Shown here one piece after another: positions 1 through 64,000 of a DNA stretch of 64,000 bases. The translations under genes were made by a program, and so were the position numbers. Every line of letters begins with the position of its first letter. The stretch's first letter is position 1. The notes below the pieces were generated by a model. The model searched no databases, had not been told where the DNA came from, and was given only the letters and a program-made list of their open reading frames with translations. Where the stretch lies: NCBI GenBank assembly GCA_019638845.1, contig JAHBSZ010000002.1:558001-622000 (forward strand), in the 5' to 3' direction. This DNA comes from Salinibacterium sp. (GTDB taxonomy: Bacteria; Actinomycetota; Actinomycetes; Actinomycetales; Microbacteriaceae).

Positions 1-216
1 TTGAACACCGAGCCCGACTTGTGCCGGGTTGCTTCCTCCCGCCTCGGTTTGCGGCCCGCTCGCGCCACGCGTGAGTTGGGAGAGGGTGTCTTGGAATTGG
101 GTTGCCGACGCCTTGAAGGCTGTGGTGTTGACGTTGGCGATGTTGTTACCCGTGACGTCGAGCATCGTCTGATGGGAACGCAGTCCCGAAATCGCTGAAT
201 ACAGTGCGCGAAGCAT
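1..216 (-). CDS. flgE: Flagellar hook protein FlgE, N-terminal part (runs off the window)
   Basis: The 72 visible codons start at the ATG at 214-216 and stay open to base 1, so the gene continues to the left. The protein begins MLRALYSAISGLRSHQ and then carries the rod/hook signature VTGNNIANVNTTAFKAS, the N-terminal helix shared by FlgE, FlgF and FlgG proteins. FlgE polymerises into the hook after export by the flagellar type III system. Identity as FlgE rather than another rod/hook paralogue comes from its place directly after fliK and flgD (23 bases after flgD). A GAAAGG Shine-Dalgarno-like stretch precedes the start. It is the last visible gene of the flgB operon. Confidence 0.9.
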   Translation of the reverse strand, partial: MLRALYSAISGLRSHQTMLDVTGNNIANVNTTAFKASATQFQDTLSQLTRGASGPQTEAGGSNPAQVGLGVQ

Positions 217-239
217 GATGAGCCTTTCGTTGGGTGGAG

Positions 240-671
240 CTAGGAAGCGGTGGTGACGCCAGAGATGACGTCGAGACGGACTGACTTGTCGCCGATGGTG
301 ACGGTGGGGATGGAGTCGGCGAACGACACGGAGGTGGCAATTCCCTTTTGCTGCGTGCCATCCGAGTCGATGTAGCCGACCTCTTTTCCGATAAGTCCGG
401 AGGCGGCCATTCGCATCTGCAGCGAGAACGACTCTTGCGAGAGGTTCGACATGGTGGTGAGTTGCTCCATGCTCGCGAGCTGGGCGGTTTGGGTCATCAT
501 CGCGTTGGTGTCCATGGGTGAGCTGGGGTCTTGAGCGCGAAGCTGCGCGACGAGAAGTTGCAGAAACATCTCGCCGTCCATCTTTTGCTTGGATGCGTTG
601 GTCACCGAGCTTGCCGATGCCGGAACCTGCACGCTGCTGTTGGCAACGATGGAGTCAATGGCGTTGGTCAT
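240..671 (-). CDS. flgD: Flagellar hook assembly (capping) protein FlgD
   Basis: 143 residues. FlgD caps the growing hook outside the cell and is needed for FlgE polymerisation. The conserved N-terminal export and capping region is clear: MDGEMFLQLLVAQLRAQDP, then a stretch ending MTQTAQLASMEQLTTM. The rest is a short Ig-like C-terminal part; the protein is shorter than the roughly 220-residue enterobacterial form, as in many Gram-positives. The start ATG at 669-671 has AAAGGA 5 bases upstream. It lies 25 bases after fliK and 23 before flgE, the usual fliK-flgD-flgE order. Confidence 0.93.
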   Translation of the reverse strand: MTNAIDSIVANSSVQVPASASSVTNASKQKMDGEMFLQLLVAQLRAQDPSSPMDTNAMMTQTAQLASMEQLTTMSNLSQESFSLQMRMAASGLIGKEVGYIDSDGTQQKGIATSVSFADSIPTVTIGDKSVRLDVISGVTTAS

Positions 672-696
672 GGTGTCCTTTCTGATCTATCTGGTT

Positions 697-2031
697 TCAA
701 GCGAGAACGTCGAGGCCGGTGTCGACCTGTGATGAGAGCGACGCTGTGCGGATGCCCGTGGCTGCGGCCGCGGCACCGGATTCGCTCCCGCGGAGCACTG
801 GGGTGAACTCCCGTGGAGCGTTGTCGCGCCCGGAAGGCTGGTTACCGGACGAGAGGTCGAGCGTCGCTTGACCACCGGTACCGGAAAGGTCTCGTCGCAG
901 GTCAGTCATGATCGACTTGATAGCCTCACGAGCTTGTTCGGTTGGGGCGATGAGCTCGATTCGCATGTTTTCGCCGCTCACGTGCGCACGCACGGCGACG
1001 GGGCCGAGATTGTCCGGCGTGACCTGAATGGTGATGGTATGCGTTCCGTCACCGAAGGAGCGAAGCCCCTGAATGGGACGGCTGAGCTGTCCGACGAGGT
1101 CGGGCGCCTGGGCGCGGGCCGGCGCAGCGGGAGCCGCGACCTCGTCGGGGGTCTGAAGTGCCGTCACGACGGGTGTCGCGACAGGAGTTGCCGCCACCGG
1201 GGCAGTGGCCGGGGGTGGAGTGGGCGCGACATCGGCGGATGCGGTGGCGCTGGTTGACCGGGCCGTTGTGGCCGGAGCATCCTTGGCCGAAACGGCGGAG
1301 AGTGCGCTACTGGCCGCCTCCGTCTCCGCGGCGGTCGATCCCGTCGGAGTGGTCACGAGAAGAGGAACCGGCGCCGCGACCACTACGGGAACGCCATCCG
1401 CAAGGGGCGCGGCGACAGCAGCGCTGCCGTCGGTGCTGGCGGCCGCATCCGCGTCATCGGCCTTTGTAGGTTTCGTCTTCGTCTCGACGACAGCGTCGGA
1501 GGTAGCAACTGCGGCGGCCGCCGGGGCGATCGAGCCGTCGAGTGCTGCCGCCAAAGCGACGGGCGAGCCCTCGACGGGGACTGTCGGTGCCGATGTGCTC
1601 ACCCCGCTCGTGGCGGCGGCGGGCGCGGGTTCTGTCCCGTCCGACACCACAGCGGTCGCCACAAGGTCGGGGGTCACCGCTGTGGTGATCGCGGTGGCTG
1701 TCGGTGCCGCATCCGGTGTCTCCGCGGCTGTCGCATCCGCCAGCGTGGGCGTCGCCGTCGAGGTTGGCGACGATTCCGGCGCAACAACAATGGAGAGCGC
1801 GGGGGTGGTGGCAGCGGGTAGTGACGCCTCCCCCGTCGTCGTAGAGGCGGTCGTCGATGCGGATGACGTCGTGGCGGCGGGCGAAGCAGAGACCGTCGAA
1901 TCGACAAGCGACGACACGGCACTGTCGAACTCCGCAGCGAAGAGAGCCGGATCGGTGGACTCTCCCTTGGCGCTCGACCCGGACGTGTCGGGGGCGACCG
2001 ACGCGGGGGCGCTCGGGGCGACGGTGCTCAT
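697..2031 (-). CDS. fliK: Flagellar hook-length control protein FliK
   Basis: 444 residues. FliK is the secreted ruler that stops hook growth and switches the export gate to filament substrates. The first roughly 300 residues are very rich in Ala, Thr, Ser and Pro, a low-complexity ruler. The C-terminal domain (about 315-400) has the Flg_hook signature: ITIQVTPDNLGPVAVRAHV, then ENMRIELIAPTEQAREAI. The ATG start overlaps the TGA of the upstream hydrolase gene (ATGA), indicating translational coupling. The low-complexity region produces long spurious ORFs on the other strand, which I do not accept. Confidence 0.92.
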   Translation of the reverse strand: MSTVAPSAPASVAPDTSGSSAKGESTDPALFAAEFDSAVSSLVDSTVSASPAATTSSASTTASTTTGEASLPAATTPALSIVVAPESSPTSTATPTLADATAAETPDAAPTATAITTAVTPDLVATAVVSDGTEPAPAAATSGVSTSAPTVPVEGSPVALAAALDGSIAPAAAAVATSDAVVETKTKPTKADDADAAASTDGSAAVAAPLADGVPVVVAAPVPLLVTTPTGSTAAETEAASSALSAVSAKDAPATTARSTSATASADVAPTPPPATAPVAATPVATPVVTALQTPDEVAAPAAPARAQAPDLVGQLSRPIQGLRSFGDGTHTITIQVTPDNLGPVAVRAHVSGENMRIELIAPTEQAREAIKSIMTDLRRDLSGTGGQATLDLSSGNQPSGRDNAPREFTPVLRGSESGAAAAATGIRTASLSSQVDTGLDVLA

Positions 2032-2657
2032 GAAATGCTCCTAGTCAGAATGGCGGCTTGCGCGTTGATGAGGGCCTGCAGCGCATCGGAGGTGGACATC
2101 GCGGTCGTGGACTTGGCGGGTGCGTCTGGGGCAACTCGGCGAATGGTCGCGATGTCCGAGTCGTCGAACCAGATCTTCTGTTCGGTGACCGTGCGCCCCT
2201 CAAAGGGCGCGTGAATGACGTTGCCATTGCCCGAGTAGATGACGATATGAGCGCCGCCGTCGAGCACGATGAGGTCGCCCGGCTTCGCATCGGCGAGCTT
2301 GCCGACTTCCGTGCCTGCAGTCATTTGCTCGTCCATGCTGCGACCGACGGTGATCCCGGCGTCGCCGAGTGCTTTCTGCACAAGGCCCGTGCAGTCGATT
2401 CCCGAAGAACTAGTTCCACCGAACACATACGGCACGCCCTCGTACTTCCCCGCCGCCGCGACAATTCCTGCGCCGGTCGCGGTGGTGGTGCTCGCCTGAT
2501 TCGCCTCGTCTTGGGCTTGAAGGGCTGCGATGAGTTTCGCAAAGAGCTCCTGCGACGTTGAGGTACTCGTCGTCGTCGCACTGGCGCGGCCCGCGAGTTG
2601 ATCAAACGTGGTCTGGATGCGCTGGATCGAGACCATCGAATCGGTGGTGACGGTCAC
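2028..2657 (-). CDS. NlpC/P60 family peptidoglycan hydrolase inside the flagellar operon
   Basis: 209 residues from a GTG (2655-2657) that overlaps the fliJ stop as GTGA and follows GGGGAGGG. The N-terminal 70 residues are helical and Ser/Thr rich (LFAKLIAALQAQDEANQ). The C-terminal NlpC/P60 domain has the catalytic Cys in GIDCTGLVQKAL, the His in GGAHIVIYSG and a third polar site at HAPFEG. Such enzymes cut peptide bonds in the cell-wall stem peptide. There is no signal peptide, so export through the flagellar apparatus itself is likely. By position it is the probable replacement for FlgJ-type muramidases, opening the wall for the rod; that role is inference. Confidence 0.85.
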   Translation of the reverse strand: MTVTTDSMVSIQRIQTTFDQLAGRASATTTSTSTSQELFAKLIAALQAQDEANQASTTTATGAGIVAAAGKYEGVPYVFGGTSSSGIDCTGLVQKALGDAGITVGRSMDEQMTAGTEVGKLADAKPGDLIVLDGGAHIVIYSGNGNVIHAPFEGRTVTEQKIWFDDSDIATIRRVAPDAPAKSTTAMSTSDALQALINAQAAILTRSIS

Positions 2658-3088
2658 TGTTCGCCCTCCCCATTCGCTACATGCCACGCTCGCGACGACA
2701 GGTCATCGAGCAGCAGCTGTTCGTCGCGCAGTTCTTCGGCGCGCTTTCGCTCTTCGAACCTCTCCTCGAGCTTCTCGAACCCGAGCGACTTGCGGTGGGC
2801 ATCCGAGTGCGCGGCGACAGCCTTGTCGACCTCCGCAGCGTTTGCCTTGTCGACCTCGCCGAGCTCCGAGAGCATGCTCGCGGACGACGCGCGCGTTGCC
2901 GCTATCGACGCCAGTGACGCATGGGCGGTCGGATCTTCATGGCCTTCGGCAAGCGTTCGGCGAATCCGTCGAGTACGGGCAAGGCCCACCGCTTCGCGAT
3001 CGCGGGCTGAGTTGAGTTCCGCCGCGCGCTGGTCTTCTTCCAGTTTGCGCAGGCGAAGGAGTCCCGCGAGTGAGAACTGGGCGCTCAT
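2654..3088 (-). CDS. fliJ: Flagellar export chaperone-like protein FliJ
   Basis: 144 residues from the ATG at 3086-3088, which overlaps the fliI stop (ATGA). The protein is an almost continuous charged helix beginning MSAQFSLAGLLRLRKLEEDQ, with heptad-like runs to the C-terminus, the two-helix coiled-coil look of FliJ/YscO stalk proteins. FliJ inserts in the centre of the FliI hexamer and links ATP hydrolysis to the export gate. Sequence identity in this family is always low, so the call leans on length, coiled coil and the fliG-fliH-fliI-fliJ order. A longer upstream reading would run into fliI and is not supported. Confidence 0.85.
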   Translation of the reverse strand: MSAQFSLAGLLRLRKLEEDQRAAELNSARDREAVGLARTRRIRRTLAEGHEDPTAHASLASIAATRASSASMLSELGEVDKANAAEVDKAVAAHSDAHRKSLGFEKLEERFEERKRAEELRDEQLLLDDLSSRAWHVANGEGEQ

Positions 3089-4410
3089 GCGGCAGCCCCA
3101 CTCTCGAACATGCTGGTGATACGCGCGAGACGAGCCCACGCTTCGTCTTGTGGGGTGAGGTCGTGCATGTCCTGCTGCAGGAAGCGCGCGATCTCCGCCT
3201 GATGACCGACCGCGGCGTCGACGAGCGGGTTGGATCCCGGCTGGTACGCACCCACGTCGAGCAGGTCCTGTGCACTCATGCGGGCGGCAAGCACCTTCTT
3301 GAGGGATGCCGCGACGGCACGATTCTCGGGGGAGGAAACACGCGACGCCACCCGGGAGACTGACGCCAGTACGTCGATCGCCGGAAAGTGACCCGCGAGC
3401 GCGAGTTTGCGGTCGAGCACGACGTGGCCGTCGAGAATCGAACGGACGGCGTCTGCGATGGGTTCGTTGTGGTCGTCGCCCTCGACAAGAACCGTGTACA
3501 TGCCTGTGATCGAACCGAATTCGGCGGTTCCCGCGCGCTCGAGGAGGCGCCCGAGGAGTCCGAATACCGATGGTGGGTAGCCGCGAGTCGCGGGGGGCTC
3601 ACCGACCGACAAGCCGATCTCACGTTGAGCGAATGCGACTCGGGTGAGCGAGTCCATCATGAGCATGACGTGTGAGCCCTGGTCTCGGAACGATTCGGCG
3701 ATTCGGGTGGCGGTGAACGCGGCGCGCACCCGGAGCAGGGCGGGTGCATCCGCAGTCGAGACGACGACCACTGAACGGGCGAGCCCCTCTTCGCCCAAGT
3801 CATCGTCGAGGAATTCGCGAACCTCACGACCTCGCTCACCTACGAGGGCGATGACAGACAGTTCGGCGTCGGAACCACGCGCGATCATCGACATCAGCGA
3901 TGACTTACCCACGCCGGAACCGGCAAATAGGCCCATCCGTTGGCCCCTGCCCACGGTAGCGAGGGTGTCGAGCGCGCGCACTCCCAGCGACAGCGGTGTG
4001 TCGATCCGAGCGCGATCCATTGCCGAGGGTACTTCGTTGTCGACTGGCACCCACGCGTCAGCGACGAGCGGCCCCTTACCGTCGATGGGTCGACCCATGC
4101 CGTCGAGCACGCGACCGAGCAATCCGTGACCGGTCGGTACCAGCATCCGGGTGCGGCGAGTACGGACAGGTGTACCCGCGGCAAGGTTCTCGACCGGATC
4201 GAGGAGCATCGTCGTAAGCACTCCGGTCGCCACCGCAACCACCTCCGCGCGCGCGGACTCGCCAATCACAACGACATCGCCAATGCTGGCTTCGAGGCCT
4301 CTTACGTCGATACGCAGGCCGGCAACCGAGGTGACGGAGCCGACGCGCTCGGGGCGCGCCGCCTCCAGCATGGCGTCAAGGCGCGCGGGCCTGAAGATCG
4401 TGGCGGTCAT
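3085..4410 (-). CDS. fliI: Flagellum-specific ATPase FliI
   Basis: 441 residues, the usual family length. FliI is the hexameric F1-beta-like ATPase of flagellar type III export, on the cytoplasmic face of the basal body. The Walker A motif FAGSGVGKSSLM lies around residue 163; Walker B is VMLMMDSLTRVAFAQREI, and the family signature PPATRGYPPSVF follows. The gene is coupled to fliH upstream (4-base overlap at 4407-4410) and fliJ downstream, so the whole FliH-FliI-FliJ ATPase complex is translated as a unit. Confidence 0.97.
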   Translation of the reverse strand: MTATIFRPARLDAMLEAARPERVGSVTSVAGLRIDVRGLEASIGDVVVIGESARAEVVAVATGVLTTMLLDPVENLAAGTPVRTRRTRMLVPTGHGLLGRVLDGMGRPIDGKGPLVADAWVPVDNEVPSAMDRARIDTPLSLGVRALDTLATVGRGQRMGLFAGSGVGKSSLMSMIARGSDAELSVIALVGERGREVREFLDDDLGEEGLARSVVVVSTADAPALLRVRAAFTATRIAESFRDQGSHVMLMMDSLTRVAFAQREIGLSVGEPPATRGYPPSVFGLLGRLLERAGTAEFGSITGMYTVLVEGDDHNEPIADAVRSILDGHVVLDRKLALAGHFPAIDVLASVSRVASRVSSPENRAVAASLKKVLAARMSAQDLLDVGAYQPGSNPLVDAAVGHQAEIARFLQQDMHDLTPQDEAWARLARITSMFESGAAA

Positions 4411-5003
4411 GCTGCACTCTCCGTGAGCGCTGCCCGCGCGCGCTGGAGCGAGGCGGAAACCCGAGCGTCGATCGAACCGTGACTCAGGTCGATGACGGCG
4501 TCGCCCGGGTCGAGCGAGTAGTCGGCGACGATTTCGACGCCAGGGCTCGTGCGGCCGTCCGCGAGGATGATGGCGACGTCCTGGGGGTTCAGACGCACCA
4601 CGCTTCCCGCGGGAACGGCGTCGGTGGTGGCCCGCTCCAGCGCAGTGCGTGCCGAGCCGTCACCGGTCGCAAGTTCATGCCCGACGATCACCTCGGCCAG
4701 TTCCATCGCCGCGGATGCGATCGACGCATCGATGGACTGCAACACAGGCACCTGCCGTGCGCGATAGTCCTCAGCAGCGCGAGCGAGAGCCTCAAGTGCC
4801 GACCCGATCTGGTCGCGTGCGCGCTCGGCGGCCTCAGCCGCCTCCCTGGTCAGGGAGTCTCGAAGCTCGGCAATCTCCGCATCGGCTTGCTTCCGGCCCG
4901 CAGCGTAGCCCGCGGCGTGTCCGCGGATGCTGTCGCGCTCGCCACCGCCCTGGCCGGGTATTGCGGGGAAGCTCAGGGGCGCGAAGGCAGGTTCAGTCGG
5001 CAT
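4407..5003 (-). CDS. fliH: Flagellar assembly protein FliH
   Basis: 198 residues if translation starts at the ATG at 5001-5003, which has GAGGG eight bases upstream; a GTG nine bases earlier is possible. FliH dimers act as the peripheral stalk that tethers and restrains FliI. Visible are an Ala/Glu/Arg-rich helical middle (AAEAAERARDQIGSALEALA, about 55-80) and a C-terminal domain resembling the V-ATPase E subunit fold, with VRLNPQDVAIIL. Family identity is weak, so the position between fliG and fliI carries weight. Confidence 0.88.
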   Translation of the reverse strand: MPTEPAFAPLSFPAIPGQGGGERDSIRGHAAGYAAGRKQADAEIAELRDSLTREAAEAAERARDQIGSALEALARAAEDYRARQVPVLQSIDASIASAAMELAEVIVGHELATGDGSARTALERATTDAVPAGSVVRLNPQDVAIILADGRTSPGVEIVADYSLDPGDAVIDLSHGSIDARVSASLQRARAALTESAA

Positions 5004-6027
5004 CGGGTACACCCTCGCCCTCGTCCGTACCCTCGTCGTCCGTCACCTCTTTGACTGCGATGGCTCCGGACGATTCGAGTTCGCGCATCGCCTTGACGAT
5101 CTCCGAGCGCGCCTCGACGACTGCCGACTTTCGCACCTTGCTGAGCAACGAGATCTCGTCGTCGAGCAATTCACGGTTGCGCTCAGACATGTTCGCGCGA
5201 ACGAGCTCGGCTACCGCGGGGTCGGCCTCGTGCAACGCCACGGCGAGCGCGGCCGCGTCGAGCCCACGGATGATCTGCTGCACGTCTCGGTCCTCGAACT
5301 TCACCAGGTCGCCGAAGTTGAGCATCCGGGAGCGCATCTCCTCGGCGAGCTGCGGGTCGCGCCGCTCGATCTCTTCGAGGAGTTCGTACTCGGCCGCCAC
5401 GTCAGAGCGCTTGACGATGTCCACGAGGGGCTGTACACCGCCGGTGATCTCCGTCGAGTCCGCGGGCATCACGGCCGAACGAATGCGCTGCCGGAGCGTC
5501 TCCGCCACGATTTCGACGATCTCGGGGCTGGGAGTTCCCATGGTGGCGAGAGCCTGCGCGATATCGGCCCGGATGCTCGTGGTGAAGGTACCCAACACGT
5601 GTGAGGCGACTTCGGGCCGGAGGTGGGCAAGCACGAGGGAGATGGTGCCGGGGGCTTCACCTTCGAGTACGCGGGACACATGCGAGGGGTCGATGGTATC
5701 CATGAACTCGAACGAGTGGCCCCCGGCAGCGGACGTCGCTCGGTCGATAAGACCGGCTGCACGTTCTTCGCCGAACGCTGTTTCCAACAGGGTGGCTGCG
5801 GCGTCGCGACCACCTCGAGCATCCGTACGCCCGGTTCGGGTCCTGGCGTGGAACTCTGTGATCGCCGCCTCGGCGTGACCTTCCTCTACTTTTCGCAGTC
5901 GAATGATCTCGGCCGCGATCTCCTCGGCTTCCGCTTCGGAGAACTGCCGCATGACTTGAGCCGCATGAGCCTGCGACATCTGCATGATGACGAGTGCCGC
6001 CGTCTCCATGCCGGTCATGGTGCTCAC
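4993..6027 (-). CDS. fliG: Flagellar motor switch protein FliG
   Basis: 344 residues, normal length. FliG sits on the MS ring and receives torque from the MotA stator. N-terminal, middle and C-terminal domains are all present. The middle domain has an EHPQ-like segment IERRDPQLAEEM followed by an MFxF-like MLNFGDLVKFEDRDVQQI. The C-terminal torque helix contains the charged run MSERNRELLDDEI. The start is a GTG overlapping the fliF stop (GTGA). The gene continues straight into fliH. Confidence 0.95.
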   Translation of the reverse strand: MSTMTGMETAALVIMQMSQAHAAQVMRQFSEAEAEEIAAEIIRLRKVEEGHAEAAITEFHARTRTGRTDARGGRDAAATLLETAFGEERAAGLIDRATSAAGGHSFEFMDTIDPSHVSRVLEGEAPGTISLVLAHLRPEVASHVLGTFTTSIRADIAQALATMGTPSPEIVEIVAETLRQRIRSAVMPADSTEITGGVQPLVDIVKRSDVAAEYELLEEIERRDPQLAEEMRSRMLNFGDLVKFEDRDVQQIIRGLDAAALAVALHEADPAVAELVRANMSERNRELLDDEISLLSKVRKSAVVEARSEIVKAMRELESSGAIAVKEVTDDEGTDEGEGVPDAD

Positions 6028-7658
6028 GCACGGCTCCTGTCATCCATCAAGGTGCGGAGGTGGTCAGCCATACGCTCGGGGCTCGACGCCGCGAGGTTAT
6101 CGATCTCCTGGCGCATGCGCTCGACTCCCGGTTCATCAAGAGACGGACCGAAGTCTGCAAATGCGGAGGGGCCAGCGACGAGAGGCTGCGTGGGAGGCAA
6201 TACGCCCGCGGCGGCAGCCGCGTCGATAGCCTGCGCCTGACCGGGCTCGAGCGTGTCACGCACCTGGGTCATCTCGCCCAGATCCTTCTCCGCCTGCTTG
6301 TCCCTGCGCTTGCGGTAGCCGCGAATCCCACTCATGAGGATGATGAGAACGATAATCGCGCCGGCCACGGGCACTGACGTCGTGACGATCTGGGTGATGC
6401 TGCTCTGTAGCTCTGACGCGCGAGCTTCTTCGAGCGCGGAAGCTGCGGTCCCGCTGTCCACCTTTGCGAAGGTGACGAGTTCGACCTTGACCGCGTCGCC
6501 GCGTGTTTCGTCGATTCCGGCGGCAGCGGCCACGAGCCCCTCGAGCATCGCCGTGGTCATGCCGGTCGCGGCATCCTTGTCGATAGCAACAGACACCGTC
6601 TGGCGTTCAATATCGCCCGCGGGTATCTGAGTCGTTTCGGTGACCTTGTTGATCGCATTGGTGCGATTCGTCGTCTCGTTGGTATAGGTTCCATCGCCGG
6701 TCGCTGTGGTCGGAACTGCGATGCTGTCGGCCCCGAGCACGCCGGTACCTGCGCCCGTTCCGGTCCCGGTGTAGTCCTGTTTGGTCGTCGATTCTTGCAG
6801 GGCCGGTCCGCCCTCCGGGGTCGTGAAGGTCTCTTCGACCCGCTGGCCCGAAGCTAGATTCATGCTCGCCGCCACCACCACTGTCGCCTTGCCGACACCG
6901 ACCACACGATCGAGCATCGACTGCACCGCCGAGCGCACCCGATCCTCGTAGGTCGAGACCTGTTGGTCGGAACTTCCGGTGGCGCCCGTGCCTACTGCGG
7001 ATAGCACGGTGCCGTCGGCCGATACGACGGACACATTCTCAGGGGTAAGCCCGTCGACGGAAGCGGCTGTCAGGTGGGTGATCGCCTGAACCTGGTCCGC
7101 TGTGAGGTGTACTCCGGAGTCGGTATCGACGAAAACGGAAGCAGTCGGATCTTGCTTCTGGGACACGAACACCGACTGCTCGGGGATCGCGAGCTTGACC
7201 GACGCCGTTCGTACTCCCTTGATCGACTCGATGGTCGACGCGAGTTCGCCTTCGATCGCACGCTTGTAGGTCACCGACTGCTGGAATTCAGACGCCGTAA
7301 CACCCATCGCGTCCAGCAGGGCATACCCGCCATTGGCAAGACTCGGAAGGCCGGCGGCCGCGGCCTTGAGGCGGGCCGCGTTGACTTCGGAATCGGGAAC
7401 CAGGATCGTCTGGCCGCCGTCGGTGAGCTGGTATGGCACCCCGGCCGAGTCGAGTTGGTCGACGATCGCGCTCGCATCCGAACCGCTCAGCCCAGAAAAC
7501 AGCGGCGAATACGTCGAGCGCGTGAACCAGGCACCGAGGGCAATTGCGCCGACCACGACAACCGCGACACCGATGATGGCGATGGTCCTCTGGCCGACAG
7601 TGAACTCCCGTAGCGCGTGGGTGATCCGGCCGAACGCGGCGGAGACTTCCTTGGGCAT
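6024..7658 (-). CDS. fliF: Flagellar MS-ring protein FliF
   Basis: 544 residues. FliF forms the membrane ring on which the rod, switch and export gate assemble. There is a transmembrane helix near residues 27-47 (IAIIGVAVVVVGAIALGAWF) and a second near 435-455 (VPVAGAIIVLIILMSGI). Between them is the periplasmic-type ring domain with the conserved SVTYKRAIEGELASTI and the KLAIPEQSVF segment. The C-terminal tail ends in the FliG-binding region. The ATG shares one base with the fliE stop (TGATG). Confidence 0.96.
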   Translation of the reverse strand: MPKEVSAAFGRITHALREFTVGQRTIAIIGVAVVVVGAIALGAWFTRSTYSPLFSGLSGSDASAIVDQLDSAGVPYQLTDGGQTILVPDSEVNAARLKAAAAGLPSLANGGYALLDAMGVTASEFQQSVTYKRAIEGELASTIESIKGVRTASVKLAIPEQSVFVSQKQDPTASVFVDTDSGVHLTADQVQAITHLTAASVDGLTPENVSVVSADGTVLSAVGTGATGSSDQQVSTYEDRVRSAVQSMLDRVVGVGKATVVVAASMNLASGQRVEETFTTPEGGPALQESTTKQDYTGTGTGAGTGVLGADSIAVPTTATGDGTYTNETTNRTNAINKVTETTQIPAGDIERQTVSVAIDKDAATGMTTAMLEGLVAAAAGIDETRGDAVKVELVTFAKVDSGTAASALEEARASELQSSITQIVTTSVPVAGAIIVLIILMSGIRGYRKRRDKQAEKDLGEMTQVRDTLEPGQAQAIDAAAAAGVLPPTQPLVAGPSAFADFGPSLDEPGVERMRQEIDNLAASSPERMADHLRTLMDDRSRA

Positions 7659-7966
7659 CAGGCCTGCATTCTCATGATCTCGTTGAACGCCTCAATGCCC
7701 TTGTTTCGCACGGTCGCAACGACTTCCATCGTCACTTGTGCGCGGGTGGCTGCGATGGTGGCTTGGTGGATGTCATTGAGATCCCCGGTCACCGCCTTTA
7801 CCGCCAGCGAATCGGAGGTTGACTGAAGCTGCTGCAGGTTGTCCACCGCGCCAGCGAGGGTGGACCCGAAGTCTGTGCCCGCCCCCGCAGTACCCTGCGT
7901 CCCCTGCGTGCCCGAAAGATACGTCGTCGGGGAGACGCCGGACACTGCACCGATGGGGATAACCAC
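7658..7966 (-). CDS. fliE: Flagellar hook-basal body adaptor protein FliE
   Basis: 102 residues, the standard size. FliE joins the MS ring to the proximal rod and is the first exported rod component. The C-terminal half carries the family pattern DLNDIHQATIAATRAQVTME and ends FNEIMRMQA. The first 35 residues are Gly/Thr rich and poorly conserved. The start is a GTG whose G is shared with the TAG of flgC (TAGTG). Confidence 0.93.
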   Translation of the reverse strand: MVIPIGAVSGVSPTTYLSGTQGTQGTAGAGTDFGSTLAGAVDNLQQLQSTSDSLAVKAVTGDLNDIHQATIAATRAQVTMEVVATVRNKGIEAFNEIMRMQA

Positions 7967-8358
7967 TAGCTCTTGCCGATCTGAATTGCAGCCTCATAGG
8001 TGGACTTGGCTCGGTCCACGACAGCCGCGTTGGCCTCGTAGCCGCGCTGCGCCATGATCAGGTTGCCCATCTGCTGGCCAAGGTCGATGTCCGGGTAACG
8101 GACATAGCCCTCGGCATCGGCGAGCGGGTGGTTGGGTTCGTACACGAGGCGACCCTCGGACTTCGATTCAGCCGCTGCCTCGACGTAGACGCCAGTGGTT
8201 CCCTCGCCTGCTTTGGCGATGATGTAGCGCGCTTGGAACGCCTGTTCGTTTGTCGCGCGAACGGTATTGACGTTGGCGATGTTGTCCGAGATGGCATCGA
8301 GCCACTTGCGGTGGACTGTGAGCGCGGTTCCCGCGATCGCGATTGCGTCGGTGGCCAT
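7966..8358 (-). CDS. flgC: Flagellar basal-body rod protein FlgC
   Basis: 130 residues, full length. FlgC is a proximal rod subunit exported by the flagellar apparatus. Near the N-terminus is the rod signature ISDNIANVNTVRATNEQAF, and near the C-terminus the matching MGNLIMAQRGYEANAAVVD helix. The two pair into the D0 coiled coil. It follows flgB by 3 bases and overlaps fliE by one base. Confidence 0.96.
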   Translation of the reverse strand: MATDAIAIAGTALTVHRKWLDAISDNIANVNTVRATNEQAFQARYIIAKAGEGTTGVYVEAAAESKSEGRLVYEPNHPLADAEGYVRYPDIDLGQQMGNLIMAQRGYEANAAVVDRAKSTYEAAIQIGKS

Positions 8359-8361
8359 CGG

Positions 8362-8712
8362 TTACCTCATCGCCGCGCGTACGTAGTTGAACTGGGCGCT
8401 TGCGGCATTCGAAGCGAACTGAAAGCGGAGCACCGTGTCGATGTTCGAGAGGGTCTCGGTGTCGAGGTTGACGTTGTTTCCGTCGAGCCGAGTGGGGTCG
8501 AGCGACACTTTGGTGGTTGGCGCAACTTCGCCGCTGCCATTCTTGACCGAGGCAGCAAGCGCATCCTCGAAGGAGACGCGTTGGGCTTGATAACCAGGGG
8601 TGTTGACGTTCGCGATGTTGTTGGCGATGGCGCGCTGACGTGCGGCAAGACCATCCAGCGCACTGGTAAGTGCGTTCATGGTGACCGAATCGAACACGGA
8701 GTTCCGTTCCAT
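8362..8712 (-). CDS. flgB: Flagellar basal-body rod protein FlgB
   Basis: 116 residues. FlgB is a proximal rod protein and the first gene of the operon. The N-terminal rod motif reads RQRAIANNIANVNTPGYQAQ, and the short C-terminus ends FNYVRAAMR. The start ATG at 8710-8712 has no good Shine-Dalgarno sequence (GAG directly abuts it). That fits translational control through the structured leader described at 8730-8770. Transcription probably starts near 8772 from the flagellar promoter at 8779-8805. Confidence 0.94.
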   Translation of the reverse strand: MERNSVFDSVTMNALTSALDGLAARQRAIANNIANVNTPGYQAQRVSFEDALAASVKNGSGEVAPTTKVSLDPTRLDGNNVNLDTETLSNIDTVLRFQFASNAASAQFNYVRAAMR

Positions 8713-8729
8713 CTCAAGATGACAAGAAC

Positions 8730-8744
8730 GGCCGATCCGTGGCC
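8730..8744 (-). promoter_or_regulatory. Leader hairpin of flgB with ACGGA in the loop (CsrA-site-like)
   Basis: On the transcript this is GGCC-ACGGATC-GGCC: a four-pair stem holding ACGGA in the loop, about 17 bases before the flgB start. CsrA/RsmA proteins bind ANGGA displayed in a hairpin loop, with consensus near CANGGAUG. This is the second of two such hairpins in the leader. Function is inferred. Confidence 0.5.
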
Positions 8745-8755
8745 AATGGTTAAGT

Positions 8756-8770
8756 GAGCTATCCGTGCTC
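8756..8770 (-). promoter_or_regulatory. First leader hairpin of flgB with ACGGA in the loop (CsrA-site-like)
   Basis: Transcript reading GAGC-ACGGATA-GCTC, a four-pair stem with the same ACGGAT loop as the hairpin at 8730-8744. It begins only a base or two after the start site predicted from the promoter at 8779-8805, so the mRNA would open with this structure. Confidence 0.5.
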
Positions 8771-8778
8771 TGTTGTAG

Positions 8779-8805
8779 CTATCGGCGGATTCGTTGGCGC
8801 CGTTA
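8779..8805 (-). promoter_or_regulatory. Flagellar (sigma-28-type) promoter of the flgB operon
   Basis: Reading on the minus strand: TAAC (8802-8805), exactly 15 bases, then GCCGATAG (8779-8786). The classical sigma-28 (FliA) consensus is TAAA-N15-GCCGATAA, so 10 of 12 positions match with perfect spacing. The same arrangement precedes fliC and flgN, and the window encodes a flagellar sigma factor. Confidence 0.8.
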
Positions 8806-8837
8806 GCACTTTCTTCAAAAACAACCCGAACTCAGTA

Positions 8838-9155
8838 CTAGCCTTCGACGTCGAGGTACGCCGCTTGGTGTCCCCGCACCGGTTCAGCAGCCTTGATCGC
8901 GGCGAGATGATCACCGGTCTTTCGGCGAGTTTCCTCGAGCGCTTCAAGTGCGATGCGTTGCCGGTCGATGAGGTCACGGACCGCATGCGCGTACTCGTCG
9001 GGCAACGGGCCGATCATCGTGGGGGGTGACCAATCCGCCGAAGCGATACGACCGCCATCGTCGAGCGCCTCCCCCGACGTGAGACGAGCAAGATCGCCTT
9101 CCAGCTCATTCATGATGAGACGCCAGGAGGCGTTGACTTCACTTCGATCAGGCAT
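8838..9155 (-). CDS. Small helical protein after fliS, possible FliT-like flagellar chaperone
   Basis: 105 residues if it starts at the ATG at 9153-9155, which overlaps the fliS stop by 8 bases; a longer reading would run backwards through fliS and is rejected. The protein is mostly helical (VNASWRLIMNELEGDLARL, then a charged C-terminal helix DLIDRQRIALEALEETRR). I do not recognise a family motif. Its place as third gene after fliD and fliS is where many bacteria keep fliT, the chaperone of FliD, and its size fits. That assignment is inference from context. Confidence 0.6.
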   Translation of the reverse strand: MPDRSEVNASWRLIMNELEGDLARLTSGEALDDGGRIASADWSPPTMIGPLPDEYAHAVRDLIDRQRIALEALEETRRKTGDHLAAIKAAEPVRGHQAAYLDVEG

Positions 9156-9594
9156 AGCCGAGATCGCCGTTCGGCTGCACTTCGTGACGCTCCGTCGCTT
9201 GCGCTGCGACGATCGCCGCTGCTTCGTGCCACGTCTGGCGAAGCGGTTCGAGAATCGAGATGACCTCCCGAGTGCGTTCGATCGAGTGCTCGACGTTGGC
9301 ACTGACCAGCTTCGTCGACGAGAACAGGTAGATCGCGAGAAGATTCTGACCGCCGTCCCACCGCTCCACATCAAGCGTGCCGGCGAGCTCCGCGACGATA
9401 TCTTGAGCGTGGATCAGGTAGCCGGATGCTCGGCCCCAATTCTGCTCGGACTGAGCTGCCTCAGCGCGCTGCAAGTCGAGCATGAGCCTGTCGAAGAGCA
9501 TCGTCAGAAGACGGTTGGGGGATGCCGAGAGAATCGCATCCTGGTTGTACTGTGCCCGCGCGAGGCGCGGATCCTGGGTCATCGTCATGATCAT
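9148..9594 (-). CDS. fliS: Flagellin export chaperone FliS
   Basis: 148 residues from the ATG overlapping the fliD stop (ATGA). Internal ATGs 6 and 12 bases later are also possible, and AGGA sits before the first of them. FliS binds the disordered C-terminal tail of flagellin in the cytoplasm until export. The family pattern is present: YNQDAILSASPNRLLTMLFDRLMLDL near the N-terminus and NLLAIYLFSSTKLVSANV in the middle. It is co-transcribed with fliD. Confidence 0.93.
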   Translation of the reverse strand: MIMTMTQDPRLARAQYNQDAILSASPNRLLTMLFDRLMLDLQRAEAAQSEQNWGRASGYLIHAQDIVAELAGTLDVERWDGGQNLLAIYLFSSTKLVSANVEHSIERTREVISILEPLRQTWHEAAAIVAAQATERHEVQPNGDLGYA

Positions 9595-10979
9595 CCTGTG
9601 CTCGTGGTCAGGGCCGCCAGTTGCGAGGTCAGCCAACTGGATTGCGCTTTGAGGTTGCTCAGTGAAACTTCGAGGGCCGAATAGGTGCGCTCAAGACTGG
9701 TGCGCTGAGCCGCGAGCCGCACATCCCAACTCGCGATCTGGTCGTTGAGCGAGGTGAGAGAGGACTGCTGGCCGGTAATCACCTGGGTGATCGTGCCGGT
9801 GTACTGGTTCGATCCGGCATCGGCGGCGGTGGCGACCCGATCGGCGATCGTCTGAAACATCGCCTGCGTTCCCGCCGGGTCGGCGGCGAGCGCGGCGGTG
9901 AACTTGGCGGAGTCGTACTCGATGCCGCCATCCTTCGTGATCGTGATGCCGATCTCCGAGGGGGATCTACCCGCAACCGGGGCTGATGCCGCCGTGAGCA
10001 GGAGGGAGTTCATTTCGCGAGCCGTGCTGTTGCCGGTGAACACACCGGCGGTGGTGACCGCTGCGCCTGTCGATGATGTGGTTTGCGAAACCACCGATTT
10101 GCTGCCGATGAAGTTGAATACGGCGGTCAGGTTGGCGACGAGGTTCGACGCGAGCGAGCTGATACCCGCGGTGTCCTTCGCCACCGAGACCGTCACCGGG
10201 GACGCTTCGACAGACGACACCGTGACAGAGAGGCCGGGCAGGATGTCGGCAAACGTGTTGGTGGACGACGTGATCACCTGTTCGGCGGCGGTGCCTGCCC
10301 ACAAGGTGACCGAGGCGTCAGCAGCACTCGTGACCGTCGCAGCGCCGGGTGCAGCGAACAGGTCAGGTGCGGTGCCCGCCGTGACATCGGCGGCAGTACC
10401 GCGAAAGACTTGGAATGCTCCAGAAGCGCCAGTGGCCGCGGAGGTCAGTTGGAGCCGATACAGCGGATCGCCAGTACCGGAGTCGGTCCCTGCCGAAACT
10501 CGAGTGGCCTTGACACCCGCGGAAGACCCGTTGATGGCATCGGCAACATCCGACATCGAAGTGGATGCCGCGGTGAGCTCGACCTTGGTGCCGTCAGAGG
10601 TGACGATCGTGAACGTCGCGGGGCTGTCGGGCCAGGCGGTCATCGCCGCAGACACGGAGACTTGAGCCTTTGCTACCGAGGTAACGCTGAGGTCGATCTG
10701 ACCCGTCGAAGAACCGGGGGCGGCGGTGACAGAAACACTGGCCGCACTCGACGTGGCGGTGAAGAGATCAACGGATGCCGGAAGAGCGGTCTTCTTCGCA
10801 AGAGATGCGAGCGAGGCCACCGAGGTGTTGAGGCCTTGGAACGCACTGACCAGAGTCTGAGTGCTCGATACCTTCGCCTTGAGCAGCGTCTGGGGCTGCG
10901 ACTCGACGGTCATGAGTTGGTTGATAAGGGACGTGGTGTCCAGCCCGCTGACGAGGCCGTCGATAGCAAGCGATCCCAT
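9591..10979 (-). CDS. fliD: Flagellar filament cap protein FliD
   Basis: 462 residues. FliD forms the cap that guides flagellin folding at the filament tip. The N-terminus MGSLAIDGLVSGLDTTSLIN and the segment LMTVESQPQTLLKAKVSS are the FliD_N signature. The C-terminal FliD domain ends in a long coiled helix (SLNDQIASWDVRLAAQRTSL) close to the terminus. The central part is Ala/Thr/Ser rich and variable. It starts at the ATG at 10977-10979 with AGGAAGGGA upstream. It has no convincing sigma-28 promoter of its own, so readthrough from fliC is possible. Confidence 0.95.
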   Translation of the reverse strand: MGSLAIDGLVSGLDTTSLINQLMTVESQPQTLLKAKVSSTQTLVSAFQGLNTSVASLASLAKKTALPASVDLFTATSSAASVSVTAAPGSSTGQIDLSVTSVAKAQVSVSAAMTAWPDSPATFTIVTSDGTKVELTAASTSMSDVADAINGSSAGVKATRVSAGTDSGTGDPLYRLQLTSAATGASGAFQVFRGTAADVTAGTAPDLFAAPGAATVTSAADASVTLWAGTAAEQVITSSTNTFADILPGLSVTVSSVEASPVTVSVAKDTAGISSLASNLVANLTAVFNFIGSKSVVSQTTSSTGAAVTTAGVFTGNSTAREMNSLLLTAASAPVAGRSPSEIGITITKDGGIEYDSAKFTAALAADPAGTQAMFQTIADRVATAADAGSNQYTGTITQVITGQQSSLTSLNDQIASWDVRLAAQRTSLERTYSALEVSLSNLKAQSSWLTSQLAALTTSTG

Positions 10980-11024
10980 GGTGTCCCTTCCTGGTTAGCG
11001 GGAAGCCATCTTCCGGGCGGTGCC

Positions 11025-11052
11025 GGCGGTTGACCCGTTAGGGCCCACCGCC
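11025..11052 (-). terminator. Hairpin downstream of fliC, possible terminator
   Basis: GGCGGT and ACCGCC arms (6 pairs) with an inner CCC/GGG pairing around a GTTA loop, about 50 bases after the fliC stop. There is no T-run, as is common in high-GC actinobacteria, so this is only a candidate for attenuating flagellin transcription before fliD. Confidence 0.4.
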
Positions 11053-11100
11053 GTCACCGCCACGGAGAATGTGCGTCAGTTCAGTTGAGTTCGACTGGGA

Positions 11101-12249
11101 CTAGCGCAGGAGCTGCAGGATGCCAGAGGTGCTCTGGTTGGCCTGGGCGAGCATCGCGGTACCAGCCTGCTGCAGGATGTTGGCACGCGTGTACTTGACC
11201 ATCTCCTCCGCCATGTCCGTGTCGCGGATTCGCGATCCGGCCGCCGACAGGTTCTCCTTCGAGACTGCCAGGTTGCGGATGACGCTCTCGAAGCGGTTCT
11301 GCTGTGCACCGAGGTCCGCGCGAGCGGTCGACACCGACGAGATGCGAGCGTCGATCGCCGTGATGGCGGCCGCTGCCGTTGTCGCGTTGGTGAAGTTGAG
11401 CACGCCGCCGGCAACAGCCGCGCTCGTACCGAAACCGGTACCAGACGAGGCATCGGTGCCTGCGGTACCGCCACCGACTACAGCGCCACCGGTGAGCGAG
11501 CTCACGACGAGCTGGTTGTTCTGGTTGACCGTCGCGCTGAGCTTGCTCTTGAAGCCGGTGTCGGCGTTGAGGGCAGTGGCGACTTCCTGAACCGTCTTGT
11601 ACGCACCCGCGGCGCCCAGCGTGACGCTGATCGTCGTGTCGGTCGTGCCGTCGGTGACGGTGAACGCCTGGGCGCCGGTCACGTCGGTCGGGGTCAGGAC
11701 GTCAAACTTCGCGCCAGCACCACCGGTGGTGAGGCCAGCAGCCAGGCCAGCGATGTTCGTGAGGTTGACGGCGATGCGGCTTGCCGCGTCACCGTTCGCG
11801 CCCACCTGGAAGCTCAGCGTGGAAGCCGAACCATCGAGCAGCTTGGTGCCGTTGAAGTCGGTGCCGCCAGCAATGCGGCCGAGCTCGGTCGTGAGCGCGG
11901 ACACCTCAGTGGTGATCGCGGCGCGCGACGTGGTGTTGTTCGAGTCGTTACCGGCCTGAACTGCAAGGTCGCGCATGCGCTGCAGGATCGTGTGGACCTC
12001 GGAGAGCGAACCTTCAGCGGTCTGGATGACCGAGATGCCGTCCTGTGCGTTGCGGGAGGCGACCGTGAGGCCACCGACCTGCGACTTGAGGCCCTCAGAG
12101 ATCGCGAGGCCTGCCGCGTCATCCGCAGCGCGGTTGATGCGAAGACCGCTGGAAAGCTTCTCCAGCGACTTGGACAGGTCATTCTGCGTGTTGGTGAGGT
12201 TGCGGTACGAGTTGTTCGCCGCGATGTTGGTGTTGATTGACATACCCAT
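11101..12249 (-). CDS. fliC: Flagellin
   Basis: 382 residues. This is the filament subunit, exported and polymerised under the FliD cap. The conserved D0/D1 ends are clear: SINTNIAANNSYRNL, SLEKLSSGLRINRAADDAAG at the N-terminus, and IRDTDMAEEMVKYTRANILQ with a final helix at the C-terminus. The Ala/Thr/Gly-rich centre (about 150-300) is the surface-exposed variable part. The start at 12247-12249 has GGAGGAAATCACC upstream. The leader carries a sigma-28-type promoter, a hairpin with a CACGGATG loop and an ACGGAGG ribosome site, a layout that suggests FliW/CsrA control. It is a single-gene unit facing left. Confidence 0.97.
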   Translation of the reverse strand: MGMSINTNIAANNSYRNLTNTQNDLSKSLEKLSSGLRINRAADDAAGLAISEGLKSQVGGLTVASRNAQDGISVIQTAEGSLSEVHTILQRMRDLAVQAGNDSNNTTSRAAITTEVSALTTELGRIAGGTDFNGTKLLDGSASTLSFQVGANGDAASRIAVNLTNIAGLAAGLTTGGAGAKFDVLTPTDVTGAQAFTVTDGTTDTTISVTLGAAGAYKTVQEVATALNADTGFKSKLSATVNQNNQLVVSSLTGGAVVGGGTAGTDASSGTGFGTSAAVAGGVLNFTNATTAAAAITAIDARISSVSTARADLGAQQNRFESVIRNLAVSKENLSAAGSRIRDTDMAEEMVKYTRANILQQAGTAMLAQANQSTSGILQLLR

Positions 12250-12257
12250 GGTGATTT

Positions 12258-12265
12258 CCTCCGTG
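12258..12265 (-). promoter_or_regulatory. fliC ribosome-binding site doubling as an ANGGA (CsrA-like) site
   Basis: The transcript reads CACGGAGG, with the start ATG 8 bases further on. The ACGGA core repeats the loop sequence of the upstream hairpin. A second CsrA site overlapping the Shine-Dalgarno is the classic repression layout; here it is inferred. Confidence 0.45.
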
Positions 12266-12280
12266 ATGTGGGCTTAACGA

Positions 12281-12302
12281 GCCGGTCCATCCGTGGTCCG
12301 GC
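12281..12302 (-). promoter_or_regulatory. fliC leader hairpin with CACGGATG at the loop (CsrA-site-like)
   Basis: Stem GCCGG/CCGGC, one A-A mismatch, then CCA/TGG, closing on CGGA. The sequence CACGGATG equals the CsrA core consensus CANGGAUG. The hairpin begins about two bases after the predicted transcription start near 12304, as in the flgB leader. Confidence 0.55.
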
Positions 12303-12310
12303 ACTGTTGA

Positions 12311-12337
12311 CATTCGGTTGTTACTGGATGAGCGTTA
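12311..12337 (-). promoter_or_regulatory. Flagellar (sigma-28-type) promoter of fliC
   Basis: Minus strand: TAAC (12334-12337), 15 bases, ACCGAATG (12311-12318). The spacing is identical to the flgB and flgN promoters and the CCGA core is kept. It gives a leader of about 55 bases. Confidence 0.72.
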
Positions 12338-12384
12338 GTGAAGTTCCCGAAAGGGGGGTCTGAGGCTGGTGTTACTGGTGTGAC

Positions 12385-13209
12385 TCACGAGACTGCCGAT
12401 TGTTCCCACCCGGTGTCCACGAGGCCGTCGACCATTCCAGCCTTGGCGTACTCGGCGACACGAGCGAGATATGCAGCACGGCGCACAGGCGCGATGCGAG
12501 ATTCGGCGGCAGCGGCGGCGGCGGCGCGCTCATCCTCCGCGTAGTGAGTGGAGAGACCATCACGAATGAGGCGCACTGCCTCCGAGCGCTTCTGCGATAC
12601 CGCGGAGTGGGTAAAGCCCAGTTCCTCCGCGATCTCCTTGACCGTGCGCTCCTCGAAGTAGATCTGCTCGATGATGTAACGCATGTCGTCGGGCAGTGCA
12701 GCAACGGATGAGCGCACGAACACCGTGCGTTCCTGCGTGATGACCGTCTCTTCGGGGGTCGAGTTGTCGGCGATGAGGAGGTCTGTGTTGACTTCGTCGA
12801 GAGTGCTCACCGTGCGAGATGCGTCAGTCAGGGCATCCGTTGCCGTTTGCCTGTCAACACCAAGAGTCGAGGCGAGCTCGTCGACCGTGGGCACGCGGCC
12901 GAGCGAAGCGGTCAGCGTCTCCTGGACCGCAAGGGTCTCCCTGATTCGTCGACGAGCACTGCGTGTTGCCCAGTCATCCGTGCGCATGGTGTCGGCGAAG
13001 GAGCCGAGAATCCGGCGACGGGCGAAGGCCCCGAACGGAACACCGAGGGTCGGGTCGAAGGCATCTGCGGAGGTCACGAGCGCCAGAGCGCCGGCGGCAG
13101 CGAGATCATCGCGAGAGAGGTGCGTCGCTCGCGCGCAGAGGTCACGGACGAGGTAGCCGACCAAAGGCAGATTGTCCACAACGAGTGCGTTGCGTTGGTC
13201 TCTATTCAC
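12385..13209 (-). CDS. fliA: Flagellar RNA polymerase sigma factor, FliA type
   Basis: 274 residues from the GTG at 13207-13209, with GGGGAG 6 bases upstream. Region 2 spans about 10-85 (VDNLPLVGYLVRDL, DAFDPTLGVPFGAFARRRIL), region 3 about 95-140 (GRVPTVDELASTLGVD), and region 4 about 175-225 with the helix-turn-helix TVKEIAEELGFTHSAVSQKR. Compared with the usual 230-250 residue FliA, about 45 residues follow region 4 (Ala-rich, then YLARVAEYAKAG), of unknown role. Three promoters of sigma-28 shape in this window are its likely targets. No flgM anti-sigma gene is visible. A longer upstream reading has no ribosome site. Confidence 0.88.
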   Translation of the reverse strand: MNRDQRNALVVDNLPLVGYLVRDLCARATHLSRDDLAAAGALALVTSADAFDPTLGVPFGAFARRRILGSFADTMRTDDWATRSARRRIRETLAVQETLTASLGRVPTVDELASTLGVDRQTATDALTDASRTVSTLDEVNTDLLIADNSTPEETVITQERTVFVRSSVAALPDDMRYIIEQIYFEERTVKEIAEELGFTHSAVSQKRSEAVRLIRDGLSTHYAEDERAAAAAAAESRIAPVRRAAYLARVAEYAKAGMVDGLVDTGWEQSAVS

Positions 13210-13337
13210 CGAGTGCTCCCCAGAAGTCACCGATATGCAGGCACGGTCCACAAAGGGTCCGTTTGGTAATTTCGTCGGGATACCGGGTCGAGAAGTGGGT
13301 GCTGGGTAGGCCCTCACCGGTGACAATCCACAATTCT

Positions 13338-13367
13338 GGGGGGTAAAGAGGTCACGCCGCACCCCCC
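13338..13367. repeat. GGGGGGT/ACCCCCC inverted repeat between fliA and flgN
   Basis: Perfect 7-base arms GGGGGGT (13338-13344) and ACCCCCC (13361-13367) separated by 16 bases, so the arm centres are about two helical turns apart. It lies in the 331-base gap between the divergent starts of fliA and flgN. The same heptamer occurs at 12353-12359, 16 bases upstream of the fliC -35 element. The rest of this gap holds only the flgN promoter. Confidence 0.4.
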
Positions 13368-13427
13368 ACTATGGGTGCGCGTGTCGTCTCGGACAAGATC
13401 CGATTGCCGTGATATGCCGTTTCGCGC

Positions 13428-13454
13428 TAACGGGAGGCGAAAACTTGCCGACAG
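13428..13454 (+). promoter_or_regulatory. Flagellar (sigma-28-type) promoter of flgN-flgK-flgL-fliW
   Basis: TAAC (13428-13431), 15 bases, GCCGACAG (13447-13454): the same form and spacing as the flgB and fliC promoters. Transcription would start near 13461, leaving an 80-base leader before the flgN ATG at 13541. Confidence 0.75.
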
Positions 13455-13540
13455 TTCTCTGTATGCCCAATCGAACGCTCTATGCGAAGATCGAGCCAGA
13501 GAGGGTCCGCCCCGAGCAACCGGAAGGAGACCACTCGCGC

Positions 13541-14026
13541 ATGGGAGCCCATGAACTGTCTGCGCTTCTGTGGCGCGAGCGCGAGATGCTCGAGCTTCTG
13601 ATGTTCAAGCTCGAGGAAGAACAGCTTCTTCTGAGCGCCGGACGCACCCGGTGGCTTCCCTTCGCTACGCGTGAGGTAGAGCAGGTTCTGGGTCGCCTGC
13701 GCCAGTCGGCACTCGAGCGTTCACTCGAAGTCGCGGGCGTCGCTGCCGAATGGGGCACGAGCGAGGATGCAACACTCAAGGAGATCATCAGCCACGCTCC
13801 CTCTGCCGCGTGGAAGGAAACCTTCACGTCGCACCTTCAGGCACTCAACGAGCTCGCGAGCGGAATCGCGGCGCTTCGGGACAGCAACCTGCAGTTTCTG
13901 CGTGCCGCGTCGCGATCGACACAGGAGACTCTCGCCCACATCGTTACCGACAGCGGGACCTACGACGCCAAGGGCGCGGCAGATATCCCCAGCCCGAGAG
14001 CGCGACTTCTGGACAACGACGCGTGA
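13541..14026 (+). CDS. flgN: Flagellar export chaperone FlgN-like protein
   Basis: 161 residues if it begins at the ATG at 13541-13543 (MGAHELSALLWREREMLELL), which has AAGGAG about 11 bases upstream. An ATG at 13463 would start almost at the predicted transcription start and is less likely. The protein is a continuous helix, typical of FlgN (LLMFKLEEEQLLLSAG, then a long C-terminal helix LQALNELASGIAALRDSN). FlgN protects FlgK and FlgL subunits before export. It sits directly ahead of flgK with a GTGA overlap, the standard order. Confidence 0.83.
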   Translation: MGAHELSALLWREREMLELLMFKLEEEQLLLSAGRTRWLPFATREVEQVLGRLRQSALERSLEVAGVAAEWGTSEDATLKEIISHAPSAAWKETFTSHLQALNELASGIAALRDSNLQFLRAASRSTQETLAHIVTDSGTYDAKGAADIPSPRARLLDNDA

Positions 14027-15444
14027 GCACCTTCGGAGGCCTCAGCGCTGCGTACACGGGGCTGGCCGCCGCCCGCGCCGGAATCGATGCTGTCGGTCAG
14101 AACATTGCGAACGTGAATACCGAGGGCTATACGCGCCAGCGCGTGTCGCAATCGGCAAATGGCTCGCTCGCGGGCATCGGCCCGCTTGACACCCTGTTCC
14201 GAGGAGGCACGGGCGTCACCGTCGACATGATCCAGCGCCTCGGGAATGCCCTTCTCGAAAGCCGCGTGCGCACGGCATCCGCAAGCAGTGGATACGCGGA
14301 GATGAACTCCACCGTGATGAACTCCCTCGAGTCCTCGCTGCACGAGCCGAGTGATGTGGGCCTCGCCGCGACCTTGCACGACTTTTGGGCATCCTGGCAG
14401 GATCTCGCCAACCACGCGGGAGAGTCATCGTCGGCCGGTGTGCTTATCGAGGCAGGACGAAAGTTGGCGGGGGCTGTCGCCCAGGGCTACGCCGACGCCG
14501 CGGACACCTTCGACACGACTCGCAGCCAAGCCCAAGGCATGGTGACCCAAGTGAACGCCATGGCGACGCAAGTCGCCGCGCTCAATGATCAGATCCGACA
14601 GGCAACCGCGGCCGGCCAGTCCCCCAACGAAATGCTCGATCAACGCGCACGACTCACGACCTCGCTCGCCAACCTCACCGGTGCTACAGTCGTCGATCGC
14701 GCAGACGGCTCGGCCGACGTTTTGGTAGGCGGCAATCCACTCGTGACGGGCAGCAAGACCCACACTCTGGTCTTGACCGGTGCGATGCGACTGGAAGACG
14801 CGAACTCAAGCACTGTGCAACTCGAATGGGCGAATCGTCCCGGCGATTCTGCAGCGCTATCGGGTGGAGCACTCGCCGCTGCGGTCGCTGCCATGGGGCC
14901 AGGAACTGCGGGTTCTGGCGGCAGTATCGTCTCAGCGGCCGAGTCGTACAACGCCCTCGCCACGCAGATCGCCACGCAGGTCAACGCGATTCACAGCACG
15001 GGCGTCACGACGACGGGGACGACAAACCTCAACTTCTTTTCGTTCGCAGCGGGCAAACCTGCGGCACTGGGTCTCACGATCGTCCCGACCGACGCATCCG
15101 GAATCGCCACCGGTGCGGTCGGTGCGGGCCCCCTCGATGGAAGTCTGGCCGACAAGATCGCCGGACTCGGAACCTCTACAACGGGCCCGGATTCCGCGTG
15201 GTCGGCGTTTGTGGTGCGGGTCGGTATCGAGACCGGCAAAGCCTCGGATCAAGCTTCGACGGCGAGCCAAGCGTCGGCATCCGCAACGTCGAAACTACTG
15301 TCTGAGACCAGCGTTGACATGGACGAAGAAACGACACAGCTCATCACCTACCAGCATGCATACCAAGGTGCTGCAAGAGTGATGACGGCGATCGACGAGA
15401 TGCTCGACACCCTTATCAATCGCACAGGACTGGTAGGGAGATAA
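14023..15444 (+). CDS. flgK: Flagellar hook-filament junction protein FlgK
   Basis: 473 residues from the GTG that overlaps the flgN stop (GTGA). FlgK is the first junction protein between hook and filament. The N-terminus STFGGLSAAYTGLAAARAGI and the rod/hook motif VGQNIANVNTEGYTRQRV are diagnostic, and the C-terminus ends in the conserved MTAIDEMLDTLINRTGLVGR. Length is normal for actinobacteria. It is followed by flgL after 3 bases. Confidence 0.95.
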   Translation: MSTFGGLSAAYTGLAAARAGIDAVGQNIANVNTEGYTRQRVSQSANGSLAGIGPLDTLFRGGTGVTVDMIQRLGNALLESRVRTASASSGYAEMNSTVMNSLESSLHEPSDVGLAATLHDFWASWQDLANHAGESSSAGVLIEAGRKLAGAVAQGYADAADTFDTTRSQAQGMVTQVNAMATQVAALNDQIRQATAAGQSPNEMLDQRARLTTSLANLTGATVVDRADGSADVLVGGNPLVTGSKTHTLVLTGAMRLEDANSSTVQLEWANRPGDSAALSGGALAAAVAAMGPGTAGSGGSIVSAAESYNALATQIATQVNAIHSTGVTTTGTTNLNFFSFAAGKPAALGLTIVPTDASGIATGAVGAGPLDGSLADKIAGLGTSTTGPDSAWSAFVVRVGIETGKASDQASTASQASASATSKLLSETSVDMDEETTQLITYQHAYQGAARVMTAIDEMLDTLINRTGLVGR

Positions 15445-15447
15445 CCG

Positions 15448-16332
15448 ATGGTCGAAAGAATCACCAGCCAGATGCTGTTGCAGACTTCGCAGCGCAATAT
15501 GCAGTCGTCGATGTCGGCGCTCGCTCGCCTGCAGTCGCAAGCGGGAACCCAGAAACTCATCTCGAAACCGTCCGACGACCCGGCCGGCGCCGGCGAATCG
15601 ATGCGTATCCGGGCAGACCAGCGCGCACTCACGCAGTACAGCACCAATATCACCGACGGACTGTCGTGGTTGTCGACTGCTGACGACGCTCTCTCGTCCG
15701 CAACGGACACCATGCAGGCAGTGCGCAATCTCGTCGTGCAGGGGGCGAACTCCGGCTCGCTCAACGCCGCGTCGCGCGAAGCAATCGCCACCCAGCTCGA
15801 TTCGCTCAAGGCTGCATTGCTCTCCACCGCGAACACCACGTACGCGGGACGCTCGATCTTTGCCGGAACCTCTGACGCCGGTGTGGCCTTCGACGCCACG
15901 TACACGTCGACAGCGATCCCCGGTAATGGCGTGGAACGTCGCGTAAGCCCGACCGCCACGGTCAAGGTCGACGTCGACGGCGTGGCCGCCTTCGGTTCCG
16001 GCGCGACCTCAACCTTTGCCCTTATCGACCAGATCACCTCGGACCTGCGGGCCGGCATTGACATCACCCCGCATCTCTCTGGCGTCGACAGCGCGCTCTC
16101 TTCGATCCTCGGAGAGCAGTCCCGAGTAGGATCCCGCTACAACCAACTCGAGACCAGCAAGGAGCTGAACATGTCACAGTCCGGCTCCCTAGAGAGCCAA
16201 CGGGCCAGCGTGGAGGACGTGGACTTGAGCAAGGTAATCCTGCAACTAAAGACTCAGGAAGTCGCGTACCAGACTGCCCTCGCGGTTACTGCACGTGCGC
16301 TGCAGCCAACGCTCATGTCGTTCCTCTCATGA
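15448..16332 (+). CDS. flgL: Flagellar hook-filament junction protein FlgL
   Basis: 294 residues. FlgL is the second junction protein and has flagellin-like ends. The N-terminal helix ITSQMLLQTSQRNMQSSMSA is followed by SKPSDDPAGAGESMRIRADQ, the counterpart of the flagellin RINRAADD segment. The C-terminal helix SVEDVDLSKVILQLKTQEVA resembles flagellin D0. Its stop overlaps the fliW ATG (ATGA). Confidence 0.94.
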   Translation: MVERITSQMLLQTSQRNMQSSMSALARLQSQAGTQKLISKPSDDPAGAGESMRIRADQRALTQYSTNITDGLSWLSTADDALSSATDTMQAVRNLVVQGANSGSLNAASREAIATQLDSLKAALLSTANTTYAGRSIFAGTSDAGVAFDATYTSTAIPGNGVERRVSPTATVKVDVDGVAAFGSGATSTFALIDQITSDLRAGIDITPHLSGVDSALSSILGEQSRVGSRYNQLETSKELNMSQSGSLESQRASVEDVDLSKVILQLKTQEVAYQTALAVTARALQPTLMSFLS

Positions 16333-16703
16333 GTGGCCTCGTCTCTTTCATCACGTCGCCACCCGGCCTCTCCCCGTTACGCAATTTCGATCTCGCACCC
16401 GTGGCTGAAGCGGACGGCCTGTACACCCTGCAGTCACTCGACGCACCGGATGTGCGGCTCTTCGTCATCGATGCACCCGTCTACCTCCCGCACTACAACC
16501 CCGAGGTCAGCGTGCAACAGCTCGAGTCCATCGGTGCCACCGAAACCTCCGAGGTCAGGGTTCTCGTTGTGACGACCCTCGATGAGGCCGGACCTTCCGC
16601 GAACCTCATGGCCCCCATCCTCATGCACGCCACCAGCGGGGAGGCGGCACAGGTCATCCTCGACGGGGACGAATGGCCGCTTAGGGTGCTGCTGGGCGCC
16701 TGA
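16329..16703 (+). CDS. fliW: Flagellar assembly factor FliW
   Basis: 124 residues. FliW binds both flagellin and CsrA; when flagellin leaves through the export gate, free FliW sequesters CsrA and relieves repression of flagellin translation (known from Bacillus). Family features here: ISFxxPG-like FITSPPGLSPLRNF near the N-terminus, VRLFVIDAPVYLPHYNPEVS in the middle, and the VLVVTTL strand. It is translationally coupled to flgL. In many genomes csrA follows fliW; here the next gene faces the other way, so csrA must be elsewhere. The gene overlaps the convergent hypothetical by 23 bases. Confidence 0.92.
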   Translation: MSGLVSFITSPPGLSPLRNFDLAPVAEADGLYTLQSLDAPDVRLFVIDAPVYLPHYNPEVSVQQLESIGATETSEVRVLVVTTLDEAGPSANLMAPILMHATSGEAAQVILDGDEWPLRVLLGA

Positions 16704-17097
16704 ACTGCAGATCGACCTGTGCGACCTGAGTCGCTAGGTAATCCTGCACACGCTCGGAAAGACACTGTTCGAGCACGTCATGGATGTCGGCTGCGTACGG
16801 CGAGAGTGCAGCGGCCACCGCCCGGTGCGCGACCTCGGGCGCGGCTTCCGAGTCCCAGAAGCACTCCTCTGCGTACGAGTACTCCACGTCGCTGATAGCG
16901 GTACGCAATGACTCGACAAGCAGATGCATGACGTGGTGTGGCCATGCCGAGACATCCACAATATCCGCGAGCGCCGATTCTGCGCACTCGGTGCAGATTC
17001 CCTCGAAACCCTCCCCCGGAGGCTCCCATTCCGAGACAACCGTGTACCAGGAGTACAGCTTCGTGGTGACGTGATCGTCTATTGCGGTTGCTTCCAT
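16681..17097 (-). CDS. Conserved-looking hypothetical protein convergent to fliW
   Basis: 138 residues from the ATG at 17095-17097 (MEATAIDDHVTTKLYSW), with GGAG six bases upstream; longer readings lack a ribosome site. It is acidic and soluble, without signal peptide or membrane segment. A Cys pair in GICTECAESALADIV and a further Cys in EECFWDSEAA could bind metal, but I recognise no family. It overlaps the end of fliW by 23 bases tail to tail. The upstream 180-base region is shared with the divergent response regulator and is flanked by inverted 9-mers. Confidence 0.6.
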   Translation of the reverse strand: MEATAIDDHVTTKLYSWYTVVSEWEPPGEGFEGICTECAESALADIVDVSAWPHHVMHLLVESLRTAISDVEYSYAEECFWDSEAAPEVAHRAVAAALSPYAADIHDVLEQCLSERVQDYLATQVAQVDLQFRRPAAP

Positions 17098-17126
17098 TGC
17101 GGCTCCAGGTCTGGGGAACACTGCGG

Positions 17127-17262
17127 GATTATCGAATCCTGACAGTCGAACAACCCACCCGACAGTCGTCAGTTTCCATGACACCCGTTTGAGGGACAGC
17201 GGGCGGTTTTGCCAATGTTCCGCAACCGTGCCATTCTCGGGGTACTCACAGCGTTCGATAAT
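17127..17262. repeat. Inverted 9-mers flanking the response-regulator upstream region
   Basis: ATTATCGAA at 17127-17135 and its reverse complement TTCGATAAT at 17254-17262 bracket the intergenic space between the hypothetical gene and the response regulator. The second copy lies about 15 bases before the regulator start. This could be an autoregulatory pair of sites, or chance. Confidence 0.3.
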
Positions 17263-17276
17263 GGAGGCCCGCGTCC

Positions 17277-17939
17277 GTGGTGACCGATGCTCCGAAAGCG
17301 CGCTCGATCCGAATTGCTCATGTCGACGACCACGAGACTGTACGTCTGGGGCTAACGTCACTCATCGATGGGGAGCCCGACCTCGAGGTCGTGGCCACGG
17401 GAAGCACCATCGACGACATCCTTGCGGATCTCCCGAGGGTCGATCTCGTGGTGCTGGATATTCGACTGTCCGATGGCTCCACAATCGACCACAACGTCCG
17501 CGTGTTGCACAGTCACGGCACCCCCGTTCTTGCATTCACGGCTGCAGACAATCCGATGGAGGTCCGGGCGGCCTCGAGGGCTGGAGTGCTCGGGATTGTT
17601 CGCAAATCTGATTCACGCGAGGCGATCATCGACGCCATCCGGCGCACTTCCGGCGGGGAGGTGATCGCGACCACCGAGTGGGCAGCAGCCCTGGACTCGG
17701 ATCCGGACCTCGAGTCCGCCCGACTCAGCCCGAAGGAACAAGAGGTGCTCGCGCTCTACGCCTCCGGTGAGAAGTCGGTGACAGTAGCGACCCGTGCGGG
17801 TCTCTCTGCGAACACGGTGTCCGAATATATTCGGCGAATCCGTTCCAAGTATGCAATGGTGGGGCGCCCGGCTCACACGAAAATCGATCTGTACAAGCGT
17901 GCGGTTGAAGACCGCTATCTTCCGGGGCCCGAGCAATGA
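17277..17939 (+). CDS. NarL/FixJ family two-component response regulator
   Basis: 220 residues. The receiver domain (about 10-130) has the acidic pair in IAHVDDHETVRLGL, the phospho-acceptor Asp in VVLDIRLSDG, the Thr in AFTAADN and the Lys in IVRKSDS. The C-terminal LuxR-type helix-turn-helix (about 155-205) reads SPKEQEVLALYASGEKSVTV, then GLSANTVSEYIRRIRSKY. It starts at a GTG and its stop overlaps the kinase ATG (ATGA), so the pair is co-translated. Adjacency to the flagellar region suggests but does not prove a motility role. Confidence 0.92.
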   Translation: MVTDAPKARSIRIAHVDDHETVRLGLTSLIDGEPDLEVVATGSTIDDILADLPRVDLVVLDIRLSDGSTIDHNVRVLHSHGTPVLAFTAADNPMEVRAASRAGVLGIVRKSDSREAIIDAIRRTSGGEVIATTEWAAALDSDPDLESARLSPKEQEVLALYASGEKSVTVATRAGLSANTVSEYIRRIRSKYAMVGRPAHTKIDLYKRAVEDRYLPGPEQ

Positions 17940-19108
17940 GAGATGGTCCACTAGCCGAGGGGCGCGTCGTGCGCACCATCGCGATCGCTTTGGGTGCGGG
18001 AGTTGCGATCTACGCCCCACTCAGCATCGGGGCGGTGATCGATCAAACCCGCTACGTCGACGCCACCTGGGCAGGTGTGGCGGCACTTGCCATCTTCTGC
18101 CCGCCGCCCATTCTCGCGGCTCTCTCGGCGGTCATGCCCCTCCGGGGTCTGCGCGTCGCGTTCGGAATCTATTCGGTCGTGTTCTTGCTCATCGTCGCGA
18201 CATGGATGCTTGCCATGCACGGAATGGCTATGCCCCGGGACATGCCGCCCTGGGTGCTCGAAATCACGAGCATCGGCACGGTGCCGGCAGCCCTGGCCTG
18301 GCGGCCCACTCTCGCCTGGCTGATCGTAGGGGCGAACGCAGCGCTGCTCTCTGCTGTGCGCTATCTCGCGGCGGGCGGTATGGACCTTCCCAATGCTCTT
18401 CAGGACGGCATTTTCAGTGTCGCATTCAGTTCGATTTTCACCGCTGTCGCGATCGTCGCCATTCGTAACGCCCGCGCTCTTGACGCCGCCGCGCGGGCGG
18501 CACGTACAAGTGCCGCGGGAGCAGCGTCCGTCGCTGCACGCATGCACGAGCGGGCCCGGCTCGATGCACTCGTGCACGACGAGCTCATTTCCGCGCTCTA
18601 CTACGCGACCACCGACCGCGGCGAGCTCTCGGGTTCCCTCCGGGCGCAGGCTCGTCGGGCCCTCGACGAGCTGGCGCGCCTCGACGCTCACGATATCGAC
18701 TCCGCGCCGGTTGCGCCCGCGGAGTTCGCCAGTCGCCTTCGCGCCGTGCTCCTCGACCTCTCGGGCAGCCTCTCCGTGGTCATCAGAGCCCCACGCACGA
18801 CCCTCATTCCCGCCGAGGTCGCCGATGCGTTTGCCGAGGGAGCGACTGAAGCACTGCGCAACAGCCTTCGGCACGCGGGCGGACCGGATGTACCGCGGCG
18901 AGCCACGATCACCCTCAATGATTCGGCAGTCACGGTGATCGTCACCGACGAGGGAAGCGGGTTCGATCCTTCGGCCGTTGATCCCTACCGGCTAGGGATT
19001 CTCGTGAGCATCACCGGGCGGCTCAACGCTGTCGAGAATGGATCCGCACGGGTGGCGTCGACTCCGGGAAACGGTACCGTCGTCACCCTAGAGTGGCGCG
19101 ACACATGA
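17936..19108 (+). CDS. Sensor histidine kinase (NarX/DesK-like) partner of the preceding regulator
   Basis: 390 residues. About five or six transmembrane helices fill residues 10-180, then a short cytoplasmic helix with the presumed phospho-acceptor His in DALVHDELISALYYAT (the usual HisKA_3 form is degenerate). A HATPase_c domain follows: N box EGATEALRNSLRHAG, G1 box IVTDEGSGFDP, and a final GNGTVVTLEWR strand. It has no extracytoplasmic sensor domain, so the signal is probably sensed within the membrane. Both ends overlap neighbours as ATGA. Confidence 0.87.
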   Translation: MRDGPLAEGRVVRTIAIALGAGVAIYAPLSIGAVIDQTRYVDATWAGVAALAIFCPPPILAALSAVMPLRGLRVAFGIYSVVFLLIVATWMLAMHGMAMPRDMPPWVLEITSIGTVPAALAWRPTLAWLIVGANAALLSAVRYLAAGGMDLPNALQDGIFSVAFSSIFTAVAIVAIRNARALDAAARAARTSAAGAASVAARMHERARLDALVHDELISALYYATTDRGELSGSLRAQARRALDELARLDAHDIDSAPVAPAEFASRLRAVLLDLSGSLSVVIRAPRTTLIPAEVADAFAEGATEALRNSLRHAGGPDVPRRATITLNDSAVTVIVTDEGSGFDPSAVDPYRLGILVSITGRLNAVENGSARVASTPGNGTVVTLEWRDT

Positions 19109-20115
19109 ACTCGAGCGCTTCGGGGCTCGTGAGCCTGACCGGGGCCGGCGCTCGGCTCTTCATCTGGGCGTTCTTCGCGGCAACGGTCATCCTCGCGATG
19201 TGGACGCTCTCCGACTCCACGATCCCCGCGCTGGTCATCATCTCGCTCGTGCTCTACGCCGCCGTGTGCGTCGCAGTCAGCCGAGACCGCGGGGAGCGTT
19301 TGTCCCTGCCTGTCGCCATCTCCGCAACTCTAGTGGGCCCACTGTCGGTGCTCCTGCTCTCGTGGCAGCTCATCGACGACGGTTACACCGCGTGGTATGT
19401 GGGCGCCGCGACGGCGATACTGTTCCTCGTCACTCTGCGCGGACGCATCGTTCTTGCGTGGGTGGGCTGTGCGATTCTCGTGGGAGCGTTGTTGTGGTGG
19501 GGTGCAACGACTCCCGTGGGTATCGCGGCGGCCGCCCTCATGGCGATGCGGCAGTCGGCGATTCTCGCGGTCGGCACGCTTGCCGCGGTGGGATTCCTGC
19601 GTACGAGCAGGCGCATCCAGTATCTGGTGGCCGAAGCATCTATGCGTGTCGCCGCCGAGGCCGCAGTCAGGGCCGTCGCCGAGGAGCGCGCCAGGCGCCT
19701 GAGCGAACTGCGCGCGTCGATAGGGCCCTTACTCGAGCGCATCGATGACGGAACTCCTCTGAGCGAGGACGACAAGGCCGAGTTCGCAGCTGCCGAAGCT
19801 GAACTCCGCGACGCCCTCCGTGCCCGCGGGCTGCGGGTGCGTCTCGTCATCGATGCCGCACGCGCGGCGCGACGTCGCGGAGTGGATGTGGTGCTCCTCG
19901 ACGACAGCAGCGGCCAGACACCAGAAGAAGATCTGACCGAGTTCGCCACGATCGTCGCGCAGATGCTGGACGAGTCAGTCGACGGCCGCGTGACGGCGCG
20001 TCTGCTGCCGCTCGGCAGGCCACTGCTCGGCACCGTCGTCACCGACGGATCAACGTACAGGGCTCGCGAGGTAGTTCGCCCCAGCCGCTCCCGTTCCGGA
20101 CAGACTCCCCCCTGA
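19105..20115 (+). CDS. Membrane protein co-translated with the two-component pair
   Basis: 336 residues from the ATG overlapping the kinase stop. Roughly five membrane helices (IWAFFAATVILAMWTL onward to about residue 165) precede a cytoplasmic helical region (VAAEAAVRAVAEERARRLSE) and a small C-terminal domain with repeated VRLVIDAARAARRRGVDVVL. The layout mimics a sensor kinase, but no N, G1 or G2 ATP-binding box is visible. It may be an accessory sensor or a degenerate kinase that modulates its neighbour; that is inference. Confidence 0.7.
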   Translation: MNSSASGLVSLTGAGARLFIWAFFAATVILAMWTLSDSTIPALVIISLVLYAAVCVAVSRDRGERLSLPVAISATLVGPLSVLLLSWQLIDDGYTAWYVGAATAILFLVTLRGRIVLAWVGCAILVGALLWWGATTPVGIAAAALMAMRQSAILAVGTLAAVGFLRTSRRIQYLVAEASMRVAAEAAVRAVAEERARRLSELRASIGPLLERIDDGTPLSEDDKAEFAAAEAELRDALRARGLRVRLVIDAARAARRRGVDVVLLDDSSGQTPEEDLTEFATIVAQMLDESVDGRVTARLLPLGRPLLGTVVTDGSTYRAREVVRPSRSRSGQTPP

Positions 20116-20141
20116 CTGCGGGCTCGATTCACGGGCGCGGA

Positions 20142-21041
20142 TCAGTACTTATTACTCACCACGATGCGGAAGCTCTCCCCGATATCGAGGATGTCCCCCG
20201 CCTGAAGTGACGTCGTGCTCCCGCCATGCAGGAGTCGAGGCGGATGTTCCGGCGTCAGCACGATCGTGCCATTCGTGGAGTCCAGATCACGGGCAACCAA
20301 CTCGCCGTCCACCAGCGCAAGTTCAAGGTGGGAGCCCGAGATCTGTCGCTTCGGTGACGGTGCCGAGACGTGTTTGATCAAGCTCTCGTCGATGGCCGAT
20401 TCCCACGACTTGCGGCCGATCACGATGGTTCCCTCGGCTTCGAGCTCGTTCCCGTCCGGAAGTCGGAGAACCCACCGCGGCGCACCCTCGACGTTCATCC
20501 ATTCGTCGAGGTTGACGTGGAGCGTACCGGTCTCATTCTGGTCGGTCGGGTCCGGCTCGCTCTCGGGCTCGACCAACTCCTTAGCGACCGTGATGACAGC
20601 AGTAGTGGGCTCCGCAACCACTGCCAGAGTTCGCACGACTCCACGACGTAGTGGAAGCAGCTCTCCATCGGGTTTGTCCTCCTCGAGCGAGAGCCAGAGC
20701 GACCGCACATCGTGGGCCTCACCTCTGATTCCGATCGCCTCACCCGGCGCCGACGGCCGCGTCGCCATCGTGCCTTCGATGCCCACGGAGACGTGTCCGC
20801 GAACGGCGACCCGGATGCGCGATGCAGGCACGAGCAACTCCACCACCGCGAAACGCTCAACGACGTCCGGCTGTGAAAGCATGCCGAAAGCATCCTCGAG
20901 GTTCGCATCCTCGCCATCCAGCAACCGGAACACGGACCGCGCAGTCTCCAGCGACGCGTCGCGGCTCAAGAGACACACGAAACGATCGGTGACAACGGCG
21001 AACCCGGCAGCTGCACTCAGGTCGGGTGAGTATGCAAACAC
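20142..21041 (-). CDS. FHA domain protein
   Basis: 299 residues from a GTG at 21039-21041, six bases after a TAGTGT -10 element, so probably leaderless. The last 110 residues form a forkhead-associated domain that binds phosphothreonine: IVIGRKSW, the SPKRQISGSHLEL segment and RDLDSTNGTIVL. The N-terminal 150 residues (LLSRDASLETARSVFRLLDG) are unlike any family I can name. A short acidic linker (EPESEPDPTDQNETG) separates the two. FHA proteins in actinobacteria usually serve Ser/Thr kinase signalling; no kinase is adjacent here. Confidence 0.85.
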   Translation of the reverse strand: MFAYSPDLSAAAGFAVVTDRFVCLLSRDASLETARSVFRLLDGEDANLEDAFGMLSQPDVVERFAVVELLVPASRIRVAVRGHVSVGIEGTMATRPSAPGEAIGIRGEAHDVRSLWLSLEEDKPDGELLPLRRGVVRTLAVVAEPTTAVITVAKELVEPESEPDPTDQNETGTLHVNLDEWMNVEGAPRWVLRLPDGNELEAEGTIVIGRKSWESAIDESLIKHVSAPSPKRQISGSHLELALVDGELVARDLDSTNGTIVLTPEHPPRLLHGGSTTSLQAGDILDIGESFRIVVSNKY

Positions 21042-21047
21042 AGGGTC

Positions 21048-21053
21048 ACACTA
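21048..21053 (-). promoter_or_regulatory. -10 element of a leaderless promoter (FHA gene)
   Basis: TAGTGT on the minus strand, exactly six bases before the GTG start. It is one of several TANNNT elements at this distance in the window. Confidence 0.6.
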
Positions 21054-21090
21054 GCAGTGGAGGTTCCCTCGGATGATGCCGGCCGGAATG

Positions 21091-21126
21091 AGAGATGGCC
21101 CCCACCCCAGGGTGGGGGCCATCTCT
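21091..21126 (-). terminator. rpoC transcription terminator
   Basis: Perfect 17-base arms (21091-21107 and 21110-21126) with a two-base spacer, 20 bases after the rpoC stop. It starts AGAGATGG and has six G-C pairs in a row. There is no T-run, but the stem is extremely stable. It separates the rpoBC operon from the FHA gene. Confidence 0.85.
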
Positions 21127-21146
21127 GCGAACACTTCGCAAGGAAC

Positions 21147-25028
<3,882 letters not shown>

Positions 25029-25090
25029 TGTCTGTTCTTCTCTCTTATGAGTTCGTCAGTAAAAAAGTGGGGGCTTCGCTTCTAACGAAT

Positions 25091-28615
<3,525 letters not shown>

Positions 28616-28630
28616 GGAAATAACCTCCGT

Positions 28631-28648
28631 GGGCCTGTGGTAGGGCCC
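28631..28648 (-). promoter_or_regulatory. Hairpin just before the rpoB ribosome-binding site
   Basis: GGGCC (minus strand, 28644-28648) pairs with GGCCC (28631-28635) around an eight-base loop. It ends five bases before the GGAGG, so it could influence translation of rpoB. A short stem; low certainty. Confidence 0.3.
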
Positions 28649-28783
28649 GTCTGTCAATAAGTACTGACTGTCGGTAATGAAATGCTCACCAGGACCCAAG
28701 AAAGATCTGCCCCGCCGCTATACTCGGGGCGCGCCAGCTGTCCACAATATGACGGCATGAGTTGTCTGGGAGCGCAAGGATCA

Positions 28784-28813
28784 ACTATAGGACGCAACAA
28801 CACGCCTCCGCAA
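28784..28813 (-). promoter_or_regulatory. Candidate vegetative promoter of rpoBC
   Basis: Minus strand TTGCGG (28808-28813), 18 bases, TATAGT (28784-28789). It would give a leader of about 160 bases. The -10 is good and the -35 partial. Confidence 0.5.
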
Positions 28814-28821
28814 CTTATTTC

Positions 28822-28850
28822 TTGACCTGATTGCCGGATTCGGCTATAAG
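28822..28850 (+). promoter_or_regulatory. Vegetative promoter of the NadR-like gene
   Basis: TTGACC (28822-28827), 17 bases, TATAAG (28845-28850), the best housekeeping-type promoter seen in the window. It is divergent from the rpoB promoter, and transcription would start about 11 bases before the ATG at 28868. Confidence 0.75.
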
Positions 28851-28867
28851 CGCGCTGGAGCAATGTC

Positions 28868-29521
28868 ATGGACTGGTTCATTCGCACTCCTGAAGCCCGC
28901 GCCGCCCTCACCCAACGAATCGTCATCGTCGGCTCCGAGTCCACGGGAAAGACCACACTCGCCCGCGAACTTGTCGCGCACTATCGCGGAATCGGTGGCA
29001 TCTGGGCCGAGACAAAATGGGTAGCGGAATACGGCCGCGAGTACACCGAGCTGTTGCTCGATCGCCAGGAAGCTCGCAACGCCGAGCCCGATGCCGTGGT
29101 GCATTCTGCCGAGTGGACAGCGCCCGACTTCGCCCTGATCGCCATCGAGCAACAACAGCGTGAGGATGCCGCCGCGGCATCCGGCTCGCCCGTGCTGTTG
29201 TGCGACACCGACGCCTTCGCCACCCAGTTGTGGGAACGGCGGTACCTCGGCGCGGGTTCGACCGCGGCGCTGGACGCGGTTCCCGTGTCTGCCCCGCGCC
29301 GGCTCTATCTGCTGGCCGACCTGGTCGGGGTTCCGTTCGAGCAAGACGGCATTCGGGACGGTGAGAGCTACCGCGAGGAGATGCAACGCTGGTTCGTCGA
29401 GGAGCTCACCGAGCGCGGGGAGCCGTGGATCCTGATTACGGGGACGCGAACGCAGCGGCTCGCCGCGAGCATCGCAGCAGTTGACGACGTAGTGTCGCGC
29501 CGTTTTCCGGAGCTCACGTGA
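28868..29521 (+). CDS. AAA-type ATPase, NadR-like (ribosylnicotinamide kinase domain)
   Basis: 217 residues. The P-loop is VIVGSESTGKTTLARELVAHY at residues 18-38, followed by VAEYGREY, both characteristic of the kinase domain of NadR and its stand-alone relatives, and LLCDTDAFATQLWERRYLG as the second nucleotide/acceptor motif. In NadR this domain phosphorylates nicotinamide riboside for NAD salvage. No adenylyltransferase domain and no pnuC transporter are beside it, so the substrate is not certain. The start ATG has GGAG seven bases upstream. Confidence 0.78.
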   Translation: MDWFIRTPEARAALTQRIVIVGSESTGKTTLARELVAHYRGIGGIWAETKWVAEYGREYTELLLDRQEARNAEPDAVVHSAEWTAPDFALIAIEQQQREDAAAASGSPVLLCDTDAFATQLWERRYLGAGSTAALDAVPVSAPRRLYLLADLVGVPFEQDGIRDGESYREEMQRWFVEELTERGEPWILITGTRTQRLAASIAAVDDVVSRRFPELT

Positions 29522-29532
29522 TGGGCCGCGCT

Positions 29533-29538
29533 TACGCT
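29533..29538 (+). promoter_or_regulatory. -10 element of a leaderless promoter (lipoprotein gene)
   Basis: TACGCT with six bases between it and the ATG at 29545. Confidence 0.55.
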
Positions 29539-29544
29539 TGACCT

Positions 29545-30309
29545 ATGAGACTCGTCACCAGCGGATTGACCATCGCCTTGATCGCGTGCCTTGCCGCATG
29601 CACGGCGACGCCCACCGCGAGTCTCGCTCCGACCGAGTCCGCCGAACCGACCGACCCGACATCGCAGGGGTCGTCGGACTCGATCGAGGTCACAAGCATC
29701 TACTACCCCGTTGCCGTGGGCAATCGCTGGGTGTATTCGATCGACTATGGTTCGGGCTCACTCGTGACCGATACCGAAGTCATGACCGCCATCCACGCTG
29801 AGGGCGATGGGGCTCGCGTCAGCATCTCGCGCACCTTCCACTGGGACGACAAGTCGAGGCCAGACGTCACTGACAGCGTCGACTACGTTTTCGCCGCAGA
29901 CGGGTCACTCACCGTGCCATTCCAGTCGATCCCGTCGGCCGAGAGCACGATTATCGTCTCCAGCGGGACCGTGGCATGGCCGACTCCTGCCGAGTTCGAC
30001 GCGGGCACAACGAAGACCGGACGGATCGAGGCATCCGTGTTCACGAATGGCACCACCGCGAAGGAGACTGTGGACTTCACCATCTCCGGTGGCGGCGTCC
30101 AAGATGTGACGGTTCCGGCGGGCACTTTCTCGGCACGCGTGCTGAACCAAGCCCTCGTCGTGTCTCTGCCCGACCTCGACGTGAACGGACTCGCACTCAC
30201 CGCAGTGGCGTGGCTTGACGAGAGTGTTGGCCTCGTGAAGACGATCGTTCCGGACCACAACGGCGCGACCATCACACAGGTGCTCGTGAGCTTCACCCCG
30301 GGGCGGTGA
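29545..30309 (+). CDS. Predicted lipoprotein of unknown function
   Basis: 254 residues. A signal peptide with lipobox is clear (TIALIACLAAC, Cys at about residue 19), followed by a Ser/Thr/Pro/Glu-rich linker and a beta-rich domain (YYPVAVGNRWVYSIDYGSGS, then VTVPAGTFSARVLNQ). That pattern recurs in secreted proteins whose domain begins with a phrase like YYPLAVGNRWVY; I know no biochemical role. It should be anchored to the outer face of the membrane. Its TGA overlaps the next GTG. Confidence 0.8.
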   Translation: MRLVTSGLTIALIACLAACTATPTASLAPTESAEPTDPTSQGSSDSIEVTSIYYPVAVGNRWVYSIDYGSGSLVTDTEVMTAIHAEGDGARVSISRTFHWDDKSRPDVTDSVDYVFAADGSLTVPFQSIPSAESTIIVSSGTVAWPTPAEFDAGTTKTGRIEASVFTNGTTAKETVDFTISGGGVQDVTVPAGTFSARVLNQALVVSLPDLDVNGLALTAVAWLDESVGLVKTIVPDHNGATITQVLVSFTPGR

Positions 30310-31184
30310 GCACACCGGTGAGCGAGAATCCCACCACGGTGCTGGGCGGCAGTGGCCACATCGCCACGATCACCCCCGACCGATGGGTTCCAGGAGCATT
30401 CACCCTCACGGTCGACGGGACTCCACAGTCTCACGTGAATCTCGACGACCCGACAGAGTTGTTCTTCGAGTACGTGCAGCGCATGGGTCACGTGATCGAC
30501 AGAATCGGGATGCCCGGCGAACCGATCACTGCGGTGCACCTCGGCGGTGGCGCACTCACCCTCCCGCGCTATGTCGAAGCAACCCGACCGGGCTCACGCC
30601 AGCAGGTTATCGAGTTGGAATCCGACCTCGTCGATCTGGTTCGCGCCGAGCTCCCCTGGTCGAGGAAGGCCTCGATCCGAGTACGTCACGGAGATGCCCG
30701 AGAGGTACTCGGAAAACTGCCGCCGGGCCTGCACGGAACTGTCGACCTCGTGGTCGTCGACGTGTTCAGCGGTGCACGGACGCCCGCACACGTGACGAGC
30801 ATCGAGTTCTACCGGCTCGCCGTGGCGCTGCTCTCGCCGCGCGGGATCATCCTCGCCAACGTTGCCGACGGACCCGGTTTGGTGTTCGCCCGCTCTCAGG
30901 CGGCCACTCTCGTGACGGCAATCGGTAATGTCGCGGTGCTCGCCGAGACCCAAATTCTCAAAGGCAAGCGGTTCGGAAATCTGGTCATGGTGGGATCAGC
31001 CACCGAACTGCCATTCGAGTGGATGCCCCGCCTCCTCGCTGCCGGTCCCCACCCCTCGAAGGTCGTCGTGGGCCCCGAGCTGCGCGAGTTCATCGCCGGA
31101 GCCTCGGTCGTCACTGACGGGACGGCAATTCCGTCTCCGCCGCCCGCAAAGAGTATCTTCCAGGTGCGACCCGGGGCCGACTGA
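30306..31184 (+). CDS. Spermidine synthase-like methyltransferase-fold protein
   Basis: 292 residues from a GTG overlapping the previous stop. The Rossmann fold motif VHLGGGALTLPRYVEATRPG is the SAM-site-like G-loop, followed by QQVIELESDLVDLVRAEL, a DAREVL pair and VDLVVVDVFSGARTPAH, all in spermidine synthase order. Such actinobacterial homologues often lack proven aminopropyltransferase activity, so polyamine synthesis is not assured. No membrane segment. It is co-translated with the sugar dehydrogenase after it. Confidence 0.75.
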   Translation: MSTPVSENPTTVLGGSGHIATITPDRWVPGAFTLTVDGTPQSHVNLDDPTELFFEYVQRMGHVIDRIGMPGEPITAVHLGGGALTLPRYVEATRPGSRQQVIELESDLVDLVRAELPWSRKASIRVRHGDAREVLGKLPPGLHGTVDLVVVDVFSGARTPAHVTSIEFYRLAVALLSPRGIILANVADGPGLVFARSQAATLVTAIGNVAVLAETQILKGKRFGNLVMVGSATELPFEWMPRLLAAGPHPSKVVVGPELREFIAGASVVTDGTAIPSPPPAKSIFQVRPGAD

Positions 31185-32233
31185 TGAAACTCGTCGCGAT
31201 CGGCACGGTGGCCCTGTTGCTTGCCGGATGCGCGGCGACCCCGACGCCGCACGACACCCCCAGCCCCGGCACCATCGAGATCATCACCGGTCTCGATTCC
31301 CCGTGGTCGATGGTGCGGCTCGCCAGCGGATCGACCCTGATAAGCGAGCGCGACACCGGGACGATCACGGAACTCACTCCCGACGGAGTCCTCCGAGTCG
31401 CTGCTCACGTCGCCGGTGTCGTCTCCGGCGGTGAGGGCGGACTTCTCGGTCTCGAGGTTGCCGACGGATTCCTCTACGCGTACTACACGGCGGCCGACGA
31501 CAACCGGGTCGAGCGTTTCGCCCTGGACGGAGGCGCTGGCAGCTATTCGCTGGGCGCGGGCACGGTCATCCTCGACGGCCTCGCGAAGGCCCGCAATCAC
31601 GACGGCGGTCGGATCAAGATCGGCCCCGACGGTGACCTCTATGTCACGGTTGGTGACGCCGGCGACCCCGATCGCGCGCAAGATCTCTTGAGCCCCAACG
31701 GAAAGATCCTGCGCATCCACACCGACGGAAGTATTCCGGCCGACAACCCCTTCCCCGGCTCGCCGGTGTACTCGTACGGCCACCGGAATCCGCAGGGCAT
31801 TGCGTGGGATGACAACGGACAGCTCTGGGCGGCCGAATTCGGGCAGGACACGTGGGACGAGTTCAACCGCATCGAAGCGGGCGGCAACTACGGCTGGCCC
31901 ATCGTGGAGGGCATCGCCAACCGAACCGGGTTCATCGACCCGATCCTGCAGTGGAGCACGGATCAGGCAAGCCCGAGCGGTCTCGCCTTCGCCGACGGCG
32001 GCTTCTTTCTCGCCTCGCTTCGCGGCCAGCGCATCTGGGCGATCGACCCCAACGGGCCGAGTATCGTCGCCCGCCCAACGCTCGTGGCAACCTACGGACG
32101 CTTGCGCGACGTCATTCCCGGGCCCGACGGAACAGTGTGGATTCTCACCAACAACACCGACGGCAGGGGTGATCCGCGACCCGGCGATGACCGCATCATC
32201 CAGGTTCCAACCAATGTCCTGATCAGGGGCTAG
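31184..32233 (+). CDS. PQQ-dependent sugar dehydrogenase-type lipoprotein
   Basis: 349 residues. Lipobox LLLAGC at the N-terminus, then a six-bladed propeller of the soluble glucose dehydrogenase/sorbosone dehydrogenase family: PWSMVRLASGSTLISERDTG, HDGGRIKIGPDGDLYVTVGD (including the catalytic His), SYGHRNPQGIAWD and EFNRIEAGGNYGWPIVEG. These enzymes oxidise aldoses at the outer face of the membrane using PQQ. No pqq biosynthesis genes are near. The start ATG shares one base with the previous stop, and its own TAG doubles as the -10 of the next gene. Confidence 0.88.
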   Translation: MKLVAIGTVALLLAGCAATPTPHDTPSPGTIEIITGLDSPWSMVRLASGSTLISERDTGTITELTPDGVLRVAAHVAGVVSGGEGGLLGLEVADGFLYAYYTAADDNRVERFALDGGAGSYSLGAGTVILDGLAKARNHDGGRIKIGPDGDLYVTVGDAGDPDRAQDLLSPNGKILRIHTDGSIPADNPFPGSPVYSYGHRNPQGIAWDDNGQLWAAEFGQDTWDEFNRIEAGGNYGWPIVEGIANRTGFIDPILQWSTDQASPSGLAFADGGFFLASLRGQRIWAIDPNGPSIVARPTLVATYGRLRDVIPGPDGTVWILTNNTDGRGDPRPGDDRIIQVPTNVLIRG

Positions 32234-32236
32234 CCT
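32231..32236 (+). promoter_or_regulatory. -10 element of a leaderless promoter, overlapping a stop codon
   Basis: TAGCCT, whose TAG is the stop codon of the sugar dehydrogenase gene. Six bases separate it from the GTG at 32243. Confidence 0.5.
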
Positions 32237-32242
32237 CGACGG

Positions 32243-32713
32243 GTGGCTGAGCTGAGCAGGGTGACGACATGGGCGAATGCTCTCATCGACCTGCACCTCG
32301 ACCGGGGCTGGTCGTTCGCCTTCGACAATGCCAAGACGAGAGCCGGGCTCTGCAACTACACCGACAAGCGCATCTCGGTGTCGCGCTATCTCGCCGCCCG
32401 TTACGAGGATGACGAGATTCACCAAGTGCTGCTTCACGAGGTCGCGCATGCGATCGCCGGCACTCGGGCGGGCCACGGCCCCAAGTGGAAGGCCGTCGCG
32501 GATGAGCTCGGCTACGACGGTAAGCGGCTGCACGATGGCGAGATCGCCAGTGAGTTCGCTCCGTGGGTGGGAACCTGCCCCGCCGGCCACGTCCACTATC
32601 GCTATCGCAAGCCCGTTCGGCCCCTCTCGTGTGGCAAGTGTTCCCGGGGGTTCAGCGCAGCAAACGCGATTCGCTGGGAAGAAAAAGAGGTCAGGCGAAC
32701 TGGGCGTCGATAG
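32243..32713 (+). CDS. SprT-like zinc metalloprotease-fold protein
   Basis: 156 residues from a GTG. The metal motif is LLHEVAHAIAGTRAGHGPKW with H65, E66 and H69, followed by a C-terminal zinc ribbon (CPAGHVHYRYRKP then CGKCSRGF). This is the SprT family arrangement, related to eukaryotic Spartan proteases that clear DNA-protein crosslinks; the bacterial role is unknown. It overlaps the convergent SRPBCC gene by 23 bases at the 3-prime ends. The promoter appears leaderless. Confidence 0.87.
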   Translation: MAELSRVTTWANALIDLHLDRGWSFAFDNAKTRAGLCNYTDKRISVSRYLAARYEDDEIHQVLLHEVAHAIAGTRAGHGPKWKAVADELGYDGKRLHDGEIASEFAPWVGTCPAGHVHYRYRKPVRPLSCGKCSRGFSAANAIRWEEKEVRRTGRR

Positions 32714-33095
32714 CCGCGATCACGTTCTTCCAGTGACCGAGCATCATCCTGCGCTCGTCACGGTCGGCAAGCCGCTCGTGGTGCAGTGCGACGGTCGTGC
32801 CGGTCGCCACCTCTTTGACGGTGAGCTGCAACGTCGTGTCGTGCGGCCAGTCCTCCGGCTGCCAGCCGACTCGCACTCGCTGGCCATCCTGATAGCTCCG
32901 GATGCTCCCCCGCACGCCGTCCGCAGTGACGAAGCTCGCACCCGGCTCCACCGGCAGAGAGCTGATCTCCCCCAGCCACAGCGGAAGCCCTTCACCGACG
33001 AGGAACCCCCATACGACCGCGGGTTGTGCAGCGACGGTCGTGCGCACCCCGACTTCCCAGCCAGCATCCTTGGTCAGTCCCGTTGATTCGCTCAC
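32691..33095 (-). CDS. SRPBCC (AHSA1-like) domain protein
   Basis: 134 residues from the GTG at 33093-33095. A START/SRPBCC fold: VGVRTTVAAQPAVVWGFLVG near the N-terminus, LPLWLGEISSLPVEPGASF, and a final long helix MMLGHWKNVIAAIDAQFA. Such small proteins bind hydrophobic ligands or act as co-chaperone-like factors. The start codon lies inside a perfect palindrome shared with the divergent CGNR regulator, so the two are almost certainly co-regulated. The message appears leaderless. Confidence 0.82.
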   Translation of the reverse strand: MSESTGLTKDAGWEVGVRTTVAAQPAVVWGFLVGEGLPLWLGEISSLPVEPGASFVTADGVRGSIRSYQDGQRVRVGWQPEDWPHDTTLQLTVKEVATGTTVALHHERLADRDERRMMLGHWKNVIAAIDAQFA

Positions 33096-33119
33096 GTAAC
33101 CAACTATATTGGTTACGTG
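33093..33119. promoter_or_regulatory. Perfect palindrome holding both start codons of a divergent gene pair
   Basis: Arms CACGTAACCAA (33093-33103) and TTGGTTACGTG (33109-33119) around CTATA. The outer three bases of each arm are the GTG start codons of the SRPBCC gene (minus) and the CGNR gene (plus). The centre supplies TATATT to the plus gene (six bases before its start) and TATAGT to the minus gene (seven bases before). So -10 elements, operator and start codons overlap completely. Confidence 0.8.
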
Positions 33120-33710
33120 AGACACACGACAGACGCCCGACCGACAGGTCAGTGGTTCACCTCCCGTGACGGCCACCGCTGGTGGTTCGACTCAGGCGCC
33201 CTCTCGCTCGACTTCGCGTACACCGGTGGCATGGGCGACAACCCCGCATGGGAGACCTTGCACACGGCATCCGACCTCGGCGCCTGGCTTGATGAGCGTT
33301 TCGATGAAGTCGACGGCACCGCCACCGACGGTGAGTTGACGGATGCCCTCGCCCTTCGCGGCGCGATCGCACGGACCGCCACCGCCTTCAGCCGAGGGAG
33401 CGATGCCGCAGGGGATGATGTCGACATCATCAACCTGTTCGCAGCCACCCCAGACATCCCCCCGGTACTCGCGGGAGGGCGCCGCCAAGCGGGCAGATCT
33501 CGGGCGCGGGTCGGGCAGACAATGTCAGTGATGGCCCGCGAGGCAGTCGAACTCTTCGCGTCGGAAGAGCGCGAGCGCATCCGCGAGTGCGCCGCGTCGG
33601 ACTGCGCGCTGGTGTTCTACGACGAGTCCCGTTCGAACAACCGCCGCTGGTGTTCGATGCAGCGCTGCGGCAATCGCGCGAAGGTGCGCAAGCACCGCAG
33701 CAAGGAGTGA
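33117..33710 (+). CDS. CGNR zinc-finger (ABATE domain) regulator
   Basis: 197 residues from a GTG. The N-terminal 130 residues form the stress-related ABATE-type domain (RWWFDSGALSLDFAYTGG, then DALALRGAIARTATAF). The C-terminus has the CGNR zinc finger: IRECAASDCALVFYD, then RRWCSMQRCGNRAKVRKH. These are treated as DNA-binding regulators in actinobacteria. Its likely operator is the palindrome containing its own start, which would give autoregulation together with control of the SRPBCC gene; that is inference. Confidence 0.88.
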   Translation: MRHTTDARPTGQWFTSRDGHRWWFDSGALSLDFAYTGGMGDNPAWETLHTASDLGAWLDERFDEVDGTATDGELTDALALRGAIARTATAFSRGSDAAGDDVDIINLFAATPDIPPVLAGGRRQAGRSRARVGQTMSVMAREAVELFASEERERIRECAASDCALVFYDESRSNNRRWCSMQRCGNRAKVRKHRSKE

Positions 33711-33711
33711 G

Positions 33712-34014
33712 TTACTCGGTGACCTTGACGTCTTTCCAGAAGGCGACGTAGTTCGAGAAGTCCTTACCGACTCGATCGAACGCGGTTGGGTATGGAGTGG
33801 GGTAGCTGAATGCACGGTCTTGAAGGAGCGTGTCGCCATCCTTCACCGAGAAGTACTGGCACTCACCCTTCCACGGGCAGGTGTACGGCGTAGCGCTCTC
33901 GACGAGGAGCTCCTTGTTCACGCTCGACGGCGGGAAGTACCAGTTGCCCTCGATCGAGATCAGGTCTTCTTTGGGTGCTTCGGCGATGACGATGTCGCCC
34001 AGTAGTGCCTTCAT
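33712..34014 (-). CDS. DUF427 domain protein
   Basis: 100 residues from the ATG at 34012-34014, which has GGAGGAACATC directly upstream; a longer reading upstream into the EVE gene region is not supported. The sequence begins MKALLGDIVIAEAPKEDLIS and contains GNWYFPPSSVNKELLVES and PYTCPWKGECQYFSV, the DUF427 pattern, including the conserved Cys-Pro-Trp-Lys-Gly. Function of the family is unknown. It ends one base from the convergent CGNR gene. Confidence 0.88.
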   Translation of the reverse strand: MKALLGDIVIAEAPKEDLISIEGNWYFPPSSVNKELLVESATPYTCPWKGECQYFSVKDGDTLLQDRAFSYPTPYPTAFDRVGKDFSNYVAFWKDVKVTE

Positions 34015-34072
34015 GATGTTCCTCCAGAGATTGCTTTTCAGGGGGAACGTCAGGCGGAGGGTACGAATTCCC

Positions 34073-34498
34073 TCAGGCTCGCGAATCCGCACCCATCTCA
34101 CGAGCGACCACGTCGAAGTCGTGCTGCGAGATCTCGATCTGGCCGCGCCGCATGATGAAGCCCCAGTTGCGGTTGCCTCGCGTGAGATCGAGCACATCGA
34201 GCAGGGGCGCGATGGGGGTCGCGGCCGCGGACGTCTCGAAACGCACTGCGCGCCGCCAGGGCGTGAAATCGCCCTCGTCTTCCTGCCACGGCTCACCGTC
34301 GGCGACCACGCCTATCCCGGTGAACTCCCGCAGCGGATCCCCGTCGGGGTAGGACGTCTTCGGCGAGTAGAACACGAGGCCGTCGCCGGGCGACATCCGC
34401 TGGATTCCCGACCGCACTCCGTGGTTAGTCTGCACGATACCCAACGACATTCCCCGCAGCACGTGCTCGCGCTGGACGACACACAACCAGTTCTTCAT
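34073..34498 (-). CDS. EVE domain protein
   Basis: 141 residues. The EVE (PUA-like) fold is recognisable from MKNWLCVVQREHVLRGMSLG, QRMSPGDGLVFYSPKTSYPD and FTGIGVVADGEPWQEDEGDF. EVE domains bind modified bases in DNA or RNA; the stand-alone bacterial members have no confirmed target. The gene is divergent from the hypothetical at 34535 and upstream of the DUF427 gene with a 58-base gap. Confidence 0.85.
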   Translation of the reverse strand: MKNWLCVVQREHVLRGMSLGIVQTNHGVRSGIQRMSPGDGLVFYSPKTSYPDGDPLREFTGIGVVADGEPWQEDEGDFTPWRRAVRFETSAAATPIAPLLDVLDLTRGNRNWGFIMRRGQIEISQHDFDVVAREMGADSRA

Positions 34499-34534
34499 GG
34501 CACATTCCTAGCGTGTACCACCGATGATGGGTCT

Positions 34535-34999
34535 ATGCACGTGATGCTCAAACAGGTTCTCGACTGCGATCCGGATGCCGCGTGGGCCGCGATCCGCAGC
34601 CCCGTCGTCTTCCGCGCCGTCGCCGCCCCCCTCCTGTCGTTCACTTCTGCCGAGCCACACGGCTTTCCCGCAACGTGGACTCAGGGCGAGCATCCGGTAA
34701 CCGCACGCCTGCTCGGTCTGATTCCGGTCGGCGAACAGACCATCGATCTGACCTTCACTCAGAAGGGCGACGTGCGCTTCGTGCACGACACGGGTGAGGC
34801 GACGTCGGGCGCACTCTCGATCGTCAGCTACTGGCACCACACCATGGCGGTGTCGCCGACCAAAGACGGCCGCACTCTGTACCGCGATCGGCTGCTGTTC
34901 GATGCCGAACCGCTGAGCCTCGCAGTGTGGCCGGGCATCTGGGCGTTCTGGCAGTGGCGCGCGCTCCAACTCAAGCGCCTCGCACCGAGCTGGACGTAG
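34535..34999 (+). CDS. Hypothetical protein, possible SRPBCC-like fold
   Basis: 154 residues from the ATG at 34535. An N-terminal helix (LDCDPDAAWAAIRSPVVFRA), a set of beta strands (ARLLGLIPVGEQTIDLTFTQ) and a C-terminal helix with Trp-rich WPGIWAFWQWRALQLKRL suggest a polyketide-cyclase/START-like fold, but I see no diagnostic motif. There is no strong ribosome site; the stretch GATGAT six bases upstream could serve as a weak -10. Its TAG shares one base with the next GTG. Confidence 0.65.
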   Translation: MHVMLKQVLDCDPDAAWAAIRSPVVFRAVAAPLLSFTSAEPHGFPATWTQGEHPVTARLLGLIPVGEQTIDLTFTQKGDVRFVHDTGEATSGALSIVSYWHHTMAVSPTKDGRTLYRDRLLFDAEPLSLAVWPGIWAFWQWRALQLKRLAPSWT

Positions 35000-35613
35000 T
35001 GACCGCTCTCGAGGTCGCTGACTGGCGCCGCCGCGTGTTCTCCCTTTACGAGCGCGTGCGGGGGGCGTCCGACCTCTTCGCCGCCCACGACCTGTGGCGA
35101 CGCGAACGGGATGAGCTGTTCGCGCATCATCCTTCGACTCCTCTGCTCCCCCACGATCGTGCGGACTTCACCGGTCTGCCGGTTCGTCCGTATGACCCGG
35201 CGTGGCGATTCGAGGTTCCGCTCACCCCTGCACCGGATCGCCGCATGGAGGTGGAGACCGGCACTGACGGGGTCGTACCCTTCGAACTCATCGGCATCGC
35301 AAACGTCCCCGGGGTCGGTTCGCTCGACGTGTGGCGACTCGCGTCGTATGGCGGCGGGGTCTTCCTGCCGGTCAAGGATGCTCTCGCCGGACTTCCCGGC
35401 GGCACCTACGGCGGCGGTCGCTACCTGCTCGATACCGTGAAGGGTGCCGACTTGGGGCCGGGGCTGGCGCCGGAATCCCTTGTTCTCGATTTCAACTTCG
35501 CCTACAACCCTTCGTGCGCCTACGACCCGATGTGGGCATGCCCACTCGCCCAACAGGGCAACACTGTCGCCGTCGAGATCCCGGTGGGCGAACGCTACTC
35601 GGGGGCGCACTAA
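34999..35613 (+). CDS. DUF1684 domain protein
   Basis: 204 residues from a GTG that shares its first base with the previous TAG. The family pattern is strong: WRRERDELFAHHPSTPLLPH, the strand VWRLASYGGGVFLPVKDALA, GGTYGGGRYLLDTVKGAD, and the C-terminal VLDFNFAYNPSCAYDPMWAC with PLAQQGNTVAVEIPVGE. DUF1684 proteins are widespread and uncharacterised; the conserved Asn-Pro-Ser/Cys segment looks like an active or metal site. Likely co-transcribed with the preceding gene. Confidence 0.88.
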   Translation: MTALEVADWRRRVFSLYERVRGASDLFAAHDLWRRERDELFAHHPSTPLLPHDRADFTGLPVRPYDPAWRFEVPLTPAPDRRMEVETGTDGVVPFELIGIANVPGVGSLDVWRLASYGGGVFLPVKDALAGLPGGTYGGGRYLLDTVKGADLGPGLAPESLVLDFNFAYNPSCAYDPMWACPLAQQGNTVAVEIPVGERYSGAH

Positions 35614-35623
35614 CCCCGTCTGC

Positions 35624-35629
35624 TACGCT
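35624..35629 (+). promoter_or_regulatory. Probable -10 element of the RNA helicase gene
   Basis: TACGCT, giving a start near 35636 and a leader of about 155 bases that contains three hairpins and an upstream ORF. The -35 region is not recognisable. Confidence 0.45.
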
Positions 35630-35642
35630 TGATCCATCTTGC

Positions 35643-35740
35643 GAAACCATGACGGTTTCCCTGCGTCGTAGAACGCTTCCCTTGGATTCTGAATCCAATA
35701 ACTTCTCCGGCGAACGGACGTGGCCATCGCCACCTTCGCC
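35643..35740 (+). promoter_or_regulatory. Structured leader RNA of the DEAD-box helicase gene
   Basis: Three inverted repeats in a row. (1) 35643-35659: GAAACC/GGTTTC with the upstream ORF start codon ATG in its five-base loop. (2) 35682-35698: perfect TTGGATTC/GAATCCAA. (3) 35709-35740: GGCGAA/TTCGCC outside and GTGGC/GCCAC inside. A run of five T follows 15 bases later at 35756-35760. This could be an attenuator, cold sensor or autoregulatory target; mechanism unknown. Confidence 0.55.
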
Positions 35741-35801
35741 ATCAGCTCGGCAGAGTTTTTACATGCCTGCCGTGCACAGCTCAGAAAACACTCATGACTG
35801 A
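35649..35801 (+). CDS. Possible 50-residue upstream ORF overlapping the helicase start
   Basis: Begins ATG at 35649 (MTVSLRRRTLPLDSESNNF...) and ends TGA at 35801, overlapping the first eight bases of the helicase gene, whose ATG lies at 35794. It is Ser, Pro and Arg rich (PSPPSPSARQSF), without a family match, and has no clear ribosome site. Its start codon sits in a hairpin loop. It may be a regulatory leader peptide coupled to helicase translation, or simply a chance open frame; I lean slightly to a leader peptide because of the exact overlap with the start. Confidence 0.35.
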   Translation: MTVSLRRRTLPLDSESNNFSGERTWPSPPSPSARQSFYMPAVHSSENTHD

Positions 35802-37311
35802 AAACATCTTCAGCACGCTTGGCGTGCCCGCCCCGCTCGTTGCCGCCCTCGGCGCCAACGGCATCACCGAACCCTTCCCCATCCAGATCGACACGCTTCC
35901 CGACACCCTCGCGGGCAAGGACGTGCTCGGTCGCGGAAAAACCGGCTCTGGCAAGACCCTCGCCTTTTCGATCCCCATGGTTGCCCGTCTTGGTGGCGCC
36001 CTCGCCGGCGGTAAGCGTCGCCCTGGCCGCCCGTTGGGCCTCGTGCTCGCGCCGACCCGCGAGCTTGCCACCCAGATCACCGTCGCAATGGAGCCACTCG
36101 CCACCGCGTACGGACTTACGATCACCACGATCTTCGGCGGTGTCTCTCAGAACCGTCAAGTCGCGGCCCTCAAGGCTGGCGTTGACATCGTCGTGGCCTG
36201 CCCGGGTCGCCTCGAGGACCTGATGAAGCAGGGGTTCGCTCACCTCGACGCCATCGAGATCACCGTGCTCGACGAGGCTGACCACATGGCCGACCTTGGC
36301 TTTCTTCCGGTCGTTACCCGCATCATGGACAAGACCCCGCAGACCGGCCAGCGCCTACTCTTCAGCGCCACGCTCGACAATGGCGTGGACAAGCTCGTGC
36401 GCCGGTACCTCCACAACGAGGTGCTCCATTCCGTCGACGAGGCCAACAGCCACGTCGCCGCGATGACGCATCACGTGTTCGAAGTCGCTGGTGTTGACGA
36501 GAAGAACGAGCTCATCAAGAAGCTCGCCTCGGGCACCGGCCGTCGCATCCTCTTCATGCGCACCAAGCACCATGCCAAGAAGCTTGCCAAGCAGCTCACC
36601 GACGCAGGCATCCCCTCTGTCGATCTGCACGGCAACCTCTCGCAGGTCGCCCGCGACCGCAACCTCGCCTCGTTCGCCTCGGGTGAGACCCGAGTTCTCG
36701 TCGCCACCGATGTCGCCGCTCGCGGTGTTCACGTGGATGACATCGAGCTCGTGATCCACGTCGACCCGCCGGCCGAACACAAGGCCTACCTGCACCGCTC
36801 TGGCCGTACCGCGCGCGCTGGCAAGGAGGGCGAGGTCGTCACGATCGTGCTGCCCGCCCAGCGCAAGGACACTGCCGCGCTGCTGCGCAAGGCCCAGATC
36901 ACGGTCACCCCGCAGCACGTCACCGCGTCGTCCCCGTCAGTGGCCACGCTTGTCGGAGCCGTCGCGGAATACGTCAAGCCTGCGCCTCGCGCCGCGGTGC
37001 AGCAGCAAGGTGGTGGCGGCCGGTCACAGGGCGCCAATGCCCAGCGCAAGCGCCTTAACCGCGACGGTCAAGGCGCGCAGCCGCGTCGCGATCGCTCGGG
37101 GCGCCCGGCTCAGGCCGGATCGGGTCGTCCCGCCGCGGCCGCTGCTGGCACGGGTCGTGCCGCAGTCACCGGCGAGCGCCGCGACCGTACCGCCCAGCCC
37201 GCTCGCTCCGAGGAGGCTCCCGCACGCAAGCGCGGTGGCAACGGACGCGTGCAGACTGGCGGGCCCATCCGCGTCGGCCAGGTCGTGCGCGCCAACAACC
37301 GCGGTCGCTAG
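35794..37311 (+). CDS. DEAD-box ATP-dependent RNA helicase
   Basis: 505 residues. All helicase motifs are intact: Q-motif region PFPIQIDTLP, motif I GRGKTGSGKTLAF, Ia PTRELATQ, motif II DEADHMADLGF, motif III SAT, and motifs V and VI ATDVAARGVHVDDIE and HRSGRTARAGKEG. A basic tail from about residue 400, rich in Arg, Gln, Ala and Gly (GGGGRSQGANAQRKRLNRD), is typical of the RNA-binding extensions of cold-shock helicases that remodel ribosomal RNA or mRNA. The gene has a long structured leader and a good terminator, so it is probably transcribed alone. Confidence 0.93.
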   Translation: MTENIFSTLGVPAPLVAALGANGITEPFPIQIDTLPDTLAGKDVLGRGKTGSGKTLAFSIPMVARLGGALAGGKRRPGRPLGLVLAPTRELATQITVAMEPLATAYGLTITTIFGGVSQNRQVAALKAGVDIVVACPGRLEDLMKQGFAHLDAIEITVLDEADHMADLGFLPVVTRIMDKTPQTGQRLLFSATLDNGVDKLVRRYLHNEVLHSVDEANSHVAAMTHHVFEVAGVDEKNELIKKLASGTGRRILFMRTKHHAKKLAKQLTDAGIPSVDLHGNLSQVARDRNLASFASGETRVLVATDVAARGVHVDDIELVIHVDPPAEHKAYLHRSGRTARAGKEGEVVTIVLPAQRKDTAALLRKAQITVTPQHVTASSPSVATLVGAVAEYVKPAPRAAVQQQGGGGRSQGANAQRKRLNRDGQGAQPRRDRSGRPAQAGSGRPAAAAAGTGRAAVTGERRDRTAQPARSEEAPARKRGGNGRVQTGGPIRVGQVVRANNRGR

Positions 37312-37328
37312 TCGCATCTTTCTTCGCA

Positions 37329-37355
37329 GAACGGCGCTCCCTCGGGGCGCCGTTC
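37329..37355 (+). terminator. Terminator of the RNA helicase gene
   Basis: GAACGGCGC and GCGCCGTTC form a perfect nine-pair stem around a nine-base loop, 18 bases after the stop. The following 240 bases up to the TetR gene contain no gene that I accept. Confidence 0.75.
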
Positions 37356-37555
37356 GTCATTGCGCGCAGGAGCACAGGGACGGGCGAGCGGCGGCGCCGC
37401 CTCCGCTCCACTGCGTTCACAACTCCGGAAATTCGAGGCGGCAGGGCACCGGCAAGCGCTTGATCGCACCCGGTTCTCCGCGAAGTGCAGGAGTTATGAA
37501 CGCCGGAGCCCCCTCACGTCCGCCGGTCCGCCCAGGAGCAGCCCAACACGCCGCA

Positions 37556-37570
37556 TTGCACACCGTGCAA
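37556..37570. promoter_or_regulatory. Palindrome upstream of the TetR gene, possible operator
   Basis: TTGCAC-ACC-GTGCAA, six-base perfect arms. It ends 16 bases before the TACGGT -10 at 37587, so it covers the -35 region, where a repressor would block transcription. Confidence 0.4.
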
Positions 37571-37586
37571 TTCCTGCCGCACGTCG

Positions 37587-37592
37587 TACGGT
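37587..37592 (+). promoter_or_regulatory. -10 element of a leaderless promoter (TetR gene)
   Basis: TACGGT, six bases before the ATG at 37599. Confidence 0.5.
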
Positions 37593-37598
37593 TACGGA

Positions 37599-38216
37599 AT
37601 GGCGAGAGGTCGGGGCACACGCGCAGGGCTGGTTCGGGATGACGTAGCGCGGGCCGCGCACGATCTGCTCGTGCTCGAGGGATTCTCCGCAGTAACCATG
37701 CGGAGGGTGGCCGACGTACTCGGGGTCGCCCCCAACTCGCTCTACAGCCACGTGGAAGACCGCGGCGATCTCGCCGATGCCGTGCTCGACCTCGAACTCG
37801 CCCGCATCGCCATGCCGGAGGCCGGCACCAGCCAGAACAAGGTGGAGCTCGTCCTTCGTGCGCTCTGGAACTGCCTCGTGGCACGTCCGGGGCTTGCAGC
37901 TCACCTCCTCGACCGCACGAACCGTAGTGCTGAGCTCGCCCGACTTCGGCGCGACCTCGGTGAACTATTTCGCCGGGCATCCGCGACGCCTGATCTCGCT
38001 ACCGACTATGTCGGCGTGCTGCTCTCGTACACGGTCGGGTCAGCGGCAATGGCCGGGTCGATGAACATCGTGAGCGCCGACCGGATCTTCCGCGAGGGTC
38101 TCGACCTGTACATCACGGCGCTCAACCTCGAACCCGCTCCCGGCCGCTTCACCGTGCGTGAGTGGCCGATCTTCGAGGACACGATCCCCGGACGGGCGAG
38201 TGAGCTCGCGGGCTGA
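37599..38216 (+). CDS. TetR/AcrR family transcriptional regulator
   Basis: 205 residues. The N-terminal DNA-binding domain (about 12-60) reads VARAAHDLLVLEGFSAVTMR then VADVLGVAPNSLYSHVEDRG, the TetR helix-turn-helix. The C-terminal ligand domain is helical (DYVGVLLSYTVGSAAMAGSM) and of the actinobacterial TetR_C type. It is followed directly by a GNAT acetyltransferase with a one-base overlap, and the palindrome in its promoter suggests autorepression. The inducing ligand is unknown. Confidence 0.88.
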   Translation: MARGRGTRAGLVRDDVARAAHDLLVLEGFSAVTMRRVADVLGVAPNSLYSHVEDRGDLADAVLDLELARIAMPEAGTSQNKVELVLRALWNCLVARPGLAAHLLDRTNRSAELARLRRDLGELFRRASATPDLATDYVGVLLSYTVGSAAMAGSMNIVSADRIFREGLDLYITALNLEPAPGRFTVREWPIFEDTIPGRASELAG

Positions 38217-38692
38217 TGAACTTCGTCGTACGTCCGGCGGTTCCGGAGGATGCACTCGATATCGCGACGGTGCGGGTGCACTGTTGGCGGGAGACCTACA
38301 CGTTCCTCTCCTCCGAACTGCTCGGATCGATGGACCCGGCCGTGCGCGAAGAGTCGTTTCGCGACATGATCGAGCTTGAGCTGGGCGCGTTCGTTGTGAC
38401 CGAGGTCGACGGCGAGATCCGAGGGTTCGCGTCATCCGGACCACCCGCCGCCGCCGACGCACCGCGCGACCTCGAACTCGCCATGATCTACCAGCTCGCG
38501 AGCATGCATGGGTCAGGTTCGGGCCAAGCTCTGCTCGATGCCGCGATCGGGGATGCCCCCGCCTTTCTGTGGACGGCCGAACTCAACCCCCGAGCTCACG
38601 CGTTCTACCGGCGCAACGGTTTCGTAGCAGACGGGGCGCGCGAGGTCCGCGCCGACTGGGAGAACCTCGCCGAGCTCCGGATGGTCCGGTGA
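38216..38692 (+). CDS. GNAT family N-acetyltransferase
   Basis: 158 residues. The order of a GNAT fold is present: VVRPAVPEDALDIATVRVHC at the N-terminus, AFVVTEVDGEIRGFASSG, motif A with the acetyl-CoA loop IYQLASMHGSGSGQALLDAA, and the C-terminal ELNPRAHAFYRRNGFVADG (motif B). The substrate cannot be inferred. Its ATG overlaps the TetR stop by one base, so the two are co-expressed and the acetyltransferase is a likely target or partner of the regulator. Confidence 0.9.
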   Translation: MNFVVRPAVPEDALDIATVRVHCWRETYTFLSSELLGSMDPAVREESFRDMIELELGAFVVTEVDGEIRGFASSGPPAAADAPRDLELAMIYQLASMHGSGSGQALLDAAIGDAPAFLWTAELNPRAHAFYRRNGFVADGAREVRADWENLAELRMVR

Positions 38693-38718
38693 GACGACAA
38701 TGTCCGAAGCGGTAGCAC

Positions 38719-40866
38719 TCAGTGCTCGAGGTCGCCCAGCGCCGACAGCCACGCGGAGTAGCGGCGACCGCTGGTCTCTTCAAGGGCACGCCAAGCGCAG
38801 GAGCCCGGCCTGATTCTGCCCAGAGTGCCACGATCACGCCGCTCGCGGTGCCAGCTGGCCGAATGGAGGACGTCGAGTTCAACGATGTCAGATGCTGGCG
38901 GGTCTTCGGGGTCGGCATCGAGGAACGAGATCGACATGAGGCTGGATGAGCCGCTGTCGAGATAGGGCAGCTCGCCCTTGTTCAGCATCGCGAGCCACGT
39001 GCCCTGCATTCCGAGCCCTTTGGGATCCTGAATACGAGGCAAGCCGATGATCGCCCGATAGAGGTTATGCAGGCTGTCGAGTCCGAAATCGTGGGACTCG
39101 CCCTCAAACTCCGCGCCGAGGAGCAAACCGGCCTCGAACGCGGTTCGAGTAGCGATCAGGGCCCGCAGTCGATTCTTGTAGACCGTCTCGATCCAGCTCA
39201 CCGAGGCGATGTGCCTACCGTCGGCCTCACGCTTGGCCTGCAGCTCGCCACCGTACTTCGTGCGGATCGATGCGAGCGTTCCCAGACTCGCGTGGGAATG
39301 AGCAAGGGCAGCGCTCGCGATCTCGGACACGCCATGGTGAATCATTCCCCGACTCATCGTGGTCATCAGGTGATTCTCCAGCAGCGTCACATACGCACCA
39401 CACACGGACAGCTCGATCTGCTGCACTTCCTCGAGGCGCTCGATCTCACGGTGATGGTCGGACTGCACACCGCGTTCGACGACCATTTCCAGTGCTCGGA
39501 GCATCTCGAAGATGCCGTCCCGATGGTTGCCCGCCTTCGACTTCGCCAATCCGGGGTCGCGCATCGCGAGCCCACCGTACCCGCGGTCGTAGGGCTGACC
39601 GTCGTGCAATTCGTCGAAGCGCTCAAGTTGGGCACTGTTCTTACCGTGCACGGTTTCCAGGCGAATACCTTGGTCCGCTAGTGCATACAGCGCATCAGCG
39701 GCCGCCTGCGGACTCGGGGAGCCTTGCCCTCGGAACTCATCGAGGTTCGGATCCGAGGGTCGGCCGTCTTTCATCACCCTCTGGCGAAGTTCGATGTAGT
39801 GGTCGATGAGGGGACCTTGCATCTGCCTATCGAGAAACCGAATCAGCTCCGATGCCTTCGGTGCTTCGGTGGGCAGCAACTCGTCAGTCTTCAGAAATTC
39901 GATCGCTTTGGCGGCACTCTCGTCCGACACGTGTACGGCCATGCGTCCCGGTATCGTTCCGATGGCCTTGAGTTCATCCTCCGTGAGCTCGTGTAAGTGA
40001 TTGGGTGCACTTGGGCCCGTGGATACGATCACGAGAGAGGTTCTGCTGAGCGCTCGAAGTTCGAGTTCCTCGCGAAGCGCCGCGAAATCATCAGTGACGA
40101 CCCCGTACGCAAACATCTGGAGTATTGCTGTCGCCGATAGCTCAGCCCCACCCCCACCAGGACCTTCCATGACTCCCTCGGGCAAAGCGACCAAGTGCGG
40201 GTCAGCTATTTTCCATTTGGGCAATATGGTCTTGCCAATGGTGCGAGCAAGCTTGGCTGACGAGGTTGTCTGGCAATAGGCACTGACCTTGGCACTGACC
40301 GCTTGCCGTAGCGCGTAGGCGAGGTCTGCGTGGCTGAGGCCAGCGGCGATGCCATACTTTCCGGCAGAGGCTCTGAACTCGGTGGCGTCCTCGGGATGCG
40401 GCCAATCTACCCAGGAAATATGCCTGTGCGGACGGGCGTTGCGCGGAAGTGATGCGGGCGCACCGACGAGGGGCTGTTCCTCCAACCATTGCGCGAACAC
40501 CCTGCTCCCGATGACCCGTCGGTGCCACGTGTTGATGGTTCGACGATCGACTCCCACGATCGCGCCGGCACTGTCGAAATCGGCCGGAGGCCGACTGATC
40601 CCCCAGGCAGCCTTCAGTGCCGTAACGGCGGTGTCAGCGGATCGTCCGTTTCGGTAGGCGCCGGCATCCGGCGAATCTGCCCAGTGGGCGAGACCTTGCG
40701 ACAGGATGCGGCGGGCGTCGTGTGTTCCTCTCGCACGCCACTCACCGTTCACGACGTGTACTCCGGCGAGCGGACCGAGCCCCCCGGCACGCACCTGATG
40801 CCCGTGCAATATCTCGATCTGCAGCGTCACGAAAGCCCTGACCTCGTCAGGGGTGGGCACAGTCAT
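38719..40866 (-). CDS. Large protein of unknown family with an N-terminal helix-turn-helix-like segment
   Basis: 715 residues if it starts at the ATG at 40864-40866, which has GAGGA eight bases upstream; a GTG at 40939-40941 would add 25 residues without a ribosome site. Around residues 95-115 the segment SAGAIVGVDRRTINTWHRRV looks like a helix-turn-helix. The rest is soluble and mostly helical, with no signal peptide, membrane segment, nuclease, ATPase or transposase motif that I can see. The middle (LIRFLDRQMQGPLIDHYIEL) and the region around ENHLMTTMSRGMIHHGVSEI are the most distinctive. It is divergent from the envelope operon at 41053 and ends 27 bases from the GNAT gene. It could be a large regulator or a defence-type protein; I cannot say. 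Confidence 0.75.
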   Translation of the reverse strand: MTVPTPDEVRAFVTLQIEILHGHQVRAGGLGPLAGVHVVNGEWRARGTHDARRILSQGLAHWADSPDAGAYRNGRSADTAVTALKAAWGISRPPADFDSAGAIVGVDRRTINTWHRRVIGSRVFAQWLEEQPLVGAPASLPRNARPHRHISWVDWPHPEDATEFRASAGKYGIAAGLSHADLAYALRQAVSAKVSAYCQTTSSAKLARTIGKTILPKWKIADPHLVALPEGVMEGPGGGGAELSATAILQMFAYGVVTDDFAALREELELRALSRTSLVIVSTGPSAPNHLHELTEDELKAIGTIPGRMAVHVSDESAAKAIEFLKTDELLPTEAPKASELIRFLDRQMQGPLIDHYIELRQRVMKDGRPSDPNLDEFRGQGSPSPQAAADALYALADQGIRLETVHGKNSAQLERFDELHDGQPYDRGYGGLAMRDPGLAKSKAGNHRDGIFEMLRALEMVVERGVQSDHHREIERLEEVQQIELSVCGAYVTLLENHLMTTMSRGMIHHGVSEIASAALAHSHASLGTLASIRTKYGGELQAKREADGRHIASVSWIETVYKNRLRALIATRTAFEAGLLLGAEFEGESHDFGLDSLHNLYRAIIGLPRIQDPKGLGMQGTWLAMLNKGELPYLDSGSSSLMSISFLDADPEDPPASDIVELDVLHSASWHRERRDRGTLGRIRPGSCAWRALEETSGRRYSAWLSALGDLEH

Positions 40867-41052
40867 GACGTCGTCCTCAGAGTTGGGGCGTGCCTCATTC
40901 TCTCCATGACGTCGGCTCATGTCCACCGATTCATGACTCACGCGGGAAGTAAGCGATTCGCTGCTGTTTTGACCCCTTCTTGGAGAGTTCGTGCCTTTGA
41001 GACGGTTTCCCTACCGGATGGTCCGGCGCACATGTCTCCAGGGAGTTTCACG

Positions 41053-42297
41053 ATGACTAAGCCCAACCGCAAGACCCGGCGGGGGCGCACGCAGCGCCCC
41101 CGCTACACCAGCCGTGCAGCTCGCGGTCCTGCTATCTGGAAAATCGCCCTCGGTGGCCTAGCCGCACTTGCGGTGGCCTCGGCCCTGTTCTTGTGGAAGC
41201 CCTGGCCTGCGCCCACGGAAGGGCAACTCTCACTCGTGGTGCAGCTCGACTCCAACACGATTAGCCCTGCACCCGCGGATTTCAGCGAGCTAGCCGATGC
41301 CGCGAAGTCCATGGCTGCCTCCGGCGGTGGCGAGTTGACCGTTCACATCGGCGCGGGTGACCGTCCGTCAGTGGCCTACACCCACAGCCTCACCGTGCTT
41401 CGCGACGGTCGCCCCGAAGCCGATCCCCGCTTGCGTGGTGAGGCCATCGATGCGATCGTCACGGACGCGCTCGCCGCTGTGGAATCCGCCACCTATACGG
41501 GCATTGGACAGTCTCTCGACGGACTGCTGTGGTCGTTCGCGGATGATCGTCCCGCCGAGGGAATGCCTTGGGTCGGCACCGCCTACTCCAGCTCGCTGCC
41601 GGTGGTCGACCCTGTGGACATTCGTGAGTTGATGAAGGGTGAGCCAGCGGCGGTCGTCGCCCTCCTCCCGCCTAGCTCGATTCCCGACCTCACCGGACTC
41701 CAGCTCACCTGGGTGATCGCGGGCAGTACGGGAACGCAGAGCCCGCTCAATGTGGCCACCGCTCAGTGGAGGCTCGCCTTCCTTACCGCCTACATCGAGG
41801 CAACCCATGCCGAGCTCGTGAGCATTCGCGAGTCCAACCGTCAGGGTGCCGCCCTGCCGGGGACGCCTGCGGGTGTGCCCGTGGATAACCTGGCCGACCC
41901 GACGCCGAATCTGCCCGAGCCACCGAAGCCTGAGCAGGCCTATGTGGTGACCTTCGACAATCCGGCCACGTTTGCGCCCGACACCGACCAACTCCTCACG
42001 GATGCCTCGGTGCTGCGTCCCGAACTCGATGCCCTAGCAGCAGCCTGGGCTACCGGCAACTACTCCTCGATCAGGTGCTACGGGCGAGTGGCAGGCTTCT
42101 CGGCTTCTCCCGGGCTACCCGAGGACATCGCGCTCTCTCTCGCGAGAGCACGGGTCATCACCACCTGGCTGAAGACGGAGTACTCCATCGACGCCAACGC
42201 TGTCGGCCTCGGCCAAGACAGCCCACTGCCCGGCGACCCACGCGGCGCGCATCAGCGCTCCGTGATCTGCGAAGCAACCCCGATCACCACCCACTAG
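41053..42297 (+). CDS. Membrane-anchored protein with C-terminal OmpA-like domain
   Basis: 414 residues from the ATG at 41053 with GGGAG eight bases upstream. A basic cytoplasmic N-terminus (KPNRKTRRGRTQRPRYTSRA) leads into one transmembrane helix (about 32-52, IALGGLAALAVASALFLWKP). An extracytoplasmic domain of about 220 residues of unknown type follows, then a Pro-rich linker (DPTPNLPEPPKPEQ) and an OmpA/MotB-like C-terminal domain (about 300-410: TFAPDTDQLLTDASVLRPEL, SLARARVITTWLKTEYSID, GAHQRSVICEA). OmpA domains bind peptidoglycan, so this would tie the membrane to the wall. First gene of a three-gene operon. Confidence 0.82.
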   Translation: MTKPNRKTRRGRTQRPRYTSRAARGPAIWKIALGGLAALAVASALFLWKPWPAPTEGQLSLVVQLDSNTISPAPADFSELADAAKSMAASGGGELTVHIGAGDRPSVAYTHSLTVLRDGRPEADPRLRGEAIDAIVTDALAAVESATYTGIGQSLDGLLWSFADDRPAEGMPWVGTAYSSSLPVVDPVDIRELMKGEPAAVVALLPPSSIPDLTGLQLTWVIAGSTGTQSPLNVATAQWRLAFLTAYIEATHAELVSIRESNRQGAALPGTPAGVPVDNLADPTPNLPEPPKPEQAYVVTFDNPATFAPDTDQLLTDASVLRPELDALAAAWATGNYSSIRCYGRVAGFSASPGLPEDIALSLARARVITTWLKTEYSIDANAVGLGQDSPLPGDPRGAHQRSVICEATPITTH

Positions 42298-42314
42298 AGA
42301 AAGAGGAAACAACC

Positions 42315-43067
42315 ATGAAAAAGGACATTGTTAACCGCACGGCTCTGCTGACAGAGATCCGCCTCAACCCCACTCACACCCAATTCCCGAAGTTCATCAA
42401 CGCGGCGTCCACGGTGCCCGACAACACCGCACGTGCGGCTGAGATCATCGTTTCCACAAGCCCGAACCAGGGGAAGGACGTCGCCCTCAACACGGCGCAC
42501 GTCAACGACTCCTCGGTTCAGGAGATGGTACTGAGCCTCGCTGCCCGTAACGCGGTGACCCGGGTCACACCGATCGTCGAGGAAGCGACGGGGAGCGTCA
42601 CCGACGCGGAGGGCTGCCTCGCGGAAGTCGAGAAGTTTCTCGAGCACCGTCACGAGCGCATGAACAGGGTGGTGACGCTTGCGGGTGGCATCAAAGTCAC
42701 GGCCAGCGACCTGCCCCGCCTCCACGCCGCCCTGCGTATGGATGCCGCCCGCGCGCAAGCCGACGGCGACAACCGGCACGTCGAATCGGACAAGCCCGGC
42801 TTGCCGGGACTTCTCGGCTCACTAGTGCTCACCGGCTTCGAGTCGTTCGGCATCTACTCACTCATCGCCAACGTGAGCGACCTGCAGGGCCTCATCATCT
42901 TCATCTCGATGACGGGGATCGTGTTGTTCGTCAACACCTTCGGGCTCATGCTCGTCGGCCGCACCTTGCGCAACTGGCTCCAACTTGCCGCGGCCCGCCG
43001 TGAAGCAATGACCACGGGCTATCTGGATATTCACAGCACAACCACCGAGGAAGGAACGATCTCATGA
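42315..43067 (+). CDS. Hypothetical protein with two C-terminal membrane helices
   Basis: 250 residues from the ATG at 42315, with AGAGGAAAC upstream. Residues 1-160 are soluble and mostly helical with no family motif (AEGCLAEVEKFLEHRHERMN). Two membrane segments follow at about 165-190 and 195-220 (LLGSLVLTGFESFGIYSLIA, IFISMTGIVLFVNTFGLMLV), then a short charged tail. The gene is 17 bases after the OmpA-type gene and overlaps the next as ATGA, so all three should be made together. Function unknown. Confidence 0.75.
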   Translation: MKKDIVNRTALLTEIRLNPTHTQFPKFINAASTVPDNTARAAEIIVSTSPNQGKDVALNTAHVNDSSVQEMVLSLAARNAVTRVTPIVEEATGSVTDAEGCLAEVEKFLEHRHERMNRVVTLAGGIKVTASDLPRLHAALRMDAARAQADGDNRHVESDKPGLPGLLGSLVLTGFESFGIYSLIANVSDLQGLIIFISMTGIVLFVNTFGLMLVGRTLRNWLQLAAARREAMTTGYLDIHSTTTEEGTIS

Positions 43068-44491
43068 GCACTACAACACCCGCAAACCTCCGCCTGCAGG
43101 GACTCCACGCGCTAGGCGGTGCGCCCACGAAGAGCACGATAGCCCTCGCCGGCCTCTGGTTCTTCCTCGCGATCGCCCTCGTCGGCAGCGCCGTCATCGT
43201 GCTCGTCTCACTCCTCGGAGTGCGCGTGGCGTCGATGGCAATGCTCGTCGAGATGGGCCCCGCATTCGGTGTCGGGATGGGCGTACTCGTGGCCCTCGGG
43301 GCACTGATCATCGTGTTCTATATCGTCTACAAGCACTCGCGCGGCACGCTCTTCGGAAGGCAGTTGAAAAGCACCGGTGACGAGCTCGACAAGCTCAAGG
43401 ACGACGTCGTGCGGGATGAAAGCGGCGCGCGCGACGGGCTGCGGGAGGCCGCGGAGCAACTGCGCGAGGGCGATGCGATCCTCGCCAGGGCCGACGACAA
43501 CGCGGCGCGGGAAATTGAAGAGACGCTGGTCGGTATCAAGGTGGCCGCGCTCGTCCTCGGGGTGAAGGAGATCGTGGCCCCGGTGTATTCCAAGGTCGTG
43601 ACTCCCGCTCAGCCGCTGCGCGCGCAGTACAACGCGAAGGCAGCGACCGTGCGCTCGGATGCGGCGATACTCGTAAAGCGCCTACAAGAGGGCACGCTTG
43701 AAACGCTCGGCGATGCCCCTGACGCGTACGCCGCGACTCATCAGCCCCACCAGGGCGGTGTCGATGTCGCAGATCTGGATCCGACAGCCCAGCCAGGACT
43801 GGTTGCCGCGACGGACAGATCACGGCGCCACGTGCCGTGGTGGATGATTCTCCTGGGAGCACTGCTGCTCGCGATCCTCGTTGGGGCTGGTATCACCGTA
43901 GCCACTGGGGCGTTCGCTGCCGCCACTGGCGCGGACCCGACCGCCGACCCCACGAGCACTGCGGACGGGGCATCCAGCGGCCTTGTGGAGGGCGTGGACT
44001 ACGCGTTCCTCTCGGGCTCTGGAGACAACGCCGCGGGCTGGTCTTGCTCCGCCCCCATCACGGTGTCGCTCATGGGCGACTACCCCGTGGGTGCGAATGC
44101 CACCCTCGCTGCGGCCGTGGCGAGCATCGGGTCGGCGAGCGGCCTGCCGCTACAGCTCGGGGCGGACGGGACGCCGGGAGACATCACTGTCTCCTATCTC
44201 CCGAGCGCCGATGTCGAGGCAAAGGGTGGCGATGACGGCGCGATCGGAGTTGCAAGCCCGATCATCGTGGGCGGTTCGATAACCTCAGCCACCGTGGTGA
44301 TCGACGAGGAGTCGCCCTCGAACGATCCAGCCTCGTATCTGGCGGTGCTAGTTCTCGAGCATGAACTCGGCCACGCAGTCGGGCTCGATCACGTCGACCA
44401 CGGCGGCGAGCTCATGCAGCCCCAGCTTGACCCCACGCTCACGGGCCTGGGCGAAGGCGACCTCAGGGGCTTACAGCTCGTCGGGTGCTGA
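43064..44491 (+). CDS. Three-TM protein with C-terminal matrixin-type metalloprotease domain
   Basis: 475 residues. Two membrane helices near 28-55 and 63-88 precede a cytoplasmic charged helical region (STGDELDKLKDDVVRDESGA, about 100-160). A third membrane helix lies near 262-285 (WWMILLGALLLAILVGAGIT), which puts the C-terminal domain outside the cell. That domain ends with the metzincin zinc motif HELGHAVGLDH (H433, E434, H437, H443) and a downstream Met (GELM) fitting the Met-turn of matrixins. It is thus a predicted active extracytoplasmic metalloprotease. No pro-domain cysteine switch is evident. Last gene of the operon, followed by a terminator. Confidence 0.82.
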   Translation: MSTTTPANLRLQGLHALGGAPTKSTIALAGLWFFLAIALVGSAVIVLVSLLGVRVASMAMLVEMGPAFGVGMGVLVALGALIIVFYIVYKHSRGTLFGRQLKSTGDELDKLKDDVVRDESGARDGLREAAEQLREGDAILARADDNAAREIEETLVGIKVAALVLGVKEIVAPVYSKVVTPAQPLRAQYNAKAATVRSDAAILVKRLQEGTLETLGDAPDAYAATHQPHQGGVDVADLDPTAQPGLVAATDRSRRHVPWWMILLGALLLAILVGAGITVATGAFAAATGADPTADPTSTADGASSGLVEGVDYAFLSGSGDNAAGWSCSAPITVSLMGDYPVGANATLAAAVASIGSASGLPLQLGADGTPGDITVSYLPSADVEAKGGDDGAIGVASPIIVGGSITSATVVIDEESPSNDPASYLAVLVLEHELGHAVGLDHVDHGGELMQPQLDPTLTGLGEGDLRGLQLVGC

Positions 44492-44501
44492 CCAGCACGG
44501 G

Positions 44502-44530
44502 AAGGGCTCTGGCGCATCGCCGGAGCCCTT
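44502..44530. terminator. Bidirectional terminator between the envelope operon and the Nudix gene
   Basis: AAGGGCTC/GAGCCCTT stem with inner GGCG/CGCC and a CAT loop, between two convergent genes. Confidence 0.75.
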
Positions 44531-44538
44531 TCGGTCGT

Positions 44539-45084
44539 CTAGGGCAGCACACCCACCGAAGCGAGCGCCGCGCGCAGCAGGGCGCCGCGGCCACCCTCCA
44601 TATCGGAGGTCACTGCCTCGGAGGCGGCTTCGGACGGCCGCAGCCACGTGATCTCTAAGGCGTCCTGGCGCGGCTCACACGTGCCTGTCACCGGGACGAC
44701 ATAGGCGAGGGATACGGCGTGCTGGCGCGAATCCATAAACTGGCTCGACCCCGGCCAGGGGAAGTACTCGGCCACGGAGAAGGGCACGGGAGACGCGGGA
44801 AGCAGGGGAAACGCCATCGGACCGAGGTCTTTCTCAAGGTGCCGGAACAGCGCATCACGCAGCGTTTCGCCGTACATTACTCGACCCGAAACGAGGGTGC
44901 GGGTGATCTCTCCATCGTTTGCGCGCAGGAGCGTACCTACCTCCGTGACGCGACCCAAACCGTCGAGCCGCACCGGAACAGCTTCGACGTACAGCAGCGG
45001 CAGCCGCTTGCGGGTCTCGGCAAGCTCATCGTCGGACAACCAGCCGGGGTTGGGATCGGGGTCGGGCGTGCCTACGGAGCTCAT
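44539..45084 (-). CDS. Nudix-like DUF4916 family protein
   Basis: 181 residues. The sequence follows the actinobacterial DUF4916/Nudix-like family: PGWLSDDELAETRKRLPLLY at the start, SGRVMYGETLRDALFRHLEK in the Nudix-box position, PVPFSVAEYFPWPGSSQFMD and HAVSLAYVVPVTGTCEPRQD. The canonical GX5EX7REUXEEXGU Nudix box is only partly conserved, so hydrolase activity is doubtful. It is divergent from the esterase gene at 45118 with 33 bases between them, both probably using promoters in that gap. Confidence 0.83.
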   Translation of the reverse strand: MSSVGTPDPDPNPGWLSDDELAETRKRLPLLYVEAVPVRLDGLGRVTEVGTLLRANDGEITRTLVSGRVMYGETLRDALFRHLEKDLGPMAFPLLPASPVPFSVAEYFPWPGSSQFMDSRQHAVSLAYVVPVTGTCEPRQDALEITWLRPSEAASEAVTSDMEGGRGALLRAALASVGVLP

Positions 45085-45105
45085 GGTCCATTCTTACCTA
45101 CGTTC

Positions 45106-45111
45106 TAGGCT
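45106..45111 (+). promoter_or_regulatory. -10 element of a leaderless promoter (esterase gene)
   Basis: TAGGCT, six bases before the ATG at 45118. Confidence 0.55.
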
Positions 45112-45117
45112 GGGCAG

Positions 45118-45741
45118 ATGCAGCTCGACACGTCGGCAATTCTCTGGTCCGCACCCGAACGCGAACGGGCCGACCGACCTCTGCTCGTGCTACTCCACGG
45201 CTACGGCTCGCACGAAGGCGATCTGTTCGGCATGGCGCCCGGTCTCCCCCTCGGCCCGGTCATCGCATCCCTGCGCGCTCCGATCGCCGAGAGTGGCGGT
45301 TGGGCGTGGTGGGGGCGCAGTGAGAGTCCTGCGGGCAACCCCGCGAATCAGGTAGTGGATGACGCCGCAAACGCGGTGCTCGCTTGGCTCGACACCCTGG
45401 AATTCACCAGCGTCTCCCTCGTGGGCTTCTCTCAGGGTGCCGCCCTCGCGCTACAGCTCGTGCGCCTCGCCCCGGCGCGATTCGCCGCCACCGTCGCAAT
45501 TGCGGGATTCGTGGCATCCGGCGATCACCCGGGTGATGCGGAGCTGGCTCGCATACGGCCAGCCGTGTTTTGGGGCAGGGGAACCGACGACCACGTCATC
45601 CCCGCGGAGGCGATTGCGCGCACCGCCGACTGGCTGCCAGAGCACACGGATGCCACGATCCGCATCTATGAGGACCTCGCGCACTCCATCTCGACGCCAG
45701 AGCTCATGGATCTCGTCGCCTTCTTGCGCGAGCACGGGTAG
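45118..45741 (+). CDS. Alpha/beta hydrolase, phospholipase/carboxylesterase type
   Basis: 207 residues. The oxyanion-hole segment LLVLLHGYGSHEGDLFGMAP, the nucleophile elbow LVGFSQGAALALQL (Ser in GFSQG), an Asp in GRGTDDHVIPAE and a His in YEDLAHSISTPE make a full catalytic triad in the order of the carboxylesterase/YpfH-like family. It is cytoplasmic and likely acts on small acyl esters. No signal peptide. It is followed by a small gene 17 bases on. Confidence 0.88.
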   Translation: MQLDTSAILWSAPERERADRPLLVLLHGYGSHEGDLFGMAPGLPLGPVIASLRAPIAESGGWAWWGRSESPAGNPANQVVDDAANAVLAWLDTLEFTSVSLVGFSQGAALALQLVRLAPARFAATVAIAGFVASGDHPGDAELARIRPAVFWGRGTDDHVIPAEAIARTADWLPEHTDATIRIYEDLAHSISTPELMDLVAFLREHG

Positions 45742-45757
45742 TGTCCAATCCTCAGGA

Positions 45758-46039
45758 GTGGACGAACACCGCCGCGGCGATCGCGAACGTCTGGGCTGGA
45801 TGCGACCCGAGGGTGAAGGGTTCGTGGTCATCGACCTGCTCGGGCGCGAACTCACGGGCGCCGTCGACTGGTTTGAGGCGGAGACGATGCTCGACGAGCT
45901 GGGGATTGGCTACCTCGCAGAGCCGTTGCTGCTTCTCGGCAGCGGGCAGTGGCTTCGCGTGCGGATCATGGACTCATTGCGTGCTTCGCTAGGATTCCAC
46001 GCACCCTCGGAGCGTGCTCAGCATCGGGCGAGGCCTTGA
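45758..46039 (+). CDS. Small conserved-looking protein, possibly truncated at its C-terminus
   Basis: 93 residues from a GTG at 45758. The segment HRRGDRERLGWMRPEGEGFV, then DLLGRELTGAVDWFEAETML and LDELGIGYLAEPLLLLGSGQ, resembles a small family of actinobacterial proteins in which the sequence continues after the RVRI segment with an acidic strand; here it switches at RVRI to an unrelated Arg/His-rich tail that runs antisense through the end of the PhyH gene. The switch falls at base 45966, exactly the PhyH stop. I infer truncation by a rearrangement. The start is uncertain: AGGA directly abuts the GTG. Confidence 0.5.
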   Translation: MDEHRRGDRERLGWMRPEGEGFVVIDLLGRELTGAVDWFEAETMLDELGIGYLAEPLLLLGSGQWLRVRIMDSLRASLGFHAPSERAQHRARP

Positions 46040-47027
46040 TGTACCGTTCCATCGCCAAGATTGCATGGCTGTCACCTGCCTCGGCAAGCTCCATCGCCTC
46101 AGCAAATCCCCGCTCGACGAACACGAGCGACCTATCGATTTTGCGGAACCGGCGGCGATGCCAGTAGTACTTCAGCTCGTCCGACTCCCAGTCTCGGTAG
46201 ATGTCTTCCCAAGGCACCTTATGGAGGTCGTACATATGCGGCAGAAGCATGTGTTCGGCGATCCTGCCACCCTCTCGTTGGTATCGATTGTCGAGCGACA
46301 CCCGGATACGATCTTCGGTCGTGTTGGGCAGGGCGCGGTGAACTGTCGTCGCCGGGAAGAAGAGCGCGTCACCAGCCTCGAAGTTGGTGCTGAGCCATCG
46401 TCCTGACAGTTCTGGGTACTTTGGCTTTTCGCCCTCGAGGTCGACGCCCAATCCACCGGCACCCAGAGCAAAGTGGTGCGGCAGGACCTTGCCCACCTTG
46501 TCGGAGCCCTCGAGCACGGCTAGGGGACCGAGTTCGATCGGACAATCGCCCACCGGCATCCAACAGGTGAGCGTATCCAAGCTCCCTTGGTAGTGCACAA
46601 AGTCTTGATGCATGGCAGTGGTGTGGGCGGTGAATTTCGGGAACCAGATTCTGGCCTTGTGCCCTGGAAGGGGTATGGCTGGTGTGTCAAAGATCCGCTC
46701 GACAGCGTTCATGAGTTGTGGGTCATGCGGAACGGTGTGGAATGACTCAAGTCGCTGCACGTCACCGTATGGACCGTTGTAGGCTTCATCGCCCTCCGTG
46801 CAGCGGCGATCGACATCGGCGATTCCCGCCATGACGTCGCTTCCCTTCTGCAGCCAACCCGCCCGGCCAATCGTCCCGAGAATGTCCGCACGGACCGTGA
46901 GGACTTTCTCCGGATCGAGCAGCCTACGGAAGAACAAGTAGCCTTCATCGGCTAACCGCCGACGCAGCTCCTCGGAATCCTGCTCGGCCTCGTTAGAGAC
47001 GCGAAGTTCTTGCCAGGCGTCGTTCAC
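45966..47027 (-). CDS. Phytanoyl-CoA dioxygenase (PhyH) family oxygenase
   Basis: 353 residues from a GTG with GAGGAGAG upstream. It belongs to the Fe(II)/2-oxoglutarate oxygenases: HxD at H140/D142 (AMHQDFVHYQG), distal His at H230 (PATTVHRALPN) and the 2-oxoglutarate-binding Arg at R242 (RIRVSLDNRY). Length and the PELSGRWLSTNFEAGDALFF context fit PhyH enzymes that hydroxylate small molecules; the substrate is unknown. It stands alone between genes of the opposite strand and its 3-prime end coincides with the break in the preceding small gene, so it may have been acquired. Confidence 0.86.
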   Translation of the reverse strand: MNDAWQELRVSNEAEQDSEELRRRLADEGYLFFRRLLDPEKVLTVRADILGTIGRAGWLQKGSDVMAGIADVDRRCTEGDEAYNGPYGDVQRLESFHTVPHDPQLMNAVERIFDTPAIPLPGHKARIWFPKFTAHTTAMHQDFVHYQGSLDTLTCWMPVGDCPIELGPLAVLEGSDKVGKVLPHHFALGAGGLGVDLEGEKPKYPELSGRWLSTNFEAGDALFFPATTVHRALPNTTEDRIRVSLDNRYQREGGRIAEHMLLPHMYDLHKVPWEDIYRDWESDELKYYWHRRRFRKIDRSLVFVERGFAEAMELAEAGDSHAILAMERYIKASPDAEHAPRVRGILAKHAMSP

Positions 47028-47102
47028 CGTGCGCTCTCCTCACCCTCGTTTTCCCATCACAGCAGTGCGGGCGCTTCGATCGCGTCGCGATTCGGGCCCT
47101 AA

Positions 47103-47114
47103 AACAACGTTGTT
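47103..47114. promoter_or_regulatory. 12-base palindrome upstream of the PhyH gene
   Basis: AACAACGTTGTT, a perfect palindrome in the 178-base gap between the divergent PhyH and Lhr genes, 75 bases upstream of the PhyH start. The size and central CG resemble a LacI-type operator, but no such regulator is nearby. Confidence 0.3.
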
Positions 47115-47205
47115 CCGTCAACAGTAGGCCATCGAACGGCCTAACCACAATGAGAATGCCGTCGGAGCGCTCACCCGTGACGGCAGCGCGGGGGAAGATA
47201 GGCGG

Positions 47206-50200
47206 ATGGTGCTCGACAGGTTCTCACCCGCAACTAGCGAGTGGTTTCTTGGTGCGTTTGCTCGTCCAACTCCAGCACAGGTCGAGGCGTGGGAGGCGAT
47301 TTCTTCGGGATCGCACGCGCTCGTGGTAGCACCCACCGGGTCAGGGAAGACGCTCGCCGCTTTTCTGTGGGCCATCGACCAATTGCTGACGACGGCGCCA
47401 ACGGGAAAGACCCGAGTTCTCTACATCTCCCCCCTCAAGGCGCTCGGGGTCGATGTCGAGCGCAACCTCCGTGCGCCGCTCGTCGGAGTCACTCAAACAG
47501 CCCGCCGGCTCGGAGGCGACGTGCCTTCAGTCACGGTCGGCGTGCGGTCGGGCGATACCACCCCGGCCGATCGGCGACTGCTCGCGCGAACCCCGCCCGA
47601 CATCCTGATCACCACACCTGAGTCGTTGTATCTCATGCTGACCTCTGCCGCTCGGGAGACGCTCGCGAGCGTCGACACGATCATCGTCGATGAGGTCCAC
47701 GCCGTCGCGGCCACCAAGCGCGGCGCTCACCTCGCCGTTTCCCTCGAGCGACTGGATGCCCTGCTCCCCAAACCCGCCCAGCGCATCGGACTCTCGGCTA
47801 CCGTTCGTCCCCTCGAGGAGGTCGCGCGGTTCCTCGGCGGGCGCGCGCCCGTCACCATCGTGCAGCCTCCGGCCGAGAAGACCTTCGACCTGAGTGTCGT
47901 CGTTCCCGTGGATGACATGACGGAGCCTGGCGCGGCGTCGCCCGAGGCCACCGGGTCGATCTGGCCGCACGTCGAGGAACGGATAGTCGACGAGATTCTG
48001 GAACACCGGTCGACGATCGTCTTCGCAAACTCGCGGCGGCTCGCGGAGCGGCTCACGGCCCGACTCAACGAAATCTACGAGGAGCGCATGGCCGGGGTCG
48101 CGGCCGAACCTTCGGTCCCGGGCTCCCTCGGCGCTGGGGTCGCGGAATCGCTTCGCGATTCTTTTAGCTCCACCGAACCCTCGGTCGCAGGCTCCCTCGG
48201 CGCTGGGGTCGCGGAATCGCTTCGCGATTCTTTTAGCTCCACCGCGCTCGCCCGGGCGCACCACGGCTCTGTCTCCAAGGAGCAGCGAGCGACGATCGAG
48301 GACGACCTCAAGTCGGGTCGGCTTCGGTGTGTGGTCGCGACCAGTTCGCTCGAACTCGGCATCGATATGGGGGCTGTGGATCTCGTGATCCAGGTCGAGT
48401 CGCCGCCGTCTGTGGCATCCGGGCTTCAGCGCATCGGACGAGCGGGACACCAGGTTGGGGAGATCTCGAAAGGCGTGCTGTTCCCGAAGCACCGCACCGA
48501 CCTCATCCACACAACCGTTGCCGTGGAGCGCATGAAGTCCGGGCAGATCGAGGCGATCGCCGTGCCCGCGAATCCGCTCGACGTGCTTGCGCAGCAGACG
48601 GTGGCGGCAACCGCTCTCGAAAGTGTCGATGTGGAGGAGTGGTTCGACACCGTACGCCGAAGCGCGCCGTTTGCGACCCTGCCCCGCAGCGCCTTCGATG
48701 CGACCCTCGACCTACTCAGCGGTCTCTACCCGAGCGACGAATTCGCCGAGCTGCGGCCGCGCATCGTGTGGGATCGCGTCGGCGGCACCATCACCGGGAA
48801 GCCGGGGTCACAGCGACTGGCGGTCACCTCAGGCGGCACGATCCCCGACCGCGGGCTTTTCGGAGTCTTCATGGTCGGAGGCGAGCCCGGAGCGCCTGGT
48901 CGTCGCGTGGGTGAACTCGACGAAGAGATGGTCTACGAGTCACGGGTGAGCGATGTGTTCGCGCTCGGTACGACGAGCTGGCGCATCGAAGAAATCACCC
49001 ACGACCAAGTACTCGTGAGTCCCGCGTTTGGGCAGCCCGGCAAAGTGCCGTTCTGGAAGGGCGACGGTCTCGGCAGACCCGCCGAACTTGGCGCGGCGAT
49101 AGGCGCGTTCGTGCGGGAGGTCTCGACGACCTCGGCCCACGGGAACTCTGAACGGCTCGCCGACATCGGTCTCGAAGAGCGCGCCGCCAACAACCTCATC
49201 GCGCTGGTCGCCGAACAGAAGGCATCGACCGGGCAGATCCCGACCGATAAGACGCTCGTGGTCGAACGCTTCCGTGATGAACTTGGCGACTGGCGAGTGG
49301 TACTCCATTCCCCGTACGGCATGCCTGTACACGCCCCCTGGGCTCTCGCCGTCACCGCACGCTTGCGCGACCGATTCGGCATCGACGGCGCGGCAATGGC
49401 GGGCGATGACGGCATCGTCGTGCGCATTCCCGACACGGATGCAGAACCGCCCGGCGCCGAACTGTTCGCCTTCGAACGTGACGAGCTGGAGACGATTGTC
49501 ACCGAGGAGGTGGGTGGTTCCGCCCTGTTCGCGGCCCGGTTCCGGGAGTGCGCGGCGCGCGCACTCCTCTTGCCAAGACGTGACCCCGGTCGACGTTCCC
49601 CACTGTGGCAACAGCGGCAGCGGGCATCCCAGTTGCTCGATGTTGCCCGCAAGTACCCGACATTCCCGATCGTGCTCGAAACCGTGCGCGAAGTCTTGCA
49701 AGACGTCTACGACCTGCCGGCCCTGATGACCCTCACCGACCGGCTCGAAATGCGAGCAGTGCGAATGGTCGAGACGGAGACGGAGGTTCCGTCGCCGTTC
49801 GCGCGGTCGTTGCTCTTCGGGTACGTTGCCGCGTTCCTCTACGAGGGCGATTCCCCACTTGCCGAACGTCGGGCCGCCGCGCTCTCACTTGACCCGACGC
49901 TGCTGGCCGAGCTGTTGGGCAGGGCGGAGCTGCGCGAACTCCTCGATCCTGCGGTGATCGAGCAAGCAGAGCTCGAATTGCAACGTCTCACGCCCGAGCG
50001 CAAGGCCCGCAATACTGAGGGTGTCGTCGACATGCTCCGGATGCTCGGGCCGCTGTCCCTGGAGGAACTTCTGCAGCGGGCTGAGCTCGCTGCGGGCCCC
50101 CCTCACCTGGCCGCTACGCTCGACGACCTCGCGCGCGCCAACCGCGTGCTGCGGGTCACTATCGCTGGCATGCAACAGTGGGCGGGAATGGAAGATGCGG

Positions 50201-51783
50201 CCCGTCTGCGCGATGCGCTCGGGGTGCCGTTGCCCATCGGGGTACCCGCGGCATTCATCGAACCCGTGGATGACCCGGTCGGTGACCTCGTGAGTCGCTA
50301 CGCACGCACCCACGGACCGTTCACGGTTCAGGATGCCGCGACTCGCTTCGGCCTCGGAACCGCCGTCGTCACCGACACCCTGCGGCGCCTCGCAGCAGAC
50401 CGTCGGGTCATCGATGGCGAGTTCCGTCCCGGTGCTACGGGCACCGAGTGGTGCTCTGTCGAGGTGTTGCGTCGACTGCGCAGTCGGTCGCTGGCTGCCC
50501 TCCGACACGAGGTGGAACCTGTCGACCCGGCGACTCTCGGTCGTTTCCTCCCCGCTTGGCACGGGATCGTCGGCGCCTCAAACGGCGGCACACTCCGCGG
50601 TATCGACGGGCTGGTGCAGGTGATCGACCAGCTGGCCGGAGTGTCGCTGCCGGCGAGCGCGTGGGAGACACTCGTGTTCCCCGCACGGTTGCCCACGTAC
50701 TCGCAAGCCTGGCTGGATGAACTCACCACCACGGGCGAAGTCATCTGGTCCGGAAACGGATCAATTCCCGGCAGCGACGGCTGGGTTAGCTTCCACCCGG
50801 TTGACACCGCGCGCCTCACGCTGCCCGAACCGAGCGGGGACGAGACCACCCCACTCCAGCGCAGCATCCTCGAGGCGATGGCCGGCGGTGGCGCCTACTT
50901 CTTCCGCCAGCTCGCGCAGACCGTGGGGAGCACCGACGACAGGGCGCTCGACGTTGCTCTCTGGGAACTCGTCTGGGCCGGGCTCATCACCAACGACACG
51001 CTCTCCCCGCTGCGCTCGTACCTCGGCGGTCCGGCTGCACCCCAGCGGGCCCGCTCTTACCGAGGTCGCGCGGGCTCCATCCGTGTCGCGGCGGCCGGGC
51101 CGCCAACGGGTGCAGGGCGGTGGTCACTGCTTCCGCTCGCCGAGGGCGACACCACGATTCGAGCGAAAGCGATGGCCGAGTCCCTGCTCGAACGGCACGG
51201 GGTCGTCACTCGAGGCGCGGTCGTGAGTGAGGGCATCCGGGGTGGGTTCGCCCTCGCCTACAAGGTGCTCAGCAGCTTCGAAGACAGCGGCCGAGCCCGT
51301 CGCGGCTACTTCGTCGCCGGGCTCGGCGCCGCCCAATTCGCCACGACCGCGACGGTCGACAAGCTGCGGAGCTATGTGTTGGATGCCGAAGCCACCCCGC
51401 CGCTGGCGGCACTCACCCTCGCCGCGACCGATCCCGCGAACCCGTTTGGGGCGGCGCTGCCTTGGCCTGCCACCCCGCAGCCGGAAGCTGGCGAGAAGCG
51501 TGGGCACCGGCCAGGTCGCAAAGCCGGAGCACTCGTTGCGATTGTCGACGGCACCCTCGCGCTGTACATCGAGCGAGGGGGAAAGACTGTCCTGACCTTC
51601 AGCACCGACGAAACCGTGCTTCGCGCAGCGACCGCGTCAGTGGTGTCAACCGTTCGGGCGCGCCTCGGGAAACTGCGCATCGAGCGCATCGACGGCGAGT
51701 TCTCCGTCGGTAGCCCGCTCGGAGTGATCCTCGCGGAGGCGGGGTTCGCTCTCACGCCCCAAGGGCTGAGGCTGCGTGCCTGA
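47206..51783 (+). CDS. lhr: Large ATP-dependent helicase Lhr
   Basis: 1525 residues, the full size of mycobacterial-type Lhr. This is a 3-prime to 5-prime helicase in DNA repair. The N-terminal core has motif I (VAPTGSGKTLAAFLWA, about residue 44), motif II DEVH (IIVDEVHAVAATK), SAT, and motif VI (LQRIGRAGHQVGEIS). Winged-helix and Lhr-specific beta-barrel domains follow, and the long C-terminal domain is complete (to the end at about 1525). Between motif IV (FANSRRLAERLT) and ARAHHGSVSKEQR there is an extra insertion made of two identical-length 23-residue units at residues 301-346, encoded by a tandem 69-base repeat. The frame is kept, so the protein is probably functional. Confidence 0.94.
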   Translation: MVLDRFSPATSEWFLGAFARPTPAQVEAWEAISSGSHALVVAPTGSGKTLAAFLWAIDQLLTTAPTGKTRVLYISPLKALGVDVERNLRAPLVGVTQTARRLGGDVPSVTVGVRSGDTTPADRRLLARTPPDILITTPESLYLMLTSAARETLASVDTIIVDEVHAVAATKRGAHLAVSLERLDALLPKPAQRIGLSATVRPLEEVARFLGGRAPVTIVQPPAEKTFDLSVVVPVDDMTEPGAASPEATGSIWPHVEERIVDEILEHRSTIVFANSRRLAERLTARLNEIYEERMAGVAAEPSVPGSLGAGVAESLRDSFSSTEPSVAGSLGAGVAESLRDSFSSTALARAHHGSVSKEQRATIEDDLKSGRLRCVVATSSLELGIDMGAVDLVIQVESPPSVASGLQRIGRAGHQVGEISKGVLFPKHRTDLIHTTVAVERMKSGQIEAIAVPANPLDVLAQQTVAATALESVDVEEWFDTVRRSAPFATLPRSAFDATLDLLSGLYPSDEFAELRPRIVWDRVGGTITGKPGSQRLAVTSGGTIPDRGLFGVFMVGGEPGAPGRRVGELDEEMVYESRVSDVFALGTTSWRIEEITHDQVLVSPAFGQPGKVPFWKGDGLGRPAELGAAIGAFVREVSTTSAHGNSERLADIGLEERAANNLIALVAEQKASTGQIPTDKTLVVERFRDELGDWRVVLHSPYGMPVHAPWALAVTARLRDRFGIDGAAMAGDDGIVVRIPDTDAEPPGAELFAFERDELETIVTEEVGGSALFAARFRECAARALLLPRRDPGRRSPLWQQRQRASQLLDVARKYPTFPIVLETVREVLQDVYDLPALMTLTDRLEMRAVRMVETETEVPSPFARSLLFGYVAAFLYEGDSPLAERRAAALSLDPTLLAELLGRAELRELLDPAVIEQAELELQRLTPERKARNTEGVVDMLRMLGPLSLEELLQRAELAAGPPHLAATLDDLARANRVLRVTIAGMQQWAGMEDAARLRDALGVPLPIGVPAAFIEPVDDPVGDLVSRYARTHGPFTVQDAATRFGLGTAVVTDTLRRLAADRRVIDGEFRPGATGTEWCSVEVLRRLRSRSLAALRHEVEPVDPATLGRFLPAWHGIVGASNGGTLRGIDGLVQVIDQLAGVSLPASAWETLVFPARLPTYSQAWLDELTTTGEVIWSGNGSIPGSDGWVSFHPVDTARLTLPEPSGDETTPLQRSILEAMAGGGAYFFRQLAQTVGSTDDRALDVALWELVWAGLITNDTLSPLRSYLGGPAAPQRARSYRGRAGSIRVAAAGPPTGAGRWSLLPLAEGDTTIRAKAMAESLLERHGVVTRGAVVSEGIRGGFALAYKVLSSFEDSGRARRGYFVAGLGAAQFATTATVDKLRSYVLDAEATPPLAALTLAATDPANPFGAALPWPATPQPEAGEKRGHRPGRKAGALVAIVDGTLALYIERGGKTVLTFSTDETVLRAATASVVSTVRARLGKLRIERIDGEFSVGSPLGVILAEAGFALTPQGLRLRA
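48106..48243 (+). repeat. Tandem 69-base in-frame repeat with internal palindrome inside lhr
   Basis: Two copies (48106-48174 and 48175-48243) that differ at only a few positions near their starts. Each encodes EPSV(P/A)GSLGAG followed by VAESLRDSFSST. Each holds the palindrome GAATCGC-TTC-GCGATTC (48145-48161 and 48214-48230). The sequence is low in similarity to the helicase and looks like a mobile palindromic element inserted in a surface loop and then duplicated. Confidence 0.8.
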
Positions 51784-51794
51784 AAGAGATCAGG

Positions 51795-52175
51795 TCAGTC
51801 CTGATGGGCGCTCCAGGGCACCACAGCAATAGTCGCACCCAGGATGGCACCGATCACGATCGCTCCGACAAGTTCGCCTAGCGGAGTGACACTTGGCGTG
51901 AAAGTCGGGCCGAGCGCCCACCCTGCACTGTTGATAACCTCCGCGGCGAGCGCTGTGACAACAACACCAACCGCGACACTGATCGCTGCCAGTGGAGCGG
52001 GAAGCCGGGCTGAATGCGCCATTCGCGCCACTGCTGGCGCCGCCAACACAGCGACCAGTGGTGATAGGTGATAGTTGGTGGTCGGGTTCAGCGCCGCAAG
52101 GCCCGTCCACACCAGGGCCACGGTGATCGAGCCAAGCGCTCCGGCCAGCACGCTGCGCCACGGCGACTTAGGCAT
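51795..52175 (-). CDS. Small multi-pass membrane protein
   Basis: 126 residues from the ATG at 52173-52175, which overlaps the end of the hydrolase-OsmC gene by 8 bases. Four hydrophobic segments can be drawn: SVLAGALGSITVALVWTGLA, LSPLVAVLAAPAVARMAH, PLAAISVAVGVVVTALAAEV and LVGAIVIGAILGATIAVV. No family motif. It is the last gene of the run Crp, hydrolase-OsmC, membrane protein, convergent with Lhr across 11 bases. Confidence 0.75.
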   Translation of the reverse strand: MPKSPWRSVLAGALGSITVALVWTGLAALNPTTNYHLSPLVAVLAAPAVARMAHSARLPAPLAAISVAVGVVVTALAAEVINSAGWALGPTFTPSVTPLGELVGAIVIGAILGATIAVVPWSAHQD

Positions 52176-53424
52176 GGGACTCACCAGCCACGATCTCGGT
52201 CGAGACATCGACATCTGCATGCAGTGTCCGATGTACCGGGCATTTGTCGGCGATCGCGAGGAGCGAGTCGCGCTGCGCGTCCGTCAGGTCGCCAAACACC
52301 ACAATCGTGCGCTCGATCTGCTCGACCACGGCGGGCACAGTGTCGCAGTTGGCGCAGTCGTCGGCGTGCACGCGGCGATGCTTCACGCTCACTTCCACCT
52401 TTTCGAGGGGCCACTTCTTGCGTTCGGCATACATCCGCAATGTCATCGAGGTACATGCTCCCAAGCCTGCGAGCAGCAGGTCGTAGGGCGACATCCCGGA
52501 TCCGGCCCCGATCGGCTCCGGTTCGTCGGCCAGAATTGTGTGCCCGGCAGTGGTGATCGTCTGGCCGTAGGGACGGGTACCGTTCTCCGTGACGCGCACC
52601 GTCCCCGCTTCCAACTCGGGAGAACCCTCGTCGGCAGGGACCCCACCGTGTAGTGATGGGACATAGCGGGTGACCCATGCGCCAATGATGTCTGCGGCAA
52701 ACTGGGCATCCGTCGCTGTGGTGAGCAGATGGTCGGCTCCGTCGAGTGCGACAAACGACTTGGGGTGGTGCGCGGAGTCGAATATCTCTCGGGCGTTGTC
52801 AATCGAGACTGTCTGGTCGGTGGGCGAATGCAGTACCAGCAGGGCTGCCGGAAGGTGTGCGACCCGCTCGTGCTGGCTAACTGAATCGAGGTCATCCAAG
52901 AACTGGCGACCAACCCTGAACGGTCGACCGCCGAGACTGATCTCCACACTTTCCGAGTTGTGCAGGCCGGCAAGTTGATCACCGATGAGACCTAAGACGT
53001 GCCGAGGATCGGCGGGGGCACCGATCGTGACAACCGCACGAACCTCGGGAATCGTGGCAGCTGCAGCCAGCACTGCGGACCCGCCGAGCGAGTGTCCAAT
53101 GAGGATGCTCGGCGCTTGACGTGTTGCACTCAGGAATGAGGCAGCACGGACAAGATCCTCAACGTTGGACGTGAAGTTGGAGTTCCCGAAGTCCCCTCCT
53201 GACTGCCCAAGCCCCGTGAAATCGAAGCGGAGGACCGCGATGCCGGCCGAGGTCAGCGCGCGGGATATCCGGGTTGCTGCGACGGCATCCTTGCCGCAGG
53301 TGAAGCAGTGCGCGAACAGCGCATAGGCAAGCGGGTCCCCGTCGGGCAACTCAAGGCGACCCGCCAATGGCTCTCCCTGGGAACCGGGAAACTCGACGCG
53401 CTCCGGTGCTCGGCCGACAGCCAT
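52168..53424 (-). CDS. Bifunctional alpha/beta hydrolase-OsmC family protein
   Basis: 418 residues from the ATG at 53422-53424, just after the Crp stop. The N-terminal half is an alpha/beta hydrolase with nucleophile SILIGHSLGGSAVLAAA, an Asp in LVLHSPTDQTVSI and a His in LDGADHLLT. The C-terminal half (about 270-418) is an OsmC/Ohr peroxidase-type domain with both redox cysteines: LAGLGACTSMTLRMYAER and DKCPVHRTL. OsmC domains reduce organic peroxides; this fusion is known in several bacteria. It lies behind a Crp/Fnr regulator, suggesting stress or redox control. Confidence 0.9.
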   Translation of the reverse strand: MAVGRAPERVEFPGSQGEPLAGRLELPDGDPLAYALFAHCFTCGKDAVAATRISRALTSAGIAVLRFDFTGLGQSGGDFGNSNFTSNVEDLVRAASFLSATRQAPSILIGHSLGGSAVLAAAATIPEVRAVVTIGAPADPRHVLGLIGDQLAGLHNSESVEISLGGRPFRVGRQFLDDLDSVSQHERVAHLPAALLVLHSPTDQTVSIDNAREIFDSAHHPKSFVALDGADHLLTTATDAQFAADIIGAWVTRYVPSLHGGVPADEGSPELEAGTVRVTENGTRPYGQTITTAGHTILADEPEPIGAGSGMSPYDLLLAGLGACTSMTLRMYAERKKWPLEKVEVSVKHRRVHADDCANCDTVPAVVEQIERTIVVFGDLTDAQRDSLLAIADKCPVHRTLHADVDVSTEIVAGESHA

Positions 53425-53428
53425 GCTG

Positions 53429-54196
53429 CTACGCCATCCGCTTCGACAGGATGGCCAGACCGTCAAGGTCGACCAGAACTATTCGGCCACGGGCTTGCCG
53501 GATCAGGCCACGGGAGGCGAGGTCGGCCATTGTCTTGCTTGTTGACTCCCGGGTGGCGCCGAGTAATCCGGCGAGTTGGTCATGGGTGAGTCGAATTGTC
53601 ACATGACCTAGCCGGGAGACGCGCTGCGATCCGGCGAGACGGACGAGGGTGCTTGATGCACGGGCAATAAGTGGCCGCAACGCCAAGTCGGTGAGCCGTT
53701 CCTCAAGCCGGGCGACCTGCTCACCCAAGTAGCGAGAGACTCGGATCGCAATGCGCGGGTCAGAGAGCATGTGTCGCTCCACATCTTGGACGCTGAGTTG
53801 ACAGATCTGCGAGTCCTCGATCGCTTCGGCGTAGTTGTCGTACATGCGCTGGCCGATGAGCATCATCTCGCCAAACACCGCTCCTGGTTCAAGGATGGCC
53901 ATCGTCAAGGCTTTGCCGTCCTCGGTAACCCGGAATATCCTCACCCGGCCCTTCTTGAGGATGAACAAAGCCGTGACCGGCTGGCTTTGGCTGAAGACGA
54001 TCTCGCCGTTTCGGAAGGCGTGAGCCGGCGCCATTCGGTCGAACGCGGCGATCTCATCGGCCGACAGGTCTGCGAATAGATCAACCTCGCTGAGGCAACT
54101 GAACGGCTCGGGGCTGCTTGCCTGCAATGGATTTGCCTCCCGCCCATCCGGCGACCACGGGCGTCGGTCACCAGTCGGTGCCGACGCCACGTCCAT
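53429..54196 (-). CDS. Crp/Fnr family transcriptional regulator
   Basis: 255 residues if it starts at the ATG at 54194-54196, with GGAAGAG six bases upstream; an upstream ATG overlapping the previous gene (ATGA) is possible. The N-terminal cyclic-nucleotide-type domain (about 40-160) contains FRNGEIVFSQSQPVTALFIL and LEPGAVFGEMMLIGQRMYDN. The C-terminal helix-turn-helix is LTHDQLAGLLGATRESTSKT. No Cys cluster for an Fnr iron-sulfur site is visible, so cAMP or another ligand is likelier. It follows a membrane protein and precedes the hydrolase-OsmC gene by 4 bases. Confidence 0.88.
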   Translation of the reverse strand: MDVASAPTGDRRPWSPDGREANPLQASSPEPFSCLSEVDLFADLSADEIAAFDRMAPAHAFRNGEIVFSQSQPVTALFILKKGRVRIFRVTEDGKALTMAILEPGAVFGEMMLIGQRMYDNYAEAIEDSQICQLSVQDVERHMLSDPRIAIRVSRYLGEQVARLEERLTDLALRPLIARASSTLVRLAGSQRVSRLGHVTIRLTHDQLAGLLGATRESTSKTMADLASRGLIRQARGRIVLVDLDGLAILSKRMA

Positions 54197-54210
54197 GGCG
54201 CACTCTTCCA

Positions 54211-54666
54211 TCATCGGCGTTTGTTGATGATTCTCACAGCGACGGCACCAAGGATCGCACCGTAGATGAGATGACCCATCAGGGAGAACAGTGCGGTGGT
54301 GTCGATGGTGAACAGTGACATGCCGAACATCATGGGCATGACCATCAGCGGCCCGAGAACCCACCAAATGGCGCCATAGACCATGCCCACCACGATTCCG
54401 CGGGGGTAGCTCGTGAGCAGCAGGTTGCCGAAGATCACGGTGAGACCCAGGCCGATCATGATGGACATGGCGATGTGGATGAGGAAGCCAACCACCGGTG
54501 AGTTGGAGCCCACCATGGAGGCGATCGTCGGAAGCATGCCCATCATCGCCATGAGGACGCCGAACATGATGCCGCCGGCGACACCGCCGATCAACCCGGC
54601 GAGAGCGCGGCGACCGATGGTGGCCCCTGATCGGGTTTGCGCGATGGGGTGAGTGGAAGTTGTCAT
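54211..54666 (-). CDS. Multi-pass membrane protein preceding the Crp-type regulator
   Basis: 151 residues from the ATG at 54664-54666. It has four clear membrane segments (ALAGLIGGVAGGIMFGVLMA, GFLIHIAMSIMIGLGLTVIF, GMVYGAIWWVLGPLMVMPMM, LMGHLIYGAILGAVAVRII) and many Met residues (MAMMGMLPTIASM, MPMMFGM). Met richness suggests metal or redox contact, but I know no family function. The Shine-Dalgarno region GAAAGGGA overlaps the tandem repeat at 54678-54701. The Crp gene follows within 20 bases. Confidence 0.78.
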   Translation of the reverse strand: MTTSTHPIAQTRSGATIGRRALAGLIGGVAGGIMFGVLMAMMGMLPTIASMVGSNSPVVGFLIHIAMSIMIGLGLTVIFGNLLLTSYPRGIVVGMVYGAIWWVLGPLMVMPMMFGMSLFTIDTTALFSLMGHLIYGAILGAVAVRIINKRR

Positions 54667-54677
54667 GTGGTACGTCC

Positions 54678-54701
54678 CTTTCAAGTGAACTTTCAAGTGA
54701 A
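54678..54701. promoter_or_regulatory. Perfect tandem 12-base repeat overlapping the ribosome site of the membrane protein gene
   Basis: CTTTCAAGTGAA twice in a row (54678-54689, 54690-54701), 12 bases upstream of the ATG. On the coding strand each unit holds TTCACTTGAA, itself a partial dyad (TTCA/TGAA). It could be a pair of operator half sites, perhaps for the Crp-type regulator; unproven. Confidence 0.5.
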
Positions 54702-54793
54702 GTAGTGCGATGCTCGACGGTAGTGCGGCCCCTGACGCAGCGTCTGCGACCTAGGACACACAGCCGGTATCGATCTCCGAGGACAATGAGGGG

Positions 54794-55117
54794 ATGAAGA
54801 TCGAAGTGCTGCACATCGATGAATGCCCAAATTGGGAAGATGCAGGGAAGGTCCTGTCGGAGGTGATCGATGAACTCGGGATCACCGACGTCTCACTGAC
54901 CTTCACGCTTATCCGCACCCCGGAGGATGCCGCGCTACACCTGTTCGCGGGTTCCCCGACCATCCTGATCGACGGAGTGGATGCTGTCCCGGGCGCTGAC
55001 CCCAGCACTGATGTGGCATGCCGTATCTACCGGGACGGGCCGCGTACTGCCGGCCTTCCCTCCCAAAAGACGCTCCGTCAGGCCATCCTCAGACATCTCG
55101 GCTCGAGCGCCAGTTAG
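54794..55117 (+). CDS. Thioredoxin-like fold protein
   Basis: 107 residues. It starts KIEVLHIDECPNWEDAGKVL, a thioredoxin-fold beginning with a single Cys in ECPN, and has LFAGSPTILIDGVDAVPGAD, the cis-Pro strand of the fold. A second Cys (DVACRIYRDG) comes later. Similar short actinobacterial proteins occur near metal and stress genes and are sometimes annotated as alkylmercury-lyase-like; no activity should be assumed. GAGGGG precedes the ATG. The gene overlaps the convergent methyltransferase by 29 bases. Confidence 0.72.
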   Translation: MKIEVLHIDECPNWEDAGKVLSEVIDELGITDVSLTFTLIRTPEDAALHLFAGSPTILIDGVDAVPGADPSTDVACRIYRDGPRTAGLPSQKTLRQAILRHLGSSAS

Positions 55118-55730
55118 GGAAGGTTGCCGCGGCAGCCACGATGTGGCCACCGCGAAGTGTCACCTCGGAGTATTGGTGACCGGATGCCCGCAGTGCGGTC
55201 CACGGGTGGGCGTGAATATCCGAGCCGCCGATCGCGCACGCCAATCGTGCGAGCGGTGCGAGCAGCGCCGCCCGACCGGTAGGCAGTTGCATGTCGACTA
55301 TCCCGGCCCGGCCCCCCGGGCGAAGTATCGCGGTCATGCACTCCCACGCTGTCGGCCACTCGCGGATGACACTCAGCGAGTAGGTGGCGATCACCGCATC
55401 AACATGACCCACACCCACGTCGGGAGGGGAAAAGTCTGTTGCATCTGCGTGCACCGTGGTCACGTTCGACCAGTGGTTGGAGGTGATTCTGCGTTCGGCC
55501 ATGTGCAGCATCGCAAAGCTCCGGTCAAGACCGATCACCCTTCCCGTTGGCCCCACTGCATCCGCCAACATCGGAAAGTTCAGGCCGGTACCACACCCGA
55601 CATCGAGCACCGTGTCGCCTTCGCGCAGTTCGAGCAGGTCGATCCCCGCGATTCGGCCACGGCGGTACACCAACCGCTCTCCGGAGAGGGCGTCATAGAC
55701 TCGGGCACCCCCACCGTAGGTCCACGTCAT
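55089..55730 (-). CDS. Class I SAM-dependent methyltransferase
   Basis: 213 residues. The SAM motif I is DTVLDVGCGTGLNFPMLADA, motif II VIGLDRSFAMLHMAERR, followed by VHADATDF, DAVIATYSLSVIREW and ILRPGGRAGIVDMQLP, the usual UbiE/phospholipid methyltransferase order. The N-terminus WTYGGGARVYDALSGERL resembles lipid-type methyltransferases. The substrate is unknown. Its ATG overlaps the flavodoxin stop as ATGA, so the pair is co-translated. Confidence 0.88.
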   Translation of the reverse strand: MTWTYGGGARVYDALSGERLVYRRGRIAGIDLLELREGDTVLDVGCGTGLNFPMLADAVGPTGRVIGLDRSFAMLHMAERRITSNHWSNVTTVHADATDFSPPDVGVGHVDAVIATYSLSVIREWPTAWECMTAILRPGGRAGIVDMQLPTGRAALLAPLARLACAIGGSDIHAHPWTALRASGHQYSEVTLRGGHIVAAAATFPNWRSSRDV

Positions 55731-56449
55731 CGATACTCAGGGTTGCTGTCGAAGCCGAACCTTTCGCCCGCATTCCACTCCTGGCGGAGATTGCCCTGCG
55801 CAGGGATCCCACCGGCAACCTTGAGCATCCGTGCCATATGTAGCAAGTTCCACGTCATGAACGTGGTGTTGCGGTTCGTGAAGTCGTTCTCCGGCCCACC
55901 CGAGCCTGGGTCGAGGTAGCTGGGGCCCGGACCCACCTCGCCAATCCATCCCGCATCCGCTGCGGGCGGGATCACAAAACCGATGTGCTGCAGGCTGTAC
56001 AGGAGCGACATGGCGCCGTGTTTCACGCCGTCCTCGTTGCCGGTGATCAAGACCCCGGCAGTCTTGCCGTAGTAGATGTACTGGCCGCGATCGTTGAACA
56101 GGCCACTCATGGCGTACAGCCGCTCGACGAGCTGACGCGCTACCGAAGAGTTGTCCCCTAACCAGAGCGGCCCGCCGATGACCAGCACATCAGCATCCAG
56201 TATCTTCGGCCAGATCTCGTCCGGCCATGCGTCCTCCGGCCAGCCATGCTCGCGCATATCCGGATAAACGCCGGTCGCGACCGGATAGTCGATGAGTCGC
56301 ACACTGTCGACCGTCACGCCCAGGTGCCGCATCAAGGCGATGCTGCGGTCCATCAGACCCTGTGTGTGGCTGAGCTCGGGGCTCTTCTTTAGCGTGCAGT
56401 TGATGTAGACGGCGCGCAGGTCGGAGAAGTCCGCATTTTTCGAGGTCAT
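55727..56449 (-). CDS. Flavodoxin/NAD(P)H-dependent FMN oxidoreductase family protein
   Basis: 240 residues. An N-terminal strand VYINCTLKKSPELSHTQGLM is the FMN phosphate loop; VLVIGGPLWLGDNSSVARQL is the second flavin-contact segment; and TAGVLITGNEDGVKHGAMSL the third. Length and order match flavodoxin-like quinone or nitro reductases. Cytoplasmic. A TAGTGT -10 element lies seven bases before the ATG, so the message looks leaderless. It is co-translated with the methyltransferase. Confidence 0.86.
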   Translation of the reverse strand: MTSKNADFSDLRAVYINCTLKKSPELSHTQGLMDRSIALMRHLGVTVDSVRLIDYPVATGVYPDMREHGWPEDAWPDEIWPKILDADVLVIGGPLWLGDNSSVARQLVERLYAMSGLFNDRGQYIYYGKTAGVLITGNEDGVKHGAMSLLYSLQHIGFVIPPAADAGWIGEVGPGPSYLDPGSGGPENDFTNRNTTFMTWNLLHMARMLKVAGGIPAQGNLRQEWNAGERFGFDSNPEYR

Positions 56450-56456
56450 GGTTCGA

Positions 56457-56462
56457 ACACTA
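56457..56462 (-). promoter_or_regulatory. -10 element of a leaderless promoter (flavodoxin-type gene)
   Basis: TAGTGT on the minus strand, seven bases before the ATG at 56447-56449. The remaining roughly 250 bases up to the next gene end at 56715 hold nothing that I can identify. Confidence 0.5.
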
Positions 56463-56714
56463 CGGCGAAGAACATGGCCGGTCTGTGCGCTTGATCACCG
56501 AACAGGATGGATCGGGCGAGTTGCGAGCTCCCATCGTGTGAGAGTTCCCCAACCAGGCATACCGCCACATCCCTCTCAGTTGCCGAATGTCTGCATCCGC
56601 AGTATTCAGTGCACCACCTCAGCGGGTTCTAGTCTGTGCTCCACCTCACACGAGAAGCGCCCGCGCATGGACAGTGAAGGAGCCCTACCGAGAAGACGTC
56701 AACCCACACAGGGT

Positions 56715-57071
56715 CTACCGCGAGTTGGTGATCCAGACCAGGTAACCAAACCAGCTCGCGGGGATCGCGAGAATGACGATCACGATGGTGATCCAGCCCA
56801 TCACCTTTCCCGCGGGGCGAGGTCGACGTACTGCGGCAACCGCGAGGACCGTCGCAAGCACAAAGAGGACCGGGAAGAAGAACAGTCCCCCGAAGGCAAT
56901 GAGCCCGTACACGGTCGCCTCGACCGTGGTTCCCTGCCCGACTTGGTTGCGCACGACGAGCGACAGGATGTTGAGCACGAAGAGGAACGGAAGCGGAACC
57001 GCGACTGCGATCAGCGAGAGGATGCCCCACGCTCGCCCTGGTTTCGATCCGACGCTCGTGATGGTGGTCAT
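56715..57071 (-). CDS. Small membrane protein in the MarR operon
   Basis: 118 residues. Three membrane segments: ILSLIAVAVPLPFLFVLNIL, GLIAFGGLFFFPVLFVLATV and VMGWITIVIVILAIPASWFG. No family motif that I recognise. Its ATG overlaps the stop of the Cys/His protein gene (ATGA), making it the third gene of the MarR transcription unit. It could be an efflux or stress accessory protein; not known. Confidence 0.75.
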   Translation of the reverse strand: MTTITSVGSKPGRAWGILSLIAVAVPLPFLFVLNILSLVVRNQVGQGTTVEATVYGLIAFGGLFFFPVLFVLATVLAVAAVRRPRPAGKVMGWITIVIVILAIPASWFGYLVWITNSR

Positions 57072-57433
57072 GTCGAAATGCTATCGACGATGCCGATAAA
57101 CCGGCTGCCGATGCCGTCGATCTCCGCCCGCGCAAGGCCTGCGGCAAGCGGAGGCAGCTCGGCAGCGGAATGCTCCTCGCAGGAGAGCCAAGTAAACGCC
57201 GGCCACCACTTCTTCGGCCGAGCCGCCTCCGTGAAGCCGCAGATGTCGCAGGTGAGCTGCACCCACACGGGCTTGGTTCCGGTGCGATTCGCCCACGACT
57301 GCGCGAGCCACGGTGGTGGGTCTGCGCGGATCGCCTCAAGCTCGGCTTCGCTCATCCGCGACGGCAATCCGTGCCGGCTGGCCATCTCCAACGGAATGTC
57401 GAGGCGCAGCGCCGCCTCCCGACGCGAGATCAC
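57068..57433 (-). CDS. Hypothetical protein with a Cys/His metal-site-like motif
   Basis: 121 residues. The N-terminal helix SRREAALRLDIPLEMASRHG is followed by PPWLAQSWANRTGTKPVWVQ and a CxxC plus CxxH arrangement: LTCDICGFTEAARPKKWWPA then LSCEEHSAAELPPL. This looks like a structural zinc knuckle. Homologues are common beside MarR regulators in actinobacteria, in my recollection, but without a function. Both ends overlap neighbours as ATGA, so it is co-translated with the regulator. Confidence 0.75.
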   Translation of the reverse strand: MISRREAALRLDIPLEMASRHGLPSRMSEAELEAIRADPPPWLAQSWANRTGTKPVWVQLTCDICGFTEAARPKKWWPAFTWLSCEEHSAAELPPLAAGLARAEIDGIGSRFIGIVDSIST

Positions 57434-57867
57434 GAGGGCACGTGCGCGCGCAGGGCGGCGACCACACGTTCCAGATAGTCGGCGATGACCGCTTGGTCCT
57501 CGAGATCAAATCCGTCGAGGATCGAGTCGACGTCACCGATCATGGGCATCAGAAATGACATCGCTCTCTGCACAGACTCCGCAGCCGGGGTCACGACGAC
57601 TGCCCGTCGGTCAGCGGGGTTGACGACCCGCGTCGCGTGCCCGAGCTCCTCAAGCCGGTCGACGGCAGCGGTGACGGCAGACGGGGTTATCTTCAGCCGA
57701 CGGGCGAGCTCGCTTGGGCCGAGCGGTCCGCTGGATATGAGGTGTTCCATCGCAGCCAGATCGGTGGGATTGACGGTGAGTTGCTCACCGAGATGCGCTT
57801 CGAATGCACGACTGAGCTCTACGAACTCCCGAAGGGAGTAGGTGGGCTTTCGCGACGGACTTTGCAC
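57430..57867 (-). CDS. MarR family transcriptional regulator
   Basis: 145 residues if started at the GTG at 57865-57867, which lies seven bases after the -10 element TAAACT; a start 48 bases upstream is possible but would read through the promoter. The winged helix is LISSGPLGPSELARRLKITP with PSAVTAAVDRLEELGHATRV as recognition helix and wing (NPADRRAVVV). It is divergent from the MMPL exporter, with several dyads in between, so it is the probable repressor of that exporter and of its own three-gene operon. Confidence 0.88.
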   Translation of the reverse strand: MQSPSRKPTYSLREFVELSRAFEAHLGEQLTVNPTDLAAMEHLISSGPLGPSELARRLKITPSAVTAAVDRLEELGHATRVVNPADRRAVVVTPAAESVQRAMSFLMPMIGDVDSILDGFDLEDQAVIADYLERVVAALRAHVPS

Positions 57868-57870
57868 AAC

Positions 57871-57920
57871 GATGAGTTTATCGCTAAATTGTTCACAGTA
57901 TTGATAGTTCACCAAGTGAA
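57871..57920. promoter_or_regulatory. MarR-MMPL divergent control region
   Basis: Contains TTTA-TCGC-TAAA (57877-57888), TTCAC-CAA-GTGAA (57908-57920) and two direct GTTCAC copies (57891-57896, 57907-57912). The MarR -10 TAAACT overlaps the first dyad, and the second lies at the MMPL start. This is where a dimeric MarR protein would bind. Confidence 0.5.
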
Positions 57921-57933
57921 ATACAGGTATCCC

Positions 57934-59988
57934 GTGCGTCGCCTCACGACCTTCATCACCGCCCGCCGCACATCATGGATCGTGCTCGTCACCGCGGCAC
58001 TGTCTGCGGGGGCCATCTTCGCGCTCGGCTCGGGCGGAGAAGGCGACTCGTCCCCGGGTATCGGTCTCCCCGCATCGGCCGAGTCGGCGCAGGTGACGGC
58101 ATTACAGGAACAACTACCGGGAGCCGACGGGACCAGCGCCCTGCTCGTATTCAGCCGTGACGGCGGCACCCTGAGCGACGAGGATGTCGCAGCGGTCGCG
58201 GAGGCGGCATCCGGTCTCAGCGACCTCTCGTCCGACGGATTCGTACCACCTCCCACCGTCTCGGACGACAAGACCGCGGCCCTCGTCGCGGTACCCCTCG
58301 ACAAGCTCACGGATGTCACGGCACAGGCCGATCGCGCCGATGAGCTGCGCGCCATAGCCAACGAAAACCTGCCAGACGGGCTCACCGCTCTGCTCACCGG
58401 ACCCGAGGGCTTCGCCGTGGATATCGCCGCCGTCTTCGAAGGCGCCGACTTCACCCTGTTGCTCACAACCGTGATCGTCGTCGCGGTACTGCTGCTCGTG
58501 ACCTACCGCAGCCCGTGGTTGTGGCTCGTTCCACTCGTGGTCGTCGGGCTCGCCGACGGTCTTGCGAGCATCGTCGCCACACGGGTCGCGGCGGCCGCCG
58601 GCATCGCGCTCGATGCTTCAGTGACGGGCATCCTCTCGGTGCTGGTCTTTGGCGCCGGGACCAACTATGCCCTCTTACTCATCGCCCGCTACCGTGACGA
58701 ATTGCGCACCCATGAGGATCGCCGGGATGCGATGGCAACTGCCCTGCGCGGTGCCGGTCCCGCGATCATCGCGAGCGGAAGCACTGTAGTTCTCGCGCTT
58801 CTCACCCTGCTGTTCGCCTCGTTGCAGGGCAACCGGGCGCTCGGGATCGCCTGCGCCACCGGTGTCGTCATCGCAATGTTGTTCGCACTGTTCGTTCTTC
58901 CCGCCGCGCTAGTGCTCTTCGGCCGCCGCCTGTTTTGGCCGTACGTGCCGCGATTCGGCACCGAAGGCAGCGCGGAGAAGGGCGTCTGGCACCGACTCGG
59001 GTTGCTCGTCGCGAAGCGCCCGGTGGTGGTCGTCATTGTTGGTGCATTGCTGCTCGGTGGGCTCGCGGCAGCCGGAGTGCCGCAAATCCGCATCGGCCTC
59101 TCCCAGACCCAGAAGTTCACAGCGGTGCCCGAGGCCGTGGTCGGCCAAGAGATTCTCGCGGACGCATTCTCGGCGGGAAGCGGCTCGCCCGCCGTCGTGA
59201 TCGCGGAAAACGGGAAAATCGACACGGTCACCAGCACCCTCAAGAACGTCCGCGGCGTGGAATCCGTAGTCCCGGGTGAGACCGATGGCACCATAACTCA
59301 GCTCAATGTCACTCTCGACGCCGCCGCGGAAACCCCCGAATCGTTCGCGATAGTCCGGGACCTGAGAAGCAGTCTCGAAGGAACTGGCGCGCTCGTGGGC
59401 GGGCTCGACGCGCAAAGCCTCGATGTTGACGCGGCACAGACCGCTGACCAAGATCTGGTTATCCCGCTAATACTCGGCCTGGTGTTCCTCGTTCTCGTGC
59501 TGCTGCTGCGAGCGCTCGTCGCGCCAATACTGCTGTTGCTCACGGTGGTGGCGAGCTTCTTCGCGAGCCTTGGCGCGAGCTGGCTGCTGTTCCAGTCCGT
59601 GTTCGGGTTCCCCGCTATCGACACCAACGTCGTGCTGTTTAGTTTCCTCTTCTTGGTGGCGCTAGGCGTCGACTACAACATCTTCCTCGTCACCCGGGCG
59701 CGAGAGGAGACCGTCACACGCGGAACCCGCACCGGCATGATTCGGGCGCTCTCGTCGACGGGCGGGGTGATCACGAGTGCGGGCATCCTGCTCGCCGCGG
59801 TCTTTGCCGTACTCGGAGTGCTCCCCCTCATCACCCTCACGCAGATCGGGATCATCGTCTGCATCGGGGTGCTGCTCGACACCCTGCTCGTGCGAACGGT
59901 CATCGTCCCGTCGCTCGCGTTCATCCTGGGCGAGAAGTTCTGGCTACCGGGGAAGGTTGCGCAGAGCAAGGTTGTCGCGGGGTCTTAG
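57934..59988 (+). CDS. MMPL family transporter
   Basis: 684 residues from a GTG with AGG six bases upstream (a GTG 18 bases earlier is possible). Twelve membrane segments in the RND/MMPL layout: TM1 at WIVLVTAALSAGAIFAL, an extracytoplasmic domain, then TM2-6 beginning FTLLLTTVIVVAVLLLVTYR, and the repeat in the second half (LILGLVFLVLVLLLRALVAP). The Asp-bearing helix with VDYNIFLVTRAREE matches the proton-relay TM. MMPL proteins export lipids, siderophores or drugs. The divergent MarR suggests inducible efflux. It ends overlapping the convergent DUF3892 stop by 4 bases. Confidence 0.9.
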   Translation: MRRLTTFITARRTSWIVLVTAALSAGAIFALGSGGEGDSSPGIGLPASAESAQVTALQEQLPGADGTSALLVFSRDGGTLSDEDVAAVAEAASGLSDLSSDGFVPPPTVSDDKTAALVAVPLDKLTDVTAQADRADELRAIANENLPDGLTALLTGPEGFAVDIAAVFEGADFTLLLTTVIVVAVLLLVTYRSPWLWLVPLVVVGLADGLASIVATRVAAAAGIALDASVTGILSVLVFGAGTNYALLLIARYRDELRTHEDRRDAMATALRGAGPAIIASGSTVVLALLTLLFASLQGNRALGIACATGVVIAMLFALFVLPAALVLFGRRLFWPYVPRFGTEGSAEKGVWHRLGLLVAKRPVVVVIVGALLLGGLAAAGVPQIRIGLSQTQKFTAVPEAVVGQEILADAFSAGSGSPAVVIAENGKIDTVTSTLKNVRGVESVVPGETDGTITQLNVTLDAAAETPESFAIVRDLRSSLEGTGALVGGLDAQSLDVDAAQTADQDLVIPLILGLVFLVLVLLLRALVAPILLLLTVVASFFASLGASWLLFQSVFGFPAIDTNVVLFSFLFLVALGVDYNIFLVTRAREETVTRGTRTGMIRALSSTGGVITSAGILLAAVFAVLGVLPLITLTQIGIIVCIGVLLDTLLVRTVIVPSLAFILGEKFWLPGKVAQSKVVAGS

Positions 59989-60239
59989 CAGTCCGGCAGA
60001 TCGACGAGATTGTTGCGCCCCTGGCCGTCCCACTGGGAACGGAGGTACTTGCCTAGCGGGCCCACGGCAACCTCGACAATCGATCCGGCGCCTTCCTCGA
60101 GAGGCACGTAGTACAGGTCGATGTTTCGCTCGATGCTCAGGATCGCGTCGTCATGAGAAATCACCCCGAACTCGCCGCCAAGCGCGACGATATTGCCCCA
60201 CTGGTCCTTGCGGGTTCGGTACACCGGCAGCTCGGACAT
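59985..60239 (-). CDS. DUF3892-like small protein
   Basis: 84 residues, with GAGAGGA upstream. The pattern YRTRKDQWGNIVALGGEFGV, then a KYLRSQWDGQGRNNLVDLPD C-terminus, matches small actinobacterial DUF3892 proteins ending in LPDC. Function unknown. It is tail to tail with the MMPL gene and followed, on the other side, by the region ending in the terminator at 60267-60295. Confidence 0.78.
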   Translation of the reverse strand: MSELPVYRTRKDQWGNIVALGGEFGVISHDDAILSIERNIDLYYVPLEEGAGSIVEVAVGPLGKYLRSQWDGQGRNNLVDLPDC

Positions 60240-60266
60240 CGCCCGGTCCTCTCGACGACCCCATTG

Positions 60267-60295
60267 TTACACCGGCCCCTATGAGTCCGGTGTAA
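60267..60295 (-). terminator. Terminator of the gene at 60299-60949
   Basis: TTACACCGG and CCGGTGTAA, nine perfect pairs around an 11-base loop, four bases after the stop of the upstream gene and 28 bases before the DUF3892 start. Confidence 0.7.
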
Positions 60296-60298
60296 GCC

Positions 60299-60949
60299 TC
60301 ACCACGTTCCGTCCGGCGACTTCACGACTGGGACCTCGGAGTACGACCAGTGCCCTCCGTTGTCGTAGTGGCCGGTCGCCCAGGGCGACGCCCAAATGGC
60401 GGCTTCGGTGACCTGAGTCTCTGCCGACGCGGCGAACGCCGCACGAATTTCCGAGTATCCGGCATTTTGCAGCAGAGCCTCTGCCGCATTCTGCGCAGCG
60501 ATGTCCAAGGAATCGTAAGTGCCCGTTCCACCGCCACCGCCCGAGCCCCACCCGTTGTTGAGCGGGTTGTTGCGGTTCCACCAGTCGTCGACGCCATTCT
60601 CTTGCCGCATCCATCGCACAAAAACGGTGATGTTGTTGTCACTCTGTGGCCAGCCCGCGTAAAGCATGACCAATTTGGCAAAGTCGTAGTTGGTGCCACT
60701 GGCCTTGAGGGATGCGATACCCGGTGTCGCGGAGTAGGCATCGCGGACGGCCACCGCAATCGACGCCTTCGGTGAGACGGTGAAAGTCTGGGCGTGCGCG
60801 TCGATGTAGTCGGCGAGCTGCTCCTCGGCGCTCGGTCCCTTAGGGACAGCAATGATCGTGGCCCCGAGGAGGGCGAGAACGATGGTGCCCACGGCGATTC
60901 CACCGAGAAGGCGGTGCGGCGTGGCGATGAGGTAGGAAGTCAGTTTCAT
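60299..60949 (-). CDS. Membrane-anchored hypothetical protein with a lysozyme-like pattern
   Basis: 216 residues. One N-terminal membrane helix (LLGGIAVGTIVLALLGATII) with a short cytoplasmic start, then an extracytoplasmic domain. The segment WMRQENGVDDWWNRNNPLNN, a Gly run, YDSLDIAAQNAAEALL and an Ala-rich region are reminiscent of glucosaminidase/lysozyme-like cores found in phage endolysins and actinobacterial proteins, but I do not see a secure catalytic set. Possible wall-processing role; inference. Confidence 0.68.
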   Translation of the reverse strand: MKLTSYLIATPHRLLGGIAVGTIVLALLGATIIAVPKGPSAEEQLADYIDAHAQTFTVSPKASIAVAVRDAYSATPGIASLKASGTNYDFAKLVMLYAGWPQSDNNITVFVRWMRQENGVDDWWNRNNPLNNGWGSGGGGGTGTYDSLDIAAQNAAEALLQNAGYSEIRAAFAASAETQVTEAAIWASPWATGHYDNGGHWSYSEVPVVKSPDGTW

Positions 60950-60956
60950 AGGCGTA

Positions 60957-60972
60957 GCGGCCCTACGGCCGC
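60957..60972 (-). terminator. Hairpin between the RimB-like gene and the next gene, possible terminator
   Basis: GCGGCC-CTAC-GGCCGC, six perfect pairs, about 60 bases after the stop of the RimB-like gene and just upstream of the next start. No T-run. Confidence 0.35.
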
Positions 60973-61032
60973 GAGCGAGCCTAGGAGAACACCTTGGGCT
61001 TTTCCTGAATGCACCGACGCCCTTGTGCGGTG

Positions 61033-61515
61033 CTACTCCGCGCGGCCACGATTGCGGCGACGCGTCACCTTGGGCGCGCGGCCACCGAGGAACGATCGAC
61101 TCGAGGTCACGTCGAATCCTTGACGCAGCGCTTCACGACCGATGAGCATGCGAAAGCCCATCTGATCGCGGTTACTCAGCGTCACCTCGACGGGCACCTC
61201 GCGGCCCACTAACACCACGAGCATCCGGACCACGATCCGTTCCTCGACATGGCCTGAGGAACTGCGAACGCGACGCCGGTCGTGAACGGGGCACTCCACG
61301 GTTACTTCGTCCGCGTGTGAGCGCTGCCAGGGCCGCACTCGGAATCGCACCCAGTCGATGCCATCACGTTCAAAGACGGTCGCATCATGCGCATGAAGGG
61401 ACGAGGTCTGGGCGCCGGTGTCGAGTTTCGCCTTAATCCACGGCACTCCGATGTCGCTCAGCTGCACCCACTCACGCCACCCGGCGAGGGTGCTTGAATG
61501 GGAGGGAACGTTCAC
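61033..61515 (-). CDS. RimB-like retropepsin-type protease (ATP-dependent zinc protease family)
   Basis: 160 residues from a GTG. The aspartic-protease-like motif KAKLDTGAQTSSLHA (Asp-Thr-Gly) and the downstream VLVGREVPVEVTLSNRDQMG, FRMLIGREAL match the retropepsin-like family found beside rimK (RimB), whose partner trims or recycles poly-glutamate tails. The Arg-rich C-terminus is RRRNRGRAE. It is divergent from rimK with only 26 bases between the starts, which supports a functional pair. GGGGAG directly abuts the start, so the start codon is not certain. Confidence 0.8.
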   Translation of the reverse strand: MNVPSHSSTLAGWREWVQLSDIGVPWIKAKLDTGAQTSSLHAHDATVFERDGIDWVRFRVRPWQRSHADEVTVECPVHDRRRVRSSSGHVEERIVVRMLVVLVGREVPVEVTLSNRDQMGFRMLIGREALRQGFDVTSSRSFLGGRAPKVTRRRNRGRAE

Positions 61516-61541
61516 CTCCCCATCTTGTCAGGGCTATCACC

Positions 61542-62735
61542 ATGAAACTCGCCATCTTGTCGCGTGCGCCGCGCGCATATTCGACCCAGCGGCTGCGCGC
61601 TGCCGCGGCTCAGCGGGGGCACGAGGTGAAGGTACTCAACACCCTTCGATTCGCGATCGACCTTTCACAGCCGCTGCCAGAGCTCCAGTACCGGGGCAAA
61701 CCTTTGAGCGAGTACGACGCAATACTTCCGCGAATCGGCAACTCCATCACCTATTTCGGTACGGCAGTGGTGCGGCAGTTCGAGCAAATGGACGTCTACA
61801 CGCCCAACACCGCGAACGGCATCTCCAACGCCCGCGACAAGCTGCGCGCGACGCAGATCCTGTCGCGCCATAACATCGCCATGCCCGCCACGACCTTCGT
61901 GCGTAACCGCGCTGATGTGCGGCCCGCAATCGAACGGGTGGGTGGCGCTCCCGTGGTCATCAAGCTCCTCGAGGGCACGCAGGGCATCGGAGTGATCCTC
62001 GCACCCGAGGTGAAGGTGGCCGAAGCCATCATCGAGACCCTGCATTCGACGAACCAGAATGTGCTGATTCAGCACTTCGTGCGAGAAAGTCGCGGGCGCG
62101 ACATCCGGGCGCTCGTCGTTGGCGACCGAGTCATCGCCGCCATGCGTCGCACAGCGAACGGCGACGAGTTCCGGTCGAACGTGCACCGGGGTGGATCTGT
62201 CGAAGCCGTCGACATCACCCCCGAGTACGAGCAGGCGGCCGTGCGATCCGCGCAAATCATGGGGCTCAAGGTCGCGGGAGTCGACATGCTTGAGGGAGAA
62301 GACGGACCACTCGTCATGGAGGTCAATTCCTCCCCAGGGCTCGAGGGCATCGAGGCAGCGACCCGTCTCGATATAGCGGGTGCAATCATCGACCACATCG
62401 CCGACCGGGTCGCGTTCCCCGACATCGACGTTCGTCAACGATTGAGCGTCTCCAGCGGCTACGGCGTCGCTGAGATCGTCGTCTATGCCAACGCCGACCT
62501 CGTGGGCACTTCGCTCGGCGACTCCGGCCTGCCCGATCGCGACATCGTCGTGTTGACGCTGCACCGCGGCACCACTGTGATCCCGAATCCGCGTCGCACG
62601 ACGGTGCTCGAGGCCGGCGACCGGTTGCTGTGCTTCGGCAAGCTCGAAGAGATGCGGTCGATGGTCGAGCGTCGACCCCGCCGCCGAAAAGTACGCAAGC
62701 TTCCGACCGGGGCACTGCCCACTGAGGACGCCTAG
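61542..62735 (+). CDS. rimK: RimK-type ribosomal protein S6 glutamate ligase fused to a TrkA_C domain
   Basis: 397 residues. The ATP-grasp core: LQYRGKPLSEYDAILPRIGN, the segment LEGTQGIGVILA in the ATP-binding loop, and MEVNSSPGLEGIEAATRLDI with the Mg ligands. These enzymes add glutamate to ribosomal S6 or to small molecules. After about residue 300 comes a TrkA_C (RCK_C) domain: IVVYANADLVGTSLGDSGLP, then DIVVLTLHRGTTVIPNPR and LEAGDRLLCFGKLEEM. TrkA_C domains bind small ligands and gate potassium transporters, so here it probably regulates the ligase. The start has AGGG nine bases upstream. Confidence 0.87.
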   Translation: MKLAILSRAPRAYSTQRLRAAAAQRGHEVKVLNTLRFAIDLSQPLPELQYRGKPLSEYDAILPRIGNSITYFGTAVVRQFEQMDVYTPNTANGISNARDKLRATQILSRHNIAMPATTFVRNRADVRPAIERVGGAPVVIKLLEGTQGIGVILAPEVKVAEAIIETLHSTNQNVLIQHFVRESRGRDIRALVVGDRVIAAMRRTANGDEFRSNVHRGGSVEAVDITPEYEQAAVRSAQIMGLKVAGVDMLEGEDGPLVMEVNSSPGLEGIEAATRLDIAGAIIDHIADRVAFPDIDVRQRLSVSSGYGVAEIVVYANADLVGTSLGDSGLPDRDIVVLTLHRGTTVIPNPRRTTVLEAGDRLLCFGKLEEMRSMVERRPRRRKVRKLPTGALPTEDA

Positions 62736-62760
62736 CCCACCGAGGGAGCGGCAGCACAAC

Positions 62761-62766
62761 TATGCT
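62761..62766 (+). promoter_or_regulatory. -10 element of a leaderless promoter (GntR gene)
   Basis: TATGCT, six bases before the ATG at 62773. Confidence 0.55.
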
Positions 62767-62772
62767 CGGCAC

Positions 62773-63561
62773 ATGACCACGACGGACGCCAGCCGGTACC
62801 TCGGCGAACCGCTCCTGACCTCCCCCGGCCAGCCACTAAGGGTCGCGGTCTATTCGCGCATCTCCCAAGGAATCCGGTCAGGGACGCTGATCGCGGGGGA
62901 GCTATTGCCTCGTGAAACTGAACTCGGTCTCGCCCTAGGGGTCAGTCGGACCGTTGTGCGCGAAGCGCTCATGCTCCTCGAAGAAGACGGCCTTATTCTC
63001 ACCAAGCGCGGCGTGGGGCGATTCGTGTCTGACGCACCACCCCACGCGGGGCCGGAAGGGTTCCAGCCGCTCGAGTCGTTGCTCGCGGAACCGGGATCGT
63101 TGCTCTCTGTCGAAGTGCTCGAGTTCACGCTCCAAGCGACAACAGATTTCGTCTCCGACTACCTCGGTGATGGGGTGGGTGACACCTTCTGGTTCCGGGA
63201 ATGTGTGGTCTATCGCGACGGTGAACCCGTCGCTCTCGTGCAGGAATACGTGCCAGACGAGCAGCGTCTAGAAGCGCTACGCGCCGACGTGAGCTCGGGT
63301 CTCCATGATGCGGCAGCCCAAGCCTCCACCCTGCTCCAGGCCTTCGCGCGCGGGGAGCAGCCCTTCACGGCGGGCGTGTGCCGCGTCGCCGCTACCGTCG
63401 CGGGCCCGACCCGCGCCGCCCATCTGAATATCAAGGCGAGCGATCCGATCCTCGTCCTCACCCAAGCCGCAGCGTTGGGCGGGACGCCCGCCTACGTGTC
63501 GAAGTGCGCCTTGGCACCCGCTTTCGGACACCTTGCCGTCACTCTCGGATCACGCGCGTAG
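62773..63561 (+). CDS. GntR family (HutC/UTRA-type) transcriptional regulator
   Basis: 262 residues. The N-terminal winged helix LRVAVYSRISQGIRSGTLIA with LPRETELGLALGVSRTVVRE and ILTKRGVGRFVSD is GntR. The C-terminal UTRA ligand domain contains FWFRECVVYRDGEPVALVQE and ASDPILVLTQAAALGGTPAY. UTRA regulators usually sense sugars, histidine or fatty-acid-like molecules. It converges with a partial gene that may be a glycosidase, so a role in sugar use is possible. Confidence 0.9.
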   Translation: MTTTDASRYLGEPLLTSPGQPLRVAVYSRISQGIRSGTLIAGELLPRETELGLALGVSRTVVREALMLLEEDGLILTKRGVGRFVSDAPPHAGPEGFQPLESLLAEPGSLLSVEVLEFTLQATTDFVSDYLGDGVGDTFWFRECVVYRDGEPVALVQEYVPDEQRLEALRADVSSGLHDAAAQASTLLQAFARGEQPFTAGVCRVAATVAGPTRAAHLNIKASDPILVLTQAAALGGTPAYVSKCALAPAFGHLAVTLGSRA

Positions 63562-63584
63562 CGGGCGTCCGCGCGAACTCCACA

Positions 63585-64000
63585 TCAGCTGGTCTGAACC
63601 CCCGTGCCGTACCAGCGCAGCGCGGTCGCCATGATGCTGAAACTCTCAGAGAGCTGACCTTCGTACCCACTCGGGGTGCCGTCCCACATGCGCCAATCGA
63701 CGCCCGAGCCGACACCACCTAGGGAGGAGTCATCCGCAATCGTTTCGGCGAGACTCTCGAGAACTGAGCGGCTCTGTTCGTGCAACCCCGTGCGCTCGAG
63801 CGCATCGACGACGACTCGCGCAGTGTGGTGGGTCATCGCGCCCTGCATGTAGACGCCCATGGGGCTGCCAAAGGTTCCAGCACCAATGTCCGAATCGGGA
63901 ATTCGCCATGCATTGATGGGGAGGCCGTTTCGAAGGTCGGGGATCCCGACCTCGTTCCACACGTCGAGCAATCGGGCCATGATGGCGCGCGCCTTCTCTT
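63585..64000 (-). CDS. C-terminal part of a probable (alpha/alpha)6-barrel glycosidase-like protein (runs off the window)
   Basis: The frame is open from base 64000 to a stop at 63585 and its true start lies beyond the window; the first internal ATG is at 63978-63980. Visible are VYMQGAMTHHTARVVVDALE and the closing WDGTPSGYEGQLSESFSIMA then ALRWYGTG, phrases typical of the last helices of (alpha/alpha)6-barrel sugar hydrolases such as trehalase or glucosidase relatives. The family cannot be fixed from this fragment. It converges with the GntR regulator, leaving 23 bases between stops. Confidence 0.55.
   Translation of the reverse strand, partial: EKARAIMARLLDVWNEVGIPDLRNGLPINAWRIPDSDIGAGTFGSPMGVYMQGAMTHHTARVVVDALERTGLHEQSRSVLESLAETIADDSSLGGVGSGVDWRMWDGTPSGYEGQLSESFSIMATALRWYGTGVQTS

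Follow-up and report, generated by a model that had tools for sequence, protein, structure and literature searches.

The leaders of flgB and fliC in this Salinibacterium genome carry short stems with ACGGA in their loops, which raises the question of whether CsrA, with FliW as its expected antagonist, controls both the first flagellar operon and flagellin. The window referred to below is the whole stretch of 64,000 nucleotides that was analysed. Its flgB leader contains the following features:

8801..8806, minus strand: sigma-28-like -35 box CTAACG of flgB, read from the window sequence
8780..8785, minus strand: sigma-28-like -10 box CCGATA of flgB, with N15 between -35 and -10
8756..8770, minus strand: H1 hairpin GAGC[ACGGATA]GCTC, predicted CsrA site at the mRNA 5' end
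8730..8744, minus strand: H2 hairpin GGCC[ACGGATC]GGCC, predicted CsrA site
8695..8700, minus strand: TCCGTG across the flgB GTG start, complement of H2 CACGGA (8741-8736), with which it could form a long-range pairing
8362..8697, minus strand: flgB, probable GTG start (VFDSVTMNALTS...), TIGR01396 76.7 bits with neighbours in frame

The fliC leader and fliW contribute a second set:

12333..12338, minus strand: sigma-28-like -35 box CTAACG of fliC
12312..12317, minus strand: sigma-28-like -10 box CCGAAT of fliC, with N15 between -35 and -10
12281..12302, minus strand: fliC leader hairpin GCCGGACC[ACGGAT]GGACCGGC, predicted CsrA site
12258..12264, minus strand: Shine-Dalgarno ACGGAGG of fliC, predicted second CsrA site
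11101..12249, minus strand: fliC (flagellin), ATG at 12249
16329..16703, plus strand: fliW, expected CsrA antagonist, PF02623 76.7 bits

Hairpins of the flgB and fliC leaders

The three ACGGA stems of the original prediction are all read on the minus strand where it had placed them, as is the fliC ribosome site ACGGAGG. Both leaders were also said to open with a hairpin a base or two past the predicted transcription start, and in both the hairpin sits right behind a sigma-28-like promoter, from which the start is deduced. H1 and H2 have perfect 4-bp stems and 7-nt loops; the first base of H1 lies 10 nt past the -10 box, near the +1 expected from the promoter motif, and the GGA-GGA spacing of the two hairpins is 26 nt. 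H2 ends 32 nt before the flgB start codon (23-55 nt in the family) and does not cover the Shine-Dalgarno sequence, although it could still hinder the ribosome in the shortest leaders, where this distance falls to 22-23 nt. A further ANGGA, AACGGAAC at 8708-8701, upstream of the probable GTG (8697-8695), had been missed. The fliC stem, GCCGG-A-CC[ACGGAT]GG-A-CCGGC, contains one A.A mismatch, which counts against it.

Single ANGGA-type hairpins occur in the window at about the chance rate (21 observed against 18.4 expected from 60 shuffles). Two hairpins within the 110-nt flgB leader, in contrast, arose in none of 5000 shuffles (expected single hairpins 0.012), and this result, together with the conservation described below, rejects a chance origin of the pair. 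A search of window positions 8500-12600 against Rfam (E up to 1) gave no match at either leader, its two matches both falling at 11006-11072.

Conservation and covariation

Two ANGGA-loop hairpins stand at the head of the flgB leader in all 48 family genomes. Outside the family but within the same class, 26 of 31 leaders have the canonical double hairpin and three more a variant (by our own sorting), and the arrangement is present at 77 of the 80 named loci. Beyond the class, a clear double site was found in only one of 20 flgB leaders (L111), and two others (L112, L116) are suggestive. A weak FlgB match (G181) was left out before counting, as were the FlgK-like false flgB matches L065, L071, L085, L093 and L099 and the FlgL-like fliC rows L053 and L055. 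A sigma-28-like promoter pattern occurs in 69 of 78 flgB leaders, and in these 69 the end of the -10 box precedes the H1 GGA by a median of 16 nt (SD 1.3). The spacing between the GGAs of H1 and H2 stays near 23 nt across flgB leaders, while H2 lies at a variable distance from the coding region (50-82 nt in the family, 55-102 nt in others). Most flgB leaders have two predicted sites near what the promoter motif suggests is the 5' end, and none over the ribosome site. In anchored logos of the 48 family leaders, GGA is invariant in both hairpins (48/48 each) and the A before N is kept in 46 and 48; stem columns hold 1.46-2.0 bits, the N position 0.54 and 0.70, and the flanks 0.01-0.68. The conserved loop of the flgB hairpins is thus exactly ANGGA, with N free. 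A covariance model built from 12 non-family leaders recovers the window flgB leader at 40.8 bits (E 6.4e-9), the next-best match in 110 kb reaching 14.7 bits (E 0.046).

The core of the fliC hairpin is present in 143 of 145 leaders, and its outer pairs covary. Among 127 distinct hairpins, pairs 3, 5, 6 and 7 are each formed in 98-104, compared with shuffled means of 60-77, and each of pairs 3-7 exceeds all 500 shuffles. ANGGA occurs at the fliC ribosome site in 138 of 145 leaders, and the GGA-GGA spacing between hairpin and ribosome site has a median of 29 nt (SD 3.2, range 22-42, 143 leaders).

The flgB stems vary little. The original prediction had called for a comparison of related leaders, and this found stems and GGA kept and compensatory changes present: H1 appears as GAGC/GCTC, GGGC/GCCC and GGAC/GTCC, and H2 changes from G-C to C-G in 7 rows. 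The covariation score of H1 and H2 (0.098) was beaten by none of 500 shuffles, but a control slid by +3 scored 0.095, nearly the observed value, which counts against the signal. Stem cells are paired in 72% of cases, as opposed to 29-38% when slid, and the paired fraction is only weakly above the shuffles (20 of 500). In the distant L111 leader the loops AAGGAT and ATGGAT are kept and, judged by eye, different H1 arms still pair with each other.

A strict hairpin scan of other flagellar leaders found nothing consistent (fliD 0/46, fliS 0/45, fliE 0/48, flgC 0/48, fliF 0/48, fliW 0/44, flgN 1/41, fliA 4/45). Outside this eight-leader count, the single flgK leader obtained has no hairpin, and flgL was rejected as a target, its 3 matches among 53 looking like fliC cross-hits.

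The csrA gene and its distribution

A csrA gene lies at C6:546928-547083, ending the run of flagellar genes headed by flgB. The original prediction had taken the lack of csrA from the genome as grounds for refutation; the gene is absent from the window, as it noted, and present in the genome, 11 kb to the left, so that 'just left of base 1' was only roughly right. The encoded protein is related to the solved homologues 2JPP, 5DMB and others. As read from its sequence, it has a C-terminal extension and L4 and R44, residues with known roles in CsrA. CsrA, FliW and FlgB are found in the identical 46 of 150 family genomes, and in 41 of 48 Microbacteriaceae csrA shares the strand of flgB and is downstream of it (a distance count made without G172, G360 and csrA-only genomes). 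Four cases count against the reading of the hairpins as CsrA targets: L060 (G179), L066 (G171) and Mobiluncus mulieris L192 have csrA without the flgB hairpins, and G172 (80% complete) has the hairpins and no csrA match. The family offered no clean csrA-less flagellated genome for contrast.

Proposed control of flagellin and of the first operon

All three hairpins, and with them the ribosome site of fliC, are very probably CsrA binding sites. From these sites, their conservation and covariation, and the presence of csrA and fliW, we infer CsrA binding, the direction of control and the input of FliW; to the whole explanation, comprising CsrA targets, repression of fliC and bridging at the flgB 5' end, we assign a probability of roughly 0.8. 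On fliC, a CsrA dimer would place one pocket on the upstream hairpin and the other on ACGGAGG, blocking translation, until FliW free of unexported flagellin removed it, much as on Bacillus subtilis hag, whose layout fliC resembles and by analogy with which repression would be expected. On flgB, the dimer would span the two hairpins at the mRNA 5' end, where it would more likely affect mRNA stability or a competing leader fold. The CsrA-target layout claimed for both leaders therefore fits fliC, whereas flgB is unlike a classic repressed target, neither hairpin lying over the ribosome site; control of both operons by FliW and CsrA is likely, given csrA and the conserved leaders, but does not imply repression of flgB. 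Activation of flgB is about an even bet. It is favoured because double sites at the 5' end activate E. coli flhDC, and because the H2 loop, when not covered by CsrA, seems capable of pairing with the start region.

There is a hint of such pairing in skewed codons and partial covariation, with moderate statistical support. Pairing of the H2 loop with TCCGTG at the flgB start is present in the minimum-energy fold. TCCGTG lies at codons 4-5 in 65 of the 105 flgB leaders with Ser-Val there, and at -3 in 8 leaders, the window included. L060, L061, L064, L066 and L070 were left out of the folding and pairing analyses, as were leaders failing the anchor rule (7 of 149 in folding). The local hairpins are poorly recovered when whole leaders are folded: across 142 leaders the closing pair has a median probability of 0.01 for H2 and 0.14 for H1, and GGA is unpaired with medians of 0.21 and 0.42. 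Forcing the hairpins to form has a median cost of 6.4 kcal/mol, compared with 3.9 in controls shuffled downstream, and 114 of 141 leaders exceed their controls. The ribosome site, however, is opened more than in controls in just 80 of 141, so that a translational switch is not firmly claimed. When early codons are shuffled synonymously, pairing of H2 with the coding part averages 3.26 pairs against 2.38 expected, yet no more than 65 of 142 leaders lie above their own mean; the top tenth is reached by 27 of 97 leaders with C as the H2 loop letter and by 6 of 45 others. In the window leader, H2 forms almost no pairs with the codons that follow the start. No association with TCCGTG is seen for the H1 loop letter (p 0.65), H2 loops with N = G or A have no matching complement, and those with N = T have the matching TCCATG in 0 of 23. 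A FlgB-only tree gave 7 supported pairs, too weak for use; a larger tree gave 19, with means of 5.3 changing the same way, 0.2 the opposite way and 13.5 showing no difference, and its sign test is suggestive only (median p 0.06, range 0.016-0.375).

If this pairing holds, the flgB leader could be a CsrA-operated switch running opposite to fliC, although we regard this as rather unlikely. Without CsrA, the H2 loop (CACGGAT) would pair with (A)TCCGTG and close the flgB start; CsrA bridging H1 and H2 would keep it open. Free CsrA would then mean more bases and no filament, and FliW-bound CsrA the reverse, forming a single RNA-level checkpoint for rod and filament. With csrA downstream of flgB in most Microbacteriaceae, such a leader might in addition exert feedback on CsrA. 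Repression of the flgB operon is a somewhat stronger contender, though short of even odds, and could act through mRNA stability, Rho, hindrance of the ribosome by H2 or bridging to a weak ANGGA at the ribosome site, lowering the rod operon and flagellin together as flagellin backs up. The consulted part of PMC7652899 describes repression as prevalent for CsrA targets, and H2 comes close to the start codon where the leader is shortest. Of the 48 family leaders 10, among them that of the window, have a third ANGGA no more than 20 nt from the flgB start, as do 7 of 28 others; four of these carry ACGGAG. That third site is nevertheless confined to a minority, and the H2-to-coding distance is variable where the H1-H2 spacing and, in fliC, the hairpin-to-ribosome-site spacing are held.

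A pair of perfect 5'-end hairpins, away from the ribosome site, might instead serve mainly as a sponge titrating CsrA, as excerpts of PMC4894983 document for flaA mRNA and its leader in Campylobacter; this is improbable, since flgB mRNA is expected to be far scarcer than flagellin mRNA, and the enriched TCCGTG codons and extra competing downstream structure would be left unexplained. It is highly improbable that the hairpins are sites of another RNA-binding protein or plain 5' stabilisers whose match to CsrA's GGA is incidental. A bare stem near the expected +1, where H1 lies, can protect mRNA; a stabiliser, however, needs its stem but no invariant ANGGA in the loop, fliC has this loop again along with an ANGGA ribosome site, and csrA follows the flagellar genes almost perfectly. 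Least probable is a role at the DNA level, as operators bound by a flagellar transcription factor where transcription starts, which the fixed position behind the promoter and the short inverted repeats would suit. That reading was rejected on the compensating changes of the arms (also in L111) and the asymmetric loop, a centre as conserved as the arms; fliC, moreover, has a different stem around the same loop.

The E. coli system relies on the CsrB/C RNAs, not on FliW. Its flhDC mRNA has two CsrA sites near the 5' end, where CsrA protects against RNase E (PMC7652899, in part). The flgB leader likewise has two predicted sites near its presumed 5' end, on an operon that starts flagellar assembly, but its target is a rod and export operon, not a master regulator, and its sites lie 23 nt apart behind a sigma-28-like promoter. 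In B. subtilis, hag (flagellin) mRNA has two CsrA sites, one over the Shine-Dalgarno sequence (PMC7652899, same part); fliC shares the upstream and Shine-Dalgarno sites, with fliW and csrA in the genome, and differs in phylum, in its hexaloop hairpin with a covarying stem and in the flgB operon being marked as well. Activation by CsrA/RsmA through the opening of a fold that masks the ribosome site is reported or proposed there for E. coli ymdA/moaA and Pseudomonas phz2, compared with which flgB has only the candidate H2 loop-start pairing. In Campylobacter jejuni, several flagellar mRNAs are bound by CsrA and FliW is its antagonist, similar to the several predicted targets and expected antagonist here, but flgB, a predicted target here, was not enriched with CsrA there (1.6x), according to the portion of PMC4894983 consulted.

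The idea that the circuit reaches past flagellin gains flgB as a predicted target, although such reach was already known in C. jejuni (PMC4894983, in part). What is new is flgB as a predicted CsrA target, its architecture and the phylum; among the best matches in open-licence literature, no study of CsrA targets in Actinobacteria was found. The predicted CsrA sites are small and base-exact. They provide sequence evidence for a working FliW/CsrA circuit in Actinobacteria, whose reach, across the class, takes in the operon that starts flagellar assembly. Judging from their promoter motifs, the flgB and fliC operons seem to share one sigma factor, and the order of base before filament may therefore rest on RNA and not on promoter classes. 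The findings suggest one RNA-binding switch acting on both stages of flagellar building in flagellated actinobacteria.

Conserved hairpins before flgB and fliC

The three CsrA-like hairpins of the original prediction were all found before flgB and fliC, the two at flgB being termed H1 (nearer the promoter) and H2:

8697, minus strand: probable GTG start of flgB
8730-8744, minus strand: flgB leader hairpin H2, GGCC[ACGGATC]GGCC
8756-8770, minus strand: flgB leader hairpin H1, GAGC[ACGGATA]GCTC
12249, minus strand: ATG of fliC, preceded by ACGGAGG
12281-12302, minus strand: fliC leader stem, GCCGGACC[ACGGAT]GGACCGGC

A sigma-28-like promoter, read from the minus-strand sequence, lies upstream of H1 and H2, and the fliC promoter is of the same type. 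None of 5000 shuffles gave two such hairpins within 110 nt. A third promoter of this type (CTAACG-N15-CCGACA, read by eye) stands ahead of flgN (window 13427-13464), whose likely ATG at 13464 follows almost directly; this near-leaderless message differs from those of flgB and fliC in leaving no space for CsrA hairpins. An inverted repeat between fliC and fliD (11006-11072) is probably the fliC terminator, and an Rfam search there returned sub-threshold miRNA matches only.

Stems and GGA are kept in related leaders, as had been anticipated: both flgB hairpins occur in all 48 Microbacteriaceae leaders (46 including the window, plus loci L058 and L059) and, in canonical form, in 26 of 31 further leaders of the class. 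These 31 were sorted by reading into 26 canonical, three variant (L061, L064, L070) and two without the pair (L060, L066), the script itself having scored some pair in 30; L083 has a G.U in H2. Named relatives carrying flgB (the best 80 of at least 422, a set biased to close relatives for that reason) span Leifsonia, Microbacterium, Arthrobacter, Sinomonas, Frigoribacterium, Curtobacterium, Cellulomonas, Georgenia, Actinoplanes and others, and retain both hairpins in 77 of 80 loci, or 72 of the 75 leaders not identical to earlier ones. The misses are L130, whose H2 arm is broken yet which scores 30.1 bits with a covariance model built from 12 flgB leaders outside the family; L158, a MAG with fliW and no csrA match; and Mobiluncus L192, with csrA and fliW present. 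L158 and L183 are titled Acidobacteria MAGs but have Microbacteriaceae-like flgB loci, and the titles look wrong. The nearest named FlgB relative among the matches listed is a Leifsonia MAG (87%), and on this basis the window was assigned to Microbacteriaceae.

The same model matches the window flgB leader at 6.4e-9 and, at 7.6e-4, the out-of-class leader L111, in which both arms of H1 are unlike the usual ones and still complementary to each other (pairing read by eye). Leaders L117, L118 and L121 of the out-of-class family f54 carry CTC[ANGGAG]GAG inside a larger stem before flgB, with GGT[ACGGAW]ACC about 20 nt upstream in L117 and L121.

The expectation of a fixed ACGGA loop held for the A and the GGA but not for the N of ANGGA, which together with the flanks makes up the only freely varying positions in the flgB hairpins. 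Covarying stems, likewise expected, are clear in the outer pairs of the fliC hairpin and less uniform at flgB. The flgB alignment comprised 74 rows, obtained from 78 pair-bearing leaders by excluding L061, L064, L066 and L070; rows with a hexaloop H2 are in a different register and were scored as broken. Pairs form in 72% of cells versus 29-38% in slid controls, two-sided changes number 47 cells against a shuffle mean of 33 (1/500 as high), and the covariation score is 0.098 versus 0.066 (0/500); however, cells paired alone were as high in 20/500 shuffles, further pair types in 430/500, and the +3 slide control scored 0.095, because the inner stems barely vary. The fliC core CA-N-GGA-N-G is found in 143 of 145 leaders (misses L066 and L081), with 127 distinct hairpins; several genomes contribute multiple flagellins, and a few named loci duplicate genomes already counted. 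For named loci the count is 60/62, both misses being leaders truncated at the locus end.

A strict hairpin scan recovered flgB in 46/46 leaders, 41 with two hairpins, and fliC in 33/48 rows (2 of the 33 FlgL-like), compared with 0-4 matches among 41-48 leaders for each of eight other flagellar genes and a background rate of 3.4% in 270-nt windows drawn at random, or 1.1% for two hairpins. Before the fliA-like sigma gene, ANGGA hairpins occur in 4/45 family leaders at -114 to -124, two of these leaders having another at -179, and are too inconsistent to call.

csrA, fliW and the flagellar gene set

The 2.96-Mb source genome, in which the window spans 558001-622000 of contig C6, encodes the csrA that the prediction had placed outside the window (PF02599, 81.7 bits, 88 aa). 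Solved relatives of its product include 2JPP, in which RsmE is bound to RNA, and 5DMB, a CsrA in complex with FliW. The csrA gene is the last of a one-strand run, flgB-flgC-fliE-fliF-fliG-fliH-fliI ... flhB-flhA-flhF-like-csrA, with names partly assigned by reading translations; listed frames overlap or lie at most 159 nt apart, the flgD-flgE junction over the window edge not included. Beyond csrA, a 116-nt gap leads on the same strand to pilus-like genes (L002, 1-4700) that read as type IV PilB, PilT and PilC. Between fliJ and fliK, an NlpC/P60-like peptidase frame (2028-2687, by reading) may cut the wall for the rod, since the lineage lacks FlgJ according to a passage of PMC10746217.

Of 150 family genomes drawn evenly, the same 46 contain csrA, flgB and fliW; these 46 also encode flagellin, and there are six weak flagellin matches elsewhere, one of them above cut-off. 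Two genomes of the same genus (G082, G145) lack csrA, flgB and fliW; flagella and their regulator seem to be gained or lost together. Across 296 genomes of the class, flgB occurs in 36, csrA in 37 and both in 34 (flgB without csrA in G172 and G181; csrA without flgB in G157, G253 and G386). In 41/48 family genomes csrA shares its strand with flgB and sits 11-38 kb downstream of it; outside the family, 3 of the 29 genomes counted have csrA downstream on the flgB strand.

Proposed mode of control at flgB and fliC

The fliC leader, where 29 nt (range 22-42) separate the hairpin from the ribosome site, has the known layout of CsrA repression, with CsrA predicted to bind both elements. Spacing at flgB is fixed toward the 5' end: H1 GGA to H2 GGA has a median of 23 nt (SD 1.3) in the family, 22.5 (SD 2.1) outside it, 21-26 nt in named loci and 26 nt in the window; from the -10 box to H1 GGA it is 16 nt (SD 1.3), as measured in 69/78 leaders. 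Distances from H2 GGA to an aligned codon (50-102) and from the H2 end to the start codon (22-61 nt, 76 leaders) vary. That the flgB hairpins sit at the 5' end, at no set distance from the ribosome site, speaks against simple Shine-Dalgarno occlusion, and their closest precedent is flhDC, whose mRNA is stabilised by CsrA according to the portion of PMC7652899 seen.

The start region itself may take part. At flgB codons 4-5, Ser-Val is written TCCGTG, which is complementary to CACGGA of the H2 loop, in 65/105 leaders, compared with 247/2213 Ser-Val pairs across matches to six further flagellar genes in the fetched loci. Leaders with C as the H2 loop letter have it more often (55/76 versus 10/29 otherwise; Fisher p 6e-4, or p 0.003 within the family), and it shows no association with the H1 letter (p 0.65); independent phylogenetic pairs averaged 5.3 in the same direction, 0.2 opposite and 13.5 without difference (median p 0.06). 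The window flgB has no TCCGTG at codons 4-5; there, and in seven further leaders, the motif spans the start codon, and in the computed minimum-energy fold of the window leader it pairs with H2.

In folding, downstream sequence competes with H1 and H2 more strongly than shuffled sequence does in 114/141 leaders, but ribosome-site opening upon forced hairpins barely exceeds control (80/141). From these features together, activation of flgB by CsrA is put at a probability of about 0.5 and regarded as only somewhat likelier than repression, itself a tenable if less favoured outcome. A more specific form of activation, in which the H2 loop would pair with the start region until CsrA on H1 and H2 opens it, with a sign opposite to fliC, appears doubtful.

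In Campylobacter jejuni, CsrA acts on flagellar mRNAs beyond flagellin (flgI, flgH, flaG and others; flgB 1.6x), as given in the section of PMC4894983 consulted. For Actinobacteria, no paper on CsrA targets was found among the open-licence matches listed: the text available from PMC10746217 has a single mention each of CsrA and FliW, both as queries used to search actinobacteria, and that from PMC8602919 refers to csrA as a stress gene of carbon starvation. The predicted flgB and fliC sites would constitute a new variety of CsrA target.
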